Source: Earliella scabrosa
Taxonomy: Eukaryota > Basidiomycota > Agaricomycetes > Polyporales > Polyporaceae
Assembly (NCBI GenBank): GCA_022605405.1
Contig: JABYQQ010000001.1
Coordinates: 1,612,001-1,676,000 of the forward strand
DNA: 64,000 nt
Reading direction: 5' to 3'
A program made the translations under genes and the position numbers. The notes under the pieces are model-generated. The model made no database searches. It had not been told where the DNA came from and was given only the letters and a program-made list of their open reading frames with translations. Positions within the stretch are counted from its first letter, which is position 1. Each line of letters starts with the position of its first letter. This document shows, one piece after another, positions 1-64,000 of this stretch.

Positions 1-712
1 TGGTCGATAGCTGCTGGATGAGGTCTGTGAATTCCTCCACGATCCTCGGACGATCGCGCGGGACTTCGATAGTCAGAGACTGTATGCATGATATTGCGAG
101 GCCCAGCAGGATCGTGGATATCTCCTCGATACCCTTCATCCAGGTGACGTAGACGTGCAGCGGAAGGTCGAGCGCTCGGCTTCGGATCTCCCTCAGGAGA
201 GGTGGCTCCTGTGGGATCGCTACCGTCGACCATAGGGTCGGTGTTGCTGCTGCGAGTTCGCGCCAGCGATGGCAGACCGTGCTGATCTCCAATATCACCT
301 TAGTCTCTATCATCGGGAACAGGTGAGGATGAGGTGGGGGAGGACAGCTCGGGAAGCGTTCTGGCACCATCCGGATGATCGCGGCCAGAAGCTCTCCTGG
401 TAGCCGGTTGATCGCCACTCTTGCGTTTTGTTCTCTTCGAACGAGAGAGGATCCACGCCGCAACAAGCTGTCCAGCGTCGCAAGCTGTAGACGAGGCTCA
501 GGTCAGAAGTTCTCCGGGGTGGCAAGCTATCGTACTCAACTCACTTCTTCGGAAGTACTCTGAGTGAGACTTGCCAGTGGTTGAATGTCAGCCGCATAGT
601 CCATCTACGAACGAGACTCTTGGACTCACAGTTCCGATGACGCCTTCCTAGGGCTGATCTGATCTAGTAACATCCGCAGAGCAGCCTCGAAGACTGCGCC
701 GGCGCCGTCCAT
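1..712 (-). CDS. F-box-like protein, 3' part outside the window
   Basis: Minus-strand gene cut by the left edge. A short first exon begins at the ATG at 712 and appears to end at a GTGAGT donor near 629. After one or more introns the frame reopens near 470 and runs to base 1. The second exon holds a classic basidiomycete F-box start (INRLPGELLAAII), followed by VCHRWRELAAATPTLWSTV, the helix pair typical of fungal F-box proteins with an LRR-like tail. Such proteins normally recruit substrates to SCF ubiquitin ligases through Skp1. The substrate cannot be inferred. The exact intron between the two exons is uncertain. It is not the same subfamily as the FPVEIW-type paralogs that follow in the window. 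Confidence 0.72.
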
Positions 713-992
713 GGTGAGTTCGCGACTTCGACGTGGAATCCCAGAACGATGGTGCTAGTAGGACTTCGAGAATGACAAACGCCTACAGAGGAGAAGGAAT
801 GCTGCTGGCGGTCGGAGGGAGAGAAGAGGTAGACCGTGTGAGCTGCGGTGATTGCCGTCTAAGTTCATGTTCACGTTGTGAGTCACGTAGGTTCAGTGAC
901 TGCCGCGACCCAAGAATAGCGCAACACGTTTCCAAAAGGTTCAGTGCTTCGCATAAGATAAAGGGGACAGTAGCACCGGGAGACACTCGCTC

Positions 993-2474
993 TTACGCCT
1001 CGTGCCACCTAAACCTATCGTACCTGCACCTCCGCCCAACCACACCTCCATCGTCCCCGCGAGTGAACGCATAGTGCCGCACGTCCTCCAGCTTGATCGC
1101 CGCACCCTCCGGCTCCCGCGGGCGCACTGTATCTTCTATCCGTGGCCGCTCGAAACGCTCGAGCGCAGGCCAGCTGTCAAACACGACCGAGTTGAAATCG
1201 ACCAGGCCATCGCGATACCACATGTTGCCCTCTTCGCTCGCAAAGTCGAGGTGCGCCTGCGACGGCTTCCAGACGAACGCGCGCAAACTCGGACACTCAG
1301 CTCGCCACAACTCCGGGTGGAAGCCCCGGTCGTCGCCCTCTCCGACCACGAGTGTGTCCTGCCAAGGTCTCAACAATCAGCGCACAGTCCAGACCCCGAC
1401 GGCTCGAACACAAGAACGACCGGGACCACATATACTCACATACATCCTCTCACTCTCGTCCAGCTCCAAATAGCGCAGCTTCGGGAGCCCGTGCCCGTGC
1501 CAATGCAGCGCCGCGGTCGGCCACAGCGCAGGCCGGTACGCCCTTGCGCGATCATCGAGCGACATCCGGAACGAGACGAGCTGCTGCCCAAGGAGGCGGA
1601 ACACGTTGCACGCGACCGTGCACGACGGCGCGCACTTGAGGCGGAGGTGCGTCAGCGCGCCGTGCGCGAACGCGCGGCAGTACCGGTACAGCTGGTCGCG
1701 CTGATGCGTGCGCAGCCCGTCGACGACGAGCGTGAGCGTGCGGAGCTCCGCGAGGGCCGAGAGCGGCAGGAGAGGCGTGGCGGGGGGCGGGGTCGGAATT
1801 GGGGTCGCGGTCGGGTTCTGGCCCAAGCGCTGGTGTCGGTGTTGAGCGTTGTATAGGACGGTCTCGAGGAACCACTTCCGTGCCTCTGCGCAGTGCACGC
1901 TGTCGAACGTCCGGTACGTCATGCGCAGCGCCTGCAACCTGAACGGCACGTCCTGGAACAGCCCTGCGTGGTCGACGCGCACGTGGAAATCGAGGAACGC
2001 GAGGCGCGGCATCGCGCGGAACGCGCGACACATCAGGTCGTGGTCCGCGCGCTCCTGCCAGGGGATGTGCAGGAAGAGCGTGCGGACGGCGGCGCCGCGC
2101 GCGGGGCGGCGGAGGAGGGAGGTGGCGAAGGCGTGGAATTGAGAGACGCGGTTGTTGATGTGCGCGCGGCGGTAGAGGGCCTCTTCGGCTGCGGGCTGGA
2201 GGGCTCTGCAGAGGCAGGTCGCGGCGACGAGTCCGGACAGAGCGGGATGGTCTTCGGGGTCGGTGTTCAGCAGACCGAAGACCACGAGCCACAGCTCGAC
2301 TGGGAGCCTGAGGTCCTGCCTCTTGACTCGGTGGGTCTGTGATATGACGACACCATGACCATTAGCAACTGATGCGCCTCGTAGCGGTAGGCGACTGTGA
2401 CTAACCATGTCGTCCTCGCGGAAACTTGCGTCCGAGGTACAGGTCATCAGTACGCGTTTGAATCTTGCCCACAT
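993..2474 (-). CDS. F-box-like protein, FPVEIW family copy 1
   Basis: First of six related genes in this window. The N-terminal part has the F-box-like segment LRLPVELWLVVFGLL, then CRALQPAAEEALYRRAHI. A middle region with leucine-rich strands ends in LPKLRYLELDESERMY. A GTGAGT intron near 1345-1435 separates this from a last exon with the family signature LRAFVWKP, ALERFERPRIED and a C-terminal FTRG region. The start is taken at 2474 because a TATA-like box lies at 2535-2541, which would place the in-frame ATG at 2555 upstream of transcription. A further intron of about 70 bases (GTTAGT to CACAG) may remove sequence just before the F-box. The function is probably SCF substrate recruitment, inferred from the F-box only. 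Confidence 0.75.
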
Positions 2475-3077
2475 GCTGCAGACTGCAGCCAGCCCGGGTG
2501 TGGTGGGATGTATGAGCATGCATAGCCCGCGCCGCCTTATACCCTCTCGATTCATGCGAAAGCGGTTTTAACACGCCACACCGCGACCGGTCCTCGAAGG
2601 GACTTTACGTCGTGATCTGGGCGCGCGCATCAGAGAAAGCGCGACCACAAGAGGTAAAACGGCTGCATACCCGCAAACATGGAAGCGCACACGAAAGCCG
2701 CGAAACATTCGTGTTCGGGCGTTGAGTGGCACGGCCGCTGATATCTATCTGGATGGGAAGGGCGCGTGAGCACGCGGCGAAGGGGTTGTGTTCGATGGAT
2801 AGGACGTACCGGGAAGTGCATCGAAGTTGGGAAGTTGACGACACACTGATCTCAATCGTGTCTTCGAGTGGTCTCCGAGTTGCACCATGAATTAGACTAA
2901 TGATCCATATATATTCGAGATGAGAGATAGAGGTAAGATGCTGATGATGAGAGTATACATCCAGAGTCGATCCGAGTCGTATGCAATCCAATCCAAGTGA
3001 GTCGTATATATGCAAGGAATTCCGAGTCGTCCAGATGAAGAGAAGCCACACAGACGCCAGCCACCCCAAGATAGACC
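2475..3077. other. Intergenic, no gene seen
   Basis: Apart from the TATA-like box, only AT-richer sequence with several copies of GAGTCG/CGAGTCGT around 2965-3035 is visible. It probably contains the 3' untranslated region of the coiled-coil gene to its right. No coding-like frame is supported. Confidence 0.5.
2535..2541 (-). promoter_or_regulatory. TATA-like box of F-box-like copy 1
   Basis: TATAAGG on the minus strand, about 60 bases upstream of the chosen start at 2474. It argues against the upstream in-frame ATG at 2555. Confidence 0.4.
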
Positions 3078-4689
3078 CTAGGACCACCATCCCCAGCGCG
3101 GCGAGCCAGTCACAGAAGCAGTCGAGTCCCAGCGAGGCAGCATCATCGGACCAGAACTAGGAGGAGTAGAGGTAGTCGGTGCGGCCGCGGCCATCTTGAC
3201 GGGTGTCTCCGGCATGAGGCTGCGAGTTCCCGGAGCTGAAGAGCTTGACCGCTTGGTTGGCGTGTCGGGACCAGCCTCGGAGGAGAGCTTCCTCGCAGGG
3301 GAGGTGAGAGGTCCCGGGGACCGAGCATTCAGCTTGAGGAACTCGACGACGCCCTCGAGGCCCTGGATGTACGTGTGTAGCTCCGCGACCCTCATGCTGT
3401 CCTCGGCGTCGCGCGCGGTGAGGACCTCCTTGAGTTGGGCAACCTCAGCGTCACGCACAGCGAAAGCCTCCTTGAGCTGCGCGATCTCGGCGTCACGCAC
3501 GGCAAGGGCCACCTTGAACTGCTCGATCTCTGCGTCGCGTTCCTTCAGCGTCTTGACAAGAGTGGCTTCATGGGCAGCGCGAGCCCCTTGGACAATCTGG
3601 CTGGAGGTCCGGAGGGCCCCAACCTCGACCTACGACCTGATAAGGGACAGTCTCGACCTAGCAGAATGTTACGTACCTCGAGCGCTCCGTTCGCCTCCCA
3701 TAGTTCGCTGTTGCTAACTCTGAGCCGATTCACCTCGTGCTGCGTGTTCTGAAGATCCCGCCTCGCGTTCTCAAGGTGGTCCTGCTATGAAGTCAGCTCA
3801 GCCGGCGGTCTGAGGGGAGTGGATACGCACCGCCAGAGCCTGCGACTCGTCCATCAGGTCCTGCATAGTTTCCTGCTTAGTCGCGAGCTGCCCCTCCAAC
3901 ATCATGATCTGCTCCCGGAGAAGCTTCGTCTCGGCCTGAGCCTTGCGCGTCTTCGCCACCTCCCGCGTCAGCCGCTCCTCCGCGGCCATCTTCTCGCCCT
4001 TCGCGGGAGTTAGAATGGGGATCGAGATAGAGGGATACAAGGATCAACGGACGTACCAGAAGCGCGTCCCGCCCGACGATCACGTCGTCCAACTCCGCCT
4101 GCAGCTCGTCGCAGTCGTCGACCAGGGTATCCTTCGAAGCTTGCAAGATGTCCTTCTCCGAGCGCAGGCGCGTGTTCTCTTCGACCAGACGCTTACATTC
4201 CTTGGCCGCGGCGTCCCGGGCGGCCGCAGACGCGTCTGCCTCTTTGGCGAGCTCGTTGTGGTCCGCTGCGCGCTGCCGGATGTCTGCCCGGAGGGCGACG
4301 GCGGTGTCCTCGAGGAACCAGATGCGGCTCCGGAGGCTGGTGTTGCTGCGCTCGAGCTCCTTAACCTTGAGGTGCAGTTGCGCGCGCTCCTTGTTGAGCA
4401 GACGGAGAGCCTCTGGGTCCACTCGGACGGAGTCGTCAACAGTAGACGGAGGGGGGCTGACCGGAGCGGGGACCTCTGGCTCGCAGCGAGACTTGAGGAA
4501 CCCAGACACAAAGAGGACAACGAGGGCAAGAAGACCGACGAAGCAGACGAGCTGCAGGGCAGAGGCGTAGATACCGAGCGGCAAGGTGATCAAGATGGCA
4601 AGCAGGACCAGGTCGAGATCCATGACGGCGAGAGGACAAGTCAAGCCGAAGAAGAGAGTGATGAAGGTGGTTATGTCGAAGGAGAACAT
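3078..4689 (-). CDS. Membrane-anchored coiled-coil protein
   Basis: Minus-strand gene of about four exons. The start ATG at 4689 follows a TATA box at 4764-4770. The first about 65 residues carry two hydrophobic segments (ITLFFGLTCPLAV; LQLVCFVGLLALVVLFVSGF). The rest is predominantly coiled coil rich in E, K, R, A and L (LLNKERAQLHLKVKELERSN; EERLTREVAKTRKAQAE; NRLRVSNSELWEAN). Near the C-terminus a 14-residue unit of the form AVRDAEIAQLKE is repeated three to four times. The last about 70 residues are S/T/P-rich and disordered-looking. It is probably an integral membrane protein with a long cytosolic coiled coil, for instance a tether or organiser. No specific family is recognised. Introns near 4045, 3790 and 3665 are approximate. 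Confidence 0.72.
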
Positions 4690-4763
4690 GATGAGAGAGT
4701 GAATAGTATGATGGTGGTATGAGTGCAAGTGAAGTGAGAGCTTTGGACCGTGGGGGGTAGGAG

Positions 4764-4770
4764 TTATATA
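4764..4770 (-). promoter_or_regulatory. TATA box of the coiled-coil gene
   Basis: TATATAA on the minus strand, 75 bases upstream of the ATG at 4689, at a usual distance for a fungal gene with a short leader. Confidence 0.55.
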
Positions 4771-6804
4771 GTCGAGGCGAGAGCGAGGCTGACGAGGGCT
4801 GACGACGTCGTAGTCTTGTCATCCCCATCCATCTCCATACGCAAGTCAATCTTGAAGCTGACAGTCCGTAACCAACACGGTGGCTGACCTTTCAAGCATA
4901 ATACGGGGCCCCCATCTGCCTGTATGCGTCGCGCAATTGGGACCGACGCAAGCCACACAATCCTCCCCCCTCCTTACCCCGCGAGTATTATTAGGCACGG
5001 CTGTTTGCTTCGAATCAAGATGATGATGCCGACGCAACATTCGTTATCCTGAGTGGGTGGATTTGGATTGAGACGCAAAGCCATCGACAGACTATGGGGG
5101 AAAGGGATAAGTTAGAGACCAAGAGAACGACCCTTGGCGATCGAGCGGAGTTGATGATCTTTTGTCGGCGCTCTGACTCCATGCTGTCGGAGTACCAACG
5201 GTGCTTGAAGCTTGAGAGGCGCCCTAAGGGAGAAAAGGATCAGCGGAGTTTAAAGCCAGGACGACGTTGATCAGCGGTGATCGCGCAGGAGGACCGAGGT
5301 TACGACGGAGCTTAAATTCCCATCACTGGGGATGAGCATAGCCCTGATGTCGTCTTCAACTGTAGCACGTCCAGACTCCACGGTCCTACAACACCCTTGC
5401 TGCTATAGGAGGTTCAATTGTCAAGGTTCAAACGTTCAACGCACCGTTTCACATGAGCTCCGCAGCCCGCTAAATTCGCTTAATATTGATCAGCAGCACT
5501 GAACTTCCTCGTTCCACGGCAGAATCTCTTGTTCTAACCTCATCCCCCGGTGGCATACGTATGATACCTATACTAGATTCTCCTCACATACTGGTAGCAA
5601 AGTTGTCGTTATAGCCGACATTGGAGTCGGAGTAAAACTAGTACTCAACTTCTGTCAATCTCGTAAGTATTATGTGCGTTTGCTTTTATGCTATGCTTGA
5701 TTCGACAGCTTACGTTGATATCTACGCGGCTACGTCAGGACGACCTTACTGGATTGTGCATTCGACACCAAGCTCCGACCACTACGCCCGAACCTGATCG
5801 ATGATTACCCTTCCCCTCAGTGGCACACGTTCGCAAAATCGCTTGGCAAGCACAATCGGCTACACAGTCTCAGTTTGGCTGCGTAGATTCAGAATTATCC
5901 GAGCAAGTCGCCTTTCGTTGCGCTGAAGATCTAAGATAGCTCCATTGTCGCTCACAGTCCATGCGTTGATGAGGAGGTGTCGGTAAGTAGTCGCGCCTTC
6001 TAACCGGGCGTAGATTGTGCCGTATACATAGCAAGGTGTAACTAGGGTTATACTTAGTCCTTGGAGGACGGAAGAACGGCTCATGCTCTCGGTCCGCCCA
6101 ATCACTTCCGTCGACGAGGCTATCTGTCAAGTTGAAGCGACGCGGCCAGCTACTCTCAGCCAGTGCTTGTGTATTGTATTACGTTTTACCATCCTCTCCG
6201 GTATTCGGACAGCCATACCGTTCACACGAAGTGGTGCCATCCATACGAACGTGAGTTCACACCTCGCTGCTACTAGGCGTAGTCCCGATCGACTCCGAGT
6301 CCGGACCCTCAGCGAGCCGTAGCCCTAGCCCAAGCTTCAGCTCCATTCCGCTTTCAGCCGTGTCCGCCATTGCAATCGCGCAAGAATCGACGCAGCACGA
6401 GACGAATGGCATAGGTCAGTCGCTACATCGAGAACAAAGACTCGCTCATCGCCTCTTGAAGGAGTACAAGGAAGCTGTGTGACCTCGGGCGCTCGAATGA
6501 GATCATTGCCAGCGCCCATGCCGCCGTCCGCCACGCGCCGAAGGTTTGATCTCCACCGCGTACTCATCCGCCGATCGAGTTCGAGTCTTGGCACGCTCAG
6601 GTGGCGCAGTTTGAGACACAGCCATGAACTTTAGACTTTCCCGAGGCAAAGTACTTAAACATCTCACGGCCAGCAGTTTATTCGACGTCCCCGACTTCGG
6701 TTACGCATTTCCTTCCATCACAGCTCCCCGTTCAACCCCTTTATATTCCTTCTCGAACCACGAGTTACGACCCCCATCTGTCTCTTTAATACAAGAACTA
6801 CAGG
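4771..6804. other. Long intergenic stretch, no supported gene
   Basis: About 2 kb separating divergently transcribed genes. Open frames here are short, overlap each other on both strands and show no recognisable protein pattern. A TTTATATT box near 6738-6746 probably serves the membrane-protein gene at 6805. I found no clear terminal inverted repeats. Confidence 0.5.
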
Positions 6805-7930
6805 ATGGCCTCCGCTTGTCTACCTTCTTCTGACCTGCGCACGTTTGCGCCGACCATCGTCCCCACGTTCCTCGAGGCGTTCTTCTTCGGAATCAGCGTA
6901 GTCGTCTACGGGATCGCAGTGCACACCACGACGGCGCACAAGCAGGCCCGGGCTGTACCTGTTCTTCAAGCAGCAAACACCCTGGCTCTCGCCCTCGCCT
7001 TCGTGGTACGTCTTTTCTTTGACAAGTTTGCCTGTCCCAACTGACAAGTCGTTTTGCACACAGCACGTCGCGCTCTCGCTGGCCCGCTGCTTCTCCGTCA
7101 GCTACAATGGCCGCGAAATGACCGACTTTGCCCTCTTCTTCGCCGACCAGTGGGAAGGTGTGCCCACAGGCGACAACGACTACGCCAGACTCGGGCTCTA
7201 TGTCACCCTCGCGTTGGTCGGCGACGTCCTCATGGTACGCGCTTTGCTCGCGATCGATCACGCTCTTGTCTCACTCGTATGCTGACAATCCCGGTGTCCA
7301 CAGGTGTATCGTCTTTTCGCCACATGGGCAGGGCACCCCCATCGTTGGGCAGTCCTCCTATTCCCCGTCCTGTCGGTCCTAGCTGACGCAGGTGAGTCGG
7401 TCCGCTTTCCTCGCCTCCCCGCACATGGCGCTGACCTTCGGCTCTGCACAGTCTCCGGCTACATGCTCTACGCGGCCACGTTCACGCTCGTCATATTCTG
7501 CTGGACGTCGTGGTTCACGATCACCCTGTCCTCCGGTACGGCGCGGTCGCTCTCATCCCCTCCCTCCCTCCATGCTGACCGAACTGTTCCATGAATAGCC
7601 CTCATCATCGGCCATCTCGCGAAGAGCCAGGCAGTCCCCCTGGTCTCGACGATCGCCTCGGCGGTCGCGTACTCGGTCGTCCTGCTCATCGCCGCCATCA
7701 CGAGCCTAACGGGCTCGAACGAGGTGTGGTCGGGCTACCTCGTCATCCTCCCGTCCCTCGTCGTGCGTACCGTCTATTTGGATCTCGCCGTATCTTCGAT
7801 GCTGACATCCCTCGCTCACTCTCATTGATAGGCCATCATGATCTCGGTCACCGTCATGCAGTTCGCGCGTGAGCGACGCCTGAAGGACTCGTTCGACGCT
7901 GCTTCGCTCCCCACGAAGAGCGCGAACTAG
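6805..7930 (+). CDS. Seven-segment integral membrane protein
   Basis: Six exons: 6805-7005, 7064-7234, 7304-7391, 7452-7535, 7599-7762 and 7832-7930. They join in frame to about 268 residues. Successive hydrophobic segments are readable, for example LEAFFFGISVVVYGIAV, ARLGLYVTLALVGDVLM, AVLLFPVLSVLADA, YMLYAATFTLVIFCW, AYSVVLLIAAITS and the final SGYLVILPSLV. Short polar loops and a short charged C-terminal tail complete it. The layout matches the large group of uncharacterised seven-helix proteins in Agaricomycetes (DUF6533-like hypotheticals) rather than a transporter or a known GPCR class. All introns are GT-AG, 48-69 bases, and all five donors fit GTRNGN. Ligand and function are unknown. 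Confidence 0.85.
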
Positions 7931-8335
7931 ATGCTGTCGTTCACGGCCGCTCACCTTATGACCTCACGATACTGGCCTTACACGCTGTTCATCTCGGATG
8001 GGACGCGCCGTAGCCCCGGACTTTTCCATACTCTATCATTCTCTGATGACTAGTACGACCTTCAAGGACATTGCTCTAATGCGAATAATTAAGTAACTAT
8101 CTACGCGGAGTGAGAGGATGCAGTGTGTGTGTCCGTCAGATGGTCCGAAAACAACTAAGAACTAAGACTGCGGGCAGTACAACGCCAATAGACACAGCGG
8201 GCATACAGTATCATACACATACATATCGCGCGCATTGACGCGGACCATAACTTACCGGGCGCATGGAACGAGGGAACATACAACAGTTGCCGCATTCGTT
8301 TCCTTCCCTCCTCCTCCTTCCTTCCCACCTGCGCA
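7931..8335. other. Intergenic between convergent genes
   Basis: Holds the 3' ends of the membrane-protein gene (plus strand) and F-box-like copy 2 (minus strand). No further gene is seen. Confidence 0.5.
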
Positions 8336-9794
8336 TCACGCCCTCCTCCACAAATCGTCATCGTACACAGCCGGGCTCGCAACGACACGCCCGAACCCGT
8401 TCCGCACATACGCCACATACGGTGCAGCCTCCGCGTCCTCCTCCCGCCCGTCCACCTCCTCGCGCTCGAGCCGCAGCCGCTCGAACCGCTCGAGCGTCGG
8501 CCACTCCATGAACAAAGCATCGGTGTAGTCGCGCATCGCCCACGCGTACCACGAGTCGCCCTCGGCGAGGGTGCGGTGGTACAGCGCGGGCCGCCACACG
8601 AACGTCGAGATGACCGGACACGCCGCGCGCCACGCGTTTACGTCGTCCATCGCCTGCTGCTCGCGCGTCTTGCCCTCCTCCGCGTCGTACTGCGTGGCAG
8701 GTCCCCAGTCCGTCAGCACATACACATAATGCAGGGGAAAAACTGGAAGAGAAGGAAGAGAGACTGACATAGTTCTGGAGCTCCTCGCAGAGCTCGAGGT
8801 GCTTGAGGCGCGGAAGGGCGACACCGTGCACGATCTGCGTCGGCCAGAGGTGCGGCGCGTCCGAGAGCGCGCTCGTGCTTCCCCACCCGGCGCGCCCGAG
8901 CGACGTGCGGAACGCGACGAGGTGCGGGCCGAGCGCGCGGAGGGCATCGCGTGGGATCGCGCGAGAGGGGACGAGGACGAGGTTGAGGTGCGTGATGTGG
9001 TACGCGCCGCAGTGGCGGAAGAGCGTCCGGCTGCCCTCCCAGCCTGAGCGCAGCGACGAAGGGCGGATGAGCGTGAGCGTGTGGAGGGGAGCGAGGACGG
9101 CGAGTGGGACGGGTGTGCGTGGGGATGCTGGGTCTGACGACGAGCTGCCGTGCTTTTCTTCTGTGGGGATCGAGTTGGGGGAGTCTGCGACCAATTCTGA
9201 GGCATCGTCCGGAGCCTGGTTGGGGTCGCTTTCGAGCTCGAGACTGGGTGCTGATGAGGGGTAGTGGTGTGCATGTCCATTCGCTTCCGAGTGGATCTGG
9301 AGGAACGCGTCCCAGTTCATGCGACACGTGTGCAGCCGGAATGGCGAGGGGATGAGGATAGAGTCGGGGCTGCCCAGCCCGGAGACGTGCAAGTCAACGA
9401 GGTTGACCAGCTTTTGGAAGAGACCCTTGACGATGTCGTCTTCGGGGCGCAAGTCGGGCATATACAGCCGCAGAGACTGCACGGCCAAGGCGCGCCAGGG
9501 CCCTTCGTTAATGGACGCTACGAAGGCGTAGAGCTGCGATACGCTCCGCGTCAGTGAGACGCGCCTGTAGAGCACGTTCTCGGCCTCGAGCTTGAACGAT
9601 GTGCATGTGTAGAGAATGGAGAGCATGTCCGCTGTGACGTGCTTGTTTGACTCGTCGCCGACCATGTCGAAGATGACCCTCCAGATTTCTATAGGAAAGA
9701 GAATCCCGCGACCAGCGACGGGCGCACTCTCCGAGTTGGGGCTCTGCAGCGAAGTCTGCACGTTCGGGGTTTGAGACACAGTTGGAGATGACAT
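8336..9794 (-). CDS. F-box-like protein, FPVEIW family copy 2
   Basis: Two coding exons (9794-8769 and 8689-8336) joined at a GTCAGT...GCAG intron. The ATG at 9794 begins about 35 disordered residues, then the F-box-like segment ILFPIEIWRVIFDMV and the YTCTSFKLEAENVLYRRVSL helix. Leucine-rich strands follow (LHTLTLIRPSSLRSG) and the exon closes with LPRLKHLELCEELQNY. The second exon has the family pattern ISTFVWRPALYH, TLERFERLRLE and a C-terminal YDDDLWRRA. The intron position, just after the LELxE strand, is the same as in copies 1, 4, 5 and 6. It is a probable SCF substrate receptor by analogy. Confidence 0.8.
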
Positions 9795-9979
9795 GCATGA
9801 TCACACTCACCTCGGACCGGGTCGACGTCACAGAACTGACCGAGCTAACGTACTCATCCTCCTGCTCGAGGGCGGCCTGAATGGTGCCAGACGACACGCA
9901 CGTCGCTAAACGGGCCAGTCTTGACCATACCCCCGTACGTAGCATGTCCGAGAAGGAGTGTGTTTAGAGAGAGAGGATA

Positions 9980-10258
9980 CTGTACCATTTCGACCCATTC
10001 TTCGTGTCACGCGTCCCAAGGGGGTCTGAAGGTGAATAATAAGAGGTCCGTCACGCGTCCCAAGGCCCTCTGAATGTCTTCGCCGCTAAGTGTCACGCGC
10101 GCTTATACGGCGCTTAACGCGTTTTGGCAGGGGGTGGCAAGCCACTGAAGAGAATGTTACGTTTTGTCCCATGGTCACAGGGAGGTCGCCGAGCATGAAT
10201 ATTCAGAATTTTGGTGTCACATGTCCCACCCCATGAATAATGGGTCGAAATGGTACAG
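9980..10258. mobile_element. Short TIR element (MITE), 279 bp
   Basis: The left end at 9980 begins CTGTACCATTTCGACCCATT. The reverse complement of the right end at 10258 begins with the same 20 bases, and 24 of the first 27 agree. Both ends abut TA (9978-9979 and 10259-10260), consistent with a Tc1/mariner-type target-site duplication. There is no coding frame. Inside are two direct copies of GTCACGCGTCCCAAG (near 10006 and 10050). It is probably a non-autonomous element mobilised by a mariner-like transposase elsewhere in the genome. Confidence 0.75.
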
Positions 10259-10895
10259 TACGTGCTGGTGGAAAAGAACGAACGGAAGAGACCAAGTTGA
10301 ATATCGCTTACAGCCTGGAAACCCGAGCACTCGGCAGGCTAGACCATTAAGCGCGTTCCCTGACACGGTCACGTACACCGCGACGCGCGACAGGCGCCCG
10401 CAACAACGAGTCGGGGCGCCGCCTTCCACAAGAGGTTAAGCATTTTGCATCGCTCGCACTGCGTCATATTCAACACATTGTGCCAGATGGGGGTCCGCGT
10501 GCCATGACAGGTTAGCATGTGGCTTGTGCGATGATTCAAGTTATTCCCATTGGTGGCGCGCCACTGTTCCACTTCAAGGGGGTCGGGTGACTGTGGGGCA
10601 ACAAACGATGGGTGAGTTGACCCACAAAGAATCCACGCATACTGTACAATCATTCAATGCGCCTTCTTAGCACGCTTCTAGGGCAGTGCGACACACTTCC
10701 TGACCCCAGAAGCGGGGTCGCTCGCTGGATAGCTCCTCCGCGATATCCACCGGGCGAGAGTCAGGTGCTCGATTGCGAAGACGCGACGGTCGATGTCATA
10801 ACGTTGGTGCACGACTCCGGCCAATCCCTCCTGGCACATAAAAAGCTCGGTTCTCTGGGGAGGGGACGTCAGAAACTCGTCATCCTTCCTTCACC
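10259..10895. other. Intergenic, probable promoter of the CsbD-like gene
   Basis: No coding frame is supported. A TATA-like CATAAAAAG lies near 10838, about 60 bases upstream of the ATG at 10896. Confidence 0.4.
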
Positions 10896-11283
10896 ATGTA
10901 CAGCGGACAGATCCACCCCGACAACAACCTCACGAAGCCGTGGAACCAGACCCCGCAATCACCGAGCGACAATAGCCAGGAGGCTCGTGAGTGTCAAGTC
11001 GTGCTACAATGTTCCACTGGCAAATGGTTCATTCCTTACGTGGTCTGTACACAGAGAGCAGTCCGGCTCCTCCCAAGTCTGCAGGCCAAACCGCTGGCCA
11101 GCAGCAGCAGAGGAAGGCTAGCATCAGCGATAAGGTTATCGGTATGTCGCTTCGTTCCTTACCCCCCGACCCTTCGGTGATATGGCCTTGTTCCGTATGG
11201 CAGGTACTGCCGAGGCATTGGCTGGAAAGGTGACGAAGAACCAGGGAATGATCGAGCGCGGACAGGCGCGCAAGGGGGCGTAG
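10896..11283 (+). CDS. Small CsbD-like protein
   Basis: Three exons (10896-10986, 11055-11141, 11204-11283) joined by GTGAGT and GTATGT introns encode about 85 residues. The C-terminal third (ISDKVIGTAEALAGKVTKNQ followed by GMIERGQARKG) has the G/A/K pattern of CsbD-like proteins, where short helices repeat around GKxxG and a late GxARKG. Fungal members are often annotated as mismatch or cruciform DNA-recognition proteins and as stress-induced small hydrophilic proteins. The N-terminal half is rich in S, P, Q and N. The assignment rests on this pattern only. It could instead be an unrelated small hydrophilic stress protein. Confidence 0.6.
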
Positions 11284-11491
11284 ACCTGGCGTGCTGGATT
11301 GCGACCAGAATGATGTACTTGTATGCAAGCGACCTATCAATCGACCTTTTCAGCATTTACCCGAGCTTGCTAGCAAGCAAACTTACACATGCAAGGTATG
11401 GATCTGTGAGTGAAGCATCGATGTAATCACGAGTCAGCACAGCGATGGGTGCAAAGAAGGACCCCGTACCTACATCTTCGAGAATCACTAC

Positions 11492-12648
11492 CTACGCCCG
11501 CAACCAAGCCGTGCTGTCGTGCGCGCACGGGGTCTCAACGACAGATCCTCCCGCACCGCGCGTGAAAGCCATGCCCAAGTCGCGATCGAACAACACCTGC
11601 TCGAACCTCTGCAGAGTCTGCAGAGCCGAGAACAGCGTCTTCACATAAGCCTCCAGCTCCGGCCGGCGGTCCTGGCTGTTCGGCCCAGTCACAAACGCTC
11701 TCTGGGCAGACGGCGACATGCGCCAAACGAACGTCAATAGGCCTGGACAGTTCTGCTGCAGCCTCGCGACGTTGGCGACTTGGACTATGGGGACCTGTAA
11801 ATCCGCCGATCTGCCTTAGTGCTAGAACGTTCAACGTTGTGACGCGGTGGGCACCTACATCCGAGGCGGCCCCGAAATCTGGGACACTACGGTGACACAT
11901 TACCACATGGGCAGCGGGCGAGCGGCCGTTTCAAAGAACCGCGTCGGCTCCAAGATCCCGGCAATACCATTCGTCTGCAGTTCAAGGGATACGAGGCGCA
12001 ATGAGAAGGCCTCGGAGAGCGCCGAGGGATACGAGAAGGTGAAGACGTCTCGCATCCTCAGATGCGCCACACTGTAGGCGGGGTATGGGATGTTCCAGTT
12101 GATGTCTCCGTCCAAGGTGAGTGTGGTGAGTTCCGACAGCGCGGCGAGCGGCGGGGCGCCCTCGTGCATCGTGCGAAAGCTTTCGATGGTCGTTTCCAGG
12201 ACCCGCAGCTTGAAGGGAGACGCGGGTGGGCGAGGGCGTGTGGAAACGCCGCAACGTTTGGGCATTCGAGCTCGACGAGGCGCGTGAGCCTGATGAACAT
12301 GCGATCGACTTCGTGTGGCATGAGCGGTAGGTCGAACGGCCCTCCCGCGACGACGAGTCGCAGCGCTTCGATGGCTCCCGCTCGTCGGTCGCATTCGGTC
12401 ACGGCCAGTGCGAAGCCTTGGAGCGCTCTCGCGTCTGGACCCACTTGGACACGGCGGTACATGGCGGCCTCCGCTTCGAGCTGAAGAGCTTTGCATATGC
12501 GTAGCGAGGGTAGGAGGACGCTGCATGAGCTGTATCCGTCGGTTGGCGGATGCGCTAGCCAGTTGAACATCTCCCGCCAAATCTCGACAGGGAAGACAAG
12601 ATCTTGGAGAAGGCTCTTGTCCGAAGCGGGGTCGACCATGTCGGACAT
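11492..12648 (-). pseudogene. F-box-like family copy 3, frameshifted
   Basis: The ATG at 12648 opens DLVFPVEIWREMFNWLA and CKALQLEAEAAMYRRVQV, clear family hallmarks. The frame holds as far as LVELECPNVAAFPH (near 12240). The family sequence then continues one frame over as SPFKLRVLETTIESF and LSELTTLTLDGDINWN, with no splice pair that could bridge the switch. The stretch that should read LPKLxHLELxE is missing near 11900-11800. The last-exon block is intact (LLTFVWRM, LQRFEQVLFDRD, ending WLRA at 11492). Two disruptions make a decayed copy likely. A single-base assembly error near 12225 would explain only the first one. Confidence 0.65.
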
Positions 12649-13089
12649 CAAAGTACTGTATGAGCAGGGTCAAACGAGGGACGAAGAGATGGAGGGATGG
12701 CTCCCTTGTTAAGAGGGTCACGGCTCTTGTACGGCTCTGCATTCGTGGGAAGCTTCCTGCCGATGACTGCGCGACTGCGTCAAGCGTGATCCATGAATCT
12801 TCTGAGACTGACTCACCTAAGCCAGATGATATGGCATGGATGCTTCGTCCGTCTGAGAGCCAACGCTCACGTCGCGTGGGCGCGACGCAAGACATCAACG
12901 GTTCACTCAGGGCCCGAGAACCCCTTCTCAAGGTTGCATTTGCTCGAGCTCTTCATCCTGACAAGTTGCCAGACGTCATATCTTCACCAGCTACTGTTGA
13001 CCAATCGTACATGGACAGGTCGAAGTCAACCAGGTACATTCCTGTTTCCATAAGTGGGGCTTCTGTCACGTTCTCAAGAGCAACAGGCT
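12649..13089. other. Intergenic between copy 3 and aldo/keto reductase 1
   Basis: No supported gene. Open frames crossing this stretch are shadows of the flanking genes. Confidence 0.4.
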
Positions 13090-14337
13090 CATCAAGGAGC
13101 ATCGACCGGGTTCCAAGTGATCGCACCCTCCTTCCCCTTGTCCAGCGCGTCGAGCGCAGCCATATCTTGGTCCGCGATCTCGAAGTCGAAGACCTGCGAA
13201 TTGGACAGCACGCGCTCGGGTCGCGCCGACTTTGGGAGCGGCACGAATCTTCCGATGCAGGTCAGCGCACGGCTCCATCGGCATTCCGTTGGGTTGACTC
13301 ACCCATGCTGGAGCGACCACCGGATGGCAATCTGGGCCGCATCCTTCTTGTACCGCTCGGCAAGGCGGAGGAGCACGGGGTGGTCAAGTCTGCCCTGCAC
13401 GAGCGGCGAGTAGGCTTGGACAATGATGCCCGTCGACTTGCAGTACTCCACGATCGGATGTTGCTGGCAGAACGGATGCAGCTGCACGACGGGGGCGATG
13501 GTGAGCCAGTTCTGGCGAGAGAATATTGATGAGACTTTTGACGGACTTCGATCTGGTTCACGGCAGGCATCTCGTATCCTGCGTCCAGGATCTCTTCGAT
13601 ATGCCTCTGAGAGCTTCGCGAGTCGTCGTATGTCACTCCTAATCGTGCCTCGAACGGTAATGAGTAACGTACTAGTTCGACACGCCGATAGCCTTTATCT
13701 TTCCCTCGTTCTTCGCGTCAATGAGCGCTCGCCACGTCTCGAGCCGTTTCTCCTTCCCAGAGAGCGCACTGTGTATGAGATACAGATTGAAGTAGTCTTG
13801 TGCGCCCTTTGAGATTAGTACGACGATGACATTCAACAGGGCCTACCATATCCGAATTTGGTGAGGGAGTCTTGCACGGCCTGGAGGGTACTCCCATATC
13901 CGTGCTCGGGGTGGTAAATTTTCGATGCTGGACCACCGATTCAGTTTCGAACACAAGGACACGACGAGTGACACGCACTAACGAAGATCTCCTCCCGGGG
14001 AACCCCACTCCGTCGTATGGCCACCCCGACCTGATCCTCGTTGTGGTAGTATCTCGCCGTGTCGATGTGCCTGCCAGGTCGACCAGAACAATGTGACTCG
14101 CTGAATGGTACGCGCAAGCGACATGAACATGCCTGTATCCGCATTTCAGCGCGGCAAGGCATGCGGGGACACATTGTGGATTCTCGAACGTGCCCAGGCC
14201 GAGTACGGGCATCTTGTACCCTGTATGACATGGATGAATCACTGAACTAGGGCACCCGTAAAGGGAGCGTGAGAGAATGACGCACCGCTGGAAAGACGGA
14301 CCGTGCTAAGCACTGACAAGGCTCCCCGAGAAGCCAT
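13090..14337 (-). CDS. Aldo/keto reductase 1
   Basis: NADPH-dependent aldo/keto reductase, probably cytosolic. A 52-base first exon (14337-14286) splices by a 44-base intron to the exon starting at 14241. The junction restores [17 protein letters not shown], the first barrel strand. The catalytic Asp and Tyr lie in [15 protein letters not shown], the active-site Lys follows in [10 protein letters not shown], and the His is in [13 protein letters not shown]. Further blocks are [37 protein letters not shown] and the cofactor loop [16 protein letters not shown]. It ends TWNPVDAP. The catalytic D-Y-K-H tetrad therefore looks complete. It sits head to tail with a close paralog (14569-15850). The substrate is unknown. 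Interior introns are approximate. Confidence 0.85.
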
Positions 14338-14409
14338 GACGAGCGTCGATCTCAAGAGTCAGTGTGAGTGACAGAGAAGGTGGGAAACGCAAACAGCGCT
14401 GCGTGTGTC

Positions 14410-14417
14410 TATATATA
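14410..14417 (-). promoter_or_regulatory. TATA box of aldo/keto reductase 1
   Basis: TATATATA, 73 bases upstream of the ATG at 14337. Together with the 52-base first exon it fixes the start of this gene. Confidence 0.6.
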
Positions 14418-14568
14418 CGGGCATGGCCCCGGCTCTCGGACCCATTCTGGTCTCCGCGGCTTACCAATATGGTTTGGTAGAACGTAGCGGGCCAAGTAGA
14501 ACGGTAGAGCTGCGATCTCCGTGGTCATTCACACATAAGCTGCTTCATAACTTAGAACACTGGCCCGC

Positions 14569-15850
14569 TTAGGGCGCATCGACAGGATTCCAAGTGACCG
14601 CACCGTCCTTCCCGCGGTCGAGCGCGTCGATTGCCGCCATGTCGTCCGCGCTCAACTCGAAATCGTAGACATCCGCATTGGACACTACCCGCTTCGGCTG
14701 TGCAGACTTGGGCAGTGGGATAAAGCTGCGCGGGGGGTTCGTTAGGGTAGCTTCCATCGCAACGAGACGGATCTGCTCACCCGCGCTGCAGTGACCAGCG
14801 CACTAATGTCTGCGCGGGGTCCTTGTTGTACTGCGGCATTTGAGTCAATGGTGTATGTGGTGAGAGCAGTGAACCTGCGTACCTTCTTGCCAATGTTCAC
14901 GATCGTGTCGTTCCACCTTCCACGAATGAGGGGCGTGTAGGCCTCAACAACGATGCCATGTTTGCCACAGTACTCAACAATCTCCTTTTGCTGACAGAAT
15001 GGGTGAATCTGGGCCACGATGAGCTGGTGTCTTGATTTAGCAAGCGAGGAGAGCTTTGCGTACCTCCAGCTGGTTGACTGCTGGAGTCTCCAGGCCAGCC
15101 TCTTTGATCTCTTCGAGATGCTTCACGCCGCTACATGAATCAACAACAGAAGATACGTCGATAGGGGACCGCATGCGGGTGGGGAAACTACACGTACTAG
15201 TTCGAAACACCGATCGTACGCAACTTGCCCTGGTTTCGCGCCTCGATGAGCGCCTTCCAGGCACTCAGTCGAGCGTCCTTGCCGGAAAGTGGACTATGCA
15301 GCAGCATCAGGTCGATGTAGTCTAATGTTGCGTGCATATATGCACCCAAGTGAGCTTTACAGCAACCCACACACAACGATTTGACGGAGATGGGGAAGGT
15401 GCGAACAGCACTCACCGAACTGGAATCTCTTCAGAGACCGGTCGACCGCGGCAAGGGTCCTCTCGTAACCGTAGTCCGGACTGTTGATCTTCGAGGCTAT
15501 GGGGATGTCAAGGAGTATAAGTCAGACCGCAAGCTCTTGACGACGTCGGTACAACAGGGCTCGCACTGATGAAGATGTGCTCCCGAGGGACACCACTCTC
15601 TCTGACTGCCTCACCGACCTCCGCCTCGTTGCGGTACATCTGGGCGGAGTCGATATGCCTGCGGGTGAAATGCACGGTCGATGCTTAGATATTCCTCCGA
15701 CGCGAATGCGACGCACCTGTATCCATGCTTCAACGCTGCAAGGCATGCTGGTTTGCAGTCGTCATTTTGGTAGACACCAAGTCCGAGCAAGGGCAGCTCG
15801 TATCCAGATGGAAGCTTAGTGGTGGAGGTCAGCGACAGAGCGGGCGACAT
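14569..15850 (-). CDS. Aldo/keto reductase 2
   Basis: Paralog of the preceding gene with the same order of blocks: [20 protein letters not shown], the [20 protein letters not shown] segment with Asp and Tyr, [20 protein letters not shown] with the active-site His, [40 protein letters not shown] and the same C-terminal TWNPVDAP. About seven exons are needed. The start at 15850 lies 48 bases downstream of a TATA box. The shared C-terminus and intron layout point to a tandem duplication. The reaction is reduction of an aldehyde or ketone with NADPH, but the physiological substrate cannot be told. Confidence 0.83.
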
Positions 15851-15897
15851 GTTGCGGGAAGGAGGGCAAACTGTGAGGAAAACGGTGGGAGACCGGG

Positions 15898-15905
15898 TAT
15901 TTATA
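15898..15905 (-). promoter_or_regulatory. TATA box of aldo/keto reductase 2
   Basis: TATAAATA on the minus strand, 48 bases before the ATG at 15850. Confidence 0.6.
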
Positions 15906-16122
15906 GAGGACGCAACTGAGGTCTCTGTAAGCACAGTGCGCGCAGTTCGATGACGACATCGTCATCTAGTGAATCTTAGTGAATCTAACTAAATTTGTCG
16001 TCTCGTTACTGATGCTCGCGGGAAACCGGAATGAGGAAGAAAGGATATGGTACAGACAGACCATACGTACATCTGTCGAAATACGAGGGTAATCGACATG
16101 GAAAACGTACATGCAAGTCATC

Positions 16123-17334
16123 TCAAGCCGCCGGACTTCGCCACACCTTCACCGTCCCATCTGCGCTTGCAGTGATGAGCTCGCCCGCCTCCACCGGGTG
16201 ATGTTCAACCCAGGTCACGACCTTGTCGTGGACTTTGGGCGGCGGATTCGGCTGCAGCGGCGCAGCCTGTAGGTGGTCAGCATCACAAGCGGCGGCGGGA
16301 CCAAGGCGGGTACGCACATCTACAAGATCCCACGCCCACACCGACCCACTTTCGTCTCCGCACACCACAGTGGCTTCTCCGTGTCCAAAACATGCGCGAA
16401 TGCGATACGAAGTACTGGAATGCCCCTTGAAGTCGTTCAGCATCTTCCCAGTCGACATGTCCATCAGACGGATATGTGCATCGAGTGTGGTCGCGAGGTA
16501 AGTTTGGTTGTCTTGAGATGGGACTATGGCGGTGACAGGGTCTGTGGCGTGCATGAGCAGCAGTCGTGAGCCACGACAAGTGCCATACTCACGACCAAGG
16601 AAGTCTGAACGGAGTTCTCCCATACGAAGGTCGTATGTCCGTACATGTCCGTCCACAGAGCCGGTCAAGATGTAGGTCTTACCGACATGGATCGTCTGTA
16701 CAGCATCGCGAGCGTCTTCCAGAATTTGGATTGGGGAGCGGTTTTGCGATCTTCGCGGAGAGAAGGTCAACCATGCATACAAACCTATGATAGAGCACGA
16801 TATACGCACTTTAGATCCCACAGCCTAACCGTCGAGTCGTACGAGCCTCCAAGTATCTGAGCATCTCAGGCTTTCTCTTCCCACTCTGACGAGAGACGAA
16901 CTCACCACTCGCAAGCACGCTCGCGTCCTCGTTAAACTCCACTGCGAATATCTTGCCCATATGTCCCGGGATACGCCGTATCGTCTGTCCCGTCATCACG
17001 TCCCACAGAAAGACCTGTCTGTCACCTCCGCACGACGCGAATCGGCTGTTGTCGTGCGCACTAGCCACGCGCTTCCATGAGGAGTGTGGGGGAGACGAAG
17101 AATGAGGTAAACGTACACCGTCAGCGAAAGCACTTCGTAGCCGTGTGCTGCATAGGCTTTGATCTCTGTCCCCAGCTCCGGATTCCACAACCTCACGGTG
17201 CGGTCTTGTCCACCAGAAAGAACGTATTTGGCAGTGCCCTTGGCGTAGCGGGCGACATGAACGGGTCCCTTGTGATTCGAGAGTGTCTTGTGCAGTGTTC
17301 TAGGGGTAGGCGGAGGGCCGCGGGAGGGTGCCAT
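16123..17334 (-). CDS. WDR83: WD40 protein, WDR83/MORG1 orthologue
   Basis: Seven-bladed WD40 protein of about 310 residues, about the length of animal WDR83/MORG1. Blades can be followed in order: VLSGGQDRTVRLWNP, then a blade starting HGYEVLSL with FASCGGDRQVFLWDV, GKIFAVEFNEDASVLASG, DSTVRLWD, ILTGSVDGHVRTYDLRMGEL, TLDAHIRLMDMSTGKMLNDF, GSVWAWDLVD and a final ITASADGTVKVWR. The GHVRTYDLRMG blade and the GHMGKIFAVEFNEDA segment match WDR83 rather than a generic WD40 protein. Known roles of the family are MAPK scaffolding and association with the spliceosome. The start at 17334 is preferred over an upstream in-frame ATG because the added residues look non-conserved. About six introns. Confidence 0.85.
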
Positions 17335-17626
17335 AGCGTTCGCGGAGGCAGGAAGATGAATGGGAGAGGTTAATGACGAGCTGAGGCTCGAGCTCCAACA
17401 CTCGAACTGGTAAATAGACGCCTGCACCTGCCAGCCAAAAATGGCAAGCGTTGTGGTTGAGGAGGCTTCACCACGACACTTGCTCATGAACCATACTTTC
17501 ATTGCGCCTTGATGATGGAGGATAATTCATGCTGGGAGCTCCAGAAAGAGATAATCCAGAGAATTCGTACGCCTCCCAACTCACCTCAGTTTCTGCTGCT
17601 GGTCACGCACAAGAAGTTCTGCCATT
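17335..17626. other. Intergenic, upstream region of the WDR83 gene
   Basis: No supported gene. Ends at the 7 bp target duplication of the TIR element. Confidence 0.4.
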
Positions 17627-17633
17627 ACTCAGC

Positions 17634-19210
17634 CCCAGTGAAAACCGGGGGGATTCCTGGCGATTCTGTAGGATGTTCGCTTAGTTGGCAGAAGCGCTCT
17701 GTGGGAATCGCAGAGAATGCTCGTGAATCGCGAAATTGAGACAAATCCCGAGTGTGGAAGATTGCGAAAGATTCTGTGCGACGTCGGCTACAACATATGC
17801 TTGAGAATCGTTCTGAGTCTCCTCCACAAGCTCACAGCGCCCACGCGCTGACATTCTCTGGGATTCTCGAAGACAATTTTCATTATGCGCAGTCATGATT
17901 GTCTACGATTACAAATCTCTATGTATGGACTAGAAAGAAGGGGCTATTACTGTACCACTGACAGTGAACGAGAAGAAGTTGATGCCTGTAGTGGGTATGT
18001 GAGTTCATTGTTACACATAGGCGGCATACACGGGAGGTATGAGACTTACTTTGGTGACTTCGCATGCCAACTTCAAGCAGTACTGTTTCAGTTGCTGGGA
18101 CGGAGTTCTTGCCGTCAGCATCATCAAGCAAGACAACCAGTACATATGACGGACCTCTCGTTACTCAGAAGACAGATCCTGGCCTGCTTCGGACTTGGCA
18201 GATGCTTGATCTGCACAAGTCTTTCTAACGGCGGCGCTGCTATTGGTTATATCAGCAGTTTACGAGCAACAGAGGCCTGGAGGGATGCACACAGTGGCGA
18301 AGTGGAAGACAACTCACAAAGGTTTGGTCACGGGTATATGACCAGAGCCCACAGCTCTGTCAGGTCGTGCTGCAGGTGCCGGTGTCTCAAGTGTGCCGGA
18401 TGTTGCGGGTGTAGGTGCAAGTGCAGGTGTGGATGCAATGGTTGGTGCGGGTGTGGGCAAGGCAGACGACGCGAGGATAGGAAGACACACAAATTTTTCG
18501 GAGCCATATGTCGGAACTTTTGGGCGTCTATCCCGATGCATCCCGATGGCCTTTTGCATCCGGATGCACTTGCTATCTCCCTATCGAAAATATCATGACA
18601 CTTAGTTGCATCATGAAACTGTAGTATGGTACTGTATGACTGCACTATACGACCTACTTGCCAGGAGATGGAGCGTAGCAATGTCAGGAGGAGGCGAAAG
18701 TCGGGCGCTCAATGGCCTTTCCTCTGGATACCCGTGGGAAAGTTCCGACATATTCTTGATGGCTTGATCCTCGTCCTGTTGAGTGAATCTCACTCTGGTT
18801 GCGAGCGCGGCACGAGTGGGGAGCGGGCAAGGCAGACGAGGGAACGCGGGCACGGGACGCGGGCAAGGCAGACGAGGGGACGCGGGCAAGGCAGACGAGG
18901 GACAAGGCGACTCAACGAGGCGCGCAAGGCAGACAACGGCGCGGGCGCCACGTGCAGGCAAGGCAGACGACGCAGAGACTCAGAGCACTCAGCAGACAAA
19001 GCAGAGAGTCGCTACAAGTGTATTACGCGCGGTTGTTGTAGTTGTTACAGACTCCAGAGCACTGCCAGTACTGGCTGCATACTACAGAATCGTTGTGAGT
19101 CGCAATCAAGCGCCCATAAATGCTGAGTATCGCGCTCCATCGTAGAGAATCGTGGGAACAATCCATTAAATCGTTCTAAGTCTTTCTCCGTCCCCCGCGT
19201 TTTCACTGGG
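17634..19210. mobile_element. Non-autonomous TIR element, 1.58 kb
   Basis: The left end begins CCCAGTGAAAAC followed by CGGGGGG. The reverse complement of the right end reads CCCAGTGAAAAC followed by GCGGGGG. Both ends are bounded by the direct repeat ACTCAGC (17627-17633 and 19211-19217), a 7 bp target-site duplication. Both subterminal regions are packed with GATTC/GAATC motifs, about a dozen in the first 260 bases and more near the right end. Such motifs are typical transposase-binding repeats of hAT-like elements. No transposase frame is present. The middle carries a G-rich minisatellite. The right edge stops 70 bases before the ATG of the dehalogenase gene. Confidence 0.7.
18815..18975. 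repeat. GGGCAAGGCAGACGAGG minisatellite
   Basis: At least five imperfect copies of GGCAAGGCAGACGA in about 160 bases, with spacers such as GGGACGCG. A further copy lies upstream near 18460. Open frames reading through it are low-complexity artefacts. Confidence 0.75.
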
Positions 19211-19280
19211 ACTCAGCATTTACCCAGAGGGGCCGCCCGGCCGCGTGCGGAGTCTGTACTCCTTGCTCTTATCCGCGATC

Positions 19281-20361
19281 ATGCACTCTACTGCTGATTC
19301 CCTGAAAGGCGTAGAAGCATACATCTTCGACGTCTTCGGCACGGTCGTGGACTGGTACGGGAACATCATCAAAGCGCTTGCGGATGCCGCGCCCAGCGGC
19401 CTTCAGGAAGGTCGGCACCAACAAGAATCGAGAGTGCAGAACGGTGCCTAACCAGCATCCGGGAATAGATTGGGACGCGTTCGCAAACGAATGGCGTGTG
19501 GGGTACTTCAAGCACGCGTAAGTGCAAACAGTTGAGCCTAGGGTGCGATGACTTCAAGCAGTTACGATCCGATGTATGCAGACGGAGCGTCGCCGGAGGC
19601 GCACAAGGAACCACCAACATGGACATAGCCCACCGACAGGTGTGTCCGGCACATTTGAACGCGTTCCAAGTCAGCTGAGTCTGGAGAATTGCTCGCAGGT
19701 TCTTGACGCAATGCTGGAAACCCCTCGCTGGAACCACCTCGCTTCAGTCTGGGACGAAGGAAAGAGACATGCTCTAGTCATGTCTTGGCACAAGGCCAAT
19801 GGTACGACCAGATCGTGTCCTTCGAGTCAATCACACACGGTGTGTTGACTGGACTATCAGGGTGGCTCGACTCGTCCAAGGGCATCCACGCACTCAAGAA
19901 GAGAGCAATCGTCGCTGCGCTATCAAACGGCAACATCCGCTTCCTCGTTGACCTGGTGCGTATCTGCCGCGTACACCGTATGTCCCATACTGATAATGGT
20001 GAAGGCCAAACACTCTGACCTTCCATTTGACGTGCTCTTCTCCGTCGACCTGTTCGGGACGTGCAAGCCGTAAGCGACCATACGCAATCCCAGCGCTAGC
20101 TGTGCTCACCTCGCGCATTATAGGAACCCGAAGGTCTACCTGGGCGCAATTCACCACCTCGACATAGCCCCGGAAAAGTGTGCGATGGTCGCAGCACACC
20201 TCTGGGACCTGCGCGCAGCGGCTGCGCACGGGATGAAGACGGTGTATGTTCCTCGTGCCACAGATGACGAGGAGGATCGAGACAAGGTGAAGAGCAAAGC
20301 CGAAGGGGGAGAGGTGGATCTCGTCGTCACCTCATTGGAGGAGCTTGCAGCTTTGGTATAG
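19281..20361 (+). CDS. Haloacid dehalogenase-type hydrolase
   Basis: HAD-superfamily enzyme resembling type II L-2-haloacid dehalogenases, about 240 residues in seven exons. Motif I with the nucleophilic Asp is EAYIFDVFGTVVDW near residue 15. Exon 2 gives DWDAFANEWRVGYFKHA, part of the cap domain. Motif II is VAALSNGN. The Lys region is FGTCKPNPKVY, and motif III is MVAAHLWDLRAAAAHGMKT. The tail LVVTSLEELAAL closes the Rossmann fold. The first intron (19411-19468) uses a GTCGGC donor, weaker than usual, and restores the frame. The fungal in vivo substrate need not be a halo-acid. The start lies only 70 bases from the right end of a TIR element, so part of the promoter may derive from it. Confidence 0.85.
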
Positions 20362-20584
20362 GGGAAGGTGGAGTACGCATATGAACGGTGTGTGTATATC
20401 GATGCAATCAAGAAAGGTCGTGCAGGGTCTGGCGTGTTTCGACTGTACGCTTCCTGCGTTCGACTATTTGTATCATGGATGGAACTCCGCACGAGGTGGA
20501 ACTCGTCTGCATACTACTAGTGTGAGAGTCAGCAGAGCATCAAGTACGATCAGTAGCAAACGACCATTACTTTGGTCATTCTGT

Positions 20585-23500
20585 TCATACACATTCATCC
20601 GCACGCAGGGCCGGTGGCGGTAGTTGCTGATCTGTACCCGTATCTGGTTCGTCGCGCCCGTCCGGAGTCGAGTCGGAGACCACCTCTCCAAGCGATGCAA
20701 TAATCTTTGAGTGGTCCACCACTGTCGAGCGTCGCGACCTGGGTAGTGGCGGCAATGGACCTGTCGCGCACGCGCACCATCAGCCATACTCTGTCACAAA
20801 TGAGCAGAAAGGGCCACTTACGGGTGGTATACAGCGATCGATGTGTTGGCAACCCTGCTCTACGGCCCGAGCGCGCAATCGCACGAGTAGGCCGACTCGG
20901 GAGTGCGATGGGACGCCATGACTTGCGCATGTCGGGATCCGGGAGGGGGCTGTCCGGGAACTCGTGCTCATCCTCAGTACTATCTGGCTCCGCTTCGTCT
21001 GTAGATATTTCTGCAACACCCATGAAGTTTCGGGCAAGAAGCCGTGCGCAATTGATGGTGTACGTACCGAGATCCCAGGAGTCGAGCATCTCAATCCACG
21101 GGTCTAGCGTCTCGGACGAATCGTCAGTGGAGATCGTCCGGCCGACACTGGTGGTGACGGAGATGGCAGGCGGCAGGGCTTCTTCCAGGGAATTCCGCCT
21201 ATCGATGCACTTTCCTTGGTCAAATGACTCCTGTCCAGACGTAGCCATCGGATCTGTGGTTATGGATGGTGCTGACTGGCGCATGGGGGAACAAGGTGGT
21301 GTCGGAGCTGGATGCGCATAAGCGTCGTGGAGTAACTTTGAGCTCATTCATCCACTTACCGGCTGTCCGACCGGTTTCGAACTCAGTAGCACTCTGCGCA
21401 CCAGGGATACCCGTGGTCGGCCCCTGTCTCGGTCCTCCCGCTTCAAGTTCTGCAAGGGTAGATTTGATCATGGACAAGGCGCGCTGAGCTCCCTGCGAAG
21501 CGGGTTGTCCAAGGCTGTTTCTAGAACCCATGTAGCCCCGCTCGATGACAATGATCGCCTCGCGGAACGCTTGAACAAAGTCGTCGTCCAGGAGCCATTC
21601 CGTCTCCGGGTCGCTCCGCATGTGGGCAACGAGTGCGGGTAGCTGCGAATATCGAAGTGCCCAGAGGACGACCTCTTGTCGTGAGCGTCGCAGTCGCCAA
21701 TTAGGGGAGTACAGGAACAGTTTGAGCCCGCGCAAAATATTCTTGACGCGCACAGATGCGGCCGCGCCATCCTGTTCGAGTCGAACGCGATGCCGGAGGA
21801 GGTACTTCACCGTGTACTCCACGCCTGTTAGGTAGTAGCTGACGGACTCGAAGCGATCCAGGTCGACGAGTGCTTCCAGTTCGTTCGGCTTGACCGGAAA
21901 GGTGGACTCCACTGTCCAGCGCGTCAGATGGATCATGGGTCATGGATGCATTGTGCCGGACGCGGATGCTCACCGTCGTCGAGTACCGAGGACCCCAGCA
22001 CCGCGCTCTTCTCCGCGTCAATGCGTGCATACTGCAGGTACGCCAGCATCCTCTGGAACGCCTCCCGAGCAGCAATACGCCGCACCACAAGCTGCGACAT
22101 CGCGAGCAGGTAGAGCATCCCCAGCTTGGACCTGGCGGGAGACAGCGGATACCGAGGCATCGCCTCGAGCACCTTCCGCACCATCCCTTTCTTCGGCTCG
22201 TTCGTGATCAGCGACAACACCACGAGAACAAAGGGCATCATGGGGCGCCACGCCTTCCACTCGCGCGACCCGAGCTTCTCCGTCACGTCGCGGAGAAGCT
22301 GGGCGTATCGCACTGACATCCGCGCGGAGAGAGCGTCCATCCCCGAGAGGCAGGGGATGACGGTGGTGCTGAGCATGGAGTTGTCGAGGGTTATGTAGTA
22401 CGCAGTGAGGGCGAGCGACTGCTCGAGCTCCGCGTGTTTAGCTTCCGCGTCCGGCTTCTCGCGCGTGTGCCAATTGCGGAAGCTGCCTAGCTTCGAGAGG
22501 CGCTTGAGGGTCGCACGCGCAGCGTCGCGGGTACGCGCCAGTGCCACGTATTTGCGCGACGTCCATGACGTCGTCTCGAGCGCCGATTGATGTGCGAGCT
22601 GCTCGATGATCCCGAGGAACTTTGAGACGGACCTGGCAACGCCCTGGACAAGGAGGAAGACGCTGAGAGCTTGTGGGGATTGGTAGCAGCAGTCGGCGTA
22701 GAACATGGGAAGGAATGTCGTTGTAGAGATGAATAGAATCAAACCGCCGATCAGGATAGTGGAAGAGACAGCCACAGATGGGTGTAGCGTCCACAGGAGG
22801 ATCAGAAGGCCAGCAAGGAATAGAGCTAGCGCGAGTTGCAGGAGCATAGGGAGCGCGGCGATGATCTCAGGTACTTGCCATTTGAGCAAGCTGTCGTATC
22901 GATATTGCCTGAGACGAGCGACTTCCGGGGAGTTTCCTGAGAGACTCTGAGTGTACTGATGTAGCCATTGTTTGACTAGCACAGCAATGGAGGACGCCGA
23001 GAGAGTACAGACGAGGGAGGAGAACCAGAGCGCATTGATCCAGACGGCGTATTTGGGGGCTGAGAATGGTATGTTTGCGTTTGTTTCTGGATCAAATGGA
23101 AAGGCGCGCTCAGTAGAGTGAGCCAGATCGGGGGTGGTAGAGCTACTGATTTGGCTTGAAATGTATGCCAATGCGAGCACCACACTCGTTGTGTCATCTG
23201 GCTGCAGTAATGGGTACGATTGCACGATGAACGCAGTGAGCGCGGTCGAGAATAGACCGGCCTACAGATCAGGGACGTCAACTTATCATGACATGCCACA
23301 TGAACGTAACCCTTACGAAGACGAGGAGCATGTCCAGCTCTGCGTTCCATCTCTTCAGTCGTTCCTCGTAATGGCGCTCGATGGCGGTTGCACAGAACTT
23401 CCAGGCCTCTTCGCGTTCTTGACTCGTGGATATCCACTTGGCCAGTGTCGGATTCGATGATGTCTGATGCAAAATTGATGTTAGTAACGAATGGCAGTCA

Positions 23501-23792
23501 TAACTCACAAGTACTTGAGATACATACCTTGTTAGTATCGGAGTCGCGAGAAATCATCTCGATGCTCGACGATTTCGGTGAGATAAAGCTTTTGAACTGA
23601 CCTCCGATCTCCGGCTGGCGCGAAGAGAAGGTATGAAGGGGAAGACTCGCCACGATCCTACCCGGGCCAAAGACACTGACTAGTACTACTAAGTAGTAAC
23701 GCCTTACCCTGACGCTGTCATCCAAAGTTCACACAGCCCTGCGCACAGCCAGCCATCTTCTTCCTGATGTTCTTGTCTAATTCAACGTCCAT
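20585..23792 (-). CDS. DUF6535 membrane protein
   Basis: The DUF6535 core is clear. A cytosolic lead-in ends KRWNAELDMLLVF and is spliced to AGLFSTALTAFIVQSYPLLQ. Next comes YAVWINALWFSSLVCTLSAS with VLVKQWL, the RLRQYRYDSLLKWQVPEIIA linker, then hydrophobic segments LQLALALFLAGLLILLW and ILIGGLILFISTTTFLPMFY. A long C-terminal region of several hundred residues (LGSREWKAWRPMMPFVLVVL; VVLWALRYSQLPALVAHMRS) follows, with an acidic, polar tail ending at 20585 after a last GTAAGT intron. This family is greatly expanded in Agaricomycetes and its function is unknown. The start at 23792 is tentative, because exon-like pieces upstream (24138-23950) may belong to this gene. Confidence 0.75.
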
Positions 23793-24354
23793 GATCCGAT
23801 ATAAGGACTAGTCAGTAAGCGGCTTCTGAACGCAACTCATCTCCGAATTGACTGGGAATACGTACTTACTCGCACCATGAGAGCAGTCGACATGTGGCGT
23901 CGGAGACGTCCTGAAGTGCGGGAAAAAGCGGGAAAGCAAGCGTCAATACTCACCCGATTTCATCCGATTGGGGTTGCTCGCAACATCGAGTCCGGCGACA
24001 GGCCTGCAGATCCTCCCGAATCTCTTTGATACCTATCTCACTCACTCCAGCTAGCATGAATGATGATTGTCGCATACACGACGCACTTACGCCACCTTTT
24101 AACTGCTCCATCGTGCCCATTCTGTCATTCAGACTCACTAACTAGTACTAACCCCTTTGATCCGCATTGATTCTAGGTCAGTCATGATTGTGAGGGCCTG
24201 CGAGCGGTGCGTCCGAGCCACAAGTCGTAGCTGAGCATCCTGCACGCTCCGAACTCAGACTGGACAACGCTATAGACGCCACTTCCCGGTAAGTTTATGT
24301 TTCATGTTGCTTCAGAGGTTTTGCTGACGACAAATACTGGGCAGCAATCTCGGG
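23793..24354. other. Intergenic or 5' exons of the DUF6535 gene
   Basis: On the minus strand a frame near 24120-23955 reads plausible short exons (MGTMEQLKGG; IKEIREDLQACRRT) bounded by GTAAGT and GTGAGT donors. I cannot connect it with confidence to the DUF6535 gene. The rest shows no gene. Confidence 0.35.
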
Positions 24355-25626
24355 ATGGCTGACGGAGAAACTCGTAGCAATCCTGGTCTCCCGCGGTTGT
24401 CCGTTCTTCCCGTAAGCGGCCGGGGAATGGTCGACCGTCTATCCGTCGAAATATGGCAAGTCATCATGCGCCAACTAGTATCCGACGACGCCGACCGGGA
24501 AGGCACTCGCACACTGGGAAGGTTGACGTACCTGTGCAGGTGGCTCCAGAGCATTGCCACACATACGCTCTACCATCCAGTCGTCATCGGGCCCAGCGAC
24601 AGTCAAATCCGCACCTTCAAGGCACTCGTCTCGTCATCCAGGCATCGTGCGACTGCTGTGCGTGCCTTGAGGATCCTAGGCAGCTTTGCCGATGCGGCTC
24701 TGTTATGCGAGCTTTTTGCGCGTCTGGTTAACCTCGCCGACCTGTCTTGGGAGTACCCTTGGCTCTCTGCGCTCCTGTGCGTATCGCAGAAGCTCCGGAC
24801 GTTTTGTACCACCACGTATGGATTGGACAAGCTGACGCATCTCTGCTTCATGATGGGTCACACTCAGGGCGGCGATCCCAGGGACAGGCCACCGCAGCTA
24901 TTTCCTGAGCTACGGACGTTGTATGTCGAGGGCGTTGGACCCTCGGTTCCCAATCACCGGATCTTCCAGCTCCTCCCCAGTCCGTTGCGACATCCATGTT
25001 GCATCACACATCTTTCCTTACGCAACCCGGCTGCCCCAGTCAACGTGGCAATCGAGGAGTTCGCTAGGGTGTTCGGTCACCGCCTGGTTTCGCTCAAGAT
25101 CACCCTCCACTGGACGACTCCCGTCGACTCGCGCTTGTTTCCTACGCGCATCCTGCAAGGGACGTCACTCCCGAAGCTGAAGCATCTAGAGTTGATTGAG
25201 GACGACTGCCCCTACTTTGAGATGCAGGTCAGTTTCATCCGATTGCCTATTTTAATCCTTCTGACTGACCGACTCGACCTACACGATCTCCAGAAGGGCG
25301 AGACGTCCTACGTGTTCTGCAACCACAACTTCCGCTCGTGTCCGAACCTCAAGACCTTCGTATGGCGCTGGTCTCCCTACCAAATGGAGAGGCTGAAGGA
25401 GTTTGACGAGCGGATCGCCGTCCGCACGTTCCTCCTCTGGTTCCAATCTTCTTTGTTCTGTTCTTGGCCGCGTTTGGAGCGGTTCGAGCGTTCAGTGCTT
25501 CCAGATGACACGCAGGCGGTCAGAGGGGTCACTCATTGTGCATTCACCCGAGGAAGCACCGCCATTTGTAGCTTGGTCGGGGTACCAAGTTGGTATGATG
25601 ATGCACAGTGGCTAAGGGCCAAATAG
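24355..25626 (+). CDS. F-box-like protein, FPVEIW family copy 4
   Basis: Two exons around an intron at 25228-25293. The intron is 66 bases long, a multiple of three without stops, so unspliced RNA would also stay open. The N-terminus is disordered, then MVDRLSVEIWQVIMRQLV (F-box-like, less conserved than other copies), TYLCRWLQSIATHTLYHPVV and RHRATAVRALRILGS. Leucine-rich strands lead to LPKLKHLELIEDD before the intron. The last exon has LKTFVWRWSPYQM, PRLERFERSVLPDD, CAFTRGS and WYDDAQWLRAK. It is intact and probably expressed. The role is inferred as an SCF receptor. It is the only copy in this part of the window, on the plus strand between the DUF6535 gene and the F-box/WD40 gene. Confidence 0.82.
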   Translation: MADGETRSNPGLPRLSVLPVSGRGMVDRLSVEIWQVIMRQLVSDDADREGTRTLGRLTYLCRWLQSIATHTLYHPVVIGPSDSQIRTFKALVSSSRHRATAVRALRILGSFADAALLCELFARLVNLADLSWEYPWLSALLCVSQKLRTFCTTTYGLDKLTHLCFMMGHTQGGDPRDRPPQLFPELRTLYVEGVGPSVPNHRIFQLLPSPLRHPCCITHLSLRNPAAPVNVAIEEFARVFGHRLVSLKITLHWTTPVDSRLFPTRILQGTSLPKLKHLELIEDDCPYFEMQVSFIRLPILILLTDRLDLHDLQKGETSYVFCNHNFRSCPNLKTFVWRWSPYQMERLKEFDERIAVRTFLLWFQSSLFCSWPRLERFERSVLPDDTQAVRGVTHCAFTRGSTAICSLVGVPSWYDDAQWLRAK

Positions 25627-26015
25627 CGAGGTGACCGTTGACCGTTGTACACGCGAACTCCATGGCGCGTACTATGATTAAGGTCACCGGCGCACAGGGC
25701 GCGTAGATACCAGTCGGAGTCACAGCACTCGCAGCTCGTGACAATGATATGGCGCTGTCGCCGATTTAACCATAGTTCATGAACGGGCGAAATCAAGTGC
25801 GATATTCAGCCCGCGATATCTTTGAATCTTGCAAGGTACAACGATATCAACGGCCACAGGTTCAGTACGTCTATGGAACAGATTGCTAGGGCATAACAGC
25901 GCATCAAAGCCGCAGTACTAGACTTGCCGTATACAGTACAATTATTCAGACACTTGGAACACAACGTTCAATAGCAATCTTCAGACACAGTACGAACAGA
26001 CAGCCAACCTCACCA
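25627..26015. other. Intergenic between convergent genes
   Basis: No coding frame is supported. It holds the 3' flanks of F-box-like copy 4 and the F-box/WD40-type gene. Confidence 0.5.
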
Positions 26016-27811
26016 TCATATATCGAATCGCCTGATCTCCACACCACGCGCGCTCGAAGTGACGATCCGCCGGTCGTCGAACACCACCGTCCCCCGCGCC
26101 CCACTCGCCATCCGCCGCATCACGTCGCTCCACGCTTCCGCCCCCTCCTCGTCCGCATCGTCGACGGAGGTCTCGGAAATCCCGCTGCTGACTTCCGTGC
26201 CCGTCCCAGCCTCGATATCCCATACCCACAGGCTGCCGTTCACACCGAGACTCACGCACCGCCCGTCAGCCAGGGCCAGCGCCGACACGGGTCCGATCTG
26301 CCCGTGGAGCGTGCGCACGAAGGTGAGCGACGGCGAGGACGAGCTCGACAGGGACGAGGGCAGGTGGAGGCGATACAGCTGCAAGCCCGAGGCACTGTGC
26401 AAGCTCGAGGACGTGTACCCGCCCGACGACGGGGACGAGGGCGGGGACGACGTGTCGGCACTCGCACTTGACGCGACGAGCTCCGAAGGCAACTTCTGTC
26501 CCGGCGCGAGCACGACCCACTTCCCGTCCGTCTGCGTGTCTGCGACGCGCGCGACCTTCCGGCTCCACTGCTCGCGCACGGCGCGCATCTTCTGCTCGTC
26601 CACCCAGCCTTGAGGTACGTCGATCGCCCGGGCCGTGCGCGTGTTCGTTACGACCATGCGCTCCGAGCCCGAGTTCGAGATCATGAGCTCGGTCGCGCCG
26701 ACTGTCCAGTGTTCGGGATAGACGGGGATCGCGTACGCGAGGACCAGCTTGTAAGTCGAGGGCGTGGGCGTGGAGAGAACGAGGGAGCTGGGCGGATACG
26801 AGGTGAAGGACGATAGGGTCTGCGTGTGCGTGACCGTGTGATCTGTGAGGTCGTAGAGCGATAGGTGGAATGTCTGGGAAAGAGTGACAAGCAGTGGATG
26901 GTGGTACACAGCCTGGACGATGGGAGCCGTGCGGGTGCTTCTGCGTGACGGCACGAATGTGAAGAGTCGGGATGAGGCCGCAGGTGTCTGGTGATCTATG
27001 TTGTACAAGGAGAACTCCCCAGTCGAGAGGAAACAGGCGAGCCGACCATGGAACCCTGTTGCTGGTGGTGATTGGTCTAAAGCCAATGCTGTGATGCGCG
27101 GTGAGGTGTCAGGGCGACTGGACGGACAGAACAGTGTGTGTGGCATGTGCGCCGGGGAGGACAGCAGGATGGCTGGCTTGGAGGTCGGCTTGGAGTGGGC
27201 AGCAACGAGGACGTTGCCTGCAAGTAGGACATGAGTGTCATGTAGATGGGCCGACTCGGAGAAAAGGAGAGAGGTATTCGATATGAAAACCTGCTCAGTC
27301 GAGCAACGACCTACGGGAGACTCAACGCTCGGAACACAGTATAATGAACAGGAGGATACACACCTGTGCGCCAGTTAGAACTGATCCGGAACATCCACTT
27401 CCAATCCCTCAAATCCGTCTGGAGAGCTCTTCCGGGCAATGGCCTGATGTCCCTTCCATCCCCTCTTCCAATGAACCCCCTGGCGCCGCGCAGACGCATC
27501 CTACCATACTGGTTGATGTATAGAGACTTCCAGAGCTACTTTGCGGTCAACGTTGACGGTCTCTCGTATTCGCGAGTGTCATGGGTATGTACCTGGTTGT
27601 CGAGAGATAGCCTTGAGAGGTTCCGATTGGTGCGTTGCACAGCGCAAAGGTCCGTCCAGGAAAGATGGGACAGAATGAGGAGAACAATCTCGTCAACTAG
27701 TAAGCTGTCGAATGTCGGACGAGATCCATGAGTAGCTAGGGGTGTGTCTGCGCTGGTATGCAATCTCTTTGACGGGGGCAGGGGTGGAGAATAGAGTGCA
27801 TGCTTCGACAT
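26016..27811 (-). CDS. F-box protein with a beta-propeller-like C-terminus
   Basis: The ATG at 27811 begins about 30 polar residues, followed by the F-box LLVDEIVLLILSHLSWTDLC and AVQRTNRNLSRLSLD. After an intron comes LWKSLYINQYGRMRLRGARG, the usual helix after an F-box, and DLRDWKWMFRISSNWRTG. After one or two more introns a single large exon (about 27145 to 26016) carries WD40-like strands: ITALALDQSP, GRLACFLSTGEFSLYNID, IVQAVYHHPLLVTLSQTFHL with LSLYDL, and late HGQIGPVSALALADGRCVSL with NGSLWVWDIE. It ends VVFDDRRIVTSSARGVEIRR. This architecture suggests an SCF substrate receptor reminiscent of yeast F-box/WD40 proteins. The substrate is unknown, and several blades are degenerate. Confidence 0.78.
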
Positions 27812-27879
27812 TGCCCTCGTAAACGGCTAGAAGGAGGTACGAGAATGACTGGCAATAGCAATAACTAGAGGATCACGTC

Positions 27880-27924
27880 GCAGGAGGCGGAGGAGGACGA
27901 GGAAGACGAGGAGGAGGGCAAGGT
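27880..27924. repeat. Purine tract beside the insertion site
   Basis: A run of GGAGGA/GAAGACGAGG repeats directly abuts the left target duplication of the DUF6589/RecQ element. Confidence 0.6.
27916..27924. repeat. 9 bp target-site duplication, left
   Basis: GGGCAAGGT, identical to 34325-34333 on the other side of the element. Confidence 0.85.
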
Positions 27925-28042
27925 TAGTCTCGTAACCAGCCGATTAGGGCCCGTCCAAAAGAGGCAACGAGAAACGAGACAAGGAAGAGACGGGCCCTAA
28001 TCGTCTGGTGAATTTCGTATAGGCGGGTAGTGGATAGTCACG
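27925..28042. repeat. Left terminal inverted repeat with stem-loop
   Basis: Outer block TAGTCTCGTAACCAGC, then a perfect 15 bp inverted repeat (27941-27955 CGATTAGGGCCCGTC with 27989-28003) closing a 33-base loop that contains CAAAAGAGGCA and GAAACGAGA. The inner block CGTCTGGTGAATTTCG follows. Loop and flanks match the right TIR, while the stem sequence does not. Confidence 0.85.
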
Positions 28043-28194
28043 GTCGTCACGGACGTCACGGACACGTGTCCGCATCTGCTGCCCTCGTTCGCGCGATTGA
28101 ATGCGCTTCGAGTCCTCCATGTACTATACAGCGGGCGCACTCAGCTCATCGTGCCAGCTACAGCAATGAAAGACTTGACTTACGCTCACCCGCG

Positions 28195-30934
28195 ATGTCT
28201 GCGAACGCGTCCGCTGCCACTCCTCGCCCTGTCCCCGAGGCTACTACACCTACTGCCTCGGACACCCGACCGAGCGACTCCGTTGACCCTATTGACCACC
28301 CAGACAGCTCATCAGCCGCGTCGACCGGCCCAACAGTGCATGAGAACGAGCGGGTGGCCAGTGAAGACGGCATGTCACCTCATCATCGCCGCACGAAGTC
28401 CTACAGGGCCTACCATGAAGATCGAGGGACTCTGGTCGACACGGTTCACGCGGTTCTTGGCTATATGCGCGACAAGAAGATCGACCTCCCTTTGCTTCTC
28501 TGGGCTATGAGCTACAACGTCTCGGAGCTGGTACCAGACGAGACTGTCAAATTCGAACGCGTCGCACTGCTCTCTAGCCTCGAGCTTCCTGGCTTGCTCA
28601 AGTCCTGGCACAAGCCTCCGCGCTCTCACGGCCGTGGTATACGGACAAAGGGCGCAGCAGCAGCCGTCGACGACTTTGTCTTGGATCGCGCTGGGGATAT
28701 CTTGGATCAGGAGATGGCCGCGGTTGGAGAATACATGCGCACCTCTGTCGCTGAGCTCTCCGCAGAAGCGCTTCTGTCCATCAAGCTGGCCACAGTCAAG
28801 GAAGAGGTCAAGAAGCGCGCCCCGAACACCTGGAAGTTGCTGCTGCGATGCGCGTGGACCGCGCGCCAGGCGAAGGAGAACAAACTGAAGGATCCGGAGA
28901 CGGTATGCTACGCTGCGATTGATCACTAGTCAGGATTGTGCTTATTTGATGTGACCACAGCCTATTTTGTTCATGATCTCTATGGCGTCGTACACACGCT
29001 CTAACCGCAACAACCTCCTTCAGCGACTGATGGCTATCTACCTCAAGAGCTGCGGCACCTCGGCGAAAGCGTTCGACACACTGAACGCACTTGGCGTCAC
29101 CATGTCACAGAAGTGGGTCTACAACGCTCTTGAGCTCATCTCGGAGAAGAAGCAGGAAGAACTGTGTCGCGATATCGAGCTGTTTCCGTGGCTTGGAATC
29201 CACGACAACGTCAACTTCTCCTTCCGGGTCTTCGAACAGCGCTCGGACCACCACAACCGCTTCGACAGTGGGACTGCCGGTCTTGTTCTCGTCATCAAGG
29301 ACCCGGCTGCCGTCCGCCCAGATGCAGGCGCATATCATGCTCAGCGCGCCCTCGGTTCTCAGACGATCATCACTCCCACCGAGATCTTGAAGCTTGAGAA
29401 GGCTGCTGCGCCTCGTCTTGCTACCCGTGCAGTTGACACCATTCTTCGCATCCTCCTAGACTCCCCTGAGTTCGACTTTTCCACCTACAAGGGCAAGAGC
29501 CATCCTTCCCTCCGTCCGGCTCCGCGACCAGGTCAGCTCCGCGTCGAGGCTGAGGGCAACGTTTCACGCTATCTGCTGAAGACGATCCACGAGGAGGAGG
29601 CTAGCTATGACGGCAACGATCGTGTCATGCGAGAGTGGTTCCGTCAGCTGAAACTGAACAAGCCGGAGAAGGAGAAGCACATTGGTAGAAGCTGTGTCAT
29701 ACCTTGGGTTGGCGACCAGCTCACAGCTTCACGGCTCCGAGGGCTGGCGAACTTCCGGTGCGACGACTTCAACTCCTTTGATCGCCTCGACTGGCTAGTT
29801 CCTACATTTGGCTGGTTCCACCTCACGTTCGCATTCGAGCAGTCTCTTCATACTCAGTACTACGGCACTCGAGCTGGTCTGGGACTGGTACATGCATTCG
29901 ACATTCTCGATCGCCGAGGATTGCAGACTACGTCAACTCAAGGAACGTTCCACCATACCTTCGAAGAGGCGCTCAACCACACCATCGAGGCTCGTATGAG
30001 GGATCTCTGGTGCCTTGTAGGCAAAGTCGACTCTCTTGCTGATCTCAGGTCACGAACGCCGGAGGAACTATGCGCCCTTGCTTCATCTATCCACCGAAAC
30101 TATGCTTCTGCTCTTGCTCTTGCCCAAATGGACGACTTGCAACCCTCCTCCGCTGACAATACTAGTCCAGCCGGCACCTCCGAGTCGGCTACCAGAGCTC
30201 CGCAAGACCCTCTCGTTCGTCAAGGGATCATGTTCAACTGCGACACGCTCGACTACCGCATTCTCTGCGACGCAATCAAGTGCGGCGACGTCCAGACAAT
30301 GGAGGACATGCTTCCCCGGCTTGCCTTTCGCTTCCTCGGTGGTTCGAACAAGAACTACGCAGTGGAGACATGCGAGCTTCTGCAGTCTCTCAACAAAGAA
30401 TGGCCATCAGATCTAAGGCACGTCTGACAGGTATCCGTACCAGTAGCTGACTCAATGTTGGATTGCAGGACATATGTTCGGAAGTACTGCTGGCTTACCA
30501 ACACCAGCGGTGATCCCAACGCATGGCTACCTCACGATCGCGAGATGGAGCACAATGTCGGCGACATCAAGTATACCTATGCTGCAATTGGCCCATTCGC
30601 AACGTGGGAGTATGTCGGGAAGATCTCTCCATCCATCCCGTGTCAGCGCGATGTCAAGGATCACGTCGAGCGCGAGATCAACCACGGTGTTCGAGGAAAG
30701 TCACACACCTCACCGGCGAAGGAGGCCGACGTCGCACGTCTGCAAGCTGTCTACCGTGAAGCGAAGGCACACGTGCCGCAAGCTGGACGCACCTTGAACA
30801 GCAAGGATAAGTTTCCGGACGTCATGGAGAAGGGAGCTCGGGCTCTGGTCTCGGGCAGGGGGTATAGGCGTTGGGCAAAATATCGCATTCAGCGTCGAGT
30901 GTTTAGAGAGGAGGACTGGAACGATTATGTCTAA
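28195..30934 (+). CDS. DUF6589 protein, candidate transposase
   Basis: Three exons: 28195-28901, 28960-30417 and 30469-30934, about 875 residues. The N-terminal 80 residues are disordered. The alpha-helical part (LLLWAMSYNVSELVPDE; LLRCAWTARQAKENKLKDPE) leads into the DUF6589 core: LLQRLMAIYLKSCGTSAKAF, LGIHDNVNFSFRVFEQRSDH, IPWVGDQLTASRLRGLANFR, DDFNSFDRLDWLVPTFGWFH and TYVRKYCWLTNTSGDPNAWL with REMEHNVGDIKY. The acidic residues in IHDN, VGDQLT and MEHNVGD could form a DDE-like triad, which is inference. The second intron starts with GC (AAG|GCACGT), the only non-GT donor I needed. The ATG at 28195 is the first in frame. It ends 29 bases from the helicase stop. The role as transposase is inferred from position only. 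Confidence 0.85.
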
Positions 30935-30963
30935 CACGACGTCTGCAATGTGAATCTTCTGCT

Positions 30964-33900
30964 CTATGTAGGTCCTTGGGGTACTTGCCAGACAAGGGGT
31001 GGAATTGCGCCAGCAGACGTCCCGGGTGTGAAAGTCTCAGGACTTACTGGACCCCCGGGTGGTGCATACATCACGAACGGATCTCCCTCCGTCCGCTGCC
31101 TGACCCGTCGCTTCTGCCCTCCCGGTATGCCAGCTTTTTTTGCGGCCTGTGCTGCCTTCGCTGCCTTCTTCTCCTCGCTCAGCTTCTTCTTCGCTTCCTT
31201 CTCCGCGCGGACGCGCTCATCTACCACTGATAGGATTGTCAGAATCTCAGCGCCATGGTCAGCTGCAAATGGCCACCGGGGCACGGCAGCTTCGATGTCT
31301 GCAACCGTTCGAAGGCGTGCTTGAGACGCCAGTGTCGTGAGGGTCTTGTCCGGTAGGAGAATGAGATAGCTGAACCGGCACATATGGTAGTCCCGGAGCC
31401 ATGTCTGCATCCGCCAGCGCACGAGGCGTGCTCGACATGCGAGTAGATGGTTTCCGCGACGGGTACCGGGTGGGCGCGGAGTGGCACTAGCAGGATGTGA
31501 AGAGGAGTCCTTGGTACAAGGAGATGCTACGTCCTCGCTGTCGCCCTCGGCCGTTGTGTCATGCAGCTCGTCCTCGTACTCTTCGTCTGCGGCCTCCTCT
31601 CCGGTGTCCATGCTACCTGTGATACGCTCGATCATGCGGAGAACATCGCGCTCGCGTTGAGTGAGTGGCAGACCGCTTTGGACCTTCTGTCGAATGCAGT
31701 TATCGCAGCATGGGAATTGGTCTGGCAACGTCATCAGCATGAGAAGTAACCGATGGAAGATGATATGGGCGCACCGGGCCACCCAAACGCCACACGAGGT
31801 GGATTATCAAAATACTTGTCTGCTATCTCCCGCCGGCAGCTCTGTATGTCCGCCCAGCTTCGCATTCCATCCTCAGCCTTCTTCTGGTACTCGATTGCAC
31901 CCGAGGAAATGACCTCCGCGGAAGAAACGACTGGAGAGAGTGCACTGTCGTGGTTGGCGTCTGCCATCTCCACATCGCCGTCGGTGCCATTTCCGAAATA
32001 CGGTATAGTGGTAGGCGATATAGGTACTCCATCGGCTGACCGCTTCGTGCCTTGCCAATGTTTCTGAGAGGGATAAGAACGAGCAGACATAGATTACAAA
32101 GTAGTGCACTCACCGGGTTCGATGCGGCGTGCGGTGCATCCGCACTGGCAGCAGACTCTCGCGCCTCGAGACTCATACCCTCCGCATGCCCAACAGACCC
32201 TACGCCCACAGAGTCCTCCGAAGCCAGCAGCTCCCTTGCATCACCTGCACGCTCACTTGCTGCGCTATCCCTTGCTGCCAGTGCATCTTTCTCGCCTCTC
32301 GCTTTCGTCGCGCCCGTCTCATCGCCGTCACCCTTCGTGCCCTTGCCCTTCGTGCCCTTGCCCTTCGTGCCCTTCTTACTTGTGCCCTTCGCCGTATTCT
32401 TCGTACACTTGGCGTTCGGCGTGGGTTTCACGGACTTTGTGGGCTTTTTGCGGTTTCCGTTGCCTCTGTCCTCCGTACCCTGCGCTCCGGCTGTTGAGGT
32501 CCTTGCATCCGTCGTGGCATCAGCGCCGTTCGTGGCGCTTTTCTCGGCATCCGGGGCGGTAGTGGTAGATGCCCCGTCTCGAGCGGTGCTGACGTCCTGA
32601 TGCAAACCATCTTCGACGTCCGACGAAGTCTCGATGACATCAGGATGGACCGGCGGCGGGGCGGCTTTCTTAGATGATGGCGGCACTTTGATCTGAAAGA
32701 TGCTGGGCTCGACGAGCAAGATGGCCATGGCAGGCTGTCCAGCACGCCCGGCACGTCCCGCGCGTTGCATCCAGACAGACAGAGAGCTGGCGGCCAGGAA
32801 TTGAACCGAGATATCGATATCTGGAATGTCCATACCCTGCAAATATAATTCATCAATTCCGAACTATCACTGCAGAGCGAATAGCATACCATGCCTGCAG
32901 CCTCTGTAGCGCACAGAATATTAACTTCGCCCTCACGGAACTTGCACATGACACGCCGCCGTGCTCGCTGCCCACGCCCGGCGTGCAGAAAGTCAATTTG
33001 AGTGCTCACGTCCTCAGGCACGGACTCCCGGAGATACCGGTAGGCTGAGAATGCTAGATCCCGGGTGTTGAAGAAAATGATGGTGCGCGTGAGCTTACCG
33101 CCTGTGCGGATATCGCGCGTCATGAAGTCGAGAACCGGGAGGGATGATTGCGCAGCTCGCAACCGATGGACTATGGGTGTGATGTTGGGACGATCGTTAC
33201 CGAGGTTCACCAAGTAAGTTGTAGACTCGCTGAACTCGAGCTGCGTGAATACAGCCCTGAGCATGAAGGGCGGGAGTGTGGCTGAAGTGAGAAGAAAGGC
33301 CTTGCGACCGCCGACGAAGCTCCGCATACTGCAGAGCTCGCTGAACTTCTTACGGAAGCTATCGCCCCACTGCGAGACACAATGCGCTTCGTCAATCACA
33401 AGGTAGAGCACATCGCGCATGAACGCCGGGTTCTTGATGAGCGTTGAGAACAACGGGTGTTCGAGACACATCTCAGGCGATGTGATCAGGACGCGGAACG
33501 CTTTCGCGTTGACTCGCTACTCGTGCATAAGCTCACCGTAACTACTAGAGCAGATGATGAACCCACTCACATTGTGCAGACTCTTCCCATAGGCCTCCCC
33601 GTTGATCGCTGTGGCAGCCAGACCCATGCTCTCAAATCTCCGTGCCTATGCCGCCAATTCACGTCAACCGTCTCTTATTCAAGTTGGATGATACTCACCT
33701 GGTCTCGTTCGAGCTCATTGAGCGGGGATATAATGATGACCATCTTCGTCTTGGCCTTGTCTAATAGCAGCGGCATGACGAAGGGCATAGTTTTGCCCGC
33801 CCCAGTGCCCGCTATAACCGCCGTGTCCAGTCCAAGAAGAAGGGCCTCTGCAACGTCTACCTGCCAACCATACGGCACCCTTCCTCCAAACGCCTCCGCA

Positions 33901-34052
33901 AATGTCCTGATGATCTCGTCACGAACCTCCTGCGAGTTGTAGCCGCGTTCCTTCGCAGCAAAATCGCGAGCACTCTCCAGCAGTCTCGCTGAATGCTCTA
34001 TGCGCTGCGCGTGCGTGCTTGCTGTGTCGGATGTGCTAGCAGGCAGGTCCAT
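30964..34052 (-). CDS. RecQ-type DNA helicase of the element
   Basis: Multi-exon gene starting at the ATG at 34052. Superfamily 2 motifs are all visible: FGGRVPYGWQVDVAEALLLG, Walker A AGTGAGKTMPFVMP, ISPLNELERDQ, VLITSPEM, DEAH in VIDEAHCVSQWGDSFRKKF (a RecQ signature), SATLPPF, TIIFFNTRD, CATEAAGMGMDIPDI and VWMQRAGRAGRAG. A RecQ-like zinc region follows as SCRREIADKYFDNPP and CCDNC. It is separated from the core by an insertion of about 170 residues rich in A, S, T and K, with KGTKGKGTKGKGTKG. The C-terminus has a Lys/Ala helix (KEAKKKLSEEKKAAKAAQAA). The expected activity is 3'-5' ATP-dependent DNA unwinding. Its enclosure by the TIRs and convergence with the DUF6589 gene suggest a job in transposition. 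Confidence 0.85.
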
Positions 34053-34193
34053 GTAGGAAGAGCAAAGTAAAGAAGATATATTCGAGCATTGCACGGCGGA
34101 TGGACAAGGAGAGAGCTGACAGTGACCGAGTTGCCAGCAAAGTCGATGGACGTCAAGGGAGAACGCTCGGGCCGGTGGGCGCTTGCCGCGGAG

Positions 34194-34324
34194 CGTGACT
34201 ATCCCACACCCGTCTATACGAAAGTCACCAGACGTTATAGGCCAGTCTCTCCCGGTCTTCTCGTTTCCCCTGCCTTTTTTGGACCGGGTGAGACTGTAGC
34301 CTATAGCGGCTGGTTACGAGACTA
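34194..34324. repeat. Right terminal inverted repeat with stem-loop
   Basis: Mirror of the left TIR. Here the stem is longer and imperfect: 34236-34257 pairs with 34282-34305 (arms contain AGTCTC and CCCGGTC, and GACCGGG and GAGACT). The loop of 24 bases keeps the AAAAAAGGCA and GAAACGAGAA blocks on the minus strand. Confidence 0.85.
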
Positions 34325-34333
34325 GGGCAAGGT
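34325..34333. repeat. 9 bp target-site duplication, right
   Basis: GGGCAAGGT, identical to 27916-27924. Confidence 0.85.
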
Positions 34334-34748
34334 GTCTTAGTTGCCGCATTTGTCAGTGTCCGGTTACCGGATTCGGACCGCGAGGTCCGACAAGCGCTTA
34401 CTGACATAACCCGTCACCACCACTCAGAAGTTCGTCTACATCAGTATCTGAGTCGTCCCAGCAAGGTATCCTGAATGACATGTTCAGACTCCTGCGTACG
34501 TGCGTACTCAACGATTATATAAGCGTCTCGTTTGCTGAAAGGACCTGCCAGACTTCCTAGTAGTACGACACCAGTCGGACCTCGTCGATGATTGAATAGG
34601 ACGGACTATTGGAGAGTAGCAAAAATGGCCATCCCACTACCAATTCGGACAATTGGCTTTCAGTAAGGGACCGAGCCTGAGCGCGGCGCCTGGTGAGCTT
34701 CGATTCCAACCACCATCGCCAGTGACTTGCCACCGGTCAGCCACTGCG
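34334..34748. other. Intergenic, upstream of F-box-like copy 5
   Basis: No gene is supported. It contains an AT-rich ATTATATAAG segment near 34515 that could act as a TATA element. Confidence 0.4.
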
Positions 34749-36146
34749 ATGCCCCACTCTACCCAGCTTCTCTCTGTGTGGTCGAGCCTCAGTACGAAAG
34801 TTGGTCGAAGACAGTTCGTCCGAAAGGTACGTCTTGTCCCGCTTCCCCGCAGAGGTCGTCATACGGCCATAATGAGTCTTACCGCCGCTCTTTGAGCAGA
34901 GTACTGGAGTGGTGGTCCAAGACATCAAATTCCCGATCGAGCTATGGACCGCGATTATCAAGCTAATCCAACGTCGCTCAGACTACGCGGTGGCGGGCGA
35001 CCTCCTTGCTCTCACTATGGTGTGCAGAGCGCTCCATGTTGAGGCGGAAGACGCTCTGTATTGCCACGTCGCCGTCGGTTCCCAATATGACAAGCTGCTC
35101 ACTTTCCTGAGGAGCGTCGCCAGCAGCCCTCGCCGAGCTGGCGCAGTGCGGACGCTATGTCTCCTCCGAGACCACTCAGGACCCCGGAAATCTCCATCAT
35201 CATCTCAGCTGCTTGTCAATGCTCTATTCAAGAGGCGTCTCGTCCGTTCGGACACAACTATATTGACCACCATGGTCACCCGCGCGTTAGGAGATATGGT
35301 TAATCTGGTGGAGATTCGGTTCCACGGCATCCTTTTCAATTCCACCACACGACCCGCTTGGTATTCTGACCTCTCTCAAAAGCACGGCTGCCGCCATGCG
35401 CCGACCGAATACGGGAAGATGTGCGTGCTTCGGCGCGGCTCTCCCTTCGATCCATTCTCTACCCTCGGCCTCGAATTGCGCGGTATCTGGCAGCGGGATA
35501 TCATTGGCGAACCCCCGTTCATCCGTCGCTTCCACATGACCGAGCTCGCCCTTCCGCAGCGCTGCTTTCAGGAGATTGTGGCGCAAAAACACCTCGAGAG
35601 CATCCGAGAGCGCGTCGTTTCCCTCAAGCTCACCATAGATGGCGTGCCGCAGTCGTTCCATCCCAACTCCCATCTGTGGCCGACGCAGGTACTGTTGTCG
35701 GTTCACTTCCCCTCCCTGACGAGCCTGCACCTCTGCGAGAGTCGGGCACGATATACTCGAGTGCGTAGTCCTAGTATTTCCTCAGTTATACTGTCCTGAC
35801 ATACCCGAACTTGCAGCCGTTCTCGAGTGAAACCAACTATGAGGATTACACCGCACACCTTTCGCGCGCCGCCCTCGTTTGCCCGAAACTCGGATCGATC
35901 GTCTGGCAGCCTTCTGTATACCACTACGCCGTCGCACTGCACCCTGAGGATGGCAAATTTCGCGAGGCACTTCCAACATACACTACTGCATTGTTCGCGG
36001 CGTATCCTGCCCTGCACTACTTCGCCCGACCCAAGATGGAGTATGCAACCACAACGAGCATACAGAAACTGGTCGCATACGTGAAGCGTGAGGACGGCCG
36101 GCTTGCTGAAACGAGCGTGCAGTACAAGCGGAGGGAAGGGACATGA
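34749..36146 (+). CDS. F-box-like protein, FPVEIW family copy 5
   Basis: Three exons: 34749-34826, 34900-35760 and 35817-36146. The first encodes 26 residues and splices by GTACGT...GCAG into the F-box-like segment DIKFPIELWTAIIKLIQ. Family blocks follow: VCRALHVEAEDALYCHVAV, RRAGAVRTLCLLRD, RALGDMVNLVEIRFHG, ERVVSLKLTIDG and FPSLTSLHLCESRARYTR just before the conserved second intron. The last exon has CPKLGSIVWQPSVYHYAVAL, LPTYTTALFAAYPALHYFAR and VAYVKREDGR. The frame is intact. It is the first of two tandem plus-strand copies. The function is inferred from the F-box only. Confidence 0.82.
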
Positions 36147-36608
36147 TTGCGGGCAGAGATGCTTCGTTGCATCTGGCCTTGAGATCAGGCTGGTGAAGGT
36201 ACGTCACTATTCATGCATACAGCGACGAGCGATCATGATAACTCTTCAGTTCGGCCATATCTCCGTGCGTTTACTCCGTTATATGTGACAAGTGGGTTTG
36301 TGCATTTGTTCGGAGTTTCTTGGAACATACTTCCTCCGCGATTGAGGAATGAAAAGTGACCTTGACACCATTGAGATACAATGGAATCTTCCTGTGCGAT
36401 GTCTCTCATCAACGGCACCAGACGTCATTCCGACCCCTGACGCCTTTGGGCGCTTATTGACGCCATGAACGTGGCAGGCAGTGCTTACTATTTCAAAGGT
36501 CCTCCGGCCACGTTGAGACGATACTGACTCACGACTCGGGTGCCCGCGTCGCACTCTCACTACTTACTCGACTGCTTCTCCGAGTGACGGCTGCTCTGCA
36601 ATATCACC
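36147..36608. other. Intergenic between F-box-like copies 5 and 6
   Basis: No coding frame is supported. Expected to hold the 3' end of copy 5 and the promoter of copy 6. Confidence 0.45.
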
Positions 36609-38040
36609 ATGCAACCCAGCTCCCTCTGGTCTCGCTGGAGGCCAACCACTGACACTGTTCTCAACAACGACGGCCGTGATCAGGTGAGTTTAACTCCTTT
36701 TACTCGTTTGAACCTATGCGCCTCAATACTTCGACATTGATGATGCGTCATATGTATGCAGGATCTCATCTTCCCCGTCGAGATATGGGCCGTCATCTTC
36801 GGTATCGTCGGGGACTCCGCAAGTTCTAACTCGATGCGTGACATGCACGCGTGCGTCTTGATATGCAAAGCTCTACAAAGGACAGCCGAGGCGGTGCTCT
36901 ACTCCCACGTCTCCATCGACACCCAGCTCCCTACCTTGTCCAAATTCCTGACGAGCGTATGCTACAGCCAGCGCCGCGCTGCTGCCGTTCGGACTCTGCG
37001 TCTTCGGCCCCCTCCGGTGTCGTCAGCGGCGGGGTCATTGATCACCCTGAGCTCGAGAATCGCGGCTCTCGCTCTGACTGTCCGGATGCCACCAATGAGC
37101 AAGGAGGGGAGTCGGTATGATAAGGCGCGGCTCAATGCGACGATGCAAGTTGCGTTGGAACGGATGACGAAGCTGTCAGAAATCGAGTTCCCGATCGTCA
37201 CTATCTCCGAGCAGGTCTTTGTAGTTGGTCTCCGTGTTCTCCCACTGCACCCGAAGGCCACCCCCGCCTGCGGGTCGGACAAGTCGAGTCGTGACTCGGA
37301 TGCGCAGCCCCCGCTAGTGGGCCACTTCTCCCTCTACCAATCGGGCCCTTTCGACGCGACGCAATGGCAGAATCGCATGGCCGGAAATACGCATTACCTC
37401 GACAGATACAATATCACACATGTCGCCATCACCAGTCCTCCTTTGGGGACCACTTCTGTGCTCAATAGCCTCGGCATGATCGCACGACTTGTCTCGCTCA
37501 AGCTCTCGTATGACGCATCTAGCAACCCCTGGTTTCAAGAGCTGTGGCCCACGGACATTCTATCTTACTGCTCTTTACCCCTTCTTCAATACCTGGAAGT
37601 CGCGGAGGGATCCGGTTATTCCGACTCGTCTACCGATGTATGTTCGCCACTACACCGTGAGCGTAGCTTTGACCGGCCACTGACTCTCTCCCATGTAGCC
37701 CAGACTGCTCCACATCTGGGATCCCGACTACACCCGCCATCTCCACCACGCTCTCCAGCTCTCGAAGAATCCGCGACTCAAATATGTCGTCTGGGTTCCT
37801 GCGGCACCGAATCGCGCCCTCGCAGCAGATCCCGACAGGTCGGTTTACAGAGATGCGCTGCCACATTACACGTCGTACCTGTTCGCACTTTACCCGACCT
37901 TGAAGCGCTTTGAGAGAGCCAAGATCGAGGATTTGATCAGTGCTGGGCGCGCGGAATATGTGGCATATGTCCGAGGGACGGACGGCACTGTCAGCACTCA
38001 TCAGTGCCAGTATGACCCGGACAGGTGGTCTCGCATTTGA
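36609..38040 (+). CDS. F-box-like protein, FPVEIW family copy 6
   Basis: Three exons: 36609-36683, 36762-37637 and 37699-38040, all phase 0. The first gives MQPSSLWSRWRPTTDTV and ends in GRDQ, joining to DLIFPVEIWAVIFGIVGD. Then follow LICKALQRTAEAVLYSHVSI, RRAAAVRTLRLRPPP, LERMTKLSEIEFPIVTIS, ARLVSLKLSYDAS and LPLLQYLEVAEGSGYSD before the conserved intron (GTATGT...GTAG). The last exon reads NPRLKYVVWVPAAPNRAL, TSYLFALYPTLKRFERAK, VAYVRGTDG and ends DPDRWSRI. It is intact. Its pattern is closest to copy 5, next door, which suggests a tandem duplication. Confidence 0.83.
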
Positions 38041-38451
38041 TGGTACAGGGACTCGACAGGGTTCGATGGGTTCATCATGATGTATGATCGTTCTTGGTAG
38101 TTCTGTTAACTTCATTTCGCCGCATGACTTCAACGGTCGGCGATGGCCCACATCTTGTCCACGTTCATGTGAGTGCGAATGTTGACGCATTGTCCGGTCT
38201 CATCGCTTTCGCCTCCAGGTGTCATTGCCGCTGGTGGTCGTCTTTTGGGAAGATCCTGCCAAAGCTGCGATGTGGTCTACCGCAGGAGCCACATTCGTGT
38301 CAACGCAGCCTACCTGAGGTAACGCAATGTTCTCGTTCTTCAAGTTCCGAGTGGAATGGAGAGCTGAGGGTATATAAGCAGACTTCAAAGGCATCCTGAG
38401 ACTGACTCACCCACTTCCGTCTTGACTGCTGCCAGCAGCTGCCGCACTACC
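38041..38451. other. Intergenic with a TATA box
   Basis: TATATAAG at 38371-38378 lies 81 bases before the ATG of the next gene. Nothing else is recognised. Confidence 0.5.
38371..38378 (+). promoter_or_regulatory. TATA box of the uncharacterised gene at 38452
   Basis: TATATAAG at the expected spacing from the ATG at 38452. Confidence 0.55.
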
Positions 38452-39251
38452 ATGTCACCGCTGCTCACTATCGAGAGATTCTATGACGGCCGCATAGGCC
38501 GATATTCCTATAGCAAACATGGTACGTAGTCTGCATTTTGTGACATCGTTTAATCACAGCTAACGGCGGACCACACCAGAGGAGCTTGTCGAGATTCTCG
38601 CCGAGCTGTATCGCCGAGAGTGCGCGATCAGACTTATACAAGCACACAAGGCCATGTTCAACAGCCGTGTCAACGGCGCGTCCCGCTCCCCAAACCCTGG
38701 CGCGTTGGAGACATTCAAGAAGACCATGTCCGAATGGGTTGTCGACCACGGCGGTATCGCACGGCCTGAGAGCGTGCCGGATATGCTCACCAATAGCAAC
38801 AGGCTGTCCGAGGTTCACCCACCGGTTGAGAGGATCCCGCCGTGGTTGGCCAGGCAGATATTCGCGTACGCCGCACTGGCGGTCATCGACCTCCCAACCG
38901 ACGCTGCGCACTATGCCTTCTGGGCGCGGAACTCGCAGGCACTCGTTGCAAAAGTTGTATACGAGATTTACCGTGCGTACTTCAAGTTGTACATTGGCCA
39001 AATATGGTCCAAATTCTGTATACTCACCCCAGTCCTTAGATGAGACGATCAAAAGCGACTCGCATAGCAATGTTATGTTTCCCGTCGTGATCTGCGAGGA
39101 TTTGCGGCCATTTTCCAAGCGGGCGCCGTGGTGGCAGAGTAGTTATGCCCCTCAAACCATAGCCGAGATGGAGACACGTGTGGCCGAATGGCTTCTGGAG
39201 TTCGAGAAGAGGGGTGGAGTTCCGATATACAGTCGCGGAGGGGGTAACTAA
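38452..39251 (+). CDS. Uncharacterised protein, possibly interrupted
   Basis: Exon 1 (38452 to about 38519) encodes MSPLLTIERFYDGRIGRY and a few more residues, and splices by GTACGT...CCAG to EELVEILAELYRRECAIRLI. The open frame continues through a helical, soluble-looking region (PPWLARQIFAYAALAVIDLP; AHYAFWARNSQALVAKV) to a stop at 39042. A protein-like stretch in another frame follows immediately: SLDETIKSDSHSNVMFPVVI, then EMETRVAEWLLEFEKRGG, stopping at 39251. The two could be joined by an intron with a weak GTATAC donor after VAKV, or a frameshift may have broken the gene. I do not recognise the family. Confidence 0.5.
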
Positions 39252-39769
39252 TAGTGTGGTTAGTAACCTATCTCCTGTGCGAATACGGGCCACTGACATA
39301 CGAGCTGTAGAAAATGACTTCTGTATTGTCGATGGTGTTGAGGTGGTCATTACGTCGTCTCCTGGGTCAGGGGTCGCCATATATTCATATATATCCCAGT
39401 AATCAGATACTGACAAGATATACGAGCGGATGAGCTGAAGACGCACACGATTATGCGCTCCCGACCCGTGCCACCTGAGAAATACTGTGGTGAGGACTCG
39501 CAATGAGATATAGGCTATAGGACAAACGAAGACAAAGAATGCGTCGCGTCGCCCACGCGCGGACCACCAAATCGGGCCGGGGGACGTGTGGCCTGGTTGC
39601 CGCCCAAGCTCTGTCCTTAAACCAACCATACCCGACTCAACCACAACCACGGCCACAACCATCACCACCGCCGGAACGAGCACTCCAGACCAATCACCGC
39701 CCCTACTGCCGCACTCACTAGCACCACTACCTCCAAGTCCATCATACCATCGTTGCACCCGATTTCAGC
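39252..39769. other. Intergenic
   Basis: No convincing gene. The stretch before 39770 is CA-rich (ACCACAACC repeats near 39640-39680) and probably the promoter of the next gene. Confidence 0.4.
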
Positions 39770-40264
39770 ATGCCAGTGGACCGGGTCGGGACAACTTCGG
39801 TAGGGAAGACCCAGCGGGAGGTGGTGAAGAAGAACAGCCGTGGAAAGAGGCCAGCATCTGTGGATACGGAGGACAGGACGAGGAAACGTCAGAAGACGTC
39901 CGCGTCCAAATCGGCGACCCCAACCACTTCCCCATCCACACGGCTGCCCTTAGAGGCAGCTCCCAACATGTTGCGTCGGCTGCACCACACTGATGGAGAA
40001 GTCGAAGCCGCAAATACTCTCCTCTTGCTCCTCAAGGAACCCAGGGTCGACTCGGCGTCCGCCACGCTCGCAGTCACGGGAAGCGTACAGGCTCCGATTG
40101 ATGGCAAAGAAAACCAGGCCATTACAGCGCGTCCCGCGCCTGTTGTTTCCGCTAAGAAGACGCGGACAACGGCTTCTGCGACGAGTGCGACGAGGCGTTC
40201 GGCAAGAATCAAGAACCGAAAGACGAAGCCGTCCCCTGCCAGCACCCAACGAGTGCGGTGCTAG
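39770..40264 (+). CDS. Small basic, probably nuclear protein
   Basis: Intronless frame of 164 residues starting at a good ATG. It is rich in K, R, T, S and A, with several nuclear-localisation-like clusters (NSRGKRPAS, RTRKRQKTSASK, RRSARIKNRKTK). One short hydrophobic helix is visible, EVEAANTLLLLLKEP, a pattern often seen in the disordered parts of fungal regulators. No globular domain is visible. It could be a chromatin-associated or regulatory protein. Codon use and the absence of competing frames support it as real, but the function is unknown. Confidence 0.55.
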   Translation: MPVDRVGTTSVGKTQREVVKKNSRGKRPASVDTEDRTRKRQKTSASKSATPTTSPSTRLPLEAAPNMLRRLHHTDGEVEAANTLLLLLKEPRVDSASATLAVTGSVQAPIDGKENQAITARPAPVVSAKKTRTTASATSATRRSARIKNRKTKPSPASTQRVRC

Positions 40265-41581
40265 CCAATGGTGAGGAGAGTATCCAAATGTCTTGTGGTT
40301 CGCACCTTGACCTTGTCCCCAGTTCGACGCGCTCCAGCCTTCGCAAGGCCTGGGATCGTACTCATCCTGTAGTATCTATCATGTATCAGTAGTAGTATTT
40401 TCACGTTCAATGGCGTCTACCACTTGCCTTCTGCTACTCATCATAGTGTCATGACAGCATGTAAATTGTGTTTCACATTCGGGGTCAAATGTGATCATGT
40501 TTTGGTGTTGTGATTGTCAGGGCTTGCTCGAAGGAAAGATGCAATCATAGGGTTGTTGCTTTGAAGGACTCCAATAAGCTGTCCCACCACTGCGGCCGAT
40601 CGCAAGCTGCTTGGTCTCTTGTTCTGTTACGGTAGCGCGATTGTAACGAATTTGGTGTTTTGGTGTTCCTGTTGAATAGAAGCGTGATGTGAGGTCACTG
40701 CTGGCTCGCTGTTGTACAACAGGCTCTTCCGAACTTTGTCAGTCGGCGCTTGAGGGGCCTGACACGTGGCACAACTTTTAGCGCCACAACCTCAACCGCG
40801 ATTTGGATCCTCGTCTTGCCCACCATGACTCAATTTACTCAATCTAGCAGTGGCAGACATTGCAGTGGGTGAGTGTCTGCATGCGGAGTAGTACGTAGAC
40901 GATGAAAACGATGAAATGATCCTTCCAGTGGTTGATGTAACAGGCCTACTAGGCTCGACATGGTCAGCGTTGTCAGCAAATCGAGGCTCGGGGATGGACG
41001 GTCAGTGTGACCTAGACAGCCATCCGTGGCCGGCTTCCGACCGTCGACAGAGCAAATGTCTCGACGCCGGTGCCGTCAATGCTATTTTGCGGTGTCAACG
41101 CCTTATGATAGCTATGCTGAGCGCGCACGAAACGTCGCGAGTGGTTCGTGTGCCTCATGGTGAGCCGCAGAACATATATTCGAATATCATCACTCATGGT
41201 GTTAGCAACATTACAGAGTCACTCAATGCTTCCATAGTGCGGATGTCCGATGTACCTACACCGACCATTCAGTAGAACCAGCGCTCGGGTGTCACAGCCC
41301 CTGACCGAACCAACCCCAGACACTACGAGCTGCGTTATGTACCCCAAGCGAGCATCGATTTTGCTAGAGACTCCACATATCCGGACGCTCGCCGACGCTC
41401 ACGACCTACGGAACTTTTTATTGACGTGTTGCGGTGTCCGCTCCTGTTGCCCCAAGTTACGACCTCGCGGCGACTGTCCTATTTTGAGGCCGAGCTGATC
41501 ATCGCCTCCTGCGCCCGACGTCGTATAAGTATGTATTTGTCGCCTGGATATGGAACATCACTCCTCTTCTCTGTGCTGACG
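40265..41581. other. Intergenic, about 1.3 kb
   Basis: Short overlapping frames only. A segment near 40425-40720 is T/G-rich (TTTGGTGTT motifs). No inverted-repeat element was found. Confidence 0.45.
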
Positions 41582-43583
41582 ATGTTGTTGCGCAGCCTTC
41601 TACCTTTCCTCCAGATTATCTCGGCTTCCACTTTCTACACTACCCTTGTCTCTTCTCAATGGTCTAGCTCGGGTGTCAAATTGGCCAATCATGACCCCGA
41701 CATGATGTCCATGATGTACAGCAACGTAGGAGTGCAATCAGACGATGGCATCCAGGTAAGTTCACCATTGAATGGGTGTATGTGGCCCAGTTGATTTATG
41801 GTGACTCAATCGTCTTAGTATCGTGTCAACATCACTCTCGGAGGTCAAGGTAAGACATTCTATGGTAGCTTGATGCGTTCATACAACGTTCTCTCAACAT
41901 CGCTCGGCAGATTTCACTGTCCTCCTCGACACCGGTTCAACTGACTTATGGGTCGACGCGCGCGGCTCCGATGTTATCCTCACAAACACAACCTCAATCG
42001 AGACAAAGATCACCTATGGGTTAGGACAAGTTGGAGGTAATATTGCGTTCGCGGAGTTCGCGCTTGGGGAGTACAAGATCCCTTCACAAGGTTAGTGTGA
42101 CGATACTCTACTACATTCAATAGCTGCTTATTCTGGTCATCTCAGCATTTCTGAATGCCACGGAGGTGCGCATACATACTGACAATGAGTTCATCTCTTG
42201 CTTACCTTGCTATAGATCATGAGTACGCCTGATGGAGTGCAAGGTATCCTCGGCATGGCATTTGACAACGCCAATATCTTTGCTGCCCTCCAGATGGCTT
42301 GGGGGCAAGACGCTGCAGGGACTCTCGGCCGCTCACCCATCACGAACCTGTTCGCGATGAACGAGTCCCTCCCGAACAACTTTGACATCCAGCTCGGTCG
42401 TCCCTCAGGCCTGGGAGAAGTCAACACGGGCACGTTCCTAATAGGCGGTCACGCCTCCGGCTTCGAGGACGTCACAGAGGCACCCAAGCTACCGCGAGTG
42501 CGTCCAGAGCACTGGAGCCTACTTCTGGACGAGCTGCGTATCGACGACGAGCCGTTCATGTTCAATAAGTCGTCTGTACCTGGAGTTCCGCCAGGCAAGG
42601 TCGTCGCTGTTCTGGACACAGGGTTCTCTCTCCCTCCACTCCCAAAGGAGGCGGTCGACGCGATCTACAGCACTATCGAGGGGGCAGAGTATTACACCTC
42701 ATCGTTCATATCCGCCTGGGTCATTCCTTGTAACTCGAGCAGAGAGGTTTCATTCGTGTTTGGGTATGTTCCAGAACTCGTATCATGTTGCTGTTCACTG
42801 ATCTCTACGTTTCCGCATAGTGGGCGGGAGTACATGGTCCACCCTCTTGATCTCAGTCTGCTACAGACCATTCCTATCCTCGACGCGAGTGGAAACGAGA
42901 AGAACGTCACAGTTTGTTTCGCCACGTACCAATATCTCTCGCTCGATCCCACATCCTTTTCCGGGTTTGACCTCATCCTTGGAGACGCTTTCCTCCGTAG
43001 TGTCTACGCTTCGTAGGTCTCGACCTCAGCCTGTGTGACGTTGCGTGCTCACGTAGTGCTGTAATTGTTTTCTAGTTTCGACTATGGTGACTTCAACCCC
43101 ATGAACGGCACCAACGGCTTGCCATTCGTGCAGATGGTCTCGACCGTCGACCCGCACTCCGCCATGGACGAATTCCGCGCAGAGCGTCGCGCATACCTCG
43201 CGCAGGCTCCACCCACGGTCGATCCCGAGGTCTTCGTCAACTCGGCACTCGGACCCTCGTTCCTGGCGCTGCTCAACGCGACCAGCCCCACGCCCGATGC
43301 GTCCAGCGACGAGCCTGGAGCTGTCAGCGGCGCCCTGTCCAGCGAGGACGACGAACCCTCGTGGAGGGGCTCGGGCCTCAGCAAGCAGTGGGGCGTCGCT
43401 GCGCTCGCGCTGCTCGGCGCAAACTTGTTCGTCGGGCTCATACTCCTTGGTGTCATCCTCACGATGTGTGTCCGTGGGATGAAGGGACATAGCGCAGCTG
43501 GGCCGCGCTACACGCCTGTTCGCTTCAAGGAGGGGGCGGACAATGACCCCGAAGGCGGCCCGTTGCACAGGTACAGCGACTGA
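41582..43583 (+). CDS. Membrane-anchored aspartic protease (A1, pepsin-like)
   Basis: Secreted pepsin-family protease in about seven exons. A signal peptide (MLLRSLLPFLQIISASTF) and a short pro-region lead to YRVNITLGGQDFTVLLDTGS with TDLWV, the first catalytic Asp. Then come ITYGLGQVGGNIAFAEF, GVQGILGMAF and IQLGRPSG. The second catalytic region is VVAVLDTGFSLPPLPKEAV, with DTGF where DTGS or DTGT is usual. The FDLILGDAFLRSVYA block is the classic ILGDxFLR strand. After VYA the protein runs through FDYGDFNP to a stalk and a C-terminal transmembrane helix (WGVAALALLGANLFVGLILL), then a short basic, cytosolic tail. It is probably held at the plasma membrane, facing outward. Confidence 0.88.
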
Positions 43584-45019
43584 TCGTTGAGGTCGGACTA
43601 TCCGTGGGTGGGTGAATAGCTTGCGCAGGGACTGCGGGATTCGTATTCGATGGACCTAGCCCTTGAACTAGTTAACTCACACTCTGTCAACATACTAACG
43701 GACGCTGTTGCATAGTTTCATAGCCTCTTCTCTTCTAATGCATGCGTCTCTAACGCCGCGTTGCCTACCTCAATTCTCCCGCGACTCGCAAGCATCAATG
43801 TGCCAAGGCGGCCTAACTTACATTCAGACTGCGGCCCGATCTCAGCCGACCGAGATCCCCGGTAGAGGCGCATCTTCTTCAAGTCCTTGCACGGTTGCTG
43901 ACTTCGTCCATCCTCCTTGATTAGATCCGCTTATGGGATAGTCAACCTAACAGGTATTTCATCCAGTCTGTTGTCAAACGCCGCTCAGCTACAGGCGTTT
44001 CTCACGCCGCACGGATCCCGCAGACCCCCTCAAATGATATAAACTTCAAGAAGCATAGGCCGCAACTGTCCTGTCTGAACACGAGAAGTACCGTGGCGTT
44101 GCTTACCCGATTTCGTCAGCGGAAGCGGCGCATGCGTACAATCTTCAGAAGCTTGGTGCCTGACAACCTCGTAGTCCGTCACAGCGCAACACCTCCCGTC
44201 CCAGCATGCGAACAACCGCGCTGGCCGTGGAGAAAACATTCATCTCCTGCAGCCCCGTGGCCCTCTACGATGTCATGCGGTCTGAAAGGATGTGAATATT
44301 CATGAGAGGCGCAGCCCCCCAGCCTTGGTCTGTTTTCCGAGTTTGCCAAAAGCGTCGAGATGCTTCGCACGTGCGGGCTTTAACTTTCACAGCTGTAAGT
44401 TTTAGACTTTGTCGTCCACACACCGAAACTTACCTCAAGCGGCATAGCTCGACTTCGTATCTGCAGTTCTCCAGCATGCTATGCACCGCCTCGCCATCAG
44501 TGCGATTGCAGGAACGTAGATTAGATCTCATGTTCGAGCTGGTAACATGACGACCGGACTGGAGAGGCGCGCTTCGCGATTCATGACTCCCACAGCGAAG
44601 CCGTGGTACGACACCATACAGCGACAGTGCTACGACATTAAGGTACGCACATACCCTCCCCTCCACCCACGTCCTGTTTTAACCTGCCCCATATGCGTGT
44701 TTCACCAACAGTGCTGCGAGGTCATTCCCGAGGCAATGCGGTCTGCAGGCAGCCATTCAGGCGTTTTTAGGTCTTCGTTCCCGGCACGCCGCGAGGACCA
44801 CTCACGAGGTCGCAGAACCCAGTCATCATGCGCCTAGTTTGGCGTGATCTCCACCCTCACATTCTTCGGGGACAGTAACCAACGGCTCCTGGTGAGTCCA
44901 TGCATGACACTCAACATGCTTAAAGACCGCAACGACGCACACTGAACGTCGTCTGCACACCGCAGCTCTCCTCATCGTACATAGCTCGCTGCGGACACCC
45001 TCCGGACCCACCGCCCGCC
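43584..45019. other. Intergenic, about 1.4 kb
   Basis: No supported gene. Small frames near 44090-44305 and 44550-44840 lack recognisable patterns. No terminal repeats were found. Confidence 0.45.
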
Positions 45020-46609
45020 ATGATGAAGACCTCATCCTTCCTCACTGCCCTCGCATGGGCGATCGCTGTTTCTGCGTCACCCGCGACCCCCATCATCGAG
45101 GCGAACCTGACCGCCAGTCCCGTGGCTGACGCGGGCCTGCCCGGATCGACGGCCAACGTTGCAGGGCTACATGTCCTCGCAAGACAGGCAGGGAAGCTCT
45201 ATCTGGGCAGCGCGACCGACAACCCTGAGCTTAACACGGCGCCTTATGTCGCGATCCTCACCAACAACCAGATGTTCGGCCAGATTACGGCGGCGAACAG
45301 CATGAAATGGGTGAGCGTCGGTTGAACGTGCCTCGCCTGAACGTGCCTCGCCATTGGTGTTCATGTGTGGACGACCTGATACTAACCAGAGGTTGGTTGC
45401 TATAGGACGCCACTGAACCGCAGCAGAACGTCTTCACCTTCGCTCAGGGCGACGTGATTGCCAACTTAGCTCGGAGTCACGGACAGCTCCTCAGAGGTAC
45501 GATACGCATAGTATAATTTCCTGGATCCACTTGCTCAATTTACGCATAGGACACAACTGCGTGTGGCATAACCAGCTGCCTGCATGGGTGACGAACAGCC
45601 GTTTCAATGCGCAACAGTTGACGCAAGTCGTGCAGAACCACTGCAGCAACCTCGTAGGCCACTTCCGAGGACAAGTGTAAGCACCATTCCTATACATCTT
45701 ACGATACTGCTGTACTGACAATTGACGTGTAGCGGTGAGTGAGAGCGATCTGCATTTGCACCGGGGTCACTGATGCGTGCGGTGCAGTCCACTGGGACGT
45801 CGTGAACGGTGAGTGTCGTCTCTTCTGGTGGCATCATGTGGGAACTTCTGACGAACAACCTTCTAGAGCCGCTGAACGAGGACGGCTCCTTCCGCCAGAG
45901 CGTCTTCTTCAACACGATCGGACAGAACTACATCGCCACCGCTCTCCGTGCTGCAAGAGCGGCGGACCCGAACGCGAAGCTGTACATCAATGAGTTCAAT
46001 ATCGAAGGCCTAGGTACGCCCTTTTACCTATCCCGGCCCCTTCCTGCAGCAGTCGTACTAACCGTCTCCGACTCATAGGCCCGAAGGCAACGGGCATGAA
46101 GAACCTGATTCGGAACCTCAAAGCGCAGGGCGTGCCCATCGACGGCGTCGGGCTGCAAGCCCACTTCATCGTTGGGCAGGTGCCGACGACACTGGTGCAG
46201 AACATGAACGAGTTCGCTGCGCTCGGGGTCGAGGTCGCGATCACCGAGCTCGACGTCCGCATCCGTCTGCCCGAGACGGCCGCGCTTCGCCAGCAGCAGC
46301 AGCGCGACTTCCAGACCGTCGTCGCGGCGTGCCAGGCCGTTCGCGCATGTGTCGGCATCACCATCTGGGACTTCACGGACAGGGTACGTGCGCCTGATTT
46401 TGATGGTGCGAGGTATACTGACATTGTTTACCTTGCGTGCACTAGTTCTCGTTTGTGCCAGGCGCGTTCCCCGGCTTCGGAGCGGCGACACCATGGGATG
46501 CGGTCTGTTTCATCTGGTTCTGCAAAAGGCTATCTACTGACTGACACGATGTATAACACAGAACCTCGTCAGGAAGCCGGCTTTCGACGGTATCGCGGCT
46601 GGTTTCTGA
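45020..46609 (+). CDS. GH10 endo-beta-1,4-xylanase
   Basis: Secreted xylanase cutting beta-1,4-xylan. A signal peptide ([19 protein letters not shown]) precedes the barrel. Strand blocks are [62 protein letters not shown] with the acid/base Glu, [31 protein letters not shown] with the nucleophile Glu, GITIWDFTD and [20 protein letters not shown]. There is no CBM1 module. Intron structure is unusual at WDVVNE. Exons ending at 45676 and starting at 45788 join in frame only if a 2-base exon (CG, 45733-45734) is included. The reading is then QVVHWDVVNE. All other introns are ordinary. Confidence 0.88.
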
Positions 46610-47103
46610 AAGTAACAGCAACTGCGTCGTTCTGCTGCATGTCATCATATTTCTATGTACCAATACAAGTCGGGGTGCTCCATACGCATGCTCAGCCTCA
46701 GTTCGCATTATACGTTACCGCTTCCACTCGAAATTGACAGTTTTACCCAATGCCCTGAAAATGCCCGATCATCTCCGCGCACATCTTTTAGGCCCTAGGT
46801 CCCTGCGAACGAGCGCATCAAGGACTGTAATTATTCCGCAGCGGAAAGAAGCTCTGCAGTCAAACTTCTCGCATGAACGTTTACAACCTCACTTAGCGCG
46901 CGGCATTCCCTGGCGCCCGACTCGAAGGCGGGCGTGGGGGATACGCGAGTCAACTGTCAGATCCGTCAAGCAGGGTTCTATATAAACGCAGCTGATCAGA
47001 TAAGATGAGATGGCCATTGTCCTCTGACCTCCTCCCCAAGCGACACGATCCCGCCGACAACTGAGGTACGAGCACAAGGTTGCCGAACACACGACTGGGA
47101 GAG
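46610..47103. other. Intergenic with a TATA box
   Basis: Contains TATATAAA at 46979-46986, 118 bases upstream of the transporter start. No gene is seen. Confidence 0.5.
46979..46986 (+). promoter_or_regulatory. TATA box of the MFS transporter gene
   Basis: TATATAAA followed by a leader of roughly 90 bases before the ATG at 47104. Confidence 0.6.
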
Positions 47104-48832
47104 ATGGATCCAAGACGCTCTGGAGTCGCCGACGATGAGGAAGAACAAGCGGCAAGCTCGCCGATAGACGAGAAGGTGCAGCAGCTGGACGAGGACGCCA
47201 TCGGCTCCCTCGCGCGCATCAGCAGCGAGGCGTCCACGAAGAGCGAAGATGGGAGAAGTCCGAACGTGCCGTTGCAGATGAAGGTCATGTCCGTCATCCT
47301 CGTCACCGCGATCGGGTTTGGATCCCACTGGAGCAGCGGAGTAACGGGCGCGATGAAGAGCACGTTGAAACGGGTGAGTAGACGTCCTCCGGTCCATCGG
47401 ATCGTGAGCTTGATAGATCGAGGACGTAGGAGCTACACATCAACAACGCTCAGTACGCGGTGTTGGAAGCGAGTCAAGACTTCATGGTCACCGCGCTCAT
47501 CTTGGTGAGCGGCGTCGTGACTGACCGAATCGGTGGGGCAGGTATGTGCATCTTTGTCCAACGTCCGACCGGTGGTCGGAATGTGACTGATTGTGCCGGC
47601 TCTTAGGCGCGATGCTCTGGGGCAATGCGATCTACAGTGTGGGTGCCATCCTGATCGCCGCCGCGACGACGGTCCGGTCGTACAAATTCATGATATTCGG
47701 CACCGTGGTGCAGTCCCTCGGCGACATCGCGACGCAGGTCGCGCAGTACAAGGTCTTCAGCTCCTGGTTCGCGCCGTCCAACGGGTTCGCGTCCACGCTC
47801 GGGCTCGAGCTCGGCGTTGGCAAGATCGGGGGCTTCGTGGGCAAAGCGACCGCGAACGTGATCGCGCGGAGGACGGGCGACTTCAGCTGGGTGTACTGGA
47901 CCGCCGTCTTCATGAACCTCTTCACCAACCTCGCGACGCTCGTCTTCTGGTTCTTCACGCGCTGGTGCGAACGCCGGTACGCGGGCACCCGCGACCCCGC
48001 GACGGGCGAGCGGCTGACGGAGAGGAACGAGCGGTTCGAGATCGGGAAGATGCTCCGCCTGCCGTGGCCGTTCTGGGGCATCATCCTGTTCTCGCTCTTC
48101 CAGACGTGCACGGCGGGCGTGTTCTCGCAGAATGCGACCGAGCTTGCCGAGCAACGGTTCAACATCGATGCCGTCACCGCGGGGTGGTACTCGTCCATGT
48201 CGCAGTACCTCGGCTTCTTCCTGGTCCCGCTCATCGGCCTCTTCATCGACTTCCTCGGGAATCGGATTTCCCTCATGCTCGTGTGTGGACTCGGGATGCT
48301 TCTCAGCATGTGCCTCGCGGCGTGGGGCCCAACCGTTGGTGGGACCGCCGCGTCCTTTGGCATCTACGCGTTCGCGGTCACGTTTGGCCCCACCGTCATC
48401 ATAGACGGGATCCGGACAGCGATGTGGTACCAGGAGGTGTTCGGGTCGGGGTATGCTGTGAAGATCGCGGTTAATAACAGCATGACGATCATCTTCCGCA
48501 TCGTGACTGGCGTCATACAGGACCGCGACGGGAACTCGTATGACCGCGTCGTCGTCGTGTATGTTGTCCTCGCGGCTGGATCGGTCGTCGTTGCTGGCGC
48601 GCTCCTAGCGTTGAGCTTCTGGAGCGTGGACCTGGGGCGCCTGCAGTGGACGAAGAGGCAGCGCCTGAGGAGAGGGGACGTCATCAACGAACGCAGGGAG
48701 AAATTCGAGAGCGGGGAAGAGGGTCGGAGGAATAGGAAGATCAGTGCGGCGTTCTTCGTCGGCTTGCTGTTCTTGATCGCGGGAGCATGGGTAGCATACT
48801 TCTGGGGCGTTGCGACAGGACACAACGATTGA
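47104..48832 (+). CDS. MFS transporter, MFSD1-like
   Basis: Twelve-helix major facilitator protein in three exons. The N-terminal about 60 residues are acidic and cytosolic. The first helix VMSVILVTAIGFGSHWSSGV is followed by LHINNAQYAVLEASQDFMVT after the first intron, then GGAGAMLWGNAIYSVGAILI across the second. Family-like blocks are VQSLGDIATQVAQYKVFSSW, FASTLGLELGVGKIGGFVG, QNATELAEQRFNID, DFLGNRISLMLVCGLGMLLS, FGPTVIIDGIRTAMWYQEVF and SGYAVKIAVNNSMTI. This pattern fits the MFSD1 branch, whose animal member exports dipeptides from lysosomes. Vacuolar location is therefore likely but inferred. The C-terminal tail is basic and ends in a last helix, ISAAFFVGLLFLIAGAWVAY. Confidence 0.85.
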
Positions 48833-50977
48833 AACTTAGACACTTACGTAGTTCACAGGTTCGGAAGCAGCGACGGAAGTCGTACTACACCCGAGACGAA
48901 AATCCATGAGATTGTGACGCTCACCTTGCCCATTGCCACACGAAGTGCATCTCGCTGGCCCAGTTGACGATACCGTTGCTGAGATAGTGAGCATTGGACT
49001 GGATCAAGTCCAAAGCATGACGCATCAACATCAACATGCTGGCCGATCACACAGCTTCAAGCTCCGTTTGAATCGTGGTTACCAGACTCTATAGAATTGA
49101 TCTCACACGGCTTCACCTTGTAACTCAGATTGAAGAGGCGCTCCGATTGGTGTACTAGGCGCCGTCCTGCGTTCCCTCGCAACTTCAAGTTCAACCACTG
49201 GTCAGTGGTACTATGTCGACCGGAACTCAGGACCACGCTGTCTGACGGATGCGATACGTCGCTTGTTTTCTGCTGCGCAACGCACGGGTACTTCGCTTCC
49301 GAGTGACCACGGGCTCTCCGGCGATCTATGTACCCAAGCACTCCGTCGGTGAGTGTCGGCCGAATTGACGATTGACGTCGTAGCGCAGCTTAGCCTAGCT
49401 GAGCCTATGAGGCTGCGGAGTTATTGCACCGACGCATCCAACAACTGCCAAGCAGACAAAGCGTGGTCCGGGTCCAGTTGAACTCAAGGCGGATGTGGCA
49501 CTCACTGCCACTCAGCACTGCCATCAAACGGCCACTGCGCTCTCTTTCTCACTGACTCTCAGAAGTTTTCACCGCATCTTTCACAGAGAAACTGCGCGGC
49601 TCGTCTGTTGCCAGCACCTCACGAAAATTCATGCGATCGCTGTCCACGACTCCACTCGACTCCGATGGTTCGTGGTTTGATTCCCGATGGCCGTTCCGTA
49701 GCCCGTACTTACGGGGCTATCCCACAGCGGAGGGCGTAACGTAAGTACTTCGCTACTGATACGACATTTACGTATCCAGTCTTCATGACCGTCTATTCTG
49801 GACAGGGAAGACCCACCATACACCGTTGGGGTACCATCTCGTCCATGCGTAAGCACAAGGTTCAGCTCGCACACTTTTACTCAGCTGCAACGTCGATGTG
49901 CTCACGAGGCAACCCCCTCTCACGAAGACCAACTATGCACTGTACATACGTCTACTCCGAGTCCGGATCATCGATACTCGTCGAGGAGCGCAAATTCCAA
50001 TTGCTATCGGATCCGAGAAACACCGCCACACCCTCCCACCCAGGCCGCCGGCCGCGACTTCCAGCGGTCTCGTCGGGTCAAAATACATAGCTACATACTC
50101 TATCATGGCGGTCATAGCGAAGCACAGCATGGGAGGGCGCGTCTCTCGTGCTTGCAAAACACACTAAAACACACTGGGCACGCGCTGATCATACGGATAG
50201 ACATTAACTCCCCTTGGGCGACCCGATGGTACGCACGGAACGCATGGACACTCCGTTTTACTCCATAACTCATCCCAGAAATGACTGACGCGGCATTGAG
50301 GCGTAGGACACGACACACATCCCCAAGGCAGTTTGACGGGAACCACAACCGGAGTGATGATCCCGTCCTGTCGGTCCTGAGTCCTCCGGTGGCCGCCAGC
50401 TGCGCATCACTACCTGAGCCCAACGCAAGCGTTGCTGGGAATGGTAGGGCGATGAATGCGATGCAGGAAGTCCTAGATGGGCGGACGCAGCGAGTAGCCA
50501 AGGCCACCACGGTACTGCGCTCTTCCCTCGCTCTCCAGCATCGAAGCTCGCAGTCGGCCACCTGGCTCGTCACCTGCTCTCGTTGAACTTGAAACGGCAG
50601 CGAACCGCTAGATTCGTAACGCGATGTATTTGATAGTCGCTAGAAATTGCGGTTAATCTCAGCGCTATCCTCGAGTCGAACGATGTTCAAACGAATTCGG
50701 CGTGGGATGGGATGCACGTCTTCAGTCTAGACTAGCACAAAAGTGGGGTGCATAAGTAATACGACGCACCCATGGCTTCTGAGGCTTTCTAAGGTCGTTT
50801 CGGTTTCAGTTGCGCAAGCGATGCCGTCTTGCGATGCAATGATCAGATGGCGGAAGGATGTGCGGGCCACTGTACGTGACTGCCAGCAGCCAAAGCAGGC
50901 GCCCGAGAGCGGCCGCTCAGTGCCGCTCCGATCTCTGCGCCAATCCCAGAGGGTGCGCAGCGGACCAGAGACTATTA
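48833..50977. other. Intergenic, about 2.1 kb
   Basis: No gene is supported. The frame at 50281-50586 (101 residues) is isolated and shows no family pattern. Confidence 0.45.
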
Positions 50978-51435
50978 AAGCTGGTTCCGAAATGAATGCC
51001 CGACATCATTGATCGCACAAAGCGCGCGACCAGCACAACTTGTGTCCCCCAAATTCTGAAGCACCGAACGCGACCACGTTCTCACTAGAAAGCTACAGGT
51101 ATTTTCTCAAGCATCCGGGTACTCCGTGTATGTTAAAATCAGTGCCTTTGGGGGCATTCGCGGCCCGCAACGTCCAGTGGAAATCCGCCATGTTTGGGCG
51201 CTTGACTTCCAAACGCTTAGCGCGCGATGTGCTGTCTCCTTCCGTCTGCTGTCTACTGGTGTCAACGACGAGTTGAAGAGCCATTCTCAACGTGAAATGC
51301 TTGAGACGACACTTGTAGCCAGTTGATCATGCCTGACAAGTCAAGGACGGGAGGAATCTCAGGTGAGTGCACTTTGGGTGCACTGGCGCGTTTTGTTTGA
51401 TCGGAGTCGTCGGGCATTCATTTCGGAACCAGCTG
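50978..51435. mobile_element. Short TIR element (MITE), 458 bp
   Basis: After the first base, the left end reads AGCTGGTTCCGAAATGAATG then CCCGAC, and the reverse complement of the right end reads the same 26 bases. Further in, GATC, ACAAA and CGCGC blocks also correspond. Both ends abut TA (50976-50977 and 51436-51437), the target duplication of Tc1/mariner-type elements. No transposase frame is present. It lies about 150 bases upstream of the ATG of a Zn2Cys6 regulator and so inside its probable promoter. Confidence 0.78.
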
Positions 51436-51588
51436 TAAGTACCATTTCGTGCTCACCATGCTGGAATCCTCTTCTTCACTCCCACCCTCATCTCGACTAG
51501 CCCACACGGCTCACTCGCTTAGCTTCAGAACCTGTCCTCCGCCACCACCCAGATTGCCATCACCCCAGACTCAAAGACTTAAAGACTG

Positions 51589-54500
51589 ATGTCTTCAGCG
51601 GAGGAAGATAACATACCAGCCCTCCTGGAGAAGACGAAACCCAAGAAAAAGCAGAGAGCATGCGACTATTGCAGACGCAAGAAGAGTACGTTCGCGAGTC
51701 CATGGCTCTCCCCGACAACGCGCTAACGTCGTACTTCTCCAGTACGGTGTAGGTTTAACATGAACGCGTTTCTCGAACCCTTTTAACACGCTCGGTCCAG
51801 GCGACGGCGCGGAGAAGCCGGACCACCGCTGCACAAGGTGTGAAGGACAGGGGATAGAGTGCACCTACGAACCCATTAACGTGCGTGACACGACATCTTG
51901 CGTGTTTGGAGACCACTCATTCATTTGCAGACTCGGCCTCCCAGTAAGAGGTTCGACGGTCTCTACGTGGCGTGAACGAACGCTGACGAAGGCGCGACGG
52001 TAGCTATGTGCAGATACTCGAGAATCGTCTGCAGAATATGGAGAAGCTGTTTACTCAGGTGCGTCCGCTACCTCTCCGCATTCCACCCGTCGCCAACGAT
52101 GGCTGCTATCGCAGCTCCATCCAAATGTACAAATTCCGAGGAACGGCGTCCTCGATCCCACCCAATTGCAAGTGCCGCCGGAGAGCGTATCCACCGCCTC
52201 GACGCGTCCACCAAGTACATCAGCCATCTCCCCCCCTCCGCCAGACTCCCCATCCGTTAAGTCGGAAGATCTGGACCCGAGCGACGATGAGCGCGAGGTA
52301 CATATCAAAGTTCTGCAAGGCCTGCAGCGCCCCACAGTTCCCCCAGGACCCAACTTGGTCCGCTACCACGGAAAGTCGAGCAATATCATGTTTCTGCAGT
52401 CGGTCATCGACCTGAAGCACAAATACAACGGGATCGAGTGCACGACGAGTGTGGACCCATCTTCCGTGTACGGGAGCAGTCCTAGCGACATGGGGAGCCC
52501 CTCGTCACACATATCCCCTCCACCAGCGGACCATGACCAATGGTCCTCAAGATCCTCCCAGACAGTGCGGCCGCCGTATCGCGACTTCCCACCACCGGAC
52601 CTCATGATGTCCCTCTTCGACTTCTTCTTCATACACTTCAACGACTACATGCCCATTCTACACCGTCCGACGTTCGAGAACCATGTGAAGGACGGGTTGC
52701 ACCTGCGCGATCGTGCGTTTGGTGGCGTCGTCGCGCTTGTCTGCGCCAACGGATCGGTTTGGTCCCAAGATCCCCGCGTGCTGGAGAACGAGGCCGGTGT
52801 TCCAGGCTGGCAGTGGTTCCAGCAGGTGGAAGCAGGACGCTGGTCACTGCTGGAACGTCCGCGTCTGGAAGATCTACAGTCGTGCGCCGTGAGTATCGTT
52901 TTCTGTGCTCAGCATGCCCAGTACTGATCAATAATCTGGCTTATAGCTCTCCGCTATGTACCTTGGAGGTACACATACCCCTCAGGGGAGCTGGATCCTC
53001 ATTGGTCTCGGTTTGCGCATCGCTCAGGATCTTGGAGTGCATCGGAAAAAGATGTATAGCTCAATGCCAACTGCGGACGGCGAGCTATGGAAGCGGGCCT
53101 TTTGGTACGTCTGATGCTGAAGTGTCGCGTTACCGAACAATACTAAGACGCGATGCGCGCACAGGGCATTGGTGAACCTGGATCGGATGGCAAGCTTCGC
53201 TCTCGGACGACCGTGTGCCCTCCATGATGAGGAGTAGGTCTTCTCTGTCGCCTCCGCGTTCTTCCAGCGCTGATTGCGATGCAGTTTCGACACTGATCTT
53301 CTCCTAGAAGTGGACGATGAGTATTGGACAAATCCGGATCCTGGATTGGCGTTTCAGCAGCCCGAAGGCAAGCCGTCGAAGCTCGCGTTCGCCAATTGCT
53401 TCATACGGTTGTTCAAACTCCTTGCCTTCGCGACGCGTACCGTCGTGAGTAGACGTCCTGCAGTCACGACCGTCAGTGCACTAATCTGTCGTCGCAGTAC
53501 TCCATCAACAAGTCCAAACTCACTCTGGGCCACGTCGGACCCGAGTGGGAGCAGCGAGTCGTAGCGGAACTAGACTCAGCGGTGAACAAGTGGATCGACA
53601 CCGTACCAGAGCACCGTAAGCCGGCTTCTTCTCGAGTCCTGTGATGTATTCTCTAACCCTCGCCCAGTGCGCTGGGACCCAAACCGCAAGGACACACTCT
53701 TCATGAACCAGTCTTCCGCGTTGTACGCGAACTACTACTTTCTGCAGATCTGCGTCCACCGCCCCTTCATCCCCTTGCGCAAGGCTTCGCGGATAGCGCT
53801 CCCGTCCTTGACGATATGCACGAACGCCGCCCGCTCGTGCACACACGTCATCGACGTTCAGTCGCAGCGTACTGGTACGCCGCTACTACTCAACCGCGTA
53901 AGTCCCGATTTCTCCAACGGCTGATGCATCTATTGACATGCTCCCGTTGTAGTTGCCGCTCTTCAGTTCAGCTTTGGTAGCATTGCTCAACGTGTTCGGC
54001 GGGAAGCGATCAGGTTTGGCGAATCAAGCAGCTGTGAACGATGTCAACAAATGTCTGACCATGCTCACCGATCTTGGGGCGTAGTATGTCCATCCGCTCC
54101 ATGGGTGTTACTCGCGAATGCTGATGTTGGTTTACAGTACCCACTCTGCAAGGCGGCTGCGAGACGTCCTCACCGGGCTCATATCAGCGGGAGAGTTCCC
54201 TGCACCAGGAGAGTCAATGTCCAGTTCCATGGATGTCGGCTCGACAGCTGCCGCACCCAACGTGGCGCCACACGCATTCCCGTCCCAACCACATCCATCG
54301 ACGTCCGCTTCTGCTAGTAGCAACGTCCGAGCCCAAGCGAGCACAGATGACAGCGACGCACTCGGCTTCGGCCTCGCGTCCTTCTATCCGACCTCATCAT
54401 CAGGACCTTCGCATGCGGGCGCTAGTGCCAGCAACCACGACATATTCATGGACACATCCTTCACCCTGCCCCTGCACACCGAGGAGCTCGGGCGGCTCCC

Positions 54501-55057
54501 GTTCCACCACGGCTTCAGCGCGGAGCAGCACGCGCTTGAACAGGCGTACATGCAGGACCTCGTGCAGATGCAGCAACAGCAGCAGCAACCGGTCTCGACG
54601 TTGCCCCAGACGCGGCTCGAGGCGCAGGAGCCGGGCTACTTCCTGCGCATGACGGACTACAGCGAGCTGCTCTCCGCGCTGTCCGTCCCGGTGCCGCCCA
54701 ATCTGGCCGGAGAGGCGCCTGCGAGTGGGAGCGCTCCACCCGCGCACGCGCAGATGGGTGTCGCGGGGGAGGGCGGACACGCGATGAACATGGGCATGGG
54801 GATGTCGGTGCAGATACAGGATGTCGCGATGATGTCGACGGAGAACCTCGCGTTTGCGGACAACATGATGGAGATGTGGTCCGCAGCGCCCACCTCGCTC
54901 GAGTGAGTCTTCTGGTCTTATGCTTTCTCGATTGGGAGGGTGCCTGACCCGGTGTGTTGCGTTGCATTATAGATGGGACGCGTGGGGAGAGTACCTCAAC
55001 AGCATGGCGAGTACGAACGTCCCGTTCGGCCACCAACCACCGTCCGGTTTCTCATAG
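51589..55057 (+). CDS. Zn2Cys6 transcription factor 1
   Basis: Nuclear regulator with an N-terminal Zn2Cys6 DNA-binding domain. Two small introns split it, and spliced it reads ACDYCRRKKIRCDGAEKPD then HRCTRCEGQGIECTYEP, with all six cysteines. The linker and dimerisation coil is YVQILENRLQNMEKLFTQ. A proline/serine-rich part contains DLDPSDDE. The fungal-specific TF domain follows: FDFFFIHFNDYMPILHRPTF, FGGVVALVCANGSVWSQDP, ILIGLGLRIAQDLGVHRKKM, FALGRPCALHDEE, EVDDEYWTNPDPGLAFQQPE and YYFLQICVHRPFIPL. The C-terminal part is S-, Q- and M-rich, ending after a small last exon (WDAWGEYLNSMAS). About ten introns. It is a paralog of the regulators at 58270 and 63457. Target genes are unknown. Confidence 0.88.
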
Positions 55058-55243
55058 TACATAGACGACCCGACCTCCCTTGCGCCTCTCAGTGCCCACC
55101 GCTCAACTCTCCGTCATCTTTTGCATACCTAGTTATCGTACCGATTCTTGCCGTTGTTTGTTGTGATCATGCAGCCCTGCTCGTTGTTCGTCTAGTACCC
55201 GGACAAGACATCTTATATGTACTCAAAGCGCGACGTCCCTAAT

Positions 55244-57598
55244 TCAGCACTCCCCGAGGAACTTGTTCTTCGGCATGGGCTGCTTGTAGTCGTCGACCCA
55301 CGTGGTGAGATTTGGATTGAAGTACGCCTCTTCGTACCTGCCCGCGATGTTAAGTGTCAGTGTCTCGTGGCTCAATCCCACTCTCTCTGGGATCTGGATT
55401 AGAGGGACGGACGACTTACGCCTTGATGTATGCGCGTGTCGGGAAGTCGGGTGGGTCGCACCCAAGATTCAGAGCGTCCGGGTCCTGGTAGACTCTGATC
55501 CAGTCCACGCGCATCGTCGTCGGGAACTGTAGGTTCTCGAAGTCGGGGATGACGAATTCGGGAGAGATGCCGAGGTTCATGATCAGGTACTGCGGGGATG
55601 GAGGACGGTCAGAGCTCGGATGTATCGCTATGCCTAGACAGTTGTGAGTACCATTGGCTCTTGTGGGACCGGCCGTGCGCTGATGTTGGAGATGGGGTCG
55701 GGACCGACGCCTGCTTGGGTCATGGTCCATGCGAGCTTGCCATCGGTGATCCAAGCGAGATACTGCGAATGGTAGGATGAGCGGACTCGAAGAACGCGCG
55801 CGACAGGGGTCATGGAGGCTTACCGCGTCACCAAAGCCTGGCTTGTATTGGAAGCCATATGTCGAGAACTCGCCCCCGTTCAGCTCGTACGCGGTTTGTT
55901 CTGTTCGCAATTTGACTTGAGTCCAGTTCCTCCACATCATACATGGACGGGAGATACACGCACTCGTCGCCGTGACCACCGATGTCGCCTGCTGGTACGC
56001 ACCGCCCTGGTAGATGTTGAGGCCGCTCAACGAAGAATCCTGGATCATCATGGTCTCGGAGTTATTGTTCCAGTTGTACTGATAGTTAAAAGGCTGAATG
56101 GGGGTGCGCTCAGGGTACCTTCTTTAGTGCAGTTAGACTGGAACCACGCACCGCCCATTGTCCGGATTGTGACACGGCCCCGTATCCATCACCCATGGGC
56201 GAGCCGCCAATCTGTAGAGGTTGGTCACTTCAGCTGCTAGCTAGGGCATGAGCGTGGCGAGGCCTACCTGCGCCTCGAACATGTCGATCTCGGGTGCAGA
56301 GCGTCCGACGTACTCTCCGTTCTCGTGAACAGGGCCTGGGTGCGACTCGCCGAGACAGGTGCAGCGCGACAGCCTCTGACCTGGTAGATAGGACAGGGCA
56401 CCACCATGATGCTCGTCGTTGTCCATGGTTGATTCCACGGGCAGTCCCATGAAGGTCTGATTCGGCGCTGTACCAACGTCGCAGGCGTCGTAGGTGTAAG
56501 GCCACTGCCCGTGTCATAGTATGTCAGGCGAGGGGGAGTGCTATTGGACGGAATGTACGCACCATGCCATCTGTGGTAGCACCATACCCAGCACGCCCCA
56601 AATTCCCCATCGCCCAAATTGCTGGCCATAGTCCGGCAACGTTATTTGCTCCAGGGAGCACGACTGAGGCTTCTACAAGGCCGCCGGTGAAGCAGAATTT
56701 GTTCCAGGTCGACATCATCCCGCCCATGTAGTCTAGTCCATGGTTGGGATGCTCGGAGAGGGTGATCTCTAGGGCACCGTCGCGCGTTGTGATGGTAGAT
56801 GGATCGTACCACTCGAGGTTTCCCGTGGGCCAGTAGTGCAGGTCGACTGCCTCCCAGTACGGGTCGTCTCCGGGGTAGAAGTAGCGTCCCTCGACGTTGA
56901 ACTCGTCGCTGAAGACGAGCTCCCAGGTTTGTCCAGTGACGTAGTCAACCTTCGTCCTCACTTCTTGCGGCGTGTCGTCGTCAATGGGTCCGAGTCTTCC
57001 AGGGATTTTCCGAGCGGGTCCAAGGTTGAGACCACCGACATCGCTCTCAGGGATGCTTGGCCGCTTGGCCGTGAAAGCTGAGATAAGAGGGTATCCTGCG
57101 CTGACGGCGGAGAACTATTAGTGTGTGGCGGGGGGGAAAGGAGGGAGGCGGGGACGTACAAAAGTGCGAGAATACCAGCGTAGAGGACGACAATACATCC
57201 AAAATTCGCGAGACCACGGAGAGAGAAGACGCTCAATCCGCCACTGACACCATTCCGGTCCTTGCGGGGGTCCGGGTCATGCAGCCAGTCATCATCTTCG
57301 GGCCGTCCACCTCCATCGAACAGCCGGGGGTCTGTGGGTAAGAGGAACTGTGTAGCAGGAAGTCAGCCACCCCCTCATACGGCCGTCCGACTGTTGTACC
57401 TTCTGCGAGATTGATTCGTCTATAGGCTCGGCGTGCTGACTCATATGCGTTAGACAGGTGACTGTTTATAGGCTGGCAACGTACGTCTGCAGGATATCTG
57501 TACCCTTCCTCGTTCTTGACGCGAGAGCGCGGCCGTATGGCCGGTGGTTCCGTAGTCGCTGCAGAGTTTGGGATGAGACGATGCGTAGCTGGGTCCAT
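55244..57598 (-). CDS. KRE6: KRE6/SKN1-like beta-glucan synthesis protein (GH16 fold)
   Basis: Type II membrane protein of the SKN1/KRE6 family, needed for beta-1,6-glucan in the cell wall, acting in the secretory pathway. The N-terminal cytosolic part ([20 protein letters not shown]) precedes the transmembrane helix [18 protein letters not shown]. The luminal domain begins [20 protein letters not shown], then [40 protein letters not shown] and [20 protein letters not shown]. The catalytic-type block is EIDMFEAQV (GH16 ExDxxE pattern). Later blocks are [47 protein letters not shown] and [15 protein letters not shown]. The end [14 protein letters not shown] is also typical. About ten exons. 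It is convergent with regulator 1. Confidence 0.87.
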
Positions 57599-58269
57599 AG
57601 ATGCGGAATGTTGGTTGAGTCCGCAGGGAGGAGGAAGAGTATTACTATGAGGTAGGTCGGTAAAGACAGTCGCCGAAATCAGCAGAGCATTGGAAAGAAA
57701 GGTGGGGAAACTGAGTGCAGAGGAGGAGGAAGGTGAGTGTCAATAGTGCGTGCTGTCGACTGTAACCACGGTCACTTGCATCCGCGCTCTACTACACAAT
57801 ACCCTCGCCGGCGGCACGCCGAGTGTGATTGCCCTCTAGCCACGTGTACCCGTTGCACCCTGTTTCCGTGAGTTCCAATATCGCATAAGAACCATGAGAA
57901 CCACAATAACCTTCTTCGTCAACATTAAAGCCATCCCGGCAATCATCGCCGCAGTGCGATATCCACGGTCATTCAGTAAGCTCCATTAACAGGTCCTGAT
58001 AACAGGGTGTACCATTCGTAGTGAGGGGAATATTCGCCGATGACTTCTCAGGCTATCGGCTTGTGTTGTGATCACAGAGATGTAACGATTCAGTTGATAG
58101 TGTATGTAAAACTCACCGAAGTTGGCATGACCGCTTCTGAGCGCGGTACTGCTCGTCGTCATCAAGCGGAGCAAATTCGCGTGCACCGCGTGTATAATAT
58201 GCCATGCTGTCAGAGGGAGATATTATAGGATCACATACCACTAACAAACGACACGCCATCGCATTTGAT
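57599..58269. other. Intergenic; 58110-58269 is part of a duplicated segment
   Basis: No gene. The last about 160 bases, downstream of regulator 2, resemble 63300-63456 downstream of regulator 3, for example TGCACCG, ACATACC.CTAACAAA and CACG.CAT.GCAT. Confidence 0.55.
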
Positions 58270-61200
58270 CTACAACCCTGCTCGAGTGCCGTTCATGCCG
58301 CGTAGGTAAGTATCCCAATCGGTCCTATGCGCGACACGGGATGAGCAAACACCACGTTGAACCGTAATCGACAATCATACCCTGTAGCGTCCGTCATCGG
58401 GCCGACAGGCATGGACCATACGGGGTTGCCGTCTACTGTCGCATTGCCTGCCAGCCATTCGCTAAAGTCCATATCCGGTGCGGCCGCACTGTTCGTGCTT
58501 GTGCCCATGCTAGGAGTCATGGTCTGAGCCGGCGCTCCAAGCCCTGACGCATTGTGTTGATTATCTCCGAGCGGATGGAGAAAGGCGGACAGGTCTTCTC
58601 CACCTGGGAAGGCGTCTTCGATGCATTGCCACAAGGTATCATACGCGATAGCGAAGTCGCCGTTCGAGTCAAATGGGGCGCCTTCCGAGGCGTTTAGTGG
58701 TTGCTGGGGCAGCGCGAGGGGGTCTCGATCTATTACCCCCACCGTACCTGGCGACGCGTCATGGGAGCCGCGCCAGGCGGTGTTTGAGAACGCGGAGAGC
58801 GCCGCTGGGTCCAGGTCCGGTCGGTCGTCCCGCCTAGGAAGACAGAACGGCGAGAGCGAAGCAGTCTCCTTCGAGGCGTTGTCTGAATGGACGGTCCAGA
58901 TCACGCCCGTGTTGTCCCAGCTCTGATCCGGAACCTCAGGGGTCTCGTACAGGGAGATGCTGAGGTTTTCCATGGCGGCTGTGACCAGGTCTCCAAGATC
59001 GGCTCGCCCTGGCGTCGCGAACGAGCGATTCCCGGGGCCGAGTGTGGGACAATCGAGCGCAATGAGTGCCTTCAACGTAGCTCTGTACATCTACTCAGGG
59101 ACACATAAATGAATACCATTGCAGCCTCTTACCTGATCTTCCGCGAGGCGAGATGTCTGTATGGAAGAACATCGTGAGCCAGCCACCAGGGGGTAATAGA
59201 ACGATCACCTACCGGACTTCCATATCCCGAAGGATGGTCATGAGCCTTTCGATATCCTCTCGACAAGATTGCTTCTCTCTCTCCGTGCACTGGCCGAGCC
59301 AGATGTTGATGAGGAGCACGATGCATGCCGTGCACAGCGGCAGCTTGATGGTGTTGATCGCCAAGTTCAGGAGTCCGGTCCGCGTGTGCTGTGCCCACAG
59401 CACGTTCGCGGCGGACCGGGCGGCCGTGGTACATATGGTCCGCGAGGGAAGTGGTGGTGCCGGGTCGTTCCGAGACGAGGGAAGGAACTGGCGGTGGACG
59501 GAAATCTGGGTGTTATAGTAGCTCAGGTACAAGCACGCGGACTGGCTGAAGAACGTCTCATCCTCCATGTTGGGGTCCCAGCGTACTGTCAAATTGCTAG
59601 CGTCAGGAAGCTGGCTATGGAAGTCCGGGGATATACATACAGTGTGCAGGGACCGCAGATAGCCACTTGTTGAGCGCAGAATCGAGTTCGGCGACGACAC
59701 TTTGCTTCCACTCAGTGCCGACGAAGCCGAACAGGAGTTTCGACTTGTTGATCGTGTACTACGGGATTTCAGGATCAGCTGGTCCCAGAGGATGCATAGC
59801 CGAAGGTAGCTCACAATCGTCCTCGACGCGAATGCTAAGATCTTGAAGATCCGCATAAGGTGATTGGCGAAGGCGATTTTGGACGGTTTCCCAGGTGGCT
59901 GCTTGAAAGCCAGTGCCGGATCAGGGCTCGACCAGTACTCGTCGTCGACCTCCGTCATGGGATCGACGTCGAAGCTGTGTTGCACATGTGAGTCGATGCA
60001 CATTTGCGCCATTGCCTTGTCTACGCACTCTTCGTCATGAATACAACAAGGACGGCCCAGAACAAAACTTGTCATCCGGTCCATGGCAAGCAGGATCCTG
60101 CATGTCACCGAGCTCAGTACTGGCTGATAACGGTAGCTGAAGAGCAGACGAACCAGAATGCACGCCTCCACAGCTCCTGCTCTGTGGCCGGGATCGAGCT
60201 GTACGTCTTCTTTCGGTGCAGTCCCAAGTCCAGCGCCATCCGCAGGCCAAGTGACAATGTCGTCCAATCCCCCTGCCCGGAGCTCGAACCAGTCAGGTAT
60301 GCCGCCAGGAGCTGTTTGCGACGAGCGTGGATGAGCACATGACAAGTTATAGACATGCAGGGAAACGGAGGACGTACGACGCAAATTTGGAGGTCATGTA
60401 ACTTTGGACGGGCGAGCATCGACCAGGGCTCATATGCTACCTGTTCGAACCAATGGAACCCTCTCGCCTTCACAGGAGTCGGAACCGGGATTCGCGGATC
60501 GGCCACCCATGTGCTGCCAATCGCGCATACGAGTAGGACAATCCCTCCGAAACTCCGCTCGCGGTAGTGCAAGCCCAGCCTCACGTTCTGCTCAAAAGAC
60601 GGTCGGTGCAGGAGTGGCAAATACAGGTTCCAATTCTCAAAGTAGCAGTTGATTAACTCGTTCATCAGGTCCGGATCGGGGAAATCGGTGTGTGGCGGAA
60701 GTCGAGGTCCTGCCAGGATCTGATGTACGACGGGTGAGCACGATTTGTTAAAATGTCGTGGCGTGAAGACATACAGGTGCCTGAAAGTCCAGGGGTGCAC
60801 ATCTTTTAGTCATCGGAACGCGGCCTTTGCCCTTGAGGTCTAGGACGCTGAGCACCAGGTTCTTGCTGCTTGACTTGCCGTGATAGAACATGGTGTTGCT
60901 CTTCACCAACCGATCGTCTTCGTCGTCACTGGGGTCTAGATCTTCGGATTCTGAGTTCAGGAGGGCGAAGACGGTTCGTCGACGTTGAAGCTCCATACGA
61001 GACGAGTGGGACATAACGCCGGACGGGGCGGGCGGACGATCCATGCTGGGGATTCCGCGTATGTCTGTCGGCTCCTCGGGTTGCTCAGAAAGCTGGGGAT
61101 TCGATTGAATCTATGACAACGTATAATTGGGGGCATGTTCGAAGACGAGAGTGGTACTCACCTCCCTGATAAGGTGTTCCATATTCTTGACCCGCTCCTC

Positions 61201-61746
61201 GAGCGCTTCGACGTATCTGCATTTGTAATGAGTCTGTGATGAAGAATCAAGACGAAGGGGAGTACACATGATGACTACCAACCCCTTTGTAGGTCGACGC
61301 ATCTGTTAGAACATCATGCATCATCGTTTAGATGCGACGTTAGCAGAAACGGACAGAAACACAAACTAACCTTCTTTGTTGGTCGGTACTGACATTCGAC
61401 GCTAGCAGTACTACAGTTCGAACAGCGATAGTCCGGCATGTCGCCCGCGTCACCTACGCAAGCCATTCGTCAGTCAGTGAGGTCACACCCCTTAAATCAT
61501 ATAAATGCACTACTCACATCCCACTGCAGTCGGGCAAAGTCGGGCCCCAGTCTCTCGTCAGAATTCGTCAGTCCCAACAGACAAGCATAAGCACCGCTTA
61601 CGCTTCCTCCGCCTGCAGCGGTCACAAGCGACTGAGTGCTTGGTCCTCCGTGGCATGCCACGACCGCTTCCGGGTTCGGACGGTTCGTCGACCAATGTCG
61701 AGCTGCTTGGCGTTGCTGTGGGTTGATTCTCGTTGGGGAAGACCAT
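58270..61746 (-). CDS. Zn2Cys6 transcription factor 2
   Basis: Paralog of regulator 1 on the other strand. The zinc cluster is split over three small exons and reads ACDRCRRRKLGCDAGDMPDY then RCSNCSTASVECQYRPTKK, with all six cysteines. Then come the coil YVEALEERVKNMEHLIREV, DLDPSDDEDDRLVKSN, and the fungal TF domain: CYFENWNLYLPLLHRPSFEQ, FGGIVLLVCAIGSTWVADPR, LSLGLRMALDLGLHRKKTYS, SFVLGRPCCIHDEECVDKAM, EVDDEYWSSPDPALAFKQPP and YYNTQISVHRQFLP. The acidic C-terminus contains WQCIEDAFPGGEDLSAFLHP and DMDFSEWLAG. I place a last exon (DWDTYLRGMNGTRAGL) after a phase-2 intron, as in regulator 1. That moves the stop to 58270. Confidence 0.87.
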
Positions 61747-63456
61747 GGAGATGAGTAGAGCGAACCAAGGCTGAACCCAGAGTCACAGCACTAAGTAGTA
61801 GTACGGTAGGCTGTAAGATCCAAACTTGCCAATTGTAGTCGTGGCCGATCCAACGATCTGAGATCTTCGGTCGGCAATCACCCCTCCAGACGCCCACTCC
61901 TCTCCCACATGCCTCGCCGACTCTTCCAACGTCCATGACAGTCCATCTTGAGCCCTTCAAGTTCAACAAAGCTTCAAACTCCAAAATCGTCCATTTAGGC
62001 ATTGATAGTCAGAGAGTTCTCGACAGTTCTCAGAATCAAGGCAACTCGCCTGAGTGCCTTTCAATACGTCCAAAGAGCCTATCTCCGGTCTATGGCACCC
62101 AAGTCTAGTACCCCTTGAGTACTCATTCGACGATGACGGCCTCCACATCCAATATACCAAGATACCGGTCTCAGGAGTAGATCTAAAAGTTCTGAAGTCC
62201 AACCTTCAGCTGTTCGTCCACGAAAACTGGCGTGACCGCGATGTTGCAACTTGCAACTGCAGACCTCAGGCTGCCCTGCATTTGCATACGTCTAAGGACT
62301 TGAGCTTGAGGACTTGCGCGTGTTGCGACGTGGATCTTGGCGCGCTACATCTTGAACGCCGGCCGTCCGAGTCGTGCGTCGTTTGCTGAACTTGTTATGC
62401 CTGTAGTACAACAGTTCCCCACTTCAAACACCTCCCTGTACGGACAGCTACCTTGGGCTCCTCGTGGTGTCAGTTCAAGTTGGAACTGTTCCTGGACACT
62501 CTAGTCCAGGTCTTCCCCGAAGTAATTCGTCAAGTCGTGCATCACACAGCCACGTGGGATAGACGCTGGTCCCCCAGCTGGAAAGTACGAGATTGCGAAC
62601 TTGTGCATCAATTGTCCACGTGCGAGCCACGTGGCGTCGCCTTACTCAATGCTGTTGATAGTACCTGAGTACGTTCGTTTGCTCCTGCCGTTAAGTAAGT
62701 CTACTTGGGTGCGGTACCTACTACCTATATAGGACCCGAATACAGCGCAGTGCACTGACTGAGGGATCTGCCAGCTTGCGTGAGCATGCACCGGTCACTA
62801 TCTCGAGACAGTTTTGTTTAACTCGCAGGCGTATGCCGCGGCACATTCTATACGGCTCTTCAGACTCTGGTTGAGAATATTCAAGGGGGCGTACAGCAGT
62901 TGTGCATGCAGTGAGTGGTTTGCTCAATACCAACCACTGGCGCACATGTTCAACTCGGCAGACAGGTGCGCAATGGCAATGAGCCTGAGTGTGTCCAGGA
63001 CCGCCCGGAGGGCAATACCTATTGAACTGGGAATGTTAAACCATTGTTCTTTCCTTGGAAGCGATCAAATTTGTCCCCATTCAATCTATTCGCCGTGCGG
63101 AACCAAAAGACACTCCAATCCGGAGTCCTCCGATGATCACCCAAAGTGAAGCATGTCGGAGCGTAGTGACGGCGTTTCTAGACGGATGTTGCGTGTGTCC
63201 TCGGCCGGTCCAACAAGTGACCAACGCGTGATCACCCGCCAGCGAAGGAGCGCATCAGTCCTTTCGCTGTTCAACCGTTCACAGTCAATGAATAGCACGC
63301 GGCGAACGTTGCAATATCACTCGCAGTACTATCGTCGTCAAGCGACTGGAGCAATGCCGCTTGCACCGTGGTACACTATGCTGTGCCATCATGTGAGAGG
63401 GAAATATTATATGATTACATACCGCTAACAAAGGTCACGTCATTGCATCTTCGGAT
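61747..63456. other. Intergenic, about 1.7 kb
   Basis: Upstream region of regulator 2 and downstream region of regulator 3. Only short frames. The part from about 63300 is related to the 3' flank of regulator 2. Confidence 0.45.
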
Positions 63457-64000
63457 CTACAAACTTGGAGTATGGCCCTCTCGAGTGCCATTCATCCCGC
63501 GTAGGTAGGCATCCCAATCGGTCCTGTACGCGAGACGGGGTGAGCAAACGACATCGTAGTCATCATCGACGATCATACCCTGTAACGTCTGTCATCGGGC
63601 CTGGGGACACCAGCCATTCGCTGAAATCCATATCCGGCGGCTTGGCATTGTTCATGCTTGTGCTCGTGTTCGGAGTCGCAGCCTGAGCCGGTGCTCCGAG
63701 CCCTGAGGCGTTGTCCTGGTACTCCCCGAGCGGTTCGAGGAAGGCGGACAGGTCTTCTGCACCCGGAAACACGTCTTGGATCGACTGCCACAGGCTTTCG
63801 TATGCGATCGCGAAGTCGCCGTTCGAGTCGAGCGGCGTGCATTCTGGTATGGGGATGCCAGGTGGCTGCTGGGGCAGCGCGAGCGGGTCTCGAACGATCG
63901 CCCCTCCCGCACCTGGTGAGGCGCTATGGGGGTCAGTGCTCGAAAATGGGGAGAGCGCGGCTGGGTCCGGGTCCGGTCGATTCTCGTCCTGCCTCGGAGG
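63457..64000 (-). CDS. Zn2Cys6 transcription factor 3, C-terminal part only
   Basis: The 3' end of a third paralog that runs out of the window. The visible part aligns with the C-terminus of regulator 2: PALSPFSS, RDPLALPQQPPGIP, FDSNGDFAIAY-like LDSNGDFAIAYESLWQSIQ, DVFPGAEDLSAFLEPLGEYQ, DNASGLGAPAQAATPN and PPDMDFSEWLVSPGPMTDV. A phase-2 GTATGA intron and a last exon DWDAYLRGMNGTREG follow, as in regulator 2. Compared with regulator 2 it lacks the short segment around GNATVDGNPVWSMPV. The differences in the last exon are mostly at third codon positions, which supports coding in this frame. The DNA-binding domain lies outside the window. Confidence 0.8.

What the first reader, a model, noticed from the sequence alone, without database searches (positions are those of the whole stretch)
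27925..34324. Complete two-gene transposon pairing a DUF6589 protein with a RecQ-type helicase
The sequence shows an exact 9 bp direct repeat at both edges, terminal inverted repeats of about 120-130 bp starting TAGTCTCGTAACCAGCCG, and only two genes inside, convergent, with stops 29 bases apart. RecQ helicases are normally chromosomal repair enzymes. DUF6589 is a fungal family without an assigned function. Their joint enclosure by TIRs and a target duplication implies they move together. The DUF6589 protein is then the best transposase candidate, with conserved acidic positions in IHDN, VGDQLT and MEHNVGD. I know of no named superfamily with this composition. A 9 bp duplication recalls Mutator-like elements, but no Mutator transposase is recognisable.
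Basis: partly seen in the sequence, partly recalled or inferred. Interest (0 to 1): 0.93.

Follow-up and report, generated by a model that had tools for sequence, protein, structure and literature searches.

The report
RecQ-carrying mushroom transposon, AcademH type
This is a complete, recently active jumping DNA element in a bracket fungus that carries its own likely cutting enzyme and a DNA-unwinding enzyme; it fits an already described but little-known class (AcademH), and its ends carry hairpin-forming sequences that deserve a test.

Summary
Confirmed: window 27925-34324 is a 6.4-kb transposon with an exact 9-bp target duplication (GGGCAAGGT), TIRs of about 121/134 bp and two intact convergent genes, stops 29 nt apart: a DUF6589 protein (876 aa) and a RecQ-type helicase (941 aa, identical to a public Earliella scabrosa protein). 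It moves: 15 of 19 two-ended copies of this or a closely related end family have exact 9-bp duplications, one copy nested in another. Nine of 11 DUF6589 loci in the genome have a RecQ-like helicase within about 2.5 kb; the seven delimited pairs show 9- or 10-bp duplications. A DUF6589 homologue's predicted structure (pLDDT 92) ranks DDE transposases/recombinases first. The claim that no named superfamily fits is not: helicase-encoding Academ elements (AcademH; 9-10-bp duplications; RecQ/DEAD helicase in fungi) are in print. Membership by transposase sequence could not be tested. Possibly new: DUF6589 as their transposase (no held paper names it), and a hairpin-forming palindrome inside 11 of 13 distinct ends, differing in sequence from end to end. 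It may be a helicase substrate (untested); the AcademH paper, which I could not read, might already describe it.

The parts
27916..27924 (.). left target site duplication GGGCAAGGT
   Evidence: exact match to 34325-34333; neighbouring bases differ
27925..28045 (+). left terminal inverted repeat, starts TAGTCTCGTAACCAGCCG
   Evidence: local score 108, shuffle maximum 31; first 118 bp recur at 91-100% at the ends of about 600-bp derivatives
27935..28009 (.). left-end palindrome: arms 27935-27955 and 27989-28009, 95% complementary
   Evidence: self-stem score 18, maximum of 200 dinucleotide shuffles 9
28195..30934 (+). DUF6589 (PF20231) transposase gene, 876 aa, exons 28195-28902, 28961-30417, 30469-30934; putative catalytic D318 (HDN), D488 (GDQLT), E749 (MEHNVGD)
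   Evidence: predicted fold of the homologue P0001 (67% identical to exon 2) matches DDE transposases
30964..34052 (-). RecQ-type helicase gene, 941 aa, exons 34052-33699, 33645-33571, 33516-32890, 32836-32114, 32063-31775, 31721-30964
   Evidence: identical to public protein P0241 of Earliella scabrosa
34191..34324 (-). right terminal inverted repeat
34227..34314 (.). right-end palindrome: arms about 34282-34314 and 34227-34257; stem sequence different from the left end
   Evidence: self-stem score 18, maximum of 200 shuffles 9
34325..34333 (.). right target site duplication GGGCAAGGT

Best explanation
It is an autonomous cut-and-paste DNA transposon of the AcademH type in the polypore Earliella scabrosa. 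The DUF6589 protein is the DDE transposase: it binds the two ends (shared motif TAGTCTCGT..ACCAG.CG ... CGTCTGGT), cuts the element out and joins it to a target with a 9-bp (in a relative 10-bp) stagger; host repair fills the gaps and leaves the duplication. The RecQ-type helicase is an accessory protein of the element, most likely unwinding DNA at the palindromic ends or at the excision/integration gaps. Shown: element boundaries, duplications, intact genes, copies and derivatives in the genome, and joint occurrence of the two genes. Predicted: the RNase H-like DDE fold. Inferred: chemistry, end binding, the step at which the helicase acts, and membership in AcademH.
Confidence: 0.85

Rival explanations
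1. A new DDE superfamily that resembles AcademH only in its helicase and TSD length (convergent acquisition of RecQ).
For: No Academ sequence could be compared; DUF6589 carries no transposase name in Pfam and no held paper mentions it. KolobokH shows that RecQ was acquired in a second superfamily.
Against: TSD of 9 or 10 bp, RecQ/DEAD helicase and fungal host all match what is printed for AcademH and fungal Academ.
Confidence: 0.12
2. A Mutator-like element (9-bp TSD) that captured a host RecQ gene.
For: MuDR elements give 4-10-bp TSDs (passage).
Against: No MULE domain at E up to 1 in Pfam. The helicase is not a single capture: it accompanies 9 of 11 DUF6589 loci here and recurs with DUF6589 on 11 contigs in other fungi.
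Confidence: 0.02
3. KolobokH, the fungal Kolobok lineage with a RecQ helicase.
For: KolobokH encodes a RecQ helicase and is known only from fungi; one rhodophyte Kolobok even has RecQ on the complementary strand, as here (PMC9587614 passages).
Against: Kolobok duplicates TTAA (recalled); here the duplications are 9-10 bp of unrelated sequences. In KolobokH the helicase is described downstream of the transposase domain; here it is a separate convergent gene.
Confidence: 0.01
4. The terminal palindromes are kept by mutation (intra-hairpin template switching or conversion homogenises the arms), not by selection for a structure.
For: Arms are self-complementary while sequences differ between ends, which conversion would also give. 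The right ends of the C4 and C8 elements lack a palindrome, and 15 of 24 further ends matching the motif do not fold.
Against: The palindrome starts at nearly the same place (position 10-16) in 9 of 9 ends folded, and the terminal 118-130 bp match the window element at 91-100% in derivatives that are 79-91% alike over their whole length.
Confidence: 0.4

Closest known systems
AcademH (Academ superfamily; Kojima 2020, Mob DNA 11:15; not held, known here through passages of PMC10045372, PMC10799480 and PMC6416283)
   Same: encodes a helicase of DEAD/RecQ type, 9- or 10-bp TSDs, present in Basidiomycota, Academ listed among DDD/E superfamilies
   Different: transposase sequence relation not tested; whether published AcademH ends carry palindromes could not be checked; one element here has divergent gene order
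KolobokH (Kolobok superfamily)
   Same: RecQ helicase, fungal
   Different: TTAA duplications (recalled); helicase described downstream of the transposase domain
hAT (Hermes), P element, RAG1/Transib transposases
   Same: predicted RNase H-like DDE domain with a helical stretch before the last acidic residue
   Different: about 5-10% identity in the structural alignments; 8-bp (hAT, P) or 5-bp (Transib) duplications (recalled); no RecQ gene (recalled)
Helitron2 (two terminal hairpins; PMC3627910 passages)
   Same: hairpins at both ends, compensatory changes reported there, helicase encoded
   Different: rolling-circle enzyme; ours has a DDE-type fold, long TIRs and 9-10-bp TSDs

Membership tests
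AcademH | TSD of 9 or 10 bp | tested here: met
   window 9 bp; 15 of 19 two-ended copies of this or a closely related end family exactly 9 bp; six further full-length elements: five 9 bp, one 10 bp. Against: three related ~670-bp copies with TGG ends gave 8 bp
AcademH | encodes a helicase (RecQ/DEAD type) | tested here: met
   DEAD + Helicase_C; RecQ/BLM best PDB hits
AcademH | DDD/E transposase | tested here: met
   by predicted fold only: AlphaFold model of homologue P0001, pLDDT 92.3; first 47 of 50 VIA-align rows DDE transposases/recombinases. Not an enzymatic test
AcademH | transposase groups with known Academ transposases | not testable with these tools
   I had no Academ transposase sequence; Kojima 2020 not held, nor two other papers I looked up by DOI from memory
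AcademH | occurs in Basidiomycota | tested here: met
   host inferred as Earliella scabrosa, Polyporales; range in Basidiomycota stated in PMC10799480
KolobokH | TTAA target duplication (recalled) | tested here: not met
   9-10-bp duplications
Mutator/MULE | MULE transposase domain | tested here: not met
   only DUF6589 (and one sub-threshold Ctr match in exon 1) at E up to 1 in Pfam for the three DUF6589 exons; remote relatives could be missed
Helitron | no TIR/TSD, HUH Rep-helicase (recalled) | tested here: not met
   TIRs and TSD present; no Rep domain in the Pfam scans

The most novel reading that the evidence does not exclude
AcademH-type elements transpose through structured ends. Each end carries a palindrome that can extrude as a hairpin or cruciform, recognised by shape rather than stem sequence, and the element brings its own RecQ helicase to melt or resolve these hairpins during excision or strand transfer: a helicase-assisted DDE transposition pathway.
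Probability: 0.2. Interest if true: 0.75.

Novelty: new member of a known kind. Interest (0 to 1): 0.42.

Why it matters
It gives the Pfam family of unknown function DUF6589 (PF20231), met in many Agaricomycetes (hits, mostly named there as hypothetical or uncharacterized proteins, or unnamed), a concrete identity: the likely DDE transposase of RecQ-carrying transposons. It also warns that RecQ/BLM-like genes beside it are transposon genes, not DNA-repair paralogues; PMC6416283 makes a like warning for fungal Academs. The palindromic ends, with a helicase in the same element, make the open question of what the helicase does directly testable on a compact system with natural 600-bp derivatives.

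Full report
Observation. The element at 27925-34324 is as described. The 9-bp duplication GGGCAAGGT is perfect. The TIRs share their first 18 bp and align over 121/134 nt with gaps, score 108 against at most 31 in 200 shuffles. Two genes are recognisable inside, convergent, stops 29 nt apart; the other mechanical ORFs were not searched. The DUF6589 gene has three exons (second intron GC-AG) and codes for 876 aa, the helicase gene six exons and 941 aa; both read without internal stops. The helicase model is identical to a public Earliella scabrosa protein on a contig of the length of contig C1, and a DUF6589 record of the same species lies on a contig of the length of C5, so the host is taken as Earliella scabrosa, Polyporales.

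It moves. The genome (51.7 Mb, 48 contigs) holds 22 exact copies of the 18-bp end and none of the reversed control, and 74 BLAST matches to the element. From the 20 loci I could pair both ends of 18 further insertions (15 of this end family and 3 of a related one starting TAATCTCG); L071, L072 and L073 were dropped for lack of a pair. With the window that is 19. Fifteen have an exact 9-bp duplication, one has a single mismatch, and three do not (C7, C33, and C31 with 7 of 9 matching); no length of 8, 10 or 11 gave a match within one mismatch. One copy (C23) is a 1359-bp deletion derivative whose two parts match the window element at 100% (rounded), so movement is recent. About 600-bp derivatives share only the terminal 118 and 130 bp with it, at 91-100%, while eight of them are 79-91% alike to the ninth over their whole length. 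At C20 a 601-bp copy lies within another copy and duplicates 9 bp of it; without the inner copy the outer is 627 bp, close to its relatives of 600-626 bp.

The two genes travel together. PF20231 scores over its cut-off at 11 loci; 9 have a RecQ-like helicase hit within about 2.5 kb, 8 convergent and one (C5) divergent; the two others match the profile only in part. Of 10 helicase hits 9 are at these loci (only best candidates are scored, so host RecQ genes may be under-counted). Seven of the nine pairs were delimited: window 9 bp, C1 10 bp, C14 9 bp, C5 9 bp, C4 9 bp, C8 9 bp, and C6 9 bp across a nested 18.8-kb insertion. For C4 and C8 the right end was picked by the duplication, with TAGTCTT at both right ends in support. 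C30 showed no ends in the fetched stretch and C1:4045 was not fetched. In other fungi, 11 contig lengths are shared between the 120 DUF6589 hits listed and the 120 helicase hits listed (compared by eye; ten with the same species name, one unnamed). On long contigs this shows only the same contig; but Trametes cinnabarina g48/g49 and Hermanssonia centrifuga 2v3675/2v3676 are neighbours by gene number, and in Agrocybe pediades both lie on a 5,312-base contig.

What it belongs to. PMC10045372 (passages): AcademH generates 9 or 10 bp TSDs, AcademX 3 or 4, related to helicase and nuclease. PMC6416283 (passages): fungal Academ copies carry DEAD/DEAH helicase and recQ_fam domains and are frequently annotated as host genes. 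PMC3627910 (passages): RecQ helicase in Academ. PMC10799480 (passages): AcademH in Basidiomycota, Ascomycota and Mucoromycota. Composition, TSD and host fit AcademH; KolobokH shares the helicase (PMC9587614 passages) but not the duplication. The AcademH paper itself is not held, so the transposase relation is untested; I put the name at about 0.85.

Ends. Just inside the terminal TAGTCTCGT, 11 of 13 distinct ends tested (window, C1, C14, C5, C4, C8 elements and one derivative family; C1's two ends are identical and counted once) contain a palindrome: self-stem score 10-22 against a mean near 6 in 200 dinucleotide shuffles each, with at most 1 of 200 reaching the observed score; each also exceeds its complementarity with the other ends. 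The right ends of C4 and C8 show none. Folding energies agree for 10 of 11 ends compared with 426 interior windows of four elements (0 or 1 as stable), C14_R being weak (44 of 426; 8 of 200 shuffles as low); the window outside the element also has stable spots (up to 8 of 249 windows as stable as these ten ends; 45 of 249 for C14_R). One derivative end (L064 left) has lost the stem (z -1.1). Without the shared outer 8 nt, cognate arms score 10.8 on average and non-cognate arms 4.1 (arms there were chosen from folds, a bias that avoids). Among 24 ends in 20 stretches chosen from the 91 motif matches (10 in the reversed control), 9 fold with z of -2 or lower and 15 do not, so the feature is not universal among sequences that merely match the motif. 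Arms kept complementary while sequence drifts can mean selection for a hairpin or cruciform, or arm conversion; I cannot separate them.

Mechanism. Most likely: cut-and-paste by a DDE transposase with a 9-bp stagger (inferred from TSD and fold), derivatives arising by internal deletion, and a helicase acting at the ends or gaps (inferred). At which step the helicase acts is unknown.

Verdict. Real, complete, recent, and most likely of a described kind; the useful additions are the identity of DUF6589 and the palindromic ends.

Noticed in passing
G000:C6:1406701-1431399 (L075, L102, L103, L084): An element 91% identical to the C1 element is split by an 18.8-kb insertion flanked by CCCA on both sides, with similar inverted ends (both contain CAAAAAT), long internal tandem repeats and an integrase core domain (PF24764, E 3e-47): perhaps a giant Ginger-like element.
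   Followed up: partly
L085, L086, L087 (C1:3616297, C20:637398, C25:202937): Three ~670-bp copies with closely related ends starting TGGTCTCGTA have 8-bp instead of 9-bp duplications.
   Followed up: partly
L077 (C5:2958075-2965308): The C5 element carries the two genes divergent, outward from the middle, while the other eight pairs are convergent; its target CATATGTAG lies in a palindrome.
   Followed up: partly
window 9978-10260, 18506-18753, 50975-51438: Three short inverted-repeat units (arms 29, 31 and 53 nt) that look like unrelated MITEs.
   Followed up: no
P0150 (Ganoderma boninense): A public record named PRP28 RNA helicase carries DUF6589; perhaps a transposon gene misnamed or fused in gene prediction.
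   Followed up: no
L079 (C2:1154567): The only one of ten helicase hits without a DUF6589 locus nearby; inverted arms of about 98 bp (73%) surround it at L079 2826-4745, possibly another element or a remnant.
   Followed up: no
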